From the NCBI GenBank assembly GCA_030737835.1, contig CM060848.1, forward strand, positions 12,322,323-12,386,322: 64,000 nucleotides of DNA, in the 5' to 3' direction. Position 1 is the stretch's first letter, and each line of letters opens with the position of its first letter. The translations under genes and the position numbers were made by a program. This stretch comes from Acorus gramineus. Its lineage: Eukaryota > Streptophyta > Magnoliopsida > Acorales > Acoraceae. The notes below the pieces were generated by a model. That model saw only the letters and a list, made by a program, of their open reading frames with translations. It was not told the DNA's origin and did not search any database. Positions 1 through 64,000 of the stretch are shown piece after piece.

Positions 1-140
1 ATTTTTTGTAAAGAAGGTAGATATTGCTATCACTATTTCATTTCTGAATCTGTAGTACAACTCTCAAGTAGATGGGAGGAGTTGATATTTTAGTGTTGAT
101 GATGCTGTTTTTTAAATAAGAGTGTATTTGCATTTATTAG

Positions 141-2191
141 GTTATCCCTGCTGAAAACATTGTTGCAGAGTTCCAGAGTTGTCAAAAGACTGTGTTTGCT
201 GTTGCAAGAACTTCAGAGGAGGCGCAAGTTTTCTTTGAGGTAAAACACATGATCATTGATTGATTATTTATATATGTATCAAGAACATTCAAGATTGTGT
301 TTTTAGGCATTGGAGCAAGGGCTTGATGGAGTTGTACTGAAAGTCGAGGATGTGGGAGATGTTCTTGAACTAAAGGTAACTCATCATGAACTCATGTTAT
401 TGGAGTGACGTGGAAACACATGCAGATGCAGCGCAGTTTCTCTTTCTTTTTGCTCCACTAATCATGTCTGTGCCTTTTGTTTATGGGCATTGATACACAA
501 TCATTTCATTCTTGCAGTCCCTTTTGCATCCCCACTTCCCCCTAACACTAAATTAGGAAAATGCAAAAAGACATGCATTTATTTCATTCGAGTCTATACT
601 TCAATTTCGTAATAGTATGTATTTAATCAGGCAAGTATGTTCCTCAAAAAAAAATTCAAAAGATGTTAGGGGCTGTAAAAGGGATAGCAGGAATGAAAAT
701 CCCTAATAATTTCCTTTGGTTACAGAAATTTAACCTTCAACTTCCATGTAGACTGAGTGTAATCGTTAGTTAGAGATCAATTGATGATGATTATTCTTTA
801 TTACAATATGCGTTGAAATTTTCAGGATTACTTTGACAAGAGGGATGAAGAAAGGAACAGATTGCCCCTGAGTAAGGCAACTATAAGATGGGTACAAGTA
901 GTTGGGATGGGTGATCGTGTGTGCGTGGATCTCTGCAGCCTTATGAGACCTGGCGAAGGCCTCCTGGTTCAGTCTTTGATCCGACTGTGACTGATTGACT
1001 CTTACATCATGCATATCTGGTTTTAAGCATACTTTTTTAATGTTCGAGATGTTGTATTTTCACAAGATCTTTTCTGAATTTGTTGTATCCCCTTTTTTGG
1101 CTGATGTGTGGCTGGCGTTTTGTAGGTTGGATCCTTCGCCAGAGGTCTCTTCCTTGTCCATTCAGAGTGTACAGAATCAAATTACATTGCCAGCCGGCCT
1201 TTCCGAGTAAATGCTGTGAGTAGAGGAACTCTTGTTCTTGACTGGCCCCATTTGGAACCACTTTTCTCAACCAGTTTTTTCAAAAAGCTGCTCTCAATGA
1301 ACTTTTCCATAAAAAATGCTCTCAGTCAGCTTTTTTCGTAGAAACTGTTTTGTGGAACTTTAACAAATGAAACCTAAAGTTAAAATTTGAAGACACCCAT
1401 TTGGAACCTATTATTTGAAAAAAATTATTTGTAGAAGTTCCAAATAGGGCCTCAATGAAAGCTCATCATCATCAAACTCAAAAAACTTTTGGTTAAGGGA
1501 GTTAGATTGGTTGTAGAGGTAATACACTCATGCGAAGTTTCTTTGTTTGTTATCTCAAATATTTAGACTTCCTCATCGAAATGTGCAGGGGCCAGTGCAT
1601 GCCTATGTTGCAATTCCAGGAGGGAAGACTTGCTACCTTTCAGAGTTGCAGTCTGGGAAGGAGGTCGTAGTGGTTAGTGAAAGTGGAAGGCAGAGGACTG
1701 CATTCGTTGGACGCGTAAAGATAGAGTCACGACCGCTTGTCCTTGTGGAGGCAAAGGTCCATGAACTATTCACCTGATTTGTCATTGAAAATGAAAATAC
1801 CTGATAAATGTGATTTGTCATTGATGATGTGAAGAAGATATATTATTAATTATATATTATAACTTGTTCATCTCACAAAGGGTTTCTCTACAGCTGGAAG
1901 GAGAGCCAGATGATCAAGCCACCTTTAGCATAATCTTACAAAATGCTGAAACTGTTGGTTTGGTTGGTTCACATGAACGTATGTTCATACAACCTTTAAT
2001 TTATTAACTAGACCATTCGGATCCATTGTTCATCATCTCTCTCATCCCTCTTATTTCATGCAGGAGATAACCCTTCGAAAACATTGATTCCTGTGACATC
2101 ACTTAAAGCTGGGGATGAAGTCTTGTTAAGAGTTCAAGGTGGTGCGAGGCACACGGGGATAGAGATCCAAGAGTTCATTGTCGAGAAATGA
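141..2191 (+). CDS. 3-dehydroquinate synthase II (AroB'-type) family protein, 3' part of gene
   Basis: Seven in-frame exons are readable: 141-239, 307-375, 826-966, 1126-1215, 1589-1756, 1894-1978 and 2064-2191 (TGA), all with GT..AG introns and consistent phases. They give 259 residues; the start lies upstream of the window. Recognisable family segments are [60 protein letters not shown] and the C-terminal [16 protein letters not shown]. Archaeal members (MJ1249 type) make 3-dehydroquinate from an amino-sugar precursor and aspartate semialdehyde. Plants also carry the ordinary AroB route, so the role of the plant homologue is not established. The intron at 1216-1588 carries a small MITE. A chimeric second copy lies 5 kb downstream in the same orientation. 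Confidence 0.93.
1244..1451. mobile_element. small MITE in an intron of the DHQS-II gene
   Basis: Inverted termini are readable: GGCCCCATTTGGAAC at the left and GTTCCAAATAGGGCC at the right, which are reverse complements apart from one base. The roughly 208-bp body is AT-rich with no coding capacity. It lies entirely within an intron. Its inner sequence (TTTGGAACC..CAAAAAGCTG) resembles the element in the kinase intron near 14690. Confidence 0.65.
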
Positions 2192-2964
2192 AAATGGAGA
2201 TTGATTCCGTACAGGGTCAAGGCGGGAAACAAAGCAAGAGTTTTTATGTTATTTTCTCTCAGCACAATCTGCATGTAAATTGCTTGTTCATTCATTCATT
2301 CAATCAACACTGTAATTCACTTCAACCTGACTACAAGCAAGTTTCCCTCATATGAACCATTTGAGAAGCCCTTTGAATCTCCTGTCTTCATTAACTATTG
2401 CATGATGGTTTGACATAGTTACACAATTCCTACTATATTAAGGCTCCATCTCACATTAATAGATGGCTAAAGCCTCACGTGGGTGGCCGTTTTCAGTGTA
2501 CAAATTGATCATTGAAGTCCATGTAAACACAATTCTGAAACCCATCTCTTCATGTACACATCAAAAATCAAAGAAGCCTTACCTGGAAACAGATGAATTC
2601 CATGGCACTGCATCTCAGTGAGGAGTTTCAATGAAGATCTGCCCAGACCAAGCAGGCAAGTAGTTTTTGAGGATGACAGTGTGATTTGTCTGGGAATCAA
2701 AGCTCATTTTGAAGACACAGGGTGTGCTACCGTGGATCCTCTGCGCGATAAATTCAGAGAATACTTGTGGGTGGGCCAATGAGAAAGCATCAAGCGGCCA
2801 AAAAAAATTCTCATTTTAATTGATATTTATGTGAAATAAAAAAATCACACTTGTTCATCTAAACAGTTTTGCGTTATTTATGAGATGCACTTTCTATTTA
2901 TGAGATGCATTTTTGTTCTTATACACAAGAATCATCCAGATTTTGAACTCATCAGTCCCTACTA
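2192..2964. other. 3' UTR and spacer after the DHQS-II gene
   Basis: The first ~150 bases are probably the 3' untranslated region of the upstream gene. The remainder is unremarkable spacer with short open frames that resemble nothing recognised. Confidence 0.5.
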
Positions 2965-3806
2965 TAGGGATGACAGTGAAATAGGATATATGAAAAACTC
3001 GCCCTTACCCGATCCAACCTAATTGAAACGGGTTTGATCATTTAAATGTCAAATCCAAATTCGACCCATCCCAACCCGATGAAGATGTGGGATAAGTTTG
3101 AGATTCAAGTGTAAAACCCGCCCTATCCTGTTATATCTCGTTTAAACCACTTATATTATTTAAAATTAGGGAAAAATCCAAATACCCCCCTGTAATCCAT
3201 ATAATTCCTTGACTTTTCTTGAAGTCTAAAGAACTCCCTAAAAACACTTATGTAAATTCAAATAGCCTCCGGAGTTAAATTTTCATTGACAGAATATGAT
3301 TATTCAGCGAATATTCTGTCCGATTAACTTTGACTGAAAATACAATATCCCAAAAACCTCCTACAATTTATTAAAAATGCTAAAAATACTCTATAAATGA
3401 CAATTTTACCCATTTGGATATATTATAAAACCCTATAAGGAGGAATAACATCATCATTTACAGAGGATTTTTTGTATTTTTAACATATTGTAGAGGGTTT
3501 TTGTTATATTATATTTTCAACCAGGGTTAACCAGATTAAATATTCACAGAATAATCATAATCTGTTAATGAAAATTTAACTCAAGAGGTTATTTAGATTT
3601 ACATAGGTGATTTTAGAGGGGTATTTGAACTTCACGAAAAGTGAGGGGTATTTTTGAAATTTTTAAATTTGTTCCCTTCCAAATGGGATGATACGAGTTT
3701 GAGTTTTTTTAAAACCCGTTGGGACGGATTTGAGATGAGATTTTGTTAACGGGTTTGGGATTGAGATTGACTAAACCCGTCTCAACCCGCTCTGCTGTCA
3801 TCCCTA
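2965..3806. mobile_element. Non-autonomous hAT-like element with a nested MITE
   Basis: The ends are perfect 12-bp inverted repeats, TAGGGATGACAG and CTGTCATCCCTA. The flanking octamers CCCTACTA and CCCGATTA agree at six of eight positions, consistent with a decayed 8-bp hAT target duplication. The arms carry repeated AACCCG/CGGGTT motifs. A separate long-inverted-repeat MITE (about 3168-3672) has inserted in the middle, splitting it. Confidence 0.7.
3168..3672. mobile_element. Long-inverted-repeat MITE, copy A (nested)
   Basis: It begins GGGAAAAATCCAAATA and shares its whole plan with copies at 22376, 27151 and 29858: TCC-AAATA-CCCCC tracts, TTTTCATTGACAGAATATG, ACCTCCTACAATTTATTAA, then the inverted complement of each. 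The right terminus is degraded (lost GGATTTTTCCC). It lies inside the hAT-like element 2965-3806, so it is the younger of the two. Confidence 0.75.
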
Positions 3807-4252
3807 CCCGATTACAGTGATTATCTGCAATTAATACTAGGTAGACATGGACCAAGTGTCCCCAGAGGGGATGACCGGCCCGCGGAACCCATTATTAGCT
3901 ACTTGAATAATGTTTCACACGATCTTTTTTTCATCCCTGATTTTTCCAACTCTAAATCCAATCCGTACCTATTTTTTATTTTAAAAAAGTAACATGCATC
4001 ATCTAATAAAATATATGTCTTTATAGAAAAAATATATTCCAACAAAATGTATAAACTTATTTATAAAAAATATATTTTTTAATGAGACATGTATTGTGTG
4101 GTTAATGAACAGATCAACACAGCCCTTTTAGCTACTTGTGTTGCACGGATTATACAGCAATCTCGGCCCGAATTCGAAATCGGGCTGAACTGCTGCCCGA
4201 ATATCGGAATCGCAATCTAGCAAACACAGCGCAATCTAACAACAACGTCGGG
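3807..4252. other. Spacer upstream of the chimeric gene promoter
   Basis: AT-rich sequence with no gene seen; the last ~120 bases become more GC-rich approaching the presumed promoter of the chimeric gene. Confidence 0.4.
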
Positions 4253-4355
4253 CCATATAAGTCAACCCGAACCCAGCCCGCGGACCGCACTTCCTCTCCC
4301 AAACCTAGGGTTTCTCTCTTCTTTCTGCAACGCCGACGGCCGCGGCTGAGTACAG
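4253..4355 (+). promoter_or_regulatory. Probable promoter and non-coding leader exon of the BED-DHQS gene
   Basis: A TATA-like CCATATAA at 4253-4260 is followed about 30 bases later by a GC/CT-rich leader (CCTCTCCCAAACCTAGGG, then TTTCTCTCTTC) typical of plant 5' UTRs, ending ACAG before GTACGT at 4356, a strong splice donor. The next acceptor, TCTAG at 7263-7267, abuts the ATG of the BED exon. The sequence shows the motifs; joining them as one transcript is inference. Confidence 0.55.
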
Positions 4356-5231
4356 GTACGTCCGCCGCCACAAGTCGCTCTCTTTCGCGTCTCCCTGTGT
4401 TTTTGTCTCATATGATCTTTAGAAAGTTAGGTTTTTGAGAGATTTGAGTCCTCCGGTGATTATGGTTTCTCACTGAACTTTGGGTTCATAGTGTATACCA
4501 AACATCTGTTTCGATTGAGGGGTTTTTTTTTTATTATTATTAATTGTGGTTTTTGTTCTTTGGCTAATACTTGTAGGTTTTTTTTTTTCCATTGAAAACA
4601 AAATAATAATTTTGTTATTTTTGTGTTTCGAAAGAGTATTTTATTTAGGGTTTTGTATCTGATTGGATAACGTGTTACAGAATTTAGTTGTAATTTTTTT
4701 TTTCTGAATTCATACTTGGGACATTATGTCTTTTTTTTTTCTTCTAATTTTGGGGTAAGTAGAAGTTTGGGTTTACCTTGATTTTGGTTTTAAAATATTG
4801 ATGATTTGGGTGCTTTGACAATCCTCTTGTGATGTATCCTTATATATTTCATTAGCTATATATTTATGATGTTTGGAGGAAGTGGATTATAGGGTATGAT
4901 CTTATATGATGTTTTTATTGAAATACATGTGAGAATTTAAAATCCCACCCCATTGCCATCCCTTTCTGGATCTGTTATTAGCTTATTATTGTGTGGCCAA
5001 TGATTAATGAGTTAGGACAAAGAAGATATGATGTTTGGATGGGTAGGTTTTTTGATGCAATGGGGCCAGTTGATTGTTTGGTTTCTTTACTTTTTTTTTT
5101 TATAGTAATAATCCTGTAATCCTGTTCAATAACATGATTAGGCTAACATAAGGTTTTATTTTGTGATTGTAGCATTGCATTTCTTTTTCTAGTTATTGTT
5201 ATCCCTTTGTTTTATTGACTTGTATGCATAG

Positions 5232-5278
5232 AATTGTTGGATCTCATTTCAGTAAAAAAAAAAAAATTGTTGGATCTC
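5232..5278 (+). mobile_element. Minute poly-A insertion with target duplication
   Basis: AATTGTTGGATCTC occurs at 5232-5245 and again at 5265-5278, separated by about 19-20 bases that start ATTTCAGT and finish in a run of A. This is the form of an extremely 5'-truncated LINE- or SINE-mediated insertion. A replication-slippage duplication is the alternative. Confidence 0.5.
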
Positions 5279-5339
5279 CCATCCATATTTATATATGGCG
5301 GCGGGTGGGATGAGTTCGCTTTAAGTAGGGTCAAATTTT

Positions 5340-6712
5340 CTATATTGAGTTATGGATGACTTGTGGCTTGGTTGGGATCTCTGATCCAACGTCACTTCTT
5401 GTGGAATAGGGTGAAAAAGGCTAGAAACAGAGTTCATGTAGTCGAATAGAACGTGGGCTACAACAACAAGAGGGCAGGGGGAGCAAGTGTCCTCAGCCTT
5501 GAAGATATAAACATAGCGCTCCTTTGTAAGTGGCTCTGGAGGAGGCTCGAGAATCCAAACCTGTTAAGGTGTAGGATGGTAACTGCAGTGGCACTCTTCA
5601 TGATAGATTCCCACGGTGTTCTATTAGAACATTTAGATTGTGGAAACGCATCCTGGCAGGCGTGGAGTGTTTCTCAGAGGCTATCCAGTGGTTAGTACGG
5701 GTGGGTGATTCTATTAGATTATGGCATGTTGTGTGGCTTGGGACTCTTTCTTGAAAGAGAAGTTCCCAAGGTTCTTTGAGCTTGTGATCAACAAGGAGGG
5801 AGCAGTTCGTCGGTGTTTGGTCAAGGAAGCAGGGGATGGGATAATGGGAGATTCAAGTGATATGATACATCAATGAGGTGAGGTTGAGAGCTATCTGGTG
5901 ATCCTGGAGGAGCTGCAGGAGGTCTCGGTGCTCTACCTAACAAGAGGGACTTGATTTTGTGGAAGCCCAAGCCATGGAAGGGATTCTCGGTTCATAGCTG
6001 TTACAATTGGTGGAGGATGACGAGGTCAATGAGTACAGTGACAACATATAAACACAAAGAACTTTGGGGATTTAAATATCCTCTCAAAGTCAAGGCCTTC
6101 CTTTGCACTGTGTATTTGCGCAAGTTCTTGACAAAATCCTAAGCGCAGTGGACCTAGATGTGAACTTGACCTGTGCCTTGTGCAGTGCATAGGTTGAAAC
6201 TATGGAGCATCTTTTCATCCTCTGTCTGATGGCTAGATAGATGTGTTTGGACTATAGGAATGGGTGTTGGTTTCACGACATTGAAGGGGAAGTGGGAAGC
6301 AGGAAAGAAGATGAGAAGGCAGGAGGGAAGGAGCATCCAGGCGAAGATCTCGGAGTTGTTGGTCCTGACAATTGTGTGGGCTATCTTGACTACACGGAAT
6401 CAAACCATCTTTAAGGGAATCACCCCGTATGGGGAAAATACTTGGGAGTTGGTGGTCAGAAGCATCTAGGATTGGGGGAGATGAAGTCAGTGGCTTTCTC
6501 GGGGGCGACCTTGTGTTCTGAGAGTTGCCCCTTCATGTTTACTGGTCCCCCTGGCTGGTCTCTCGGTAGGGACTTCTTCTACTGGGAACCTTGCCATGTG
6601 CCATATGTATTTTTCTTTCTTTATTTGTACCTTTACCTATTCTGGACACATTCTGATTTTAATAAAATGAGGGCGAATGACTACTGTTTTCATAATTAAA
6701 AAAAAAAGAAAA
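5340..6712 (+). mobile_element. Decayed LINE (non-LTR retrotransposon) 3' part
   Basis: Fragments in several frames read as the end of a plant LINE reverse-transcriptase polyprotein: GGASVLSLEDINIALLCKWL and LWRRLENPNLL, then KVKAFLCTVYLRKFLT (zf-RVT region), then a cysteine-containing TCALCS stretch, ending in an untranslated tail and AATTAAAAAAAAAAG. Stops and frame changes are frequent. It lies within the presumed leader intron of the BED-DHQS gene, in the same orientation. Confidence 0.75.
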
Positions 6713-7267
6713 GAAACTGACTGGACTTTTGTTGGGAGCATGATCTCTGTAGTTTCCTGACTTTCTCTTCATTTGCTTCGTCCCAAACCCAACTCAATAC
6801 ACAGGCAGGTCAAAACTCTTAGAGTGGTCTCAATCAATGCAAGCTAGCAGGTTGAAATTGCTTGACCAGCTAGATTCATATATCGAGTTGGATAGGATCA
6901 GTTTGAGTTGAGTTGGGTTGAGTGAATCAAACCGGTGGGTAAGGTCAGAAACTGGCACTTTTATAATTCAAGTTCATCTAGCTTGCAGTGTGTCCAAATT
7001 TTAAGGCTATCCACCGTTTGTATCCTCATAGATCAAACGCTGTCTGATCTTGAGTCTTGAAGATTTGGGGTTGCCCAAACTACATTTGACTTTATAATTA
7101 AAAGAATCTGATTCTGAATACTTTGTAGTTTTTTGTATAACACAATCTTTGTTAAGCATCGGGGTCATAATCTGATTGATAACTCTAGTTTATATTCAAT
7201 AAATGGGAATTTTATTTTGATTTATTGGAAATTGTTAATGAGCTTTAATTTGTTTTTCATTGTCTAG

Positions 7268-9887
7268 ATGTCACAGACAAACAATGAAGAAGATTTTGAT
7301 ATCAGCACTACTGTTATATCTTCAAGCAGACTACGCAAGAGAAAAAACAAACTGAAGTCTTTCGTTTGGGATCACTTCACAAAATTAGATAATGGAAAAG
7401 AGGAATGTGTGTGTGGTAATTGTGGTAAGGTTTATTCATGTAACAGTAGGAGCGGAACCAGCCATCTTAAACGCCACTTGGAACTTCAGTGTGGGGGATA
7501 TAAGAAAGGAAGTCTTTCACCAGGAGTTGTACTGGCACTGGATCAAAGTTTTGTTGGAGTTGATATCAAGGTTGAGGAGCCTCGAGACATCCACGAAGTA
7601 AAAGTAATTTGTTCTTCCACATTTATTGATTAATTTCATTTCAGTCAGAAAGAATTAATATTGTTTATGTGATGTGTTTTGTGAATTAGCTTTTTTGCCA
7701 TCATGTATTGCATCCTGCCCTTCTACTTGTCATTTCTGAGCATAGTTGTATGGCTAATGTATCAGGATTGTTTGGGCAGAACAGCTGGACATCAGTTGGT
7801 CCTAAGTAAGGCCACTATTACACAGGCACAAGCAGTCGGTGCAGGTGATCGTGTGTGTTTGGATCTCTGTAGCCTCATGCAACCTGGTGAAGGCCTTCTT
7901 GTGTGTTCCTTGACCTCATCTGTTATGGTTTATTCTTACAGCTTTACCCCCTGTATGAGTTGTGACATTGGGTTATTCGTTCCTGATAGTTATACTATGA
8001 TAGATAACAATTCAGACTGAATAAGTAATTTTTTGTTTGGTTGCATTTTCTGTTATTCTCATTGGAAAACGTAAAAATGATTTTTTTGTTGTTTGGTTCA
8101 TCTTGGATAAAGTGATGATAAATAGTTGATAAGGGATGAATAAGAGTTTATGACTTTTTAAATGACAACTAAACCCTTGGGAATAGTGTGAGAAATGTAT
8201 GATTGATTTGATAGATGTGACAGTTTTTGAAATCTGTGTGAGACTGTTAGGTGAGATAAATTTTTTAAAATGACAGAGAAGGGTATTTTTATCCATTGGC
8301 ATAGATAAGGTCTGATAAGCAATTCCAACATTTTTTTAAAATAGTTATCAGGCCTTATTTTAACTTATCCAGACATAACTATCGGGGTTTATTATGTCAA
8401 AACAAGCAACTTTTTTTTACTATTCTCCTGTATTCTTTCTTATCCTGGACTTGTTTCTCACGCCATACGGGGGGGTTACTGTATGTGTTGGCTTCTTGGC
8501 AGTATAATTTTAATAGGACCGTATCTCTTTTTCGCTTCCCAGTTTATTAAATTTGTCCGGCACAAAATCCTTATTTTATCTGCTACAAATATCATTATTG
8601 GAAACCTGCAGGTTGGAACCTTTTCTGGAGGGCTTTTCCTCGTGCATCCAGAACATTCAGAATCTGATCCAAGTGCTAGCAGACCTTTCCGAGTTAATGC
8701 GGTATGTTTGTAATAGTTGACTTTTTAATTACTAGATTCGAGCCAAATCTGACAGGATTTATGTGTGACTTGAGATAATAAGACCAAGGAAACCAAGATA
8801 AGAGTGTGTGTTCATTCATTCATTCTTGTCTTTGCCATGTCTACGTCCTAGTTTGTCAAGATTTTCCATGTTGCCATGTCTGTATCGTGTTGTGTTTGCG
8901 TCCCGTGTCTGCCTCCATGCTCCACAGCCGACGCCACACATTTGGATTAAACTGAGGACACTCCTTGGGACTGATGTTTCAAGTTGGATTCATACTTTTA
9001 GTTTACATCCCCATGCACTACATCAAAGTTTATGTGAACCATGTTTCGGAAATTCATAAATTTGAATCTGATAGAATATGGACATACACACAAAAAAAAT
9101 ATAATCGTTATAGTATTTTTTTATTTATTATTTCATTGATATATGTTCATGTCCAAAATGGTTGGGTAAGCTGGATTCGGACCCAATATCTTTTATACCA
9201 TTGAGGTGGTGGGTCAAAACTCAATGTCATAAATAGTTTGAAACTTCAAAATGCCAACTTGTATCCCAGCATCCCATGCTGTGATGCCTAATATAGATAT
9301 ACATTGGTTATGAGATTTTCTGTTAGAGTTGGAGGATAATTCATATTCTCATTGAAACATGTAGGGTCCGGTGCATGCTTACATTGCTCTCCCAGATGGA
9401 AAGACCTGCTACCTCTCTGAGTTGCACGCTGGCAAGGAGGTCATGGTGGTTGACCAAAATGGTGCGCCGCGGGCTGCAATGGTTGGTCGTGTAAAGATAG
9501 AGTCACAACCTCTTATTCTTGTGGAGGCAATGGTTTGTAGTGCTTCATTTTCTGGACGTGTTTTTTTTTTCTCTTTAAAGTTAAGATGATCAAAATGTAT
9601 TATTCGGACCTTTTTTTTTTTGTTTTGATGCAGCTGCCAGAAGAGTTGGATCATCGAAATATCATGAACATCTTTTTGCAGAATGCAGAAACTGTTGGCT
9701 TGGTTGTTCCTTGTGAAGGTTTGAATTTTCTGAGAAGAGCATTTTCTGTTTCTTGTTTGTATTGCAAACTGTTTTTTTTTATTTGCCCTTCATTTGTTTT
9801 GCAGAAAATAATCCCTCAAAGACAGTGATTCCAGTTACCTCTCTTAAAGTTGGTGATGAAGTCCTGGTTCGAATTCAGAACGAATAA
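7268..9887 (+). CDS. Chimeric BED zinc finger / DHQS-II-like protein
   Basis: Six coding exons: 7268-7603, 7766-7900, 8612-8701, 9365-9532, 9634-9718 and 9805-9887 (TAA), giving 298 residues with no internal stop and canonical splice sites. Residues about 28-75 form a BED-type finger: W34, F37, C49-x2-C52, H66-x3-H70. From residue about 89 the protein follows the DHQS-II paralogue at 141-2191 (about half identical at first, higher later: [44 protein letters not shown]). Three inner exons have exactly the paralogue's lengths (90, 168, 85). It stops at RIQNE and lacks the [16 protein letters not shown] tail. The ATG lies directly at the splice acceptor. BED fingers bind DNA and are typical of hAT transposases. 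Whether the product acts as regulator, decoy or nothing is unknown; a recently silenced pseudogene is possible, though the open frame argues against an old one. Confidence 0.82.
8031..8410. mobile_element. MITE-derived sequence in an intron of the chimeric gene
   Basis: 8034-8080 (GTTTGGTTGCATTTTCTG, then TTATTCTCATTGGAAAACG) matches the reverse complement of 20790-20842, so both come from one family. The right boundary is uncertain because the body has decayed and contains a second GTTTGGTTCATCTTGGATAA end. Confidence 0.5.
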
Positions 9888-11442
9888 AAGTAGGCGATAA
9901 TTCGTGTATGTGACTTCTAATTGTCATCTTTCACAAGTATATATTATGAAAAACTATTTATTATCTATATATATATATATTTTGCAATGCAATTCATCTC
10001 AATAATACTTTTCAAAAAAATAAAATGCATCTGGTTCATTGTGTAAACTGTAAAGTGAATCTGTCTTTCATTTTGGGTTTGTCGTCTTACCCTTCGGCCT
10101 TCGCTCTTTGATGGATACAAAAAAAATTCTAATGCTAATAAATATACATGATTAATGTAAAAAATAATAAATCTTATGTTTATTAAATATATACATGGTC
10201 AATAAAGTGAGGACTGCATGGGGTTTAGTGACCTGGGTTTGTTTTGAAGTGATTTGGTAAGATTTTCAGTAAAAAAATAAAAAGAAATTCATTTTTATGA
10301 TGTTTGCACTTTGCGCTTAACTCCGATTTATTAGAAAGAAATCTTAGGGATTGTTATTGTTGTAAAAAAAAAAAAAAAAAAACTGATCTTTTCTCTATTT
10401 TGGGTTGGTAGATGTGTGATGGAGAAGGAAGTTGTATATGCGATTCCGGTTTTTAATAAAGCAGAAAATGTAAACATATGTTTTTTTTTTTTTTTTAGAA
10501 GAATGGTTTTCCCAGGATTTGATTATTTGATATCTTTCACGAAGGTGGGAGGTGTTTGCTGACTTAACATTATTTATAGCTTTTAGTGCAAAAATGTTAT
10601 TTTTTAAAAAACGTAGAAAATGCGTTTTTTAATAATCAAATTTATTTAAATCACTTTATTTAAAATTTTATTTTTTAAACGTGTTTCTAAACATTACTTT
10701 GTGTCATTTTAAAGGGACTGGACCTATCATTTTCAAATTCCTATTCCTATTCACATAGATCTTTCAGCAAATGTGAGAGGTGGGGGAACCACTTGCATAT
10801 AGGGTCTACCTTCTTCAAAGCAAAGGCAATTTCATATATTTTCAGTGATATATACTTGCACATCTCTCAAATTTAAATTATGTTTGAATGTAACATTTTC
10901 CTTGCATGAACACACCATGATGGGAAAAGCTTATTTAATATTTGTATTCTGTTAACAAAATTCGCGATTGGTTGATCTAAGATCAAATCAAATCAGTTTA
11001 TTATTTAGTTAGAACGGCTCATTATTAAAGTCATTAAATTTCTCAATATTCAATATGCCATTTATCTAAAATATTTTAATTTACCTAATCAACCATCCAT
11101 CTACCTCAAAAAAAAAAAATATTAATTTGAAAATACTTTTTTGTATTGAAATTCATTCATTGCAAGTGGCACATGCATGTTTTAACTTTATAATATTATT
11201 ATGGTAAATTTTTTAATTAATTTTTCATCAACCTAAAATATTACACTATTATTATATTTTTTTACATAATAATTATTTTCATTTACAATTTATATCTTTT
11301 TCTTATTTTTACACATTATTAATTTTTAAAATACTATATCGCTGGTGTGTGTGTGTGTGTGTTGGAATAAAAGTAAAAATTTGTTATCTAATTTTATTTC
11401 TGATCTGAAATTACAAACTCTGCTGTGAATCCTGTGATCTTG
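9888..11442. other. AT-rich spacer between the chimeric gene and the fold-back element
   Basis: The first ~150 bases probably form the 3' UTR of the chimeric gene. The rest is AT-rich with long A and T runs and a short GT microsatellite near 11344-11361. No gene seen. Confidence 0.5.
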
Positions 11443-13312
11443 CTGTAGTTTGTTATAAGCTCGCCACGTCTCACTCAATTCATCGGACGGTGAAAACCAA
11501 ATATGTTTCTTTGGTGGACCCCACTTCCTTTGTTTCCTTTTTTTAATGCTAGTCATGCATTGGAGAACAACATTTGACTATTTTTTTTTTATCTTCTTTC
11601 AATCTATAGTTGCATACACGTTATTTTATTTGCCTTTTGTTTCTGTCACAACGGGTGAATATTTATTTTTAATTTATTTGTTTTGTTGGATGAAATGAAA
11701 TCCAATAGTGGTATTTTTAAAAGAATAATATTAGATACAACCCTAAATGCAATATCCCACAAATCATTCGTACATGTTTTAATTTTTAAAAATATTAATT
11801 TTGTTTAAAAATGTATATGTTTTGATAAAAAAAAAAAATCATTCGCTTTTATCAGTGCTGACAAAGGTGTATATCTTAGTGGATGGTTAACGAGATATAT
11901 AAGACTACATTTGAAGATCTTAAAATAATTACACAATCTACATTTTAAAACAAAAGATCCTTTTTTATGTTTTGCCTATGTTTCAATTCAAATAACTAGA
12001 TTCCATCATATTTGTAGTATTTAATAAAACAAATTACACATTTTAAACTAAAACAGAATACATAACATAATACATAAATTAGTCACCATAATTACACAAT
12101 CTACATTTTAAAACAAAAGATCCTTTTTTATGTTTTGCCTATGTTTCAATTCAAATAACTAGATTCCATCATATTTGTAGTATTTAATAAAACAAATTAC
12201 ACATTTTAAACTAAAACAGAATACATAACATAATACATAAATTAGTCACCATAATAATCACTGTAATACAAAAAAATAATATTTTGATAGAAATATAGAT
12301 GAAGACACCTTACTTGAAACATTAATTTTTTTTGGGTGGATTCTTTGGACATATATCTTCAACAACATTGTTGTTTGAAGCTTGTGAGTCTTGAAATGCG
12401 AAATTTGTATATTGATATGATGAGTTGTGTTGAAGAAATGACTGAAAGCTAGTATGTTGGGGATCTGCATAGACACCCACGATGATGGATTAAACATGTC
12501 ATTTTCTTGTTCTTGTATCATTAAATATGTTCATTGATCAACAAGACGTTCATGGACATATAAGTGGACAGTTAAAAAAATATTTACTGGATATGCATAA
12601 TACATGGTGGAGAATATTGGCTATTACCACCCATATAAAGTGTGTGAGGAGATATTTTAACACCTTATACAAGATAAATATTGATTTAAATGAACAAACT
12701 GGTTGAAATGAAATTTAATTCAATATTAAATATACATTATGTGTTTGTCAAGCATTAGTAGGCGTTTTCTTTAAAATTTAGGCTGTGTAAAACAAAAAAA
12801 AAAAAAAAGATCTAGTTGCAAAGTCATTTTAAGATCTCTAAATGTAGTCTCATATACCTCGTTAGCATTCAACGAGATATACACTTTCGTCAGTATTAAC
12901 AAAAACAAATGATACATATTTTTTTTATCAAAACATATGCTTCTTCAGACAAAGTTTAATATTTTAAAAAAATTAAACATGTTTTTGTGGGATATTGCAT
13001 TTAAGTTTGTATCTAATATTATTCTTTTAAAACTATCCCCTTTTTGGATTTCTTTTTGAGATCCAACAAAACAAATAAATTAAAAATAAATATTCACCTG
13101 CTGTGATGGAAACAAAATGTAAATAAAATGACGTGTATGCAACTGTAAATTGAAAGAAGAAAAAAAAAAAAAAATCAAATATCGTTATCCAGTGCATGAC
13201 TTGCATTAAAAAAAAAGAAAACAAAAGAAGTGGGATCCACCAAAGAAATATATTTGGTTTTCCACCGTCCGATGAATTAAGTGAGACGCGGGCCTGTGAA
13301 TAAACTATAGAA
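11443..13312. mobile_element. Fold-back (long inverted repeat) element
   Basis: Two arms of about 480 bp, 11443-11926 and 12817-13312, are reverse complements at high identity. Shared stretches include TCATCGGACGGTG, TTTCTTTGGTGGA, TTGCATACACGT, GAATATTTATTTTTAATT, AAAGAATAATATTAGATAC and AATGCAATATCCCAC. The ~890-bp centre holds a perfect tandem duplication and no transposase-like frame. The long arms suggest a Mutator-like or Foldback-type non-autonomous element; no target duplication was found. Confidence 0.75.
11928..12253. repeat. Perfect 163-bp tandem duplication
   Basis: 11928-12090 and 12091-12253 appear identical, both starting ATTACACAATCTACATTTT and ending AATTAGTCACCATA. They sit back to back at the left of the central part of the fold-back element. 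Identity this high implies a very recent duplication or an assembly artefact. Confidence 0.9.
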
Positions 13313-13909
13313 GGATCCGGTCCCTTCCAAACGGCCTTGGTTAGAAGAGCTATCTAATCAAAGCATGCATGCTCGTCTGAGTAGTTGACTCAATGACTAA
13401 CTGGAATTAGTGAGCTGAAGTGACATATTGACATCCATGCTATACCGCTTCAAAGGACAAAGAAAATGATATGTCTAGCTTGTACGTAACTCCATTCGAA
13501 ATTCACATTTTTTTTTTTAAAAAAAAATATAATCACTCAAAGTACATAATATTATAAAAAATAAAATATATGTAATTGTTTTATTAAAAAATAATTTTTT
13601 TTTAAAACTTTTACAGTGTATATATTGCACTATCACAATGTATAGACGGTTGAGGGACTGCTTTCGATTGTTGATAGAGCTATAAAACAGACTCAATGCG
13701 TCAACACCCAAGGACCAAAATTGATCAAACATATTAGCTCATGAGCAATGGAATATTTAAAAGGCTTTAGGTGTCGATTCACACAATAATCTCCCCCAAA
13801 ACATAGCCTCAACAAACAGACTAAAAGGACACATTGAGAGAAGAAGAATAAAAAGATTGAAGTGAATGCACAAGGAAGAAGTACCAGTCAGGGGGTGGTT
13901 TCATTCGAC

Positions 13910-16900
13910 TCAGCGAACCAGTGGAGACCGCCGGTGGGACGGCAATGGAGACCCACCTGGAGCGGATGATCGACGATGCTGATGAGGCCTCATCGGAGAC
14001 CTTGAAAATGTGGTTGCGCGCGACTGAATCTCCTGTTGGGGCATCTTCGCCATCTCCTTCGGGTCCTGTAACTCTTCCAGAGTCGCCAAGACCTCTGACA
14101 TGGTGGGCCTGTACCTGGCTTCGCCACTGATGCATTGCAATGCGATGGTCGCGACGACAAAGGCTCCCTTCTTGGGGTATTGGCCGCCCAATTTGGTGTC
14201 CATTACGCGGAAGAGCTTGCGCTTGTCTCCCAAATATGGCTTCGCCCAGTCCGCCAAATTCTGCTCCACGCCTATCTTTGACTTATCGAGAGCGTGTCGC
14301 CCTGATAGAAGCTCCAAGAGAACAACCCCGAAGCTGTAGATATCGGCCTTTGCGGAGAGTCGTCCTGCGCATACGAGTGAGGCGTGTGATGCTAATGAAT
14401 TGCGCGATACCATCTTAAGTTTCACATGGACGGAAAACAACTAAAGGGTCGTTTGGAAACGAGTTGAAAATCAACTTTTCAGGGCTTTTGAAAATAACTT
14501 TTAGAAAATGTACTTTTTTTAGATTTATGAAAAGATATTTTTTATAGCTAAACATTGTTTGTCACTTTATTCAAATAGTGAGACTATTAAGGGCGTTTGG
14601 AAACAAGGCTGAATTAAATACAAGTCTTATAGAAGCAGAATCTCTCAAATACACAAATGCATTTCCAAATGCAACCAAAGCTTTGTTTGGAATCAATTTT
14701 CAAAAAATAGTTTTTTAAAAAGCTGATCTCAAATAGCTTTTTCGTAAAAGTTGTTTTGTTGGTTTTTAACATGTAAAATCAAATTTTAAAAGTAAAAGCT
14801 AAAGTGAAAAAAAAAAAATTAAACGTTTAGAAATGATTTTTTGAAAATCAGCTTTGCAGGAGTAGAATCAGTTTGAGAGTTGGTTCCCGCACGACATAGA
14901 TGTTTAACAACAAAACTTAGTGAGATGAACAATCACGAAAATATAATTCATGCCGAGGAATCAAACAAACCTGTGGCGATGTATTCTGGAGCCGCGTAAC
15001 CAGGGGTACCCATTACTTGTGTAGAAACATGAGTTTTGTCACCGGTAGGCCCGGCTTTTGCCAACCCAAAGTCTGAGAGCTTTACATTAAATTCCTGTAT
15101 TATGGATACACGCGTTGTGAGTTTTGGGAAGTGACTTACAGAAGCAGATACACATAAAGAAGTATACCGCGTCAAGGAGTATGTTTGAAGCTTTCACATC
15201 TCGGTATATGACTTGGGATTCAGCGTTGTGCAAAAATGCGAGTCCCCGAGCTGCCCCAATAGCAACCTTTATCCTTATTGCCCAAGGAAGTAGTGGCTGA
15301 GCACCTCCTACAATTGGTAGACACGGCTCATTACATCGGTACTCCCAATAGAAGTTGATAAAATAATAGATAAAATGAACTTCTGATGTCTATTTATAGT
15401 CATAAATAAATCAGAGGCTTCCACAAACAAATAGGAACCAGGTGTAATTGGAACAGGTTAGGATGATGAAATTTCCAGATGCATCAACTTTGTTTCCACA
15501 AATTTCAATGCAGGTAAAGAACATATTGTTAGCTTCTCACAGGAGATTTGGCAGCTTATCTGTCTTTCATACTTTGGAAAATAAACAAGGATTCATGATG
15601 ACCAAAACAGATTAACCAGTCACTATTTCCTATCAAAGGACAACACATCTCCTATCCCAACGAATCAGAAATACAACTTTAGAGATATATATCCAAAAGT
15701 AAGATCAGAGTCTAAAGAAACTGACAGGCATAACTTCTTTCATGGCCAAATGGAGAGGGAAATAATAAACAAGAAGAGAAAAGCGAAAAGCCAAAGCAGA
15801 CAAACTCAGATTAATGCAGAAAAATTTAATAAATTGAAGCTCATCGTTCGGCTTAGAAGTAACAGTTGAGATCCCAATTGCTAGTTGGCTCTTACCTAGA
15901 GAGAACCATTGGCATTTCCTGATGCCCAACAGAATTTGGGCAGATTAATTTCTAAGATTTACACCCAATCATTTATGGGAAAAAGGCTACTTTGATAATT
16001 TATTTACAAAACAAAGAAAAACAATCAAACATTAATCAACATACATCATTTAGACTTAAACTGCTTCCAAAGATGTTCCACCAATGAAGAAACTCAAACA
16101 TTGAAACTTATTGGACAACCTAACTAATCATCATAAATGCATGTCATGCAAAGAAACAAAATATAAAGCTAAGATAGAGAGTTACTCACTTCTGAACAAA
16201 TGATTCTCCAAACTTCCTTTCGGCATAAACTCGTAGACCAGGAGTCTGTTATCACCTTCTGAACAGTACCCAATGAGCTTAACAAGATTTGGATGATGGA
16301 GCTGACCAAGATAGTCGACCTCCGTCTGCAACCAAAAGTATATATCAAACCAAAATTCACATGCTGCAATTGACCAATGAAGGGCACATGAAGAAAGAGA
16401 GTTGTACAGATACTACACTTACCAACCACTCCTTGTGGCCTTGAAAACCCTCCGGTTTAAGCCTTTTAACAGCCACGACAATGCCCGATCCTGGTTTCGC
16501 GGGGTTGTAAGTGTGCTCATCAATCCATCCTTTGAAAACATAACCGAATCCTCCCTCCCCTATAAGACTATCTGGGCGAAAATTTCTAGTGGCGTTTTTC
16601 AGTTCATTGAAGGTAAAGGCCTTTAAATTTGAAGATGATAATATCTCGCGCTCAGTTCGAGGAGTTGGGAGACTCTCAATACTCTTTTCAGTAAAATATG
16701 GAACGGTTAGAGAGGAGGATGAAGAAATAGCTGTCTGGCTTGAATGAGCTGAAAATGTGCTTGTTTTGTAGTTTTTGCTGCTCACTTTTGAAGGTTCTGG
16801 TTCAGATAGAGGAGGAAATAACGTTTTTCTTAGATAAACATAAGATAAGAGTTTATTATAACTTGCAAAATTAAACAATACTCAATAAAATGGATAGCAT

Positions 16901-17994
16901 TAATCAGTATTTGCAGTCCCCATGTACATTATCAACAATACAAAGGAGTGAAATAGTATAAAAATATTATGAAAAACCCAAGAATTTAAACTCATAAAAA
17001 TGTGCTTTAATCTCTGCGTGAAATCTAAAAATCTAAATTCAAATCTGGATATGCCACGTATCATCCGATAGATAGGAAGCTAAATGATTAATACAACAAA
17101 ATAAGTATAAAAAAACACCAAATGTATAAAAAATAATATCAAATGGGGTGTTCATTTCTTTATAGCATATAAAATCCACAACAGATACCAACCATAAAAC
17201 TATTGGATATGAAAATCCTGGTCCAGGATTGGAGATCAGCCTTTGAAAAAACCACCTCTTTCAGAAGTACAGACTTCAACGGTTCCAAAATCTCGAAACA
17301 TGACACAATCCCAAAAAATTAATTCACATCAAAACACAGGCCACAGTATTCCAGAAAATAGACTCAGAGAACAACTACTGATGCTTGACAAACACATAAT
17401 TTGACATAAAAAGCCTAAAACAGGGGGGAAATTATGAAAAATACGAAATATATAAATAAAAAATTACAGAACGCCTCACACACACACACACACAAACAAA
17501 GAAGGAACGAACCATTCACCAATAAAGGCTCAAAAAGGAAAATTTAAAAACATTAATAGCACTTTTAATGAATATGCATAACATATTGAGCAGATGAATT
17601 AGAGTTACCATTTTCGCTACAAAACCTGTAAAGTCAATCAAAACCAACAAAGAATTCACATCGGATCAAACACACCCCTTAAAAAAAATTCATCATGTAA
17701 ACAAACTTTCACACAAAAGAACCCAATAACAAAACTAGTACCCCAAATTCAAAACTTGCAGAGAAAAGAAGCAAAACCCAACAGAGATCCGTTTCAAACA
17801 ATCCGACCCAAAAATCACAACAACCCATTAGAGAAAAATCAAAACCCAAAACACCCAAACCCAAAAACCCACTAAAAAAAAAGAAACCAATTTTAACAGA
17901 GTACAAGAATTCAAAAGCAAAAGAGCTCCGCCGAACCTTGTTGAGGGATGTGAGCGTTGTCGACCCTCGTAGAGGTTTTCAGGCAGTTCCCCAT
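13910..17994 (-). CDS. Receptor-like cytoplasmic kinase, RLCK-VII (PBL/APK type)
   Basis: Six exons on the minus strand: 17994-17937, 16796-16423, 16325-16190, 15307-15168, 15094-14971 and 14364-13910, with phases that fit, giving 428 residues. It starts MGNCL, the N-myristoylation plus palmitoylation signal that places such kinases at the plasma membrane. After a Ser-rich linker come the kinase parts: GEGGFG loop (99-104), VAVK with K130, YRD with catalytic D226, DFG (244-246), and a PxMSEV-like C-lobe. The basic Ser/Pro tail is typical of the group. Family members relay signals from receptor kinases in immunity and growth by Ser/Thr phosphorylation. All key residues are present. Intron 1 is 1.1 kb; intron 5 holds MITE-like sequence. 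The first acceptor (AACCAG at 16797-16802) was chosen by phase and pyrimidine tract and is the least certain junction. Confidence 0.93.
14446..14887. mobile_element. MITE-like sequence in the last kinase intron
   Basis: Repeated motifs CGTTTGGAAAC (14453, 14594) and TTTGTTTGGAATCAATTTTC (14683) with TTTTGAAAATCAGCTTT near the right end resemble decayed hAT-type MITE ends, and part matches the element at 1244-1451. Probably two adjacent elements; boundaries are approximate. Confidence 0.45.
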
Positions 17995-18385
17995 GAGAGT
18001 CCCCTCCCGAAAAGCTAAAGCTTTCCTTCTCTATTTAGAAACCAACACTCAAACATCCATTAAAAGAGCCAAAAAGACACCATTTTGTCCCCTCCTTTTT
18101 ATTGTCTGTTAAATAGAGGCATAGACAGAGACGAAGATAAACGTGCTTTCACCCTTTTGTGTTTTGAGTTTCGGAGAAGAATAAACAAAACATCACACAG
18201 AGAGAGGAAGCGTGTGAGGTGAAGTCAAGTTTTTAGTCTTTCTTTCCCTTGAAAAATTGATGAAAAACCCCTACAAAACTTCTTTGATCGATGATGCTAC
18301 TGTAGGACAATTGTTGACTCAGCACCTTATACAGTCCCGCAACCTTTTCTTTTATGGGTTTTTTTATTCATATTTAATAATCTAT
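17995..18385. promoter_or_regulatory. Upstream region of the RLCK gene
   Basis: Sequence directly upstream of the kinase start codon. It is pyrimidine-rich when read on the plus strand (so GA-rich on the coding strand) for about 150 bases, as in many plant leaders. No clear TATA element was seen, so the transcription start cannot be placed. Confidence 0.35.
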
Positions 18386-18612
18386 CCCTCATTTTTTTTA
18401 TATTTAATTTTTAATTCTCAGATTTAAAGGATAATTTCTTTAAAGTCCTTAATAGGGGTTAAAAAAAAATTAAATAATTTATGGATAGGTCCCTATCAGG
18501 GATTAAAAAGAAATTATCCTTTAAATTCGGGGACTAAAACCCAAATACAAAGAAGTGAGAGATCGATCACTAAATATGATGGTTTGTGGGGACTTAAAAA
18601 TAAAAAACCCTT
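18386..18612. repeat. Small inverted repeat (fold-back)
   Basis: CAGATTTAAAGGATAATTTC near 18420 is mirrored by GAAATTATCCTTTAAATTC near 18511, with further complementary GGTCCCTATCAGGGATTAA / AGTCCTTAATAGGGGTTAA inner arms. The outer limits are approximate. It resembles the ends of the large palindrome at 58541 only in style. Confidence 0.55.
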
Positions 18613-20478
18613 TTTTTTTATTTTAAATAGTACATAAAATATATGTATTTGTAAAAATAAAATATGTATTTCAATAAATTACATAGACTTATTTATAAAA
18701 ATATGTAAAAAAAAATTAATACAGTATATGTTTCATTAGATATGAGATTAAAAAATAGAATGAGTGTTACAACAGTCTTTTAATAAATAAGCTCAGTTGA
18801 ATTAAAAACAATGGAAAGAAAGTGAAGAATTTGATTGAATGTTTAAGATTAAATCATTTTTATTTTAGTCAATTTCCTCTGTTTGTTTGCGCATAAGAAT
18901 GTTTTACATCGATGGGGAAAAATTGAACATTTACTCTAATAAGATAAAATAGATAAATGAAAATAGTAGAATTTTTATTCATCTTGTTTAACACAAATAC
19001 TAGTTTTTGAGTGCTCAAAGCAAAAATTTTATATTTCCTTATATATCTTCACTTTTTGAGTGCATAAACACATTTAAAGAAAAATGATTGTTTAAAATGA
19101 AAAAAAATTGTAATAATTACACTCCAATAAATCCTAATGATTATTTAGGGGAGATATATATGATTTATTCCTACTTATTCATCCAAAAACTATAATTATG
19201 TTCTATAAAATAAAATGAAAAAAAGTAAAAATGTGATCAAAACCGAGAAAAAGATAGCAAACAAAAATCATATAATTCTGACTAGATCGGAAATCAAACA
19301 TGGTGTGAATCCCCCATATTTATATTGTCATTTATTTAACAAGTATATATTAATATCATTGAAACACCTCAATAATTTTAATTACAAACCACTTAATTAT
19401 TATTTTGTATTTGTCACTTCTGAAAAGATAAGTATGTGAATTCCACATATCAGGACTTAAAAGATCTATGGAAAGAAAATTTATGAATCTATTCTTAAAG
19501 AATTAATGATGCAATTTGGACTATTTCAAAATATTTTTTTGAAACTAGTAGGTCAAAGCTATCCTAATTATATTAATCAAATAATTTAGACTGAATGGGA
19601 TACAAGAAGTGAAGAACGAAAATAATAAAGATAGAAAGCGAAAATAAAAGGAGCAAAAGTAAAACTTTAGAGATTTGCTGAGATGAAAGAGAATTTTAAT
19701 CCGCTAATCCCCTAGACCTGTTTCTAATTGAGATTTTAGTTTTTAAATTCGATTTGAATCTCCACTTGAATAACTTGAATATAATTCGGATTGGATTTAG
19801 GATAAAAGTTTGGATAACTTATATATAAATTATAATAAAAACATCCCATTTTCCTGATCAAGAAAACCCATGCATGTGAGTGGGAAAAGGAATCTCCTGT
19901 ATTTCAAACATAGAAAATCATGCGTTGACTAATCAAAACAAAGACTGTCAGTGTCATCCAAAATAATTTTTTCTTTGTCAAAGTGCATAAAACAAAAAAG
20001 AATGTAAATTTACATGCATTTGTTTTTGTTTTGTTTTGTTTTGTTTTTTTCAAAGATAATAACATAAAAAATTAAACGGTTTCTTAAATGGGAAGTGCCG
20101 CGGCTTTTACATGCAACATCGTCTGCATCTTCACTTATTTTTTTTTAAATATATATTTATCTTTTGAAATATATATATATTATTATATAAGTAAAATAAA
20201 CATTAAGATATGTTAATATTTTTTTAAAAAAATGAATTTTATAAAAAAAATTACACACTATGATAGGTATACAATGAATAGATGGTTAAGAAATCGTTTT
20301 TAAATTAGTTATAAAATGTGCTGAGTATATAACACTGTTATTATCACTCTGTTTTTTTTTTAAAAAATCAGGTGTCGATGTCTGCAGGGAAAGTTTCCTA
20401 ACGCCGCCACACAATGACACGTGTTGTATTTATTTTTATTGATTTTTTTTTTCCACCTCACACATCTTATCCACTTAT
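18613..20478. other. AT-rich intergenic stretch
   Basis: No gene, RNA or intact element recognised. Contains long A/T runs, a (TTTTG)n run near 20025-20047, and short open frames without similarity to known families. Confidence 0.45.
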
Positions 20479-20842
20479 GGCTCGTTTGGTTGGGGGAATA
20501 AAGGGTGGAACAAGGGGAATAAGAGAGAATAAATGTAAAAAAGTTATTTAGGTGAATGGTATAAAGGGATATAGCTATGTAGAATTAGATAAGAATAAGT
20601 TAGTATTTGCAATCTAAGTCCCTCCATAGAATTGTGTTATTCCTCCACTGGTACATGGGGACTCACATATTCAATTATGTTATCACATCAAATCATCTGC
20701 CATCACTTCTTATACATCAATGTGGTCCACATGTCAAATCAATTTTTTACACCTTATTCACATTTTATTCTTCATCAATTAAACACCCCAACATTTATTA
20801 TTACGTTTTTCAATGAGAATAACTGAAAACACAACCAAATAG
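20479..20842. mobile_element. MITE related to the one at 8031
   Basis: Left end GGCTCGTTTGGTTGGGGG and right end CACAACCAAATAG are imperfect inverted termini sharing the TTTGGTTG core. The right 50 bases are the reverse complement of 8034-8080. No coding capacity. Confidence 0.6.
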
Positions 20843-22106
20843 AAAATCACTTATTCATTGATAAAGTCAACAATTCATAAAATAGGTATAAACCACATAA
20901 TAACTTATGTCTTTATACACATACATAAATACCTCATCAAATACACATTTTAATAAAATATTTAATTATTAATGAACCATATTTCATTATATGGAAAAAA
21001 TGATTTCTCCCTATTTCACTTTAATACGTCACACAAATTCATTTAAATATCAGTTACATACTAACATACCTAGATTAATATTTATATTAAGAGTTGCTTC
21101 GATAGAAGTAACAAGTTACATATATAGAATTTCAGACTGTATGTGTTCTATAATTTTAATATGAGTTATTTACTTATCAAAAAGAATTGTTCAATTATCA
21201 TACTTACATAGTAATTAGTCTCAATTACAAAAATAAACACTTAAATTTGCTGTAGGTTTTAGTTTACTATCCCAGTATCCCACATAAATTTAATTTAAAT
21301 CCGTTTTCATCAAATATTCATATCAAGATACTTGACTATTTAATGAAGCCCTTTACATATATGGTTATAGAAAATTGTTTTTGTTTGGCTTTAATAATGT
21401 TCACAATCATTATTTAAAACTTTAAGCACCAGTGACATATGACTATATTATGAATTACCTGGATTCATACTATTTGTTGTTTATATAGGAGAAAGTGGTT
21501 ATATATATATCTATAAAACTTTTGACATCCGATGTTTAATGATATAAATATGAGTTGCTTAAACAGAAATAAAGAATTTTTCAATTACTATACTTACATA
21601 GTAATTGAATTTGTTTATATACACTAACACGGAACTGAGTTTATATAATTTATTAACATGTTGCCTACATATGCTACCAAATACCCATATTTATTAAGAT
21701 AATTATTTAATGGACCATGTTTACATAACTGAAGAGAGAAAATTGCTCTATGTTTTGGCATCAATGTGCTACACAATCATGACATAAACAAGTACATACT
21801 AATATACCATGAATTACCTAGATGTTTATTATCAGTTGCTTCTATCAGAGAAAATGGTTACATTTATATAAAAATATAAATTATTATCAATTATTTTGAA
21901 ATAATGATATATATTCATTTTTCGTAATATAAGCAACTCATGATAATATCTAGGTAATAGGTAAGATTAAAATATAGAACTGACTTTTCAACTACACATA
22001 TAGTTATGATATTGAAACAAAAAAACAAGAAGTTTTTGTATGTAGGTACGCAAACATCGTCTCCTAACCATCTAAGTCACTTAATAAATACAGGTATTTG
22101 ATAATC
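20843..22106. other. AT-rich spacer with diverged internal repeats
   Basis: Very AT-rich. Loose repeats of GAATTACCTGGAT/GAATTACCTAGAT followed by TTGCTTCTATCAGAG-like and TGGTTACAT-like tracts recur near 21090, 21450, 21540 and 21830, suggesting an old tandem array or overlapping TE relics. No gene seen. Confidence 0.4.
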
Positions 22107-22309
22107 CATATGTAATTAATTTGTTTTCAAATCATATATACATAAGAATTAGGAAGTTAACTCATAAAGAGAATAATTATTTTAATCATATATAAAAACT
22201 AAATCAATAAACATATGTAATTAATTTGTTTTCAAATCATATATACATAAGAATTAGGAAGTTAACTCATAAAGAGAATAATTATTTTAATCATATATAA
22301 AAACTAAAT
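22107..22309. repeat. Tandem duplication, period 105 bp
   Basis: CATATGTAATTAATTTGTTT through AAAACTAAATC is present at 22107-22204 and again, unchanged as far as can be read, at 22212-22309. Confidence 0.85.
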
Positions 22310-22375
22310 CTATTGATTATGTAAGTTACTGATGTGTCTATAATTTCATGTTTAATGTAAATAACTTATATTTAA

Positions 22376-22911
22376 GGGAAAAATCCGTATAACCCTATGT
22401 AAATTGTCTGAAATCCATATAACCTGAGACTTTTCTTAAAGTCCATATAACCCTTTAAAAACATATATGTAAATCTAAATAGCCCAATAAATTAAATTTT
22501 TGTTGACATATTAGAATTATTCAGCGAAATTTTATCTGGTTAATCTTAACTGAAAACATAGTATATCAAAAAACCCCTACAATGTGTTAAAAATACAAAA
22601 AATTCTCTATAAATTATTATTTTAACTCTCTAGATAGGGTTTATAATCTATCCAGAATGGTGGTTAAATTGTTATTTACATAGGATTTTTTTCATTTTTA
22701 ACAAATTGTAGGGGATTTTTAGTATATTGTGTTTTTTGTCAGGGTTAATCAAACGGAATATTTGTAGATATGTCAACAGCAGTTTAGCTCATGGGGTTAT
22801 TTGGATTTGCATATGTGTTTTAAGAGGGTTATATAAACTTTAGAAAAAGTGAGGGAGTTATATAGATTTCAAGCGGTTTACACTTTACAGGGGGTTAATT
22901 GGATTTTTCCC
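22376..22911. mobile_element. Long-inverted-repeat MITE, copy B (best preserved)
   Basis: Runs from GGGAAAAATCC to GGATTTTTCCC, perfect 11-bp termini, with arms that remain complementary over most of ~540 bp. The flanks TATATTTAA and TATATCTAA differ at one position in nine, which is the 9-bp target duplication length of Mutator-like elements. No coding capacity. Same family as copies at 3168, 27151 and 29858. Confidence 0.85.
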
Positions 22912-22937
22912 TATATCTAAATGGACCATCAATTGTT

Positions 22938-25639
22938 TTTTTTTTTTTTTTTTTCGAAAAGAGGTAGTTCATTTCTAACTTGAAAATGGTTACAAATGGG
23001 CTGAATATGGGGGAGATTAGAAAAAAAAAAACAACTACATGGCTACAGAGGAAGGAAAGAGAGGGATCTAAGGACCCAGAAAGAGTCAGGATGATGCCCT
23101 CGCCAGATCGCAGCGACACGAGTTGTGCCACCTCGGTCTGAAGTGCATCACGGAACTCCCGAGACCCAAGCACACCAATTACTCCTCAGTGACGATAACT
23201 GACTTGGCACCCACTAAATATCTCCCCCAGTCTTGTAGGAGAGACGCCATATCCTCCCATAGGTTCTCGAAGTATACTGGTTGATCTTTGAATACCTGCC
23301 CGTTTCAAGCACGCCAGATAGCCCATAATCCTACCGGTATCACGATGCGCTTGAAACTATCTTGGAATCTTCTATCGCCTTGTCCCTCTCCATCCGTCAT
23401 GGCCACCCATAGCTCCTGCGTGTTTTGGAATGAGCAGGTAATCCCCATTGACACCCTGAGGGTGCCCCAGAATCTAAGCGAGATTGGGCATCTAAGGAAT
23501 AAGTGCTCAATTGTCTCAGGTTCGAGACCGCACATTACACAATCCGTCGAGGTCTCCAGTCTCCGTTTCGCCTGATAAACTTTGCTAAGAAGTCTTCCCT
23601 ACAGAGCGAGCCAAAGGAAAATCTTGATTTTGCAAGGAATTTCCATCGCCAAAGGATCGGTGTGCGCTCAGCCATGATCGGATGTCCAAGCTGTAACCTC
23701 GTCCAACACGCATACCCTAACTTCACCGAGTACTCGTTCTGTGGAGGAGAGACCCAAAACAGAGCGTCCATGACTGATGGTGAAGGTCCCTGCGTCGGAA
23801 GGCCTTGCAACAGCGCTGCTAGTTCAGAGACTTGGGTGTCCGAGGAGATTCTGCGCAAGTTCAGGTGCCATTCCCCCTCTTCTCTTCGGTGCTACCAAAC
23901 ATCACAAACTCTCTCATTCTTGCAATTAGCCGTGAGGAATAGGTGAGCAAAAAGTGAGCAAAATGGGGCCTCTCCACACCAAGAATCTCTCCAAAATCTT
24001 ATGTGCTCTCCATTTCCCAGCCTCCACCTGAGGCCATTGACGAATTCTTCACCTAGCTCGAGCCAGCCTTTGAATAAGAAGGACATTTTCTACGACATGT
24101 GGTGGAACAGGCACATTGCTGATCTTTCGCCGTATCTCTCCCTAAAGATCCTCGACCAAAACGAGTTATCATTGGATACCCATCGCCAAAGTTACTTGGA
24201 AAGGAGTGCTCTATTCATCGACTTGAGGTCTAGAATGCCAAAACCACCCTTCTCCCTCGGTTGGCATACCCTTTCCCATCTGACCATGCACGGGCTACGC
24301 GCTTCAGTACGTGACTTGTTCCAAAAGAACCGGCATCTAATGGAATCAAGGGTTTGGATAACACCCTTAGGGATGCGAAACATTGAGAAATAGAACATCG
24401 GTAGATTTGAAATCACCGCTCGAAGAAGGGTGAATCCCCCCCCCCCCCCCCCCCCCATGCTCAGAGCTTTGGATTGCCATCCTTCGAGTCTTTTTTGAAT
24501 TCGTTCAAGCAATGGAGCCCAATTCCATAGGAGCAGTCTATGTTGTACCAAGGGGAACCCCAGGTGTTTAGCTGGAGGCTTTGTTGTTGACACCCTAGAA
24601 TACTTGCCATGGCCGCAACAAGTGGAGCTTCGACGTTAACTGTAAAGAGCGCGCTCTTTGACCAATTGATGTGTAACCTCGACACTAGTGTGAAGCAATG
24701 CAATATGAACCGAATCCCCGCCATTACCGACATCGAGGGTTGGGCGAATACCATGGTATCGTCAGCGTATTGGAGATGGATAATAGGGGTACCTCCATGC
24801 ATACACGGTAGTCCCTCGATCCACCCATTAGATGCTGCCTTGCCACATATACGGTTGAACGCGTTTGCCACTAGGGAGAATAATAAAAGAAAGAGCGGGC
24901 TCTCTACCTCAACCCTCTACTGACCGGGAAATAAACTGTGCGCCACTCCATTAATGGCCACTGAAGCGCGCACCGTTGATAGACAATTCATCAGCATCTT
25001 CACCCATATCGGGGAGAAATCGTGTAGCCGAAGTACTTGCCATAAGAAGCTCTAGTTAGGGGTGGTAAACGAGCCGAAGAGTTGAGCTTTGACCTGTACC
25101 AGGCTCGGCTTGTTTAGTACCAGGCTCGGCTTGGCTCGCGACCGAGCTTCATTTCATGTTCAAGCTCGGCTCGTTGGGTCGGTTGAAGCTCGGCTCGGCT
25201 CGGGCTCGCTTAGCTAAAAAAAAACCTTGTTTAGCATTTGAAAAGTTACATTTCACAAATCACAACACCTTATACATGTGAAAGTGACATAAGCTCGGGC
25301 TCAGGCTCAGCTAGTTCCCCTTTTTCTGTTAAATAAACGAGCTCGCCTAGGCTTGGGCTCGGCTCATTTAGAAACTGAGCTTTAAAAATTGTTCAAGCTC
25401 GACTCGTTTGTCTCATGAACGAGCCTAAACGAGCTTTAACCAAGCTGAGCCGAGCCCGAGCTGCTCGGCTCATTTACCAACCCTAGCTCCAGTCGACCCG
25501 ATTGTACGCTTTGGAGAAGTCCAATTTGACAATGGCCCCGCTACGTTTGTCTTTGTGTAAACTGGATATGAGCTCATGAGTGATGGCAAACCTATCTTGA
25601 AGCGTACGTCCAGGGAGAAAAGCGTACGTTCGGAGATGC
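22938..25639 (-). mobile_element. 5'-truncated LINE with reverse-transcriptase relic
   Basis: Minus-strand fragments in order: RT motifs LDFSKAYNRVDW (about 25500), LQYADDTMVF with the catalytic YADD (about 24760), thumb-like and RIPKGVIQTL segments, FRIPK..WERVCQPREKGGFGI, a GNGEHIRFWRDSW connector and a zf-RVT-like CGLEPETIEHLFLRCP (about 23510). Frames are broken by stops and by a 21-base C run at 24436-24456. The 3' end is a ~19-base poly-A (poly-T on plus at 22936). ACCATCAATTGTT flanks both sides (22925-22937 and 25640-25652), a 13-bp target duplication. A hAT MITE sits within it at 25057-25485. Confidence 0.92.
25057..25485. mobile_element. hAT MITE nested inside the LINE
   Basis: Ends TAGGGGTGGTAAACGAGCCG and CGGCTCATTTACCAACCCTA match the ends of the large hAT transposon at 31388-35935. 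Flanking octamers GCTCTAGT and GCTCCAGT differ by one base, fitting an 8-bp hAT target duplication. Subterminal GGCTCGG/CCGAGC repeats are dense. It interrupts the LINE reading frame just after the KAYNRVDW motif, so it is younger than the LINE. Confidence 0.88.
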
Positions 25640-25652
25640 ACCATCAATTGTT

Positions 25653-26098
25653 ACATATATTCTCAGTTACAATTGTTTGAAATAGAAGCAAAAAACTAAT
25701 AATAATGGAGTAGTATGCAACAATAACGCCAAAATCTACAAAAGAAAAAAAAAGTGAAAATGAGTTTGATCACAGGCAAGATGGTCATTTAAAGTGATAT
25801 ATATGTTTTTTTTTCTATATTTTCAGTGATTTATATGAGTGTTTCATTTCACACAGATGAAATATTATGATAATATATCATTAAATTGGATTAAATGTTA
25901 ACACATGAACTAAATTGACTAACCATAAAAATTTAAATGATCTGTATGTCCAACTCCAAGTTTGCAAGGACTTATATGGGTTTATGGATGTTTATAGGAA
26001 CTCAAATGTTTTTAACTAAAAAATAATACCTTTTCGTACATGTGTCGGTGAAGACTTATTAATTAGACGAATAAGAGAGATTAAAAATGGTCGGACAC
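25653..26098. other. Spacer with a fragment of the large-palindrome family
   Basis: No gene. About 25960-26020 (GGACTTATATGGGTTTATGG, then GGAACTCAAATG) resembles the right end of the palindrome at 58541-59497, so it is probably a broken relative. Confidence 0.4.
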
Positions 26099-26609
26099 TT
26101 AGGCCTAGTTCGGCATTGAGATAAGGGGTTGGGATAAGGAAATAATTGGGTTAAATTACATGTTATCCCATATGACATAAGAAAAAAGGAATAAAGCATA
26201 GACAATTGTCTGTATTTTGAGAGAAAAAGTGAGGATATTTTATTCTAGGTAAAAGGTGTAATAGACTTTATCCCCATTTTTTAAACTCATTTTGTAAAAC
26301 ATGGACAACATTTATGACTACCATTCCCTAAAAAACAAAAATAAAAAATTTCATAAAACCAAAACTAAACAATATTAATGCCCCTTTAATAAAAATGGTA
26401 GACTTGATATTGTTAAATTTTTTTTGAAGTTATCCCATATTTTACATCATGTGATCTAAATATAAAGTTAAGGATAAGAACACAAAAAAATGGGGATAAC
26501 AAAATACATTACCAAATGTAAATATGGATAAAAACAATGGTCTTTTTATCCTCATAAATTAGGTTAATTTATCCTAAATATTTATCTCTTTACCAAACTA
26601 GGTCTTAGG
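26099..26609. mobile_element. MITE with TTA flanks (PIF/Harbinger- or Tourist-like)
   Basis: GGCCTAGTTCGGCATTGAGA at the left and the complement of GACCTAGTTTGGTAAAGAGA at the right are imperfect inverted termini. Both ends abut TTA, the usual target duplication of PIF/Harbinger MITEs. The interior is AT-rich and repeats GGATAA motifs. No coding capacity. Confidence 0.65.
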
Positions 26610-27150
26610 TGCTTATCCGATCCAGTGAAACATTTAAGTCCCTGTTTGCATATAAAATATAATTTATTTTTGAATATACAGATATTGTAACAAATTATAT
26701 GTTTCCTCTAACAAAAAAATTCACTTGGAGTAGTGAGAATTCATACGGAGGTGTAAATAATAATAACATGCAGAAGGCCGGCCAAATTGTTTAGGCCACT
26801 ATAAGGGCCCCACCAAAGGAGGATCCCAATTCGATGTGGTTATTTATTTTATTTTTTTTCATATTTTATAAGGATTTGTATTTTATTTTTTGTTTGATTA
26901 TAAAAATTAGATATCCGGTTAGCACCCCTTTTGAAAAGAGGTCAGGGAACAAAAGTAGATATCTTTTCTTTAGCAAACTTTTATACATTCTCCAAGTTTA
27001 AGGAATTTCTTTTTTGTTGTTTTTATTTGTAAAAAATGAAAATTTAATAAGTGTTTTCTTTTTCGTATATTTTTTTTTATTCAAGTTTCCATTTTCCATT
27101 GTTGATGGCAATCGTATCAGTAAAGATTTTCACAATGCACAATTTTATTA
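26610..27150. other. AT-rich spacer
   Basis: No gene or intact element recognised. Confidence 0.4.
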
Positions 27151-28529
27151 AGGAAAAAAATCCAAATAACCCCGTGTAAACTACTTGAAATTCATATAGG
27201 GCCGGTCTTGAGATAAATAAATCTAGGTGGACCCTATGCCAACTCATAAAATGGGTCTCTATAGATGTATATTAAATTTTTGAAGTGAATGGTTTAACCA
27301 TATTAGTAATAAAAAAATCAAGACTAATAAAAAAATGATAATAATAATTTAAAAAAATACAAAAAAAAAAATACTCATCGAATTCTTCTTTTAAAAAGAA
27401 AAAAGAAATAAGATCATTTTTTTTATAGAAAATAAATAAACCCTATAAAATAGGAATATGCTAAAAATATATTAAAAATATAAAGATACATATGAGATTT
27501 TTTAAAAATCACAAAAAATACTTTGCACAATGATGTCGACAAAGATTACATTTTCAAGGAGAGAACTTAAAATTTTAAAATTTAAAATAAATAGGAAGAC
27601 ATATTCAAGTTATTTTTTATAAACAAAATTAGTTTTAGAGTGTTGTTACAGACAACTTTTATTCCAATCTCAATTCCAGTCCTATATGCGTCGATAGAAA
27701 ATTATCAGAGCGTATACTCAACTTAGCAAGGTATATACTTTGATAAATTTTATTTTCACATTTTTTATAAATGCATTTATACAATTCATTAGATGATATG
27801 CTTCATTTTTTTGTAAAAACACGACCCCATTAGATGATATATACTATTTTTAAAAAATTCAAAACACTTGTAAATTGAATTTAAGGCTGAAAAATAAACT
27901 GGGTGTATAATTACCTTTAATTTTAATATCAAAAGCTTAACATAGAAAAAAATTCATAGATTTTGGGGCCCTCTTTGAAGAAGGGCCCCTAGGCGGTCAC
28001 CTACCCGGCCTATAGTCAGGGCCGGCCATGAATCCATATAACCCCCTGGCCTTTCTTAAAGTCCATATAACCCTCTGAAAACACCTATATAAATCTAAAT
28101 AATCCCGAGTTAAATTTTCGTTGACAGTTTTGGATTATTCTACGAATATTTTGATTGGTTAACTCTGGTTGAAAACATATTATATCAATAACCCCCTACA
28201 ATGTGTTAAAAATGCACAAACTTCTTTGTAAATGATAATTTTATTTCTCTGAGTAGGGTTTTATAATCTATCCAAAATGATGAAATCGTCATGTATAGAA
28301 GATTTTTCATATTTTTAATAAATTATAGAAGGTTTTTAGTATATTATGTCTCTAATCAAGGTTAACCAATCAGAATATTCATAAAATATTTTTAATATGT
28401 CAATAAAAATTTAACTAAGAGAGTTATTTAGGTCACATAGGTGTTTTTAGAGGATTATATGAACATGAGGAACCCAGGGGTAATATGGATTTCATGAAGT
28501 TCACATAAGATTGTTTGAATTTTTTCCTT
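27151..28529. mobile_element. Long-inverted-repeat MITE, copy C, split by a nested element
   Basis: Left part (27151 to about 27197, GGAAAAAAATCCAAATAACC) and right part (about 28030-28529, ending GAATTTTTTCC) together make one copy of the family seen at 22376. The outer flanks both read TTTTATTAA, a likely 9-bp target duplication. A hAT-like element occupies the middle. Confidence 0.75.
27198..28027. mobile_element. hAT-like element nested in MITE copy C
   Basis: Left end GGCCGGTCTTGA and right end TCAGGGCCGGCC are imperfect inverted repeats of a CAGGGCCGGC type common in plant hAT elements. The right subterminal region has GGGCCCTCTTTGAAGAAGGG and GGCGGTCACCTACCCGGCC. The interior is very AT-rich without a recognisable transposase. 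The host MITE sequence TTCATATA/TCCATATA is repeated at the two junctions. Confidence 0.6.
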
Positions 28530-29857
28530 TTTATTAAATGGTGTTGATCAAAGGATCATTTGTAAGTATAACACGTGTGTGTCGCATGCCAAGACTACAC
28601 ATTTTTTAAAACAAGGAGTTAACTTTTTCCATACGAAACTAAAATTACAAAAAATTTCATAGCAAAAAAATTATAAGATCAAAATTTAATAAAATATAAA
28701 TAATTATTTTAAAATATACTTTTCATATATAAAAACCCAAGAATTCTCTTTTATGCTTATGTTAGAGAATCATTTCATCACTTTCACACCATTCACTTCA
28801 TACCAAATTTCATCACAAAGCATAAGCCAGCCCCACCTCATATGCTATCCATCAAAATCATCACTATGAGTATTTTGACCCATCCCCCTTTTCCAACATT
28901 CGGTTCCCAATGGTCCCCATATTGCTCATTATATATATAAAAAAAAGCAATGTGAAACAGAATAAAATATCCAAAGAAATCAAACAAACCACTTGACAGA
29001 TTTCATCAACCGAAAAGAAACTTCGTTTTTATTGTATCATTTCAACCATTAAAAAAAAAAAAAAGTGTTGTTACATTCAGTTTTTTTTTATAGTATAAAA
29101 TATAGTTATATATATCTCGTTAAAAATTTAATAAAATATATACATAGTTAGATGATATATATACGTATATACCTCGTTAAATATTTTTATACACTTAAAA
29201 AAACTGTTAATTTAACTCGAATTAGAGTGATATGTATTTTTTATCAAAGCATATATGATGTTTACTATTTAAAAAAAAATAAAACATGTGTGGTCTGAGT
29301 TTTAGTTGACAAATGTGACTCAACCAAACATTTTTCTTAAAAAAATGCACATAAAGAGGTTTCATATTGTGTGGACGCTTCCCTTCACACCTAACTGTTT
29401 TGCCCACCCATCAAAAAAAAAAAAAAAACCTCCATTTTGTAGGTCTTTGTTTGGTATGGAGAGAGGCAAGAATCATTTTTTTTTATTAATATCTAGATTT
29501 TGATTTTATTTTTTTGAATATTGTAGAATTTTGGCATATGAAATTTATAAACAAATTTCAGGAAAATTTCAAAAGCTATAATCATATTTATTTGAGAAAA
29601 AAAATCCCAAAGTAGATTCTGAAAAGAAAAAGAAATTATTTTGTTCCTTATCTATCTTGAATCATTTATTCCCAAAATAAAAAAAAATTCCAATCCACAA
29701 TACCAAATCGCCCCTAAAATCTATGGGATTCCATTCCTCAAAAAAAAAAATTATATTTTCGAAAGATAAGATTAGGCAAAACCTCTGAGGTTAGAACTGT
29801 ACCTTTATTTAGTGGGGAATCTAATGATGTCACAATTATATCATATATATAAAAAAA
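28530..29857. other. AT-rich spacer
   Basis: No gene recognised. Contains poly-A runs and short palindromic tracts around 29100-29180 (TATATCTCGTTAAAAATTT and TATACCTCGTTAAATATTT). Confidence 0.4.
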
Positions 29858-30389
29858 GAAAAAATCCATACAACCCCCTATCAACGGATTAAAATTCATA
29901 TAATCCCAAGACTTTTCTTGAAATCCAAATAACCAAAACATTTAGTAAATCCAAATAACCCATCCAGAGTAAAATATCTATTGACAAATGATAAATATTT
30001 TATGAATATTCTATTTGATTAATCCTGTATGAAAGCATAATACACCAAAAAAATCCTACAATGTGTTAAAAATGTAAAAAAATCATTTATAAATGAAGAT
30101 TTTACCCCTCCAGATAGGGTTTTATAATCTATTCAGATGAGTAAAATCATCTTTTTATAAAAAATTTTACATTTTTAATATATTGTAGAGTTTTTTAGTA
30201 TATTATGTTTTCAATCAATGTTAACTAAATAGAATATTAATAAAATATTTATCTCATGTCAACAGAAATTTCATTTAAGGGGTTATTTGGATTTACAAGG
30301 TATTTTTATAAGATTATATAAATTTTAAAAAAAATCAGAGGGTTATAAGAATTTCAGTCAGTTTATACGGGGTTATTTGGATTTTTTCC
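29858..30389. mobile_element. Long-inverted-repeat MITE, copy D
   Basis: Starts GAAAAAATCCATACAACC and ends GGGGTTATTTGGATTTTTTC, with the same ordered inner tracts as copies A-C (CCTACAATGTGTTAAAAATG, then AGATAGGGTTTTATAATC). More diverged than copy B; its flanks are A-runs, so a target duplication cannot be read. Confidence 0.8.
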
Positions 30390-31379
30390 AAAAAAAAAAC
30401 AATGTTAGGCAACTCGGGGAGACCTAATCAAATGTATTAAGGAGTTTTTTTTGGGGGATAAAGATGTGTTCAAGGCATGATATGGGAGTCAACAATCAAA
30501 TCTTGCTTATGTGTCAACTTCACATATATTTTTTATTATTATATACATATATAAATTGTTTCAATGGATGTCAAGAATTTATTTTGAGAGGACCTCTCCA
30601 ACAACTTTTCGAAAGGTCAAGTCACGCCGAACGCGTTATGAAATTAATCAGTTTTTTATTAAAAAAAAGTCAGCTTTTCATCGTACCAATAAAATAATCT
30701 AACCAATATTATTATTATTATTTGTCTAATAATGGATACAGTAGGTTGAGTCGGGGTGAAGTTTAATCTGAACTCAAAATAAAATTGGAGAAAGTCATGT
30801 CAAATCTGATTTAACTTAATCTTTAAACCTAATTCGTCGTGTTTGGATTGAGTTCGGATCAGGTCACATTCAATTTTAAAAATATGTAATTTAAAATAAT
30901 TAATATTATGAAATAGTTGATGCTTACATGGAAGGAATAAGAAAAATAAAAATAAAGAACAATGTAATAAAAAAATAAAAAAAATATATAAAATTGATAG
31001 ATTTTAGATGAAAATAAATTAAACAATTTAAATTTTATCTTACAAATAATCAATTAGAAAATGACTTAGATATTTTATTTCGAGTTCGAGTTATCGGAAC
31101 CCTTAACCCATAATCAATTAGAATTATGTTTAGGCAGTTCAGATTGAATTCGAATGATAAAATCCTAACTTAAACCTTAAAAAGTCCGATTGGGTCAGTT
31201 TAATCCACCAAGTTGTACCCCTACATACTAATTGGAATTCACATAGGTATTTGGAAATTGGGGATAATTAGAGTATTTGTTTTAACAAATATATTTTATT
31301 TTTTTTGGGTAGGTCCCTTGGGGACATGAAATTATGTGCATTTTTCAAACTTTACACGTATGCTCAACTGCCCCTGGTC
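30390..31379. other. AT-rich spacer left of the hAT transposon
   Basis: No gene recognised. 30735-31215 carries GGTTGAGTCGGGGTGAAG, GGATTGAGTTCGGATCAGG and GTTCGAGTTATCGG-like tracts, the style of decayed hAT MITEs, but termini could not be defined. Confidence 0.4.
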
Positions 31380-31639
31380 CTTGAAGCTAGGGCTGGTAAA
31401 CGAGCCGAACGAGCCGAGCTTCAACCTGCTCAGGCTCGGCTCGTTTATTTTTAGGCTCTGCTCGAGCTCGGCTCGGCTCGTTTACGAGCTTAATTTTGTG
31501 TTCAGGCTCGGCTCGTTGGACTCGTGCAAAGCTCAGCTGAAGCTCGGCTCAGGCTCGTTAGAAGCTAAAATTAATTTTTTAAGCATTTTAGAAGTTAATT
31601 TTCACAAATCACAACACTTTGTAGATGTTCAAAATTCCA

Positions 31640-32150
31640 CACTAATAAACAACATATTCAAAATAAACAAAAAATAACAACATATTTAAAATTCATCACC
31701 TTGAACAACTCCAACAGTCAACACCAAACATATTAATCAAACAACCTTTCATAATTCAACCACCAAACAACCTTTCATAATTCAACCACAGTAATAACAA
31801 TCCACACTAATAAACAGTCCAGTGAATCCATACTAACAAACAGTCCACACTAATAAACAAACATATTTAATAATGGATAACAGTCCATACTAATAGATAA
31901 CAGTCCACAATAATAGATAACAGTTCACACACAGACCACACTAATAAACAGTCTAGTGAGTCCAAACTAACAAATAGTCCACACTAATAAACAAACATAA
32001 TAGATAACAGTCCACACAGACCACACTAATAAACAATCCAGTGAGTCCAAACTAACAAATAGTCCACACTAATAAACAAACATAATAGATAACAGTCCAC
32101 ACTAATAGATAACAGACCACACTAATAAACAATCCAGTGAGTCCAAACCA
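31640..32150. repeat. Minisatellite-like array inside the hAT element
   Basis: Irregular tandem copies of CAGTCCACACTAATAAACAA, AATAGATAACAGTCCACAC and CCAGTGAGTCCAAACTAAC fill the region between the transposase gene and the left subterminal repeats. Confidence 0.8.
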
Positions 32151-32181
32151 CCTTGAACACCTCCGATCAACACCCTATAGA

Positions 32182-34506
32182 TTACTGCATTGAACAAAAA
32201 AATAAAATAGCAAAAGATGCATAAGTTCCAACAATGGATTGATCTTTGACACAATGGATTCACACTGACAAACAAAATGCCAAAGATTTAAAATAAAAAT
32301 GAGATTTACCTTTGTAGTAGTCTCTCCACCTTCAATGACAACTTGCATGAATTCTTCCTCGGTCTGTACATATAACGTATAAGATAAATGAGATACATAT
32401 TATGTAATCACTACGTTAATAGAAGAAATGTAGAATATATAATTATACTTACATTTGATGACTCAACAAGACCAAAATCAGTACGTAACCAATCTTCAGC
32501 ACAAATTAAAGCTTCGATTGTCTCGGGCTTCAATGAACTGCAATACTGATCAAGAACTCATCCTCCTGCACTAAAAGCAGACTCAGAAGCAACAGTAGTC
32601 GCAGGAATGGAGAGTATGTCACGAGCCATTTTTGATAGGTTACGAAACTTGAGTGTATTTGCTTTCCACCAAACTAAAGCATCAAACTCATTATTCACAT
32701 CATCTTCAGGCAAGTAAATCCCTTCTTCCAGATAAACATCCAACTCTGACTTCATTGGTTGAACAACATCTAACTGCTTGGCCCACAAATCAAATTCATT
32801 TCTGCTCTTAGTTTTCCCCTTAGAAAAGGGAGGAACACTAGGGATATTGCCACTACTTGATGCCACATCTTTTGATACATAATCCTTGTACAGTTCATGT
32901 AAGTAATGACGCACAAGATCAATTTGCACCCTTGCTTCAGATGTAGAATATATTTTGGGGAAACAAAACTCAATAAGCATCATTTTATATCGAGGGTCTA
33001 ACACTGCAGCAATTGCCATCAATAGATTGCACTCCCCCCAATACTTGTCAAATTTTTCATTCATCTTCTCAGTCATTCGAATCATGTAATCTCTAGTATC
33101 CAAACACACTACATTCAATATTTCCTTTATTTTCCAAATCTCAGCAAGAAACAAATTTGAAGTAGGATAAGAACATCCTGAAAAAGCATTTGTTGCTTCA
33201 TTAAAAATCTCTAAAAACTTGCACACCTCCTCAGCGCGTGACCAATCCTCATCAGATGGCAACCATTTGTAGTTAGGATCCCTTTCTTTGTACCTTGGAA
33301 ACACCTGTTTGAACTCAATGGCAGACTCTAACATTGCATACGTTGAGTTCCACCTAGTAGGTACATCTAGGATTAAGCGCTTAGAAGTAGGCAATTGCAA
33401 TTGTTTCACAATTTCCATAAACTTGTGAAGCCGTGATGGAGACATTTTTATATACTTGACACTCTCACGCACATTTTCTATTAGATCCCGTATTTCACTC
33501 AACCCATCTTGCACCATTAGATTTAAAACATGTGCACAACAACGACATGAAAAAATTTTCCACCAAAGAAAAGGCTTCCTTTCACTGAAAAATAATCTTT
33601 CAAGTTTCTAACAACCACATCATTTGCAGATGCATTATCTAAAGTGATAGTGGACACCTTGTTCTCAATCCCCCAATCAATTAGACACTTAAAGATGCTA
33701 TCAGCAATGGCTACACCAGTGTGTGGAGGTGGTAAACAATAAAAACTTAAAATTCTTTTATGCAACGTCCAATCTGAATCTAAATAATGTCCAGTCAAGC
33801 ACATGTATCCAATGGTTTGATTTGATGTCCATAAATCAGCAGTCAAACTAAATCTGTCAATGCTAGAAAATGCAACTTTCAACTTTTCTTTTTCAATGGC
33901 AAAAACTTTCATTACATCATTCTTCACAGATTGACGCTTCAATGGCTCATATCTTGGGTTAAGTGTTTTGAGAAGCAGTATAAAAAGCTCATGTTCAACC
34001 ATTCTAAATGGATACTCATGCACAATAATCATCTTAGTAAGAATATCTCTTACCTTGTCCTTATCATACTTGTAGTTTGTTAACCCCCCTCCGCCATGAA
34101 TTGCATCTGCCAACCCTTCCCAAGCCAACAATTTTTGCTTCTTGCTGCCTTGACCCGAGATATTGGTTAGACAAACTGTGCAAACCTTCAAGTGTCTTAA
34201 CAGATGGGTAGTGGCCCCCTTCAGAGTCATATAAAATGGCTGGTTGCAATAGTTGCACTTCGCCTTTTGGCTTCCACTTTCATCCGTTAATACTAAAAAA
34301 TCTTCCCACACTTTTGATGTCCTCTTCCTTGTAGTTTTCTTTTTAGATAGTTGAGATGCCTCTTGAGAAGGTTGAGATGCTCCTTCATCTGGGGTACTAT
34401 CAGCTGTAGCAGCCTCTCTAGTTTGAGCCCCTTCAGGTTGAGTAATGGAAGCCTCTCCAGGTTGAGTAATGGAAGCCATATCTGGTGGATTGGTAGTGGT
34501 CAGCAT
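32182..34506 (-). pseudogene. hAT transposase (BED finger, RNase H-like core, hAT dimerisation), inactivated
   Basis: Minus-strand exons 34506-32453, 32363-32310 and 32184-32182 carry GT..AG introns that fit the phase, for an ancestral product of about 703 residues. In order: a BED finger (KVWEDF, then CNYC and HLLRH), an LTADLWTSNQTIGYMCLTGH core start, CCAHVLNLMVQDGL, a DVPTRWNSTYAML segment, and the C-terminal hAT dimerisation signature (IPATTVASESAFS). Two lesions are visible: a one-base loss near 33542, between KFFH and CRCCAH, and a TGA at 32560-32558 directly after FSAGG where related proteins continue. The short final exons remain open. Either lesion could be a sequencing error, but both together indicate a non-autonomous copy. 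Confidence 0.93.
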
Positions 34507-35216
34507 AAACCTAGACAAAAGAAGTAGTCAACATTGTTAATCTACACAAAAAAAAGTGGGACTGAAAGATTTATCTAAATAAGAAAGTCTAAGTATGTAT
34601 TCTCTGATGAAATTTATACTCCAATGAACCATATAAACCCACTTATAAAAATATAAAAAGTTATATGCTTCATCATTGCATGGGGGGCATAAACCTAAAT
34701 AAGAAAGTCTAGGTACATGCTTGACAATGATAATCCATGGTGTCATACATACATAGGAGTATGCTAAACATGAAGTAAGGTACAAACGATAATGAGTTTT
34801 GAAACTCTCCAATACACAATTCAGTTCCTATCATTCCTATCTTCCACAATTCAGTACAAACGATAATGAGATAAACATATACACATAACATTTATGTCTC
34901 TGCCCCGGACCAAAATTCAAAGCCATGACCCTATAATACTAAGCTACTGGTGAATCAAAATATCTAGCTAATGATACAAAATGCAGGTGGTGATAACTGA
35001 TAATTGATAAAAAGGGGATCAAATAACCATAACATGTTACAGGGGATCAAATAATATGTGCCCATATTAGATGCATTCACATAGTATAAATAAAAAAATT
35101 GAGCACTCTGTTAAAAAAAACCCTAAATCAACAAAGCTACAACAATGGAATCCAGTAAAAAAAAAATAAACCCTAGATCTACAAAATAAATCATCCTGGA
35201 GGGACTATGACGAACC

Positions 35217-35640
35217 TTACCAGGTTGATCGCGGCGTCGGGGAGTTCGCGGGCTGCGGTGGTCGGGGAAGGCGAGAGGCGTGCGCGGGGAGGGCGAGCGG
35301 CGTCGGGGTTGCCGAGAGATTACGCCGAGAGAGAGAGAGAGAGAGAGAGAGATCGCCGAGACCGAGAGATTACGCCGAGTGATTCGTGGGCTGCGGTGGT
35401 CGGGGAAGGCGAGAGGCGTGCGCGGGGAGGGCGAGCGGCGTCGGGGTTGCCGAGAGATTACGCCGAGAGAGAGAGAGAGAGATCGCCGAGAGATTACACC
35501 GAGAGAGAGAGAAAGAGAGAGATCGCCGAGACGCCGAGAGATTACGCCGACTGATTCGGGGGCTGCGGTGGTCGGGGAAGGCGAGAGGGTCGCTGGTCGG
35601 CTAGGGTTTCCATTGATGAGAGATTGAGATTTGACTTTGA
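35217..35640. repeat. Tandem repeat with GA microsatellites in the hAT leader
   Basis: GGGCTGCGGTGGTCGGGGAA starts three units, near 35248, 35388 and 35559. The first two continue through GGCGAGCGGCGTCGGGGTTG and (GA)n runs to GAGATTACGCCGA; the third is truncated. It lies in the presumed 5' leader of the transposase, so it expands non-coding sequence. Open frames across it are repeat artefacts. Confidence 0.85.
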
Positions 35641-35943
35641 GAGTCGAGAGACCTGAGAGAGTGAGAGGCTGAGACTTTGAGAGTCGGGCATTCGGGTAGT
35701 CGGGCTGCGCAGTCGGGTGGTCGGGTTGGGTGGGCCTGGGCATTCGGGTAGACTAGTCGGGCTGGGCTAACACAGTACCACTAGTGGGCTAGTAAACGAG
35801 CTCGGCTCGGGCTCGGCTCGTTTAGAAACTAAGCTTTAAAATTTATTCAAGCTCGGTTCGTTTATCTAATCGAACGAGCCTGAACGAGTTTTAACCGAGC
35901 CGAGCCCGAGCTGCTCGGCTCGTTTACCAGCCCTACTTGAAGC

Positions 35944-36729
35944 CCTCACGTTAACCACGGTATATGTCCCAATAAAAAAAAATTACATTTTTTTTATTAA
36001 AATTTTCACATTTTTCGGTAATCAATACGATTCATTAAAATATATAATTTATCATTTATAAAAACATATATCTTATCATATCAGTATATTATTTTAAAAA
36101 AAAATCAAAACCTGTAATGAATAAAATCTATACGTGACATTATCAAATGTTACTTGTTCGCAGTCTTACCTTAACTGCACACAAAATAATACAGATAATA
36201 TTTTGAATGAACAAATAATAACTTATCAAGAACCCCTTAATAAATTAAATAATGTGATAGTTAGGCGCCACTACAACCAAAATCCATTAAATCAGACAAT
36301 GATCGACATGATGATCACACCATATCAGTCCCCCCCTTTTCTTCACATGATCAAGAAAGAACACTTAATGACTGGCTGTTGTCAGAATCCTGAAAATAGT
36401 AACAAGAAGTAATCATTGCAGCAGCTACAAATCCCTGTTTCAGAAATCGAGTCTCAAGACGCCTTTATATATGACCAGAAATGAAAAACATTTTCTTCAA
36501 TCAATTATAGGAGCCAATAAAATTACAGAAGCATGACACAAGTTAGACAGATATCTTTGCCTTCTTTGTAACAGAGATCAATGAATCCATCTGGGGCATA
36601 TAACCAAATGCTTCTTGCCCAATATTCTGAAAACAGGATTCAAGAAAGAAAAAAAACAGGGAAAACCAAAAAAAAACAGAGCTTTACAAACTGCCAAGCC
36701 AGAGTTAATCAAACTTCAAGGAACTCCGG
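35944..36729. other. Spacer and 3' UTR of the APRL gene
   Basis: No separate gene. The part nearest 36729 is probably the 3' UTR of the minus-strand APRL gene; 36134-36412 is an open frame without recognisable similarity. Confidence 0.45.
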
Positions 36730-39700
36730 TCATCTTCTATCATTTCCTGATAATGTTCTACTTGTACTCGGCTCGCCGATAGAAACTGAGGCAAGGGATT
36801 TGGAAGCCCATGCCTTCGCATTCATCGCACCCCCCTGAAGATTGCTCCTGTTAGTGGGATAAAACCTGCTAAAAGCTCGCATCCCTCCATCGATATATGC
36901 ATGTGGATTGTCCAACAGGCTCATCAAGGTAGCATTGTGAACGTGCCTACTCCAAGCTTTCTTTGCACAAGCAAGCAGTTTGGGGAGGAGGAAGTAGAGG
37001 ATCCTCATAAGCAGGAAAGCTATGGCCAATGCCAGGTATGTCTCTTCCCGGAACAAATTCTCCGGTGACTTTGCCCATGAGAATGGGCAAAACTCATGTT
37101 CAACATTATCAACGGTTTTATTCTCAAGGTTCTGCAAGTCTCCAATAATCTCCAGATTAAACGAATATGATGCCAATGACCTGATGCCTGCATAGAAAAA
37201 TGCACAGCTGAGAACTTGAAGATTATAAAATAAAAGGACAAACCATTTATACTGCTGACATATTCTGGCTTGCAAAGCATATCTATGGTTTTGGAAGATG
37301 AAGAGCATACTGGATCATCAAAGACAGGAGGAATAAAGAAAATTGCACATATATCAAGATACCTACACAGGAAAATAAATGTAGAATCGCATTGCATAGA
37401 ATCACCTTTGCAATGGGCCATGAATCCTTGCTCGACCCTAGTATGATGCATACATTTAGACAACACAAAATGGGTTCAATCCAGACATCATGGACTTGCT
37501 AATTCAGGATTTTTGTGACACATGCAAATTACAGAAATAAAAATGCATGCTAGTCTTTTTATCGAAGTTATGTCCATGCCAGGCCTATTATGATTGCCAA
37601 AACTGCCAGACCATTCTGTAAAAATATATAATCAAGATAAATAAAAAAATGGGTCTATAAAACCAATTGTACAACATTCATGGGATTCTGTACTGTTCAA
37701 AATTTAACGAGCATTTGCAAACCTATTCCTCTACCCCGCAAGAATATCAACTCTCACATCATAAGAATTTATATAAACAACCAAAAAAAAAAAAAAGGAT
37801 TGATATTAGTACATGGACGACTTTGGCTGGTTAAAACCATACAACAGAAAATAAGAATTTATATAAACAACCAAAATAAAAATAAAAATAAGGATTGATA
37901 TTAGTACATGGACAACTTTGGCTGGTTAAAACCATACAACAGAAAACAAGACTTATTAAAACAGTATAACCCCATCCAAACATCAGCCTAACACTATCAA
38001 ATGAATGACTGGAAAAATAAATATTGTGGGAAATATTGTGTAATAGTCATTTCGATTTTGTGCTGTTTAAATTTCAATGTTCATTTGCAATCTTGTGCAT
38101 CTCCCTCATAAAAACATCAACACACAATTAACTAAGAATTTATATGATATTATGATGGTTATAAAAGTCAGTCCATCATGTATAATTGAGTTTATTACTT
38201 TTGAAACCTGTGAGTTGTCTCTATCATGGTTATTCTGCTTATTGAAGTTTGATTGTATGAATCTATTCATGACAACCCTCTGAATCAAGATCATCTCAAC
38301 GTGTTAGGTAAGTGACAGAATGAGTTTATTAAGTAGTTGTCTTAGAATATCTGAGACCTTAGGTAGAATAGGAATTTATCATTTGTGTTTGTCCTATGGG
38401 GTGTTCGAATGAATAAAGGTTTCATAGAATTATAGTTCTGTCCATTTGACAGGCTTACTCACCATTACCTGGGCCTGTTGACCTATGGGAGGTCGCACAT
38501 GTCCTCATGTAGTAATGTGGGATCCAACTACCACTGTGACGCAGTTACATATTTGATACCAAGCGTTATGTTCTAACTTGTCTACTTTACCTACAGGCTC
38601 ATGGTTTTAAAACACGCTTTTGTATATATCAATCTGTAGTCACATACAATCACAGATTGGCTTCCCCTAAAACGTGACATGGGATAATTGAATCATTGGT
38701 CTCTTTACGATTGTAACAATTTTAGACTTGCAATTTGATGCAATTTATCTACATATATGCTATAGTCGACCACTGGTGCCCAAAAGTCCTCTGGGGAAAC
38801 CGACTACATCCAATGCGCCATCAAGGCTCTCTGCAGAACCAAGGTGCACATTTTTATGCACTAGCATGAATCCTACCACTAAATTTTATTAAACAAATTG
38901 GAGTGCAATTCCGAGAAAGACCAAATAAAATAGATGACCGATCTACTAAAGACATCCAACAGGTGCCCTCACACCTCCGTGTATAATATTCACTAGCTTT
39001 CCCTTGTCAATACACACTTTTTTTGCCCCACACAATGAACAATCCAGTCCTTTAAGTTCCCCCATGTATTTGAAAATGGGGGGATCCACATCATTCCTAA
39101 TCAGCCATAAACCCCAGCTTCCAGTTGGTATCAATAGCTGAGAAACCTTGGCCCAAATGCTCTTCATCTTTGTTCTTTAATATTACTCTATTTAAGGTCA
39201 TAATTTCTAAGACAACAATATGAGATAAGTATGTATTTTTAAGTCACTCAATACGGTATGATAGTCGTGTGATGGGTGACTCTGACAGCATTTAAATAAA
39301 AAATAAAAAAAATTAATAAAAAACCTCTCACATATATTGACTCATGAGCTTTGACTCCGAAATTAGTCAAACCAATTACACGGTAACAAACACAACAGTG
39401 AAACCTCATTCAAACATCTGCATATCACCAAATTTTTATAATCTGAGGAATGAAATTTTCAAGTAATAATGTTTCTAAGTCTACCTACGGGTTAAAATTT
39501 AACCAATCGGAGACAAAATACCATCACATAAATTGCAAGTCATTCACACCAGTTTACGATTGACAGCAAGCAATTGTCCTCAATATGGTTGAGGGATCAG
39601 AAAAACTGCCTAAACTAAATTCTAGATTATGCAAATATACAATGCAATTAAAACCAATGAAGCTGGACTCCTAAAGTAATGATTATAAACTAATAATTTC

Positions 39701-42700
39701 AAGAATATCTCTCAAAAACAATATCTACAAGTTTCTGAGAAATCATATCAAAATGAAGTCACTCACCAGAAACATCACTGTAGAAAGTACTGAGAGATTT
39801 GACGGTCCGCGAGCCACGATAGCGTACTCGCATTGTGGAATTAAAGAGAAAGAGGGTTGGAAAGCCATGAACTCCATACCTTGAAAGCGTACTGTAAATT
39901 TCTGATTGTTAGTTTTTTAGTTTTTAAATGCAGACAAAAAGTAAGTTCAATACAGCTTATTATCTGTTATATCACACCTGGGCTTCACATTGGATTCTTC
40001 AAATGCAAAATGGATTATGGTCGGAAACAAGGACGAAAGGGTGGAGAAATTGGGCTTGCAACGCTTAGAGAAGGGACACCATGATGCATAGAAAAGCACC
40101 GCAATGTATCTGTTTCTATTCATGTGAACAAGGTGCAGGGCCCTCTGTAATGCAAGCTCGTCTCCCTTCACAAAATCACCAGTAATCTTTCACATAAGAA
40201 TTTCAAAGAGCATGATATTTGAGAAAATAGAAAACAAGTACTCATTGCTTAATCAAGACATTAAATGGATGGTGCTAGGTCAAACATAGTGATGGCAAGG
40301 AAAAGAAATCCTGGGAAAATCAAAATACTAGTAAAATCTGAGTTCAACTAGAACCCAAAAGTGCAGCTTTCACAATAATCATTATACATTTTCTATTTGT
40401 CCATTGGAAATCCTAGAGCTTGAGTAAATATATTATAATACCTGCCGAATGAAGGCATATTTCAAGTTATTGTTGGTCATCCTATTTTGAGTTAAAAATT
40501 GAACGATGTGGTTGAGCAATTATTACTCCACATGGTGACTGGCACATATTATAAGTCCAACCACATTACAATTTTTAGCAACTGATAATTGGGAAACATA
40601 AAGCAGATGCTTCAAGTCTGTCCATCTATCTTCAAGCACAATATATTAAACTAATGCATACAACCATAATGCAATTGGGCCAGTGGCTGAAAACAATGAA
40701 CAAACACCAATCTTCACCTATGTAGATTTCCTGAAGCATAATGGGGAATTGGGTATCATTCAAGTGAATATATTTGGTTGTACCACTTCATGGAAAAAGG
40801 TTAAAAATAAAAGTTGATCGAATTTCACATCTTTGGAGCATCAACTTTGTTCACATTTGCAGCAATTTTTTTCACTGTGACCAAATGCTTTTCGCCTATA
40901 GCACAGAACTTAGAATTAGATTCACTTATTCTAACAGTAATATTTACGAAGATGGGTAGTTATCTACTTGGGATTTTTATATACTGAACAACAAATTGCA
41001 TGTTTTACTATGGCAACCCCAACCCCATAGGAAAGGAATCATGGAAACACCCGTCAATTTTATATATATACAAATTATTAACAATCACAAGTTATTGGCA
41101 TTAGCTCGAGTTAAAGGTCAAACCTCAATTAACTTGATCAATATAATAACTATAATGCTAGGAATCCAAGAGAAGGACGCTTGAAGCTACTATGCTACAA
41201 ATGGGAATTCCATTTACCTGTATATTACTCCAACATCTTATGTTGCTTAGCAAAATTCCATATTCAATCAGGTAAATTAGGGATGCAATTGATTCAGGTT
41301 AACCTAAAAGGCTAAAATCAAACATAAATTTGATCCAGTTGAATTGGAGGAACATAGCCTAATATTTGGGCTAGCTTGTGATTTGAAGACCCTCAGAAGC
41401 TTTCTTTGCAGGATTTTGGGGAGATTCCCTACTCGTCGGGATTCTTCACCAGATAGTGCCCTCAGGCAGTCAGGCCATTAGAACGGAAGTCAACTATGGA
41501 CCCCACAGTTACGCCATAGCCTAAATGACATAGAAGAGGTGGAGCTCACTTCTCTTCTTGCGGTGCTTCAGGAAGTGGAATTAAATTTGGAGGCGGTGTA
41601 CTTGGTGATTTGGAAGTTGTCCCCTTATTCTGGGTTTACCGTGAGATTCTTTATAGGAACCTTAATAGGAATCCTTCACCTAACCTTCCTACCACCGAAT
41701 TTGAGTGTCTAATTTGGGGAACACTAGCCCCATTAAAGATTTGGAGCTTCAAGTGGTTTCTATCTTCAAACAAAATTCTGACCAAGATCAATTGAGCTAC
41801 ATGGGCGAATGACGGTAATGTTAATTGTGTTCTTTGTGGCTTATTTGAGAATTCAAGAGACCATCAAAGTGTACATTTAGCGCGAAAATTTGGGAGAAGG
41901 TGGGTATGGTTATTGGGTCCACATGTACATTCAATAATCTTGAAGGCAATCAGGCATGTGGCAATGGTTCAGGAGAAGATGCAAACGAGCAAATCGTAGC
42001 AATCTTGACAAGTTCCAGTGGTTAGTGCCACACACAGTATGTTGGAGAATTTGGCTCACATGCAGTGAATGCATTCTCCAACACAAGAGATTTTATTTGG
42101 AAAATACATGGGCGGCTATTTCCTCTCTTCTTAGATTGCTATAATCTTGGAAGTTCCTACTCCTTCATCCATTATGGGGAATCTTTGGTTTGGGGTGTAG
42201 GGCAATTTCGTAAGGGTCTCCTATATTTCCCTCTTTCATGTTCCCTCTCTTCTCTTCTTGATATAACTTTGTAAGGAGATCATCTTCTTTTCGGGGGGTT
42301 CTTTCTAAAATGATTCTCCAAACTTCTCGAAAAAACAAAAAAAAGTCCACTGTGCGAGTTTTTTCTTTCTATCCACTCCCACTCCTTGTTCGCACCATTC
42401 TTGTAATATTTTGGGAAGAAATTTTAGAAATTAACAGGGAGATTGCCTTTTGTACCAAGATTCGCATGGAGCCAATGTTGAAGGATGAATTTACCAGTGC
42501 CTAGATCCGAGTAGAACCCGAAAGAAGCAAAAGAATTGAATGAGAACCACCAAGACGAACAACAATCAGAGGAGATCCAGTAGGATTTGCTCTGACTGTG
42601 AATATCGCATATAGGATAAGTTGAAGAAGATTCCACAAGAGAATAGCTAACTAATTGCTGGAGAAGAGAAGTTTGACATTTGTGTGGTGTCTGATGCTCA

Positions 42701-45700
42701 AGTGAGACAAAAATCCCCTCCTTTTTTAAGAAAAGAAGAGAAAAAAAACTTATGAAGAAAATGAATTCTCGTACCTCATGGAGGTTTGATCCCTGATCTA
42801 TAGATGAGTCTTGGCATGCAGAATACATTCTGATGAGTTCATGCAGATTACAAATATCATGGTACGGTGAGACCATGTGGTAAGCAATTGAGGTTGGCAT
42901 ACACGTCACATGAAGATGAGACCATATTACCAGGCTGTTGTTGCCACCTGTTAGCTGTTAGTGTGAGTTTGTGGGAACTATGGAGTCGCCAAAGTTGATC
43001 ACGTCAACTACACAGCCTATCGTTTATCACATGTGCCTGCCTGGTTATACTTTTGTTTCCTTCTTCAGAAGAGATCAAGTGTAATATTTCTGGTAGATCT
43101 CTATCAGAAAAGGCTCAGTATTTATTAAACAATGCAGCTGTTTTCCTTTGTCAAAAAGGTAAGGGCACTTCATTACTAAAACATCCGAAGCCTTTAATCA
43201 AACGGACTAAGCTACTGCTGGGAGTAACAATGTGACAGAAAAAAGTAGGGTGAGAAAACCTCCCCCAAAAGTCTTTCCGCTGGTCCCGTCTCTCGGAAGA
43301 TGTTGGGGACTGCTAGATACTTTGATTCGATTCTCAAACCGCATAACTTCTCATGATATCGATGGTTCTGTTTGGTGGATAATCTAGCTGAAGTATGCCC
43401 GAAGTCAAATGCCAAGTAGATCCGAAATCTGCCATGTACCCCATGAGTATGGGTGGATGTGTGGATATGACTGAAGCTCATTGGGTTCGTCTATTACTTC
43501 AACCACAAGTAATCTTCCAGGACACATGTCTGCATCAAAGGAGTTGGCAGTAAAACACCTGCCACAAGAGTGACGTAAAACTAAAGATCCTAACATTCTG
43601 TAAATACTCTACACCAGAGGAGTTCCTCAATTTTTTTTTTCTTTCAAGACAGTGAGTTTATAGGGATTATTATTTTTTCGGCAGAACATCGAGTGAAACT
43701 CATCACCACATGGTTCACTAGGCAAACCACAGTTGGTGGATGTGAATGTGTGTGGACTGAGTGTCACAGTCAATCACCTATCAATGCTAGTGATCATGAG
43801 AAAGCTAAGATGATAAAAACTTTCTCACAATTACTCTCGAGTCTCGTCTTCATTTCAGTCCCTTCAAAACCTTCAGCAGAGTCACTCGTGGTAAAATATA
43901 TCTTGACTTTAACCATCTCATGTCTCACATTCACTTCCAAGGGAACAATGAGTTGTTGGCATCACATTACATCAGAGAATTGCAACCACACATTCAAGGC
44001 ACTCGCAACTGGATGGACCTTATGATGGTGACACAAGAATCAAAACAAGCACTTACTGTAGATCGAGAGAGGAGCCTGAGAATGCACGAACTTGGGAGGA
44101 CGGTCTCAACCACCAATGGTGGGACCTCATTGCAAGACAAGAATTGCTCCACCTAAACCTCTCTAACCATCAACAAACACCATCAGAAAATGCTAGAACA
44201 GAAAATCATCTAAGTACCATTTGTATCTGATTCTTTCTTGGATTATGTCTTTCAATTTTTCTTCCAACGATATTCTAAATATGGATGAATTTCAATTAAA
44301 TCCAAAAAGATTTGTTCTCCCGTATCTGTTCTAACCCGCTGACCTTGATTTAAATCTGCCAATGAGTGGGGCCCAATCAACACATCTAAGACTCCCGCAG
44401 TCTCGCTGTGGGGATGTGTACCTTTTATTTACAGTGTTCCATTGTCTCATGCCAAAGCCCGGAGAGCTGATATTCTACAAAGCTTCACCTATTATAGGTT
44501 ACTCATCAAGGTAGCTAAAAGCATTACTACAGTAAAAACATCAAAATCTTTGGTTGGCCCACTAATTGTAGTCCCTCCCTCCCTCCCTCTGGCTCCACTT
44601 CATCATTATATAGTCAACTATGCGGTTGCACCATCTAGAATTAGAGGAGCTCTTGATTGTGCTGGGTGAGATCTAGGCGAGATCCCTATCACAATGAGAT
44701 AATGAAAGGACGAGGTACTACCGCATAAGGTGACACGAATCACAAAGTTAGAAATCCAATGATTGAGGAGGTTTTTTTTAATAAAAAACAGAATCCCTGT
44801 TGAATGATTGAGGAGTTGGTACGACATATAGGAGTTCTTATTGCAAAGGTGGACAACATTGGCTAAGACCTCAAAGACATATGAAACTGTCTCCGAACAT
44901 CACGGGAAGAACACAGACTTTCGGTTCAACTTGAGTTCTTCGAGAAAATGAGATAAAATACCATGGAGGAACACCACGACATCAACATCAACCACAACTC
45001 CATTCCCTTCCATGAAAACACGAGTTTCAGCTCCCCTTCTTTGATGCATGCATACCATGACATTAACCTATTCAAGAGGAGTCATGGAGACGGGGAGATT
45101 GATGCCCAGGAAGATGACACAAAAAGTAATAAAGAACCTCCAGAGGAAATGTATGAAATTAAGAAGCTCAAGAATACTAATCTTACTCGATTTGATGAAC
45201 AGTTTTTCCTCATCGTTGTATTGAAGACCTATTACATCGACATCACATCCAAAGGTAACCATGTGAATGTCTCGTACTTCATCAAATTGGAATTGAGCGA
45301 AGTCATACATAAATCACAATCACCATTGAACTGCTTTACTCATGATGAGGGTAACAGAAAATGACAAGGCCCTCCCCACCTCATGTTGATTGTTGAAACA
45401 ACATGACCTTGAAATTCATTAATTGAGAATGTCAACCCAAATTGATAGGGTTATTATGATTTTTAATATTTTATCTGGCAATAATTAGTTAGTAGTTTTT
45501 TTTACCTTAAGATTAATAGTGGTTGAGTTGTTAGGAATATGTTTAGTTGTTAAGTTGTAGAATATATTGATTTGTTGAGATTAGTTGAAGATTCAAATTA
45601 AATAGTATATCTAACATCAATAAAATTAAATACTTATAAATAGACCTCATTAGAGTCGTATAAGACATCCAAGTTTTAAAATTGTCTCTCTTGAGATTCT

Positions 45701-46377
45701 TTTGGCTTGTAAATGGTGGTGTTAAAGCCATAGCAAAATTTTCGTCTATCTCTCTCTTCTAGGTTCCTCTACTTAAAGCTACTGCATCAACCTCAGAATA
45801 TAAATTCTAACAACCATGAAGCTGTATATAAGAAATGCCCAAAATCCCCCTGAATTCTTCCATCTCCAGACTCAAAGTACAAACAACAACAATCAATCTC
45901 CTATCAATTCCCAATGTCCAATCTAGTCACTTAGACGGAAGACATACATGAAACTGTGAGAAACCATTCTATAAGAGAGCCAATCGAAGATCCTAAAATT
46001 ACAAATACACAGAATCCTCCATAATAGTTAAGAATCCATATTCAAATTTCCATTAAAACCTCGGAATTCTCAACAATATAAACAAAATCAACCAAAGCAA
46101 ACTCATAACAGGCGAGGACACACAGAGAGATTTCCCATACCTCAATCACGAGCCGATTCAAGGTTAAAACATCTCTGTAGCCACCATCGATCGGAGATCC
46201 CCAGGTTGCCGGGCACAGATCAAGAGGAGGAAGCACGGAATCGACCGCCGAGGATTCCGCCGGGCAGGTGGCCACTGCAACGGCGATGGAATCGGCCGAA
46301 ACCATGAACGACGACCCTCCGAAGAAGAAGAGGAGAATGGGGAGTCCCCATCTACAAACCCACATCGCCGCTTCCAT
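36730..46377 (-). CDS. APRL: 5'-adenylylsulfate reductase-like (APRL) membrane thioredoxin
   Basis: Four minus-strand exons, 46377-46141, 40186-39978, 39879-39767 and 37187-36730 (TGA), with matching phases, give 338 residues. Residues 1-29 form a signal peptide ([12 protein letters not shown] core). The thioredoxin fold (about 80-190) holds [11 protein letters not shown] with W115-C116-P-F-S119, so the usual second active-site cysteine is serine, as in the APRL family, and FP156 as the cis-Pro. A membrane helix spans about 237-259, followed by the conserved [23 protein letters not shown] proteins resemble the C-terminal thioredoxin part of APS reductase but lack the reductase domain; their role is probably in the secretory pathway and is poorly known. 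The ATG at 46377 was preferred to an upstream GTG. Intron 1 is 5,954 bp and intron 3 is 2,579 bp, both with repeats and LINE relics. Confidence 0.93.
37755..37948. repeat. Tandem duplication, period ~92 bp, in APRL intron 3
   Basis: AAGAATTTATATAAACAACC, then GGATTGATATTAGTACATGG and TTTGGCTGGTTAAAACC, occurs twice in succession (from about 37761 and 37853), differing mainly in the A-rich tract. Confidence 0.85.
38900..39180 (-). mobile_element. LINE 3' fragment in APRL intron 3
   Basis: Minus-strand frame 39167-38946 reads [20 protein letters not shown] followed by RNDV, resembling the last conserved block of plant LINE polyproteins (W-x-I/L-W-x-x-RN). Short and decayed; boundaries uncertain. 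Confidence 0.45.
41390..42347 (+). mobile_element. LINE zf-RVT fragment in APRL intron 1
   Basis: Plus-strand frames give [37 protein letters not shown], then [10 protein letters not shown] and a degenerate [13 protein letters not shown] cysteine/histidine block, the usual tail of plant LINE polyproteins. It is broken by stops and ends near an A-rich stretch (CGAAAAAACAAAAAAAAG, 42330-42347). It lies opposite to the APRL transcript. Confidence 0.7.
42348..46140. other. Remainder of APRL intron 1
   Basis: About 3.8 kb with lower AT content than the surrounding spacers and several mid-length open frames on both strands (for example 42909-42424 minus, 43596-43405 minus, 43693-44025 plus, 44963-45364 plus). 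None has a recognisable domain. The composition suggests a decayed element or gene fragment not placed here. Confidence 0.4.
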
Positions 46378-46389
46378 GACCACGCAGTG

Positions 46390-46426
<37 letters not shown>

Positions 46427-46660
46427 TGAACCGCAAATCCCTAAATCATCGGCGCACGATGAGGGAGAGGACCCTGGGCAATCACTTCGCCATTGATAAA
46501 GAGAGAGAGGTTTGGGTCGAAGTTGGAGAAAGGGAGAGCGGAACCCTATCCGAAGACACGGGCCGACCAAATTTGGTTTCTATATTTGGATCGAAAAACA
46601 AACAAAGCGCTGATACCGTTTAGCAACCCCGTCTGCGGGATGGATGCATCCTGCAGCCAG
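46378..46660 (-). promoter_or_regulatory. 5' leader and promoter region of the APRL gene
   Basis: Directly upstream of the APRL start. A GAAA/GA microsatellite (46393-46427 on plus; CTTT/CT on the coding strand) lies 16-50 bases before the ATG, a common leader feature in plants. The region beyond is CG-richer than the spacers. No clear TATA element. Confidence 0.45.
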
Positions 46661-46813
46661 CCGGCCCAGCCCATACATTGTGATAATACCATGTTATCAC
46701 GAGGGGATGATGCGGTGCAACTAGGCGATCATATTCGCGAAGCGAATCTGGGCCATCCAGATTGATCTGGATGGCCCATACCATCAATACATTTTCGTTA
46801 GACTCTTACTGTA

Positions 46814-47595
46814 AGGGTCTTCACGGGTCGGGTCGGGGTCGACCCGGCCCGACCCTGGACCCGGGTCACGGGTAAGGGGTCCAGAGAAATGTGGACCCGG
46901 ACCCGGACCCGTCGGACCCGGGTCGGGTCCGGGTCCGACCCGACCCGGATGGTTGGGTAAAAAAAAAAAAGAGAGAAAAGCTCGTGTATTTGTTTGTCTT
47001 ATCATTCTATTTGAAATTTTTTGTAATAAAACATTATTGTTAATGAGACTATGTTTTAATATAATTTTATACAATTCAAAAGAAGTAAATGAATTATTAA
47101 ACAACATCCAAAACAATAATCACTAACATAAAAAACATATTAACCTAAATAATAAACATAACTAACCTAAACAACATTCAAAACAATAAACACTAACATA
47201 TTAACCTAAATAATAAACATAAATCATGCAACAAACTAATTAATCATACAAATTCAAATGCTAATAAATTAATTGTCCAAAACAAACCGATTTATAGGCT
47301 TGTTATGATTATGATTTATGAACTTGTAGATACAAAAATAAGTTAAGTAAGAAATAAAATTATGTATCAACTAATACTAATGGTCTTATAATATATGAAC
47401 ATATATTAAAAAAAACAGTCGGGTCCAACGGGTCCAACGGGTCGGGGTGGACCCGGACCCGACCCATTTGTTTGTTCGGGTCCGCCGGGTCGGGTCCAAC
47501 TCGGGTCGGGTCCAAATCGGGTCGGGTATATTACACGTGTAATCGGGTCCGGGTCGGGTCGGGTCCGGGTCTGGACCCGACCCGTTGACAGGCCT
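46814..47595. mobile_element. hAT-like non-autonomous element with GGGTCGGGTC ends
   Basis: Left end AGGGTCTTCACGGGTCGGG and right end (reverse complement) AGGCCTGTCAACGGGTCGGG are imperfect inverted termini. Both arms are dense in GGGTCGGGTCC/GGACCCGACCC motifs. The 12-bp flanks ACTCTTACTGTA and ACTCTTACGGTA differ by one base, so at least an 8-bp target duplication is present. The ~400-bp AT-rich core has no transposase. Proline/glycine-rich open frames here are repeat artefacts. Confidence 0.78.
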
Positions 47596-47906
47596 ACTCT
47601 TACGGTAAGAGTCTTTACAAAATATATCAGATTTGAGCCGTCCAAATCCTGGATTCGGGTCACGTGTAATGGGTATGGTTACATGGTTACACCATATCAT
47701 CCTTCATAAGCGGGGACGCCTAAGTTGAATAAGCGGGGGTGTTTTTCAGAAGTGCTTTTTTGATGCGTCGGAGAAACCGAGAAAAATACATATAAAACGT
47801 GGGGGCTACACAACAAGCACAGAAGCTGTTTGTTTCGACTGTTGCGTTTGACCGTGTCTGCTAATGCAAACTCGGTTGAGACATGAAGCCAAATGGAGCC
47901 TAAGTG

Positions 47907-48105
47907 TAGGGGTGATAAACGAGTCGAGCGGCTCGGGCTCGGCTCGGTTAATGCTCGTTCGAGCTCATTCGATTAGACAAATGAGTTGAGCTTGAACATT
48001 TTTTAAAGCTCGGTTTATAAACAAGCAGAGCCCGAGCCTATACGAGTTCGTTATTTAACATAAAAGGGGAGAAACAAAAAATCTGAGCCGAGCTCGAACC
48101 CGAGT
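47907..48105. mobile_element. Truncated hAT MITE of the GGCTCG family
   Basis: Starts TAGGGGTGATAAACGAGTCG, as in the hAT elements at 25057 and 31388, with subterminal GGCTCGGGCTCGGCTCGG; the complementary right terminus is missing and the similarity fades near 48105. Confidence 0.65.
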
Positions 48106-48118
48106 TTATATCATTTTC

Positions 48119-49415
48119 ACAATTGTAAAAGTTCATATATTAGAAATCCCTGATCTCCTTTCTTTGATGATTTATTTTAATGTCAGTTGTTATATTTTCA
48201 AAATAAAATTTAATGTTTTTTATAAATATATAATAAGTATAGATTTTTTTAAATTTTTGTAAATTTATATTTTTAAATATAATGACACCATTTATAAAAA
48301 TCCCCGGAGCCATCACCACCGGTTGTAGATCAAATTTTGAGCCTATTGAGATGATGATTTTTCGTAAGAGTTCAATTCAATGAGTTTAAAAGATGGGCCT
48401 GGATATCTGCTTATATCGGAGTTCAGTATTTTTTTTGTTTATTTTGATATATTTAAATTAATGGATGGCTCTATTTGAGTCCCTCTAAATTATAAGTAGG
48501 CCCTTCTTATAATTAAACCTTTCACATTTTAATCACTTGATGTACAAACTTCACATATATATGTTAGGTTTGGGCTCATTATTGGGTCCAGCCCAAACGG
48601 GGCGACTCTTGTGTGACTATGCAATTTACCCCATTCAAATTTTGGCAAAAATTAAACATTACCCCTATGAAAACCCAAAAAAATTAAACATTACCCCCTA
48701 CATAAATCCGAAAAAAAAAAAAATGAGAGTGACGGGCTGATTAGTGGGTGACACATGGACACATATTTGTGATGGTCTGGTGGCTCCATCAAATTACTTG
48801 TTTTAAACAAACCTCTTCCTACGTACTATGCTTCAAATATGAGTTTCATTTAATTTTTTCTTTTTTTTATCATTAATTTTCTTTATCATTTTTGTACGTT
48901 AATATAAAATTTTTTCATCATTACATAATCGTGTATGAATAATGAACAAAACCTTTAACATTACACCCTCTTTCTTTCACCTGTCTGGCTTCACCTATCC
49001 GCTTAGATAACCATGGATTTGGTTCAGCTCTTTAGTTGATGAGTTATTTAATTTTTTAATGTATTTATATTTATTATAAAAATTTTATTTTATAGATTTT
49101 GTCATTTATACAATGAATAAATTTTTAAAGATAAAATTAACTATAAAACAAGATTTTTCTCCTACTGAAGAAAATTGTGGTATTCAACAAAATCACGTTA
49201 AAGACAATTATAAAAGTTTCTATATTAGAAATCATTGATCTCCTTTCTTTGATGTTTTTTTTTTAAATGTCGGTTATTTTTTTTTTCAAAAGAAAATTTT
49301 ATTTTTTTTATAAATTTATAATAAATATAGATTTTTAAAAAATTTAATAAAATTAATTTTTTAAATGATTCCATTTATAAAAAAATTTCGGAACCGTCAC
49401 CGGGCCCAAATGAGG
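48119..49415. repeat. Pair of ~200-bp direct repeats about 1,086 bp apart
   Basis: 48119-48330 and 49205-49415 share ACAATT-TAAAAGTT, TATATTAGAAATC, TGATCTCCTTTCTTTGATG, AAAATTT-tracts and a GGAGCC/GGAACC-GTCACC ending. They could be short terminal repeats of a small LTR-type element or a dispersed repeat pair. The 875 bases between show no coding signature. Confidence 0.55.
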
Positions 49416-52400
49416 GATTGTAAGCCCATATACGAAGGAATGCATGTATTCATCATGCATGTGCATATGAGATTGTACAGGTGAGGGCATTTAATGACGA
49501 AATAAAGGCTTCCTCTTCATGTCAATCACACAGCGGCCAGAAAGAAAAGAAGCGTTCGGCGTTGTGTGTTTGGTGCGGCAGCAGCAGTGGAGAGAGGAAG
49601 AGAGAGAGAGAGAGCGAGGAGAGAAAAAAAGTAGCAGTTACTTTTAACTTTCTATTCTAATTTACATCAAGATTGAGTTCCAATGTTATTTGAAAGATTA
49701 TTTAAATTTTTTTTTAAGGTAACTTTGTATTTTCATTTATTTTGTATTTTTTAAATTTTAGATAAAATTTGAGAGAAAGTTATTATCATTATTATTTGAT
49801 ATAGAGAATTGTTGTCGGAGTGTCCCATAGATATAAGCTTAAGCTGAACGATGTTAAATTGGGTGTTTCTTTGTAGTTTGCATGCTTTTATATTTTCCTG
49901 TTTGTGTCGGTGATTGATTTGGGCCTCGTATATATTTTTCTACGATTAATATTATTTATTTCACACAAATAAAATTATTAAAAATCCCAACAATATTAAT
50001 CTCATATGTAAACAATGAGTAAATCCCTCTCACACCAAAACCTCTCTCCCAAAAAAATAAATAAATAATTTCGCTGCTATACGACTGTTTTCCTGTTTAT
50101 TGTGTAAACCTTTTACATCTTTTATGTTTGAATTCATCCTCCAACAAGGGATTCGATAATTTCTCTGCATGAGTGCCTGACAAGAGTTAACATATTATGA
50201 AAGGATGCTATCAGAAGAAAAAAAATGCATAAGAAAATGAAAACAAATAATCATTGTGGATTGAAAACATCCATATATAATACGAATATGCATGTAGACA
50301 GACACTCGTATAATCTTTCACGTTAACTATTGAGGGAGTTCCGCTAGTTCGAATGCTTTGTTTTCTTCTCTCTTTTAATTATCTAATTTTCTTTTGGTAC
50401 CATCTTTGGAGATCCCTCATCTCTGTTGTTGAAGAGGTGTGATCTATCTTAATATAAGTTGAGGGCTATACTTATTAAAAGAATATAGATTTTTTTAAAA
50501 ATAATTGACCCGCTTACTTATTAGGGGGCATACTTATTAGGAGTGTCTAACGAATCTTTGACAATAAATTTCATTTAAGGGGACTTACAAACAAAATTAG
50601 AGAGGCTCAAATAAAACCCCATGCATCCTAAAGTATTTTTGGCTATTTGATTTGTCGATGGGACCAACGCAGACTCCAGCCTATTTAGTTTTATTATAAT
50701 TCCAGCCCTTCAAATTTTAACATTTGCAAAACCGCCATATGACATCACAACTTATCGATCATCACCGTCCATCCTTAAATCACACCCAAGCAATTTATCT
50801 TCGACTCCGTTTGGCGAGTCGTTCCATTGGCGGTGGTGTTGGAGAATGCTGGAAGACGTGTTGTGCTAACCAACCAAAAACGTGGGCAGTGGCGTTTTAC
50901 GCAAGCGGTCGCAGTGCATGTTTTTTTTTTTTTTTCGTGTTTTCAAACATTTTACCCCGGCCACCTTGTCGTTTTGTGTGGTGTTGTCAAACGCGGAGTA
51001 GCCCAATACCTCTCCAAAACGGAGTCTCTCTCTCTCTCTCTCTCTCATCCAAACCCAAATAAAATAAGATTTCAAAAAAGGGAGGGGTTCGGTATACTGT
51101 CTACTCTGACAATCCCACCAGACCAGATGGGACAGATTGTAATTTGTCATGTGAAGTTTATTCTAACAACAAATTCTTTATAAATTTATAGGATCATTTG
51201 ATGATTATATTATATAAGGTGTGATATATAAATTTTAAGGAGTTTTACATACGCACGATCAAATAGTATGGTACATAGGTGAGTGTAGAATTTCTATTAT
51301 TATGATAAAAATTCTATCAGCATGTGCATCCCTATATTCGATCTGGATCACCTCCAACACTTTGTAATGCAAGTGTTAATGCATTAGATTTCAATGGAAC
51401 CCTTGACAAATGGAAAAGGTCCCCATCACTGCATTTAGCTGAGTAAATTACATAATTTCTACGTAGCATACATATAAGTTTTCTGGTCTCTATTAGAATA
51501 TAATTTAAATTAGGAGAAGTAAATTCAGTCTGTGAAAATTAAATACATATTTTCTATGCTATTCTTATTCTTTTTTTTAAAAAAAAAAACTTATGAACAT
51601 ATCTATTTCAATTAATAATAATAAAAATAGACGATGTCCTAGTAAGTTTACAAAAGATAGATGAGAAGAAAGGCAATAAATGGAAAAACATAAACAAAAA
51701 GTTTTTTAGAAGATGGATGACCCTCGTTCCGGCCTCCATCCTTACCTCTTTGTGGTTGTGTGCATCCCATTCCTTTTATCTTCTTCTGGTACAGTGGAAT
51801 AGGAGATAGAAGGTAAATTAGTGGGGTCTATCAGGGATGGAAATATGATTAGCAGTAAATCATATTTAGGTTTTATTATTCCTATTCTGAGCTTTTTCCT
51901 TTAATCTAACGGAGGCCTATTTACTAATTGACATGTTAAGATGAGAAAGGAGAATAAACACATTTTATAAGTGTCTATAGGGGATTTGAGAGAGCCTGTA
52001 TTGAAGGAGAAGGGGATGGGGGACAATTAATCCTTTTAGTTGAGTGAGATTTGTTGTTTACATGAATTCTGCTGGGAGGAATGGGCATGCCTTTCTCTAT
52101 TTTATCTTGCTTCCTCTACATTTTGTAGCCCCAGCCTCCTGGTAGTTTTCATTTATAATATAGCATGAGTATCAACATGTTTTTTAATAAAGAGAGAGAA
52201 AGAAGAGGTCATATCTTGTGGGGCATGGATTTGTATACTACAACTCTTTTGGATATGGGATGGGGATTCTTACGTTTTAGAAATCCAAGGATTAAAATCC
52301 CATAATGTAAAAGTATTGTTTTGCATGTGTCTGAAAACACAAGAAAAATTAGTGTGGTGCAATGTTATTAGACAGTATGGACGTGAAAGACTAAGATCAA

Positions 52401-55400
52401 TTTGGATAGGTAGTGTTGTTTCTTCTGCTTTCCATTGTCATTATGTCATATTCATCCCATCATCGATCCAAACGGACCAATTAGATGATTACAGACTTTA
52501 ACAGTCCCAGAGGGCTACATGTACTTTTATATACAATCTAAACCATGGACTTAAGAGTATGAACAAGTTCAACTGGACTTAAGTCACATTTTTTAACGCA
52601 GCGAAAAATTAAAACAAAGATCCAACAAGCGTTGAGATCCTTCAACAAACCACAGTTCTCAAAGAGAATAATAAAACTAAGAAATATATTATAACAACTG
52701 CGAACCCTAAATTACAAATATCAATTTTATAATAAAAAGTTACTAAGAATAGCAAAAACGAAAATTTGTTATAACTAACTCTAGAGGATCTTAGAAGATC
52801 TTCAGATTTGATTTCAGTCAAATCCGAATTATTATGAAGGAGATATGTATAATCTAAAATATTACTAAAAATAGCAAAAATGCCATTTTGAGGGCTGAAA
52901 AATAGGAAAAATGAAAAAATAAGCGCGTGATGTGGCGTAGCCACAAATTTTATAGATCTCCTCGATATCTACCTCCAGTAAAAATTTAGAAATCTCAAAT
53001 GGATCCTTTCAGGTTCATCGCTCTTGAAACGCGTCCGCCAGCTGTTCTGCATCATTTTTTCTTGCTAGATGTAAGAACTGATCATGTGTCTCTCTCTTGA
53101 GAAGAGTGTCCTTTTCCCAGGCGAGCCACGGCTCGCTGACCCTTTAGAGCCACATTGATCATACGGGTCTCTCTACACCACATGTTAGGAATATGAATTA
53201 AATGGAGCTGAAGGAGGCCAGTTGTATGGATGGAATTGACACACCGTAATTCTGATAACCTATTATGATATTCGTGGCCAACCATCATCCAATGGTAGAT
53301 GAACTATGTTGCTTTCATGAATGATGTCTGTATCAATAAATGACAATGGACAGAAAAATCAAAGAAAGTTGGCTACCGTACCAGGGAGTGTACGTGAAAT
53401 GGAAAAACTTTCCTCTCGCAAGTGCACCACATTTGGTTGACTGTGTATATATATATCTATATATAAAACTAGGGCATTCACGTGAAGGAAAAAAAAAATA
53501 TTATTGTGGGCTCAAAAATGATGCTTCACAGAAGTATCTAAAGAAAAACTAGGTCTATACAGTGGTCTAACAAAATGGCTAGTCATGTGATTTGTCCAAT
53601 AAGAGATCTTATTTCTTCAAGTGATCATACCATGGAATAATATAATGAAATATTCTTTGAGTGTATTTTTTGGATATGACTTGTTAGCAAATATCTACTT
53701 TTATTTAAAAAAAAATAACATATATTAAATTTTTTTATATAATTAAATAAGATACCTTATTTAATAAAATATATATTTTTATAAAAAATAAAGTATATAC
53801 TATAATAAATTACATGGATTCATTTATAAAACATATAATTTTTTTTAATGAGTTATATATTTCATTAATGTGAGCATATAATATTATTGAGATATATAAA
53901 ACTCAAATCAGAGCTAAAAAAAAATATGAATAAATTATAACACAGTTAATATCAGTAAGTGAAACATGTTGCCTCAACAACACGATTCACATTCTTCCCC
54001 CCCCCCCCCCCCCTCAAAAAAAAAAAAAAAAAAAAACAACATGATTCACACACATTTTTGAGCTGTTGTTTCAATATAATTTCAGGCTTCTAGCGGAAGA
54101 AAAAAATACACAGAACGTGGCATCCTTCTTGAAAGAATGTGAATCCAGTCTGAAAAGTATCTTCTCTTATTTGACTTGAAATTAAATTTTGCTAAAAAAA
54201 TAGGTGAATGTTCATGTTCAACTAATATTCTTTCATTCGCATTGCTAATGTATTGTTCCACTTCCAGAATATATTTTTGCTACCCTGCACACAAGGAACA
54301 AGAATATGACAAAAATAGTGATAAGCATTACTTCAGACCTTTCATTTTGATGATTGAGTTACTTGGAATAATATCATGTTTTTAGATCTGTTGTTTCATT
54401 TCATCTGGAATGGATCAATTCACCTGTCTATTCAAACAGTCCCCTGTTTTGAAAAGGACCATCCATGAATGATACGAATTCCACCAGCAATGCAAAAACC
54501 TATATCGAATGAGAAACTATTGGCCTTTTTTATTTAAAGAGGCGGTAGACGACGATTTCTACTGGATCATGTATTAATCGAAACATCGAGAGTCTGACAT
54601 ATAATATCAAAAGAATCTGTAATGTAACGTCGAGAGTTTGAAGGGTAATTTTTTATTGGCCTTACCCCCAAAAAATGTAACATCAGAATCTTATTAGAGG
54701 ACCACTATAGCTATTGTTTCCCCACTTGAAATCACATCAGACACCTAACCACCATAAAGACACCACGGTTTTCAATGAGAGCGATGATACACAGCAGCTT
54801 TTTCAGTCCACAAGTAATCTCTTAGTCACATGTACATGTAGACTATGATTATAAAAAAATTTATTTTTTAAAAATAAAAATATATTAGTATATTACAGTG
54901 TGTATATAATTTTTATAACAGTATGTATTTTAATGACTAGTGTATCTATTACTTATTGAACGGAAAGTGATTCAGTTTTTATTTTCATTTTTACCCTTCT
55001 ATAAATTTAGCAATTACTCGTATTTTACTATTTATTTATACAAAATTTTATATTTTTAAATTAAATTTAGATAATTATAAATGCATTTTAAGATTTCAAA
55101 ATTAGATCTAATTATATCTATATTAAAATATTATATTATTCATATCAATATTATAGTTTTATCTTGCATATTTGGGCCAACGTGCATTGAATGTGTATAA
55201 AAACTAATGCTTTTTATAAAAAAAAAACTGATGTGAGCTGCCGATGAAGCTACACACACGGTACTGGGCATATCATTTCTTCAAATAAAATACAAATTTT
55301 AACATCTCAAGCAAGTGCTGAGAGAAACACCAACTACACACAACTGTTTCAACATATGAAATAAATAGCAAAACATTTGAAAGCATTGAATTATAAATAA

Positions 55401-55425
55401 CAAAAATCCCTCTCATGTATCTGAT
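49416..55425. other. Long intergenic stretch without a recognised gene
   Basis: About 6 kb. 49540-49630 has a GA-rich, gene-leader-like patch (GCGGCAGCAGCAGTGGAGAG) but no following open frame. 51027-51047 is a CT microsatellite. 52030-52200 ends in TTTTTTAATAAAGAGAG and may be a retroelement tail. 52590-53050 contains TTTTTTAACGCAGCGAAAAA, a motif seen in some plant LTRs. 53997-54013 is a 17-base C run followed by a long A run. 55230-55425 is probably the 3' UTR of the LRR gene. Confidence 0.4.
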
Positions 55426-57920
55426 TCATTTTCTTGTAGAGGGGGAATGCTGCTGGTTGCTCCTTGATCTATGCCTGCTTCTCTGTCCATGTCCATTGTT
55501 GTAGCTTCTATGCCCATCCACTTCAATGATCCTTCCCCTGAATGACGAAGACGACGACGATACATGGCTCACCCGTCTCATTGGTTTCCTTCGGCCACCG
55601 AATCCATTGTTCCCAAGTGCAGCTCTTGCAACACTGTCACCGGCCACCTCCCTCGCCCTACGCGGTTTGATCGACTGCTTGTTCAGGTAAGCCAATTGTG
55701 GTAGGAGGCCTGACATTGTCTTTCGAAGCTGGTCATCACCAATGTTGCTCTGGACTGGATTGCCCAGTAGGTTCAGAGCCATTAGAGAGCTGTAATTGGC
55801 CACTAACTGTCCTAGAGCCTTGGCTGTGGTTATCTTGTTGAAACTCAGGTCCAACACTGCCAACTTCAGAAGCCTGTGGAGCCCTTCGACCTCACTGATC
55901 TTGTTCCCCGCGAGGTAGAGTTCTTTAATGAGCATACAATTCGAAAGACCTGGACGTTACAACAAAAAAGTTGTTACAATTTTTTCCCCCTGATTTGCAA
56001 ATTTGAGATTAATACATAGTACTTGAACTTGCCAAATATTCCTGTCCTCATATATGATATGGCTCTAAGAGCTACTGAGCTTTTGCTTTACAGTTAAGCC
56101 CCCCCCTTTGGGTTTGGTCAAATTCTACATTTGAAAATCGAAAAATTGGCCAATACGAGTTCAATTACATTTTCAGCATTTAAAACCACTATCTTGTTTT
56201 TTTTTAATTGAAAAGTTAAATAAAATAATGTATTTTAAAAATTGATTTTTAAATATAAGATTTAAGAATCTTAGCGTTTCAACCACAAAACGCAACCTAA
56301 GATATAGTGGTGTGATAAAAAATAAAAAGGCCTCTGCATTTTAGTAGAGATGCATTGGATTCTCTATTACAAAAGGGGAAAAAAAAAATGAAAAAGACAG
56401 GTGAAAGCATATACCATGTCCGATTCGGGATATCCGATTGTAACTGAGGTTCAGGACTCGCAACCGCGTGAGCTCTCTAAGACCTTCAATGGCGGTTATC
56501 TTGTTTCTCGATAGATCAAGGCTGTGCAGACTCTTTGGCAGAGCTCCCGGCGTGATTTGAGCTGCAATAAAAGCAATCACACTTAAATGGAGCTTGAATA
56601 TATTTATAAACGATCACGGTTTACATAAAACCAATCAAATTAATCCAAACCAATGTGGAAAAAGTGAATAGAATTGGCCTTTGTTTCCCCCACATACCTA
56701 TGAAGTTCCCCGACAGATTAACAGATCGAAGGCTAGCGAAAGCAGAGATGATCGGGATCGCCTTGAGTCCAATGCCGGATATATGAGCCACACTCGAGAA
56801 GGAATTCAGCGACTGTATGATGTTGTTAGCTTGTAAGACCTCTTCCGCAAGCCCCCCTCTTCTCCCCTTTTGGGTGTTGTTCTTCCCTGACGACTCTCCA
56901 ACCTCAAAAAAAGAATTCATACGCGCGACATCATCATCATCAACATCATCATCCACGGGAAGCACCGACTCGACGTCGAGACTGTTCACCCAAGCATCCA
57001 CTCTCCCCAACGGCGACGACTCCATGGAGAAAGCCACCCACTGGTGCTTCATCTGGTCGCCCAACCCCAACCCGCTCTGTTCCTTGTTCTTGTCATCCTG
57101 GCATGGGTTCGGTAGTGTGTCTGAAGAATACCCACCTTTCTCGTTGTCACTGGGTTTCTTGATCTTTTGCACGTGCAGGTTCCTATGACTCCACAGGAAG
57201 AGCTTCCACCACAGCCTCCGACTCCTCGAAGGGAGGACCTGGCTCGACGACCGCTTCTTCAACATGACCCGATCCGCGCTGTGGGGACTGCCCTGCAAAG
57301 CTTCGCCGCCACCTCTTCCGTCGAAGGAGTAGGACTTTGAAGGCGAGAGCGAGAGAGGGTTCGCGATCCTCCTCACCAAGTCCCTCGTCTCGAGATTGGA
57401 GCACGAGCGCTTCAGCTTTGGGGAGGCGCAGAAGGTTGGTCTTCGCGTCCCCGGATCACTGACATGCCCGCTTTGTATTGGAGTGCCTTCTTCTTCCCCG
57501 TAAAGTCTGCGATCGTTGTCGATCGAGCCTTCTGATCCACATTTCTTGATGCATTCTTCTTCTTCTTCTTCTTCTTCTTCGGAGAAATCCCTACTCTTCA
57601 TCACGGAGAGGTCATCGTGCTCGTCCTCACCTTCATAGGCCGCCGTCTCAACCGCCTCTTCAGCGACTTTGATTGGGTCTTCTCTCTCAACCACCCTTGT
57701 TGAAGAATATGAGGTTGAATTCGAATTCTTCACTTGGATGGTTGTCACACCCTTATCAGAATCGCCGCCACTGTGCGAAGATACCTATAGGGAAATTAAG
57801 TTAAACAATATCGATCATCAAAGATTTATGTGATTGTTGCATATTATGATCATCTGATACTCTCACCTTTGATTTCTTCTTCCGCCCAACGAACATGGAG
57901 AAGCAATAGAACTTCGTCAT
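55426..57920 (-). CDS. SDS22-like leucine-rich-repeat protein (plant 'outer arm dynein light chain 1' type)
   Basis: Four minus-strand exons, 57920-57867, 57784-56698, 56561-56415 and 55949-55426, with consistent phases, give 603 residues. It starts MTKFYCFSMFVGRKKKSK. Residues 19 to ~340 are low-complexity: an acidic run encoded by a TCT/TTC microsatellite (about 57551-57582), then Ser/Arg-rich and DDD-rich tracts. From about 345 six or so 22-residue SDS22-type LRRs follow: LRSVNLSGNFI, LHSLDLSRNKI, LRVLNLSYNRI, IKELYLAGNKI, LAVLDLSFNKI and LMALNLLGNPV. The C-terminus is basic and Ser-rich. LRRs of this type are protein-binding surfaces; annotated plant homologues carry the dynein-light-chain name only by similarity. 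The partner and location are unknown. A TA-rich run at 57949-57971 lies ~40 bases upstream of the ATG. Confidence 0.9.
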
Positions 57921-58540
57921 ATATCGTTGTTATTCGCTATAACCGAATCGATATATAATATATATATATATACACACACAACAGAGTTTTTGCCTACTAT
58001 AATATGGGTTTGAATGAATTGGAGATTTTTTTTTTTTTTCAGGGGTTAGCCTTAGCCATTATCGATGGGAAAACCAGTGCAAAACAGACGCCGGAGGAGG
58101 AGAGCGAAGTTCAGAACCGGTTGAACGGCGATGGCGGACCACACCTTCTTCAAGGTGCGAGTGCGAGGAGGTATTCCGACGGGGATGGCCAGTGTTTTCC
58201 ACACAATTAATTCCTTCTCACTTTTGTTCCGTCTTGTATCCGTCTTCGAAACTGGAATTACTACATGTCCACAAAAAAAAAAAATCAGAATGAACTCTAC
58301 ACGTGTTATAACGATTGAAAAAAATTTAATACATGCATCAGAGAAGAACCAACCACCTGTCCATATGTCCAACCCATATTTTGTGCAAAGCAAGAGATCA
58401 AGATATAGATGGGCTATGCTTTCGATTCAAATCTGACCTGGAGTTTATCTAGTTGGACAGAATATAAATAATGTAGCCTTCGTATTTTATCTTATTAGAA
58501 AATAATTTAAAAAAAGCATTATTACAATAAATAAAAAAAA
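57921..58540. other. Promoter side of the LRR gene and spacer
   Basis: Begins with the presumed promoter of the minus-strand LRR gene (TA/CA microsatellite 57949-57980). 58030-58210 has GC-richer sequence open in several frames on both strands, ending near CACACAATTAATTCC; it could be a divergent leader exon or a gene fragment, but no family was recognised. Confidence 0.4.
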
Positions 58541-59497
58541 GGATTAAAGACATCTAAGTCCCTACAAACATGGAAAAACCCATATAAATCCTTACTAAAA
58601 TTAGGACAGACGTACGAGTCCCTGAAAACTCAGAAAAACCCAATTATCATCCCTGAGTTAAATTTCCATCAAAACTTAATGGAATATTCCCAGAATATTT
58701 CATCACATATAATTGTGTAGACATTGAAGTCCTTATAAACAGTCATAAAGACAAATTAGTCCCTGCAAAAGACAAAATTGCCCCTGAAAGACTTTTACAT
58801 TAAATTGTGTACACATTGCAGTTCCTATAAACAATCATAAAGACAAATTAGTTCTTGCAAAAGACAAAATTGCCCCTAAAAGATTTTTACATTTAATTGG
58901 ATAGATATTACAGTCCTTATAAATAATCGTAAAAATAAATTGGTACATGTAAAAGATAAAAATGCCCCTGAAGAATTTTTACATTTAATTGTGTAGAAAT
59001 TGCAGTCTTTTAGAGGGTATTTAATTTTTAAATTGCAATGTCTGCACAATTAAATGTAAAAATACTTCAAGGGTATTTTTGTCTTTTAGAGGAACCAATT
59101 TGTCTTTACGATTGTTTATAAGAACTGTAATGTCTATTCAATTACATGTAAAAGTCTTTTAAGGGCAATTTTGTCTTTTGCGGAGACTAATTTGTCTTTA
59201 TGATTATTTATAGGGACTACAATGTATACACAATTTAATGTAAAAGTCTTTTAGGGGCAATTTTATCTTTTGCATGGACTAATTTGTCTTTATGACTGTT
59301 TATAAGGATTTCAATATCTACACAATTATATGTGATGGAATACTGTAGGAATATTTCATTAAATTTGGATGGAAATTTAACTCAGGGATGATAATTGGGT
59401 TTTTCTGAGTTTTCAGGGACTCATACGTCTGTCCCAATTTTAGTAGGGATTTATATGGGTTTTTTCATGTTTGTAGGGACTTAAATGTCTTTAACCC
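58541..59497. mobile_element. Nearly 1-kb palindromic MITE
   Basis: The left arm starts GGATTAAAGACATCTAAGTC and the right arm ends GACTTAAATGTCTTTAACC. Complementarity continues through AGTCCCTACAAACATG, CCCATATAAATCC, CTCAGAAAAACCCAATTATC and ACACAATTA units. Inside, a ~100-bp unit (CATAAAGACAAATTAGT, then GCAAAAGACAAAATTGCCCC) is repeated about three times per arm. No coding capacity. Transcribed, it would fold into a very long hairpin. Confidence 0.85.
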
Positions 59498-60629
59498 TAA
59501 AAAAAAACTGCTCGTCTGCGTGGTCCCATACGGGTCCAATTTGGTAATAGCCGTTTGATGGATAATGAACGATGGTGATAATTGTGGTACTTAATAGTGG
59601 TGGGTCCCCTGGTTACGTAATGCACACTTGGACTCGGGTGGGTGTAAAAGACGGGTTCCGTTGAAAGACCTCGTTTTTACCGATTTATTCTCCTTTAAAC
59701 TGCGTGGGGGGTGGAGGATTGGGGGTATTATGGGAAATTCAAGGTGTTTCACATGTGTTGAGACGGTGACAAGCAGTCATGTTTTGACGGAGATGAATTT
59801 TTTTTTTTTCCTTCTGTGATCGTCGGATCGAGTGGCGGGAGTGATGTCATAGATGACGTGTCAATTTGGTTCTTTTAATAAGACAAACGTGCGGGCGGTG
59901 ATTTATGGACCCGCTCGGACAAGCGAAGATTCCGACTTTATTTTGAAGGCCGCGGAGCCCCATTTCGCTGAGCTCTCGTTTTTCTTTGCAACTTGTAAGG
60001 TTTTTTTTTTTTTTTTTTTTTTATAATGTCAGATATTGATTTTATTATCTGAAAAAAAAAAAATTGCAAGGGTGAACCCACCATCGAATTAGGTAAAAAA
60101 ATAAAATAAAACAATGGAAGAAAAAATAAAATAATTGATGCAGAAGAGGGGAAGATACCTTCAAGAAAAATAGAGAGAGAGAGTAAATAGATCCTAAAGA
60201 TCTCTTTTATACCCGAATAAATAAGTTTATATAAAAAAGTTGAATTGTTTTTTTATAATTCTAATGAAATCTTTTTTATACACTTATTTTGTTAAGATGG
60301 GATAATATATCTTCTTTAAATTTCAGGTATTTTAACAATTATTATATTAATTCTCTAACAACTAGATTCATAAAAATATAATCCTCACAACATGATTACT
60401 TCTGCATTTAACAAATCCTAACAAACTTATTTTTAGATACATAGATAAAATATATGATTACATTACAAAAACTCTAAAATATTAACTTTAACTAATTGCA
60501 AACAGGTATTATATACATATCTATTTCATAACAGTGGTGATACTTAGGCCCCAAAATATAAGCCCCACTCATAAACTCCATGAGGTGTCAATACCTTATT
60601 GGTTTGTTATTTCACTTTTGAAAAAGGGT
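59498..60629. other. Spacer
   Basis: 59500-59960 is GC-richer with CCCATACGGGTCC and GGGTCCCCTGG tracts; 60001-60022 is a T run. No gene recognised. Confidence 0.4.
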
Positions 60630-62730
60630 GTAACGCCCCCGAATCCACAACTCCATTTTAAAGCATGAAATCCTGTTGCGTTTAACTTACTTCCTCAAAT
60701 CTCAGAGTTATATATATATATATATATATTTCATCCAGAGAACATAAAAATACATCACCATAATTATATATATATTGTCAAGATAAAATTCAACACAAAT
60801 TCAATATACATCGGGAACAACTGGATCTATATATCCACACTATCATACATATGGGTCCTCTACATGCCAAATAAATTACCAACACCTTTTACACACGTCT
60901 AGTGCTCTAAAAATAAAATACGAGCTTCAACCTCCAATGCCTTAATGAGATCGATAACCACCAACAGCTAATCTGAAAAGTTGGGAAAAGAGAGGGATGA
61001 GCTACCACGTGCTCAATGAATGGACACAAGTGTTTCAATAATATAATATGCTTAAAAAATAATGACTTTATAAAAGTGTCTTGCTAAACAATTATATAAT
61101 ACATAAATCTTATGATAAAAATGTTATTCAAAACATGTCAGGTGTAAAACTTCTCATTTAAGGAATACATGATGTCATAAAACACTCTTCTCAAAACTAT
61201 ATGATGAGTTGAATGCAACAGACATGCATACCTACTTTTCACGACACCTAGCCGCAGAGATTTCACTTTGAAAATCGAACCACGTAGACATAGCCACCTA
61301 GACTTGAGTCCATTTTAGACCGCAGCCATCTAGAGTGAGCCACCTAGACGATTTAATGCATGCACAATCAAAACTGCTTAATCCTTCAAGTATACAGCAT
61401 GCGACAATTTTCATAAATCCCATAATTTCCAATGCATACGACATATCCAAAATATCAACCTATATGATGATAACATGCTCATATACTTCATACAAGATAG
61501 ATTTCATAATCACAAAAATAACATGATGCCGAAATGTATACATATATTTTGATTTGCAAATAATATAGACATCCACTCACCTCTAGTACACGCAATACAA
61601 ACCGATGCACGTACATGAACGCTACACACTCGCATGTGGATAACCTAGCATAACAATTATGCAATCAATAAATAAGAAAATCATTCAATCATGACAAACA
61701 ACTAACAAACAATTTACAACAACACTCGGCCCAATAATCCCAAGAACCCATACCTAATAGACCCACAATCCGCAACTTACCTCAAAGGCCTAACAAAATC
61801 ACAACCCCGAATAAATATTAAAATATTTATATACTCACAATGATCTGATAATCAGTATCCATTTATTCCATAAGACCCACAAAATCGATCAATCCTCGAA
61901 TGAGTATTTAGACAATTCTAATAAGGCTCAACTACAACATTAATGATCGAAATAACTCAATGCAATCAATTTACATCCAAATAACAATAATATCCAATTA
62001 ATATTCATTGATCCCACTAAACCAAATTATCTATTTAAGATACAATTTGAATCACCAAGATCAATAAAATCATCAAAACCCACAAATCAAATTATACTCA
62101 TTAAACATCCATTTGGGATCCCTTTAATCTCTAAAATTCATCAAACTTGGTCATGGACCAAAATATTTGAATTCTGAGAAACTGCACAAAAATCTTTGAA
62201 AAAATCATAACTTTCTACCCGTAACTCCACATTGGAAAGATATTTTCAAAACCTATTTCTGTTTATGAAATACATTTTTCCCAGAAACGATCCCTCCAAG
62301 GTCAAAAACTTGATTTAACGTCCAAGTATATAATCATTCCTAAAATAACATTTAAATCCCCCAAACCAATAAATCTAGTTTGATCTTAAGAAATCCTTCG
62401 AGATCCATTGAAATCTAATCAAATAATCATCTATTTAAAATCAATCAAACCCTAAACTTAATCCATCAACCTTCTTCCCCAAACAATCGATTGACACAAT
62501 CATCTTCTAACAAAAATAAATTAAAATACTAAACAACAAAATCAATAGAGAATGATTTCTCACCATAAATTGGTCTTGGTCACAACACCCACCATTATTG
62601 TCTTCGCAACACCTAGCTCGCGGGGCCTTTCACAGGCATGGCCACGTAGACATAGCCACGAAGACTTGGATCCTACATTCTCCGACCTAGCCACGTAGAC
62701 CATGACTGAGCCACCTAGACGGAATGTATG
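60630..62730. mobile_element. Probable LTR-retrotransposon (Gypsy-type) relic
   Basis: TGTAACGCCCCCGAATCC at about 60630 is a common start of plant Gypsy-type LTRs, GGGATGAGCTACCACGTGCTC (split as GGGATGAGC and CACGTGCTC) near 60990 is LTR-like, and 62195-62310 (CATAACTTTCTACCCG, ATTGGAAAGATATTTTC, CCCTCCAAGGTCAAAAAC) also recalls such LTRs. Two diverged CCACGTAGACATAGCCAC blocks (61279 and 62641) may mark duplicated segments. No coding domains; the limits are guesses. Confidence 0.45.
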
Positions 62731-64000
62731 CATTTGTTAATTTGCCACATCTTCAAACCATAAAAAGAAAGAGCATGTACGATCTCAAAATACAAACTAT
62801 AATGATGCATATATCAACAAAAGCATGCTCATATTTTTATATCGAGTTTCAACGGGCTGGGCCAACCCGGGCCGGCTCTACCCATTGCCGACCCTTATTT
62901 GTGTATATATATAATTTATATTTTCTAATGCATGCCATTTCTTCATCACTTCTTTGTCATATGGTATTTAATGAATTTTTATTATTCCATAGTAGATGAG
63001 TAGGTGTATAAGTTATTCTTGCAATGAACAAAAATTATAAAACATATGTGATAAAAAATTATAAAATATCCTTCCAAAATTATAAAACATTGGCTAACAT
63101 ATGTTTTCACTACTCGTACCTGTTTTTTTTTGTGCACTCCCGAAACCTATAAAACATGCATTTCATGCCTTACATGAGTGCATCTCACAATGCAATCATA
63201 AGAGTTCTCTAGAAGCATGTGAGGCCTTCAAACAATAATAATAAAATTCATGTATTAGTTGCTGGGTCAGTGATATCTCATGCCGCCCAAGATGCTTGGT
63301 GAGAGGGCAATCTTTTTAAAATTTTGTGATTCAATCAATAATATTATATTATTATGCTTGGCCTTCATTAGACACCAATGCAAAGGGACTCCTACAATTT
63401 GAAGAAGTGAGGAAACCAGTTCTAGATTATTTGATGGACTTCTACAATCTATTAATATAATGTTAATAAATCAGAGGTCAGCATTACACCGAAAGAAAAT
63501 CAGAGGTCAGCATGCATGCCTGTTTCTATTGAAGACAACTTTTTTAATCAATAATTTAAAGATGGTTTGTATGCAAACTCCAATAATTAGTTCTATTATT
63601 ATTAAATGTGGAGAGTGGACGAGCCTTTCATGGACCATGTGCTGGATTTTTTATTTAAAATTTGAGATAATCTTGTTCCTAGAGCATTAGAAGGTCAGTT
63701 TGTCTCACTTTTCAATCATTCTAAAAAGTTGGCTTCAAAATAGAAATATAAAAAAATGAATTTCCGTAGTAATAAATACTTCTATCACTGTGAATTCGGT
63801 TTAGATGTAAAGTTTAGAACACTAATGTGACAGAAATGCTTTTATTGTTTTTTGGAATATACATTGGGTGGTTGAGGATCAGTAGACTTTGATGTGTTCG
63901 TATTTTCTGTTGAAGTGGTGGTTTGGAGGGGGTTTGGATCCTCTGCTTGCTTGTATCTTACTTGACTTTTATTATGGGATTATCACATCATCACAATTAA
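62731..64000. other. AT-rich end of the window
   Basis: No gene recognised. A GGGCTGGGCC and CCCGGGCCGG patch near 62857-62875 may be a scrap of a hAT terminus. Confidence 0.4.

Follow-up and report, generated by a model that had tools for sequence, protein, structure and literature searches.

A BED zinc finger joined in frame to part of a DHQS-II protein: a probable host-transposase fusion gene domesticated in Acorus

Within a 64,000-nucleotide stretch of Acorus gramineus DNA (hereafter the window), one exon joins a transposase-type BED zinc finger to a body resembling the neighbouring DHQS-II gene, which raises the question of whether this locus encodes a working protein or preserves the remains of one. 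A sequence-only reading had placed the joint in frame within a single exon, had described the later frames and splice sites as intact, and had concluded that the locus is not an obvious dead copy. Our analysis bears out this description. The gene at 7268-9887 on the forward strand comprises six exons (Table 1) that join into an open frame of 298 residues with one terminal stop, all five introns have GT...AG ends, and the start ATG sits immediately 3′ of a splice acceptor. The coordinates and the finger residues proposed earlier are correct: the first exon translates into 112 amino acids containing W34, C49, C52, H66 and H70, which supply the N-terminal aromatic residue and the C-x2-C ... H-x3-H ligands of a zf-BED domain (PF02892). 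Pfam locates this domain at residues 33-75 of the joined protein (E 4e-7, 30.4 bits), and exon 1 by itself reaches 32.8 bits (cut-off 20.6). Residues 90-297 match positions 132-328 of the 344 positions of the DHQS model (PF01959; E 1.1e-72, 245 bits), and both domains exceed their cut-offs. Read from this domain order, the finger sits where the enzyme domain would have its front. In a newer precomputed Pfam annotation, the deposited fusions P0002-P0004 carry PF26558 without PF01959, and DHQS-II carries PF01959 and PF26558. The fusion protein gave no Pfam match at E ≤ 1 to the hAT dimerisation domain (hATC), nor to NB-ARC or LRR.

Table 1. Positions of the fusion gene, its DHQS-II neighbour and features of intron 1 in the window.
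Feature	Position	Strand	Remarks
Ordinary DHQS-II gene, 3′ part	142..2191	+	Gene start upstream of the window; paralogue, parent of the fusion body
DHQS-II neighbour, frame-checked exons	307-375, 826-966, 1126-1215, 1589-1756, 1894-1978, 2064-2191	+	
Fusion gene, proposed 5′ UTR exon	4290..4355	+	Sequence reading; donor TACAG/GTACG
Fusion intron 1, broken LINE-like remnant	5450..6470	+	From the ORF list; the deposited model begins inside it
Fusion exon 1	7268..7603	+	ATG, RKRK (23-26), zf-BED (33-75), DHQS-derived end from nt 7535
Fusion exon 2	7766..7900	+	DHQS-derived, 45 codons
Fusion exon 3	8612..8701	+	DHQS-derived
Fusion exon 4	9365..9532	+	DHQS-derived; starts GPVHAY, includes GKTCYLSEL
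Fusion exon 5	9634..9718	+	DHQS-derived
Fusion exon 6 and stop	9805..9887	+	Without the DHQS-II tail (21 protein letters not shown)

The paralogy of the body to the neighbouring DHQS-II gene, also part of the earlier description, is confirmed with one refinement: the DHQS-derived part opens at residue 90, which faces base 307, the first base of an exon of the neighbour. This neighbour, whose A. calamus relative is P0005, has 226 open codons across six frame-checked exons, a further exon near 142-240 having been read by eye. The final 69 bases of fusion exon 1 align without a gap to the neighbour's exon 307-375, with 45/69 identical. The next-best ungapped placement in the whole window, the exon itself excluded, reaches 34/69 on the forward strand and 34/69 on the reverse strand, and none of 200,000 protein shuffles equalled the score of the match. 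Given so singular an alignment and the shuffling result, the joint between the BED finger and the DHQS body is therefore not due to chance. The intron preceding exon 307-375 in DHQS is missing from the fusion, and the exon borders of the fusion body agree with those of DHQS-II; we read the joint as lying within the exon, at or slightly 5′ of the DHQS exon border.

We also considered an artefact of the gene model, with the finger and the DHQS exons belonging to separate transcripts or with an assembly error at the joint. The deposited A. gramineus model does depart from the 298-residue model (65 additional LINE-derived residues, exon 2 omitted), yet a joint inside one exon requires no splicing choice, and the same joint recurs at a second locus on C7 and in A. 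calamus. We rejected this explanation on those grounds and hold it to be barely credible.

Synonymous divergence between the fusion and DHQS bodies (dS of 0.99 and 1.18, NG86) lies below the value of 1.88 given for A. gramineus and Spirodela in the available part of a published genome analysis (PMC10282084), in line with a duplication within the Acorus lineage. The DHQS family has 11 matches in the same genome, all of them on C2, which carries the window, or on C7, and a gene exceeding the part present in the fusion is found on C2 only. Body trees were built from 28 proteins, then from 25 after removal of two prokaryotes and of one Brassica row judged badly trimmed, P0004 being in neither. The three fusion bodies included form a single clade (100/100), and the fusions fall together with Acorus DHQS on one side of a branch with support of 88/74, not starred. 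A local tandem origin of the fusion body from DHQS-II is favoured by this pattern, though not proved.

How much of the enzyme remains? The label of a DHQS-II-like body holds as far as homology is concerned, but only the C-terminal ~60% of the model is present and ~15 conserved tail residues are gone as well. None of the four fusion sequences has either the domain front or the RHxG tail. The missing N-terminal part is home to four deeply conserved residues, and five of the six deeply conserved tail residues, including R366, H367 and G369, have no counterpart in the fusion. For the assessment of conservation, a length filter retained 108 plant DHQS-II proteins (of 117) and 118 prokaryotic ones (of 120), the prokaryotic set coming from a protein search from one prokaryotic relative locus with 120 of 7955 matches listed. 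The two sets share 62 body positions whose conservation reaches 90% in each; of these the window copy keeps 56 (6 lost), and the C7 copy (13 lost) and P0003 keep 49 each. With neither the domain front nor the RHxG tail present, DHQS activity of the fusion protein is unlikely and catalysis would not be expected; the DHQS-derived fold is plausibly kept. The alternative of a degenerating enzyme, raised by the sequence-only reading, suits this loss of catalysis but does not suit the retained reading frames, and its other suggestion, of a metabolite-linked protein, appears unsupported in view of the same two missing parts.

Against its 56 of 62 deeply conserved residues, the window copy matches the consensus of plant DHQS-II at 76 of the 146 remaining body positions. 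This pattern would nevertheless fit a metabolite-gated regulator in which a shikimate-type or NAD-like ligand, bound by the DHQS-derived domain, governs whether the finger attaches to DNA. Besides the absence of the domain front and tail, the C7 copy carries the substitutions N252H, Y259H, K297E and R207H (P0005 numbering), and a search by sequence found no solved DHQS-II structure on which a pocket could be mapped; we would give such a regulator little chance. A metabolite-responsive DNA-binding protein, a nuclear regulator switched by a ligand that the DHQS-II C-terminal domain still recognises, seems to us to have a slimmer chance still. If this were true, a plastid-type enzyme would have had its front half exchanged for a transposase finger, and both resulting copies would have been retained past a genome doubling because they diverged in target or ligand. 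Metabolite sensing is possible and is not favoured over a plain scaffold.

The second intact fusion lies at C7:16152243-16154309 (positions 6244-8310 of L009), has the same six exons as the window copy, and also keeps GT-AG ends at its five introns. Colinearity between the C7 block and the window takes in the fusion, a kinase-like gene at 13844-18007 and a further match at 25667. Between the two fusions, dS is 0.44 (NG86) or 0.36-0.38 (LWL85, YN00, ML); for the kinase-like neighbour it ranges from 0.34 to 0.77 (NG86) in five stretches chosen as coding by reading, out of 24 all-frame rows. According to the available sections of the genome paper, the Acorus genome duplication has a dS peak of ~0.46 and dates to ~41.7 Mya (PMC10282084). 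Because the second copy stands in a colinear block with dS near this peak, the fusion most likely predates the Acorus genome duplication. The kinase-like gene, on the reverse strand and duplicated in the C7 block, gave Pfam kinase matches below their cut-offs in its last stretch. Just 3′ of the fusion, at 11464-13291, lies a foldback-like element with ~450-nt inverted arms, made of several blocks that are 81-94% complementary, around a core of ~900 bases.

The sequence-only reading had also proposed looking in related genomes for proteins combining zf-BED and DHQS domains, and the same architecture is present in A. calamus, where two annotated fusions (P0003 and P0004) each contain both. The finger scores 28.3 bits in the C7 copy, 23.5 in P0003 and 29.3 in P0004 (cut-off 20.6), and the C2H2 zinc ligands are retained in all four fusion sequences. 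Both A. calamus proteins are nearer to the C7 copy, and no A. calamus orthologue of the window copy was found among the 120 of 1364 proteins listed. Branch lengths since the split of the two copies are 0.37 for the C7 lineage (the C7/A. calamus pair) and 0.12 for C2, about three times more change in the former.

A dN/dS comparison had likewise been suggested, with neutrality as the outcome that would tell against the fusion, and neutrality was not obtained. Between the C2 and C7 copies, omega over the whole frame is 0.38 (NG86), with a 95% bootstrap range of 0.26-0.53 and none of 500 replicates at or above 1. The DHQS part gives 0.30 (0/500 at or above 1), the finger core 0.35 (0.13-0.99; 12/500) and residues 1-89 as a whole 0.62 (55/500; 0.62-0.82 across estimators), and residues 1-30 are near neutral at 0.94 (238/499), all by NG86. 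Other estimators give higher values, of 0.44-0.51 for the whole frame and 0.36-0.46 for the DHQS part; in the finger core, LWL85 and ML yield values of 0.50 and 0.65. We also fitted a codon model to three sequences with DHQS as outgroup, over 209 codons of the DHQS part only, the finger lying outside. Post-duplication omega for both copies jointly is 0.40 and omega = 1 is rejected (2dlnL 18.1); the window copy alone has an omega of 0.27 (2dlnL 5.8) and the C7 copy alone 0.54, for which neutrality is not rejected (2dlnL 1.5). On the outgroup branch, which includes the older fusion stem, omega is 0.26, and the point estimates suggest looser constraint after the duplication than on DHQS; a model with one omega (0.33) shared by all branches is almost as good (2dlnL 1.7). 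The two copies together are under protein-level constraint, the case for which appears weakest in the finger and in the C7 copy.

Several of these results would be expected of a slowly decaying chimeric pseudogene, one whose front half has been lost, whose transposon finger is accidental, whose open frames are remnants and whose protein is inert. Neutrality is not rejected for C7 by itself, the first 30 residues are near neutral, C7 has evolved faster, the DHQS front and tail are gone, and post-duplication omega exceeds that of the outgroup branch, although this relaxation is not significant. Yet both frames remain open after a dS of ~0.44, and in 20,000 neutral simulations at 0.22 substitutions per site, frameshifts not counted, a stop-free frame was retained in 0.66% of runs for C2 and 0.49% for C7. 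All five exon indels between C2 and C7 are multiples of three, against 8 of 22 intron indels (counted from printed lists), both copies have GT-AG at all five introns, and omega = 1 is jointly rejected. Furthermore, C7 and P0003 are ~97% identical, with no more than 10 differing residues among 295 and a single gap. With the orthologue Ks of 0.058 taken from the genome paper (PMC10282084), rough arithmetic over ~664 nonsynonymous sites leads to a neutral expectation of some 38 changes, versus the 10 observed. We regard the pseudogene explanation as unlikely.

Where did the finger come from? Exon 1 matches at least 94 places in its own genome, including the two fusion loci. Beyond these two, the five best fingers by E-value lie within open frames of 552-699 amino acids, and of the three such frames scanned, L014 and L016 combine zf-BED with a hAT RNase-H domain and L021 has zf-BED only. 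Because of this kinship to hAT frames, the finger is likely of hAT descent. In the search for a donor element, the nearest ten fingers by E-value are 40-48% identical. Such an abundance of related frames, with hAT RNase-H in two of the three scanned, could also suit a transposon-control protein, that is, a hAT repressor whose finger competes at hAT ends or which poisons transposase dimers. The low identity of the ten best relatives makes common target ends doubtful, and the fusion is without the hAT dimerisation domain; we see small prospects for this explanation. At residues 23-26, all four fusions have a basic cluster, RKRK or KRKR, that is present in none of the three DHQS proteins compared, and the four fusions share ancestry. 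Four-residue basic clusters are a nuclear-signal pattern and a weak predictor.

The deposited A. gramineus model, P0002 (QJS04_geneDACA018844), matches the window protein at 253 of 253 aligned residues; it opens with 65 residues found in a LINE-like frame at 6230-6469 of intron 1 and omits exon 2. This frame-neutral exon is omitted in P0002 and P0004, that is, at two loci and in two species, and is kept in P0003. Because it comprises a whole number of codons, its skipping could represent real alternative splicing. The deposited Acorus annotation drew on RNA-seq among other evidence, as stated in the available text (PMC10282084), which is not proof for this gene in particular. Three pieces of the LINE-like remnant were scanned, of which one gave a weak zf-RVT match (E 0.0034, below the Pfam cut-off) and two gave none. 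The flanking matches are ~1,480 bases apart in the window and ~360 in the colinear C7 intron; because the C7 intron is so much shorter between the same matches, the remnant was probably inserted in C2 alone. Near the proposed 5′ UTR exon, only weak colinear pieces align with C7, at 4253-4280 (E 0.31) and 4336-4358 (E 6), and intron 1 aligns better 3′ of it, at 4467-4588 (E 6e-6) and 4768-4900 (E 2e-12). The stretch 4130-4400 has no other match in its own genome at E ≤ 0.001, and no donor for the exon was found. The stretch at 4290-4355 is put forward only tentatively as a 5′ UTR exon.

No literature was found under the gene name At3g28760. The sequence-only reading knew of no described BED-DHQS fusion, and we likewise found none among the papers listed on BED or transposase fusions or on dehydroquinate synthase. 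Host-transposase fusions are known in animals, including KRABINER, SETMAR and CSB-PGBD3 (PMC12062965, PMC3459987). Going by the accessible portions of these sources, they resemble the Acorus fusion in combining a transposon DNA-binding part with host exons, and CSB-PGBD3 is dated, as is the Acorus fusion, to tens of millions of years. The Acorus fusion differs in being a plant gene, in having its N-terminal BED finger within one exon instead of spliced on, and in having part of a metabolic enzyme as partner. An ankyrin repeat-DUF4219 fusion has been described in plants (PMC12062965); the main text of that article, as far as it was available, mentions neither BED nor DHQS. SLEEPER genes, the domesticated hAT transposases of angiosperms (PMC3499209), share with the Acorus fusion a hAT-type C2H2 BED finger domesticated in flowering plants, but according to the portion available they keep the hATC dimerisation domain that the fusion is without. 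In BED-NLR immune receptors, as described in the accessible text, a BED finger has also been captured by plant host genes (PMC7761493, PMC8196641), with an NLR as partner, which the Acorus fusion does not have. Finally, the plant DHQS-II-like protein itself (PF01959/PF26558; A. calamus P0005) is the ancestor of fusion residues 90-298, with matching exon borders, and has a domain front, a putative transit peptide and an RHxG tail, all three of which the fusion lacks.

BED fusions account for 3 of the 120 proteins listed out of 1364, and all three are from Acorus, with none from other plants among those listed. Two were flagged by a precomputed Pfam column, which may miss others among the 120, and P0003 by our own scan. 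A protein search with exon 1 only returned two of 27 candidates and missed P0004, a known positive; because the sensitivity of this search is limited, unannotated BED-DHQS fusions may exist in other plants. The capture of transposable-element fingers is already known; a DHQS partner for such a finger was not encountered elsewhere in the searches made.

These findings lead us to consider it rather probable that the locus is a host-transposase fusion gene domesticated in the Acorus lineage, encoding a nuclear DNA-binding protein with a non-catalytic DHQS platform. According to this interpretation, a DHQS-II gene would have undergone tandem duplication, and one copy would have exchanged its 5′ half for the start of a hAT-type transposase frame with its BED finger, the in-frame joint falling at the start of a DHQS exon or a little 5′ of it. 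With the N-terminus of the enzyme and its putative transit peptide lost and a basic cluster present, the protein would enter the nucleus, where the BED finger would bind zinc and DNA. The DHQS C-terminal domain may have taken over from the hAT dimerisation domain, serving without catalysis as a platform for folding or pairing, and a likely role of the protein would be the regulation of nearby genes or of related hAT ends. We infer nuclear entry, DNA binding and pairing from the sequence. That the fusion is a selected protein-coding gene we hold with good confidence, and this is much safer than the DNA-binding mechanism, which we put forward tentatively and somewhat short of even expectation. 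Because neither copy has been disrupted in the time since an ancient genome doubling, the fusion is probably a working new protein.

Acorus therefore offers a compact fusion, confined to this genus among the proteins listed, that has an enzyme-derived partner and is most likely older than the ~42-My-old genome doubling. Represented by two intact copies, one of them next to the unfused parent, it would constitute a tractable case for the reuse of an enzyme fragment beside a DNA-binding domain, and it draws attention to the little-studied C-terminal domain of plant DHQS-II.
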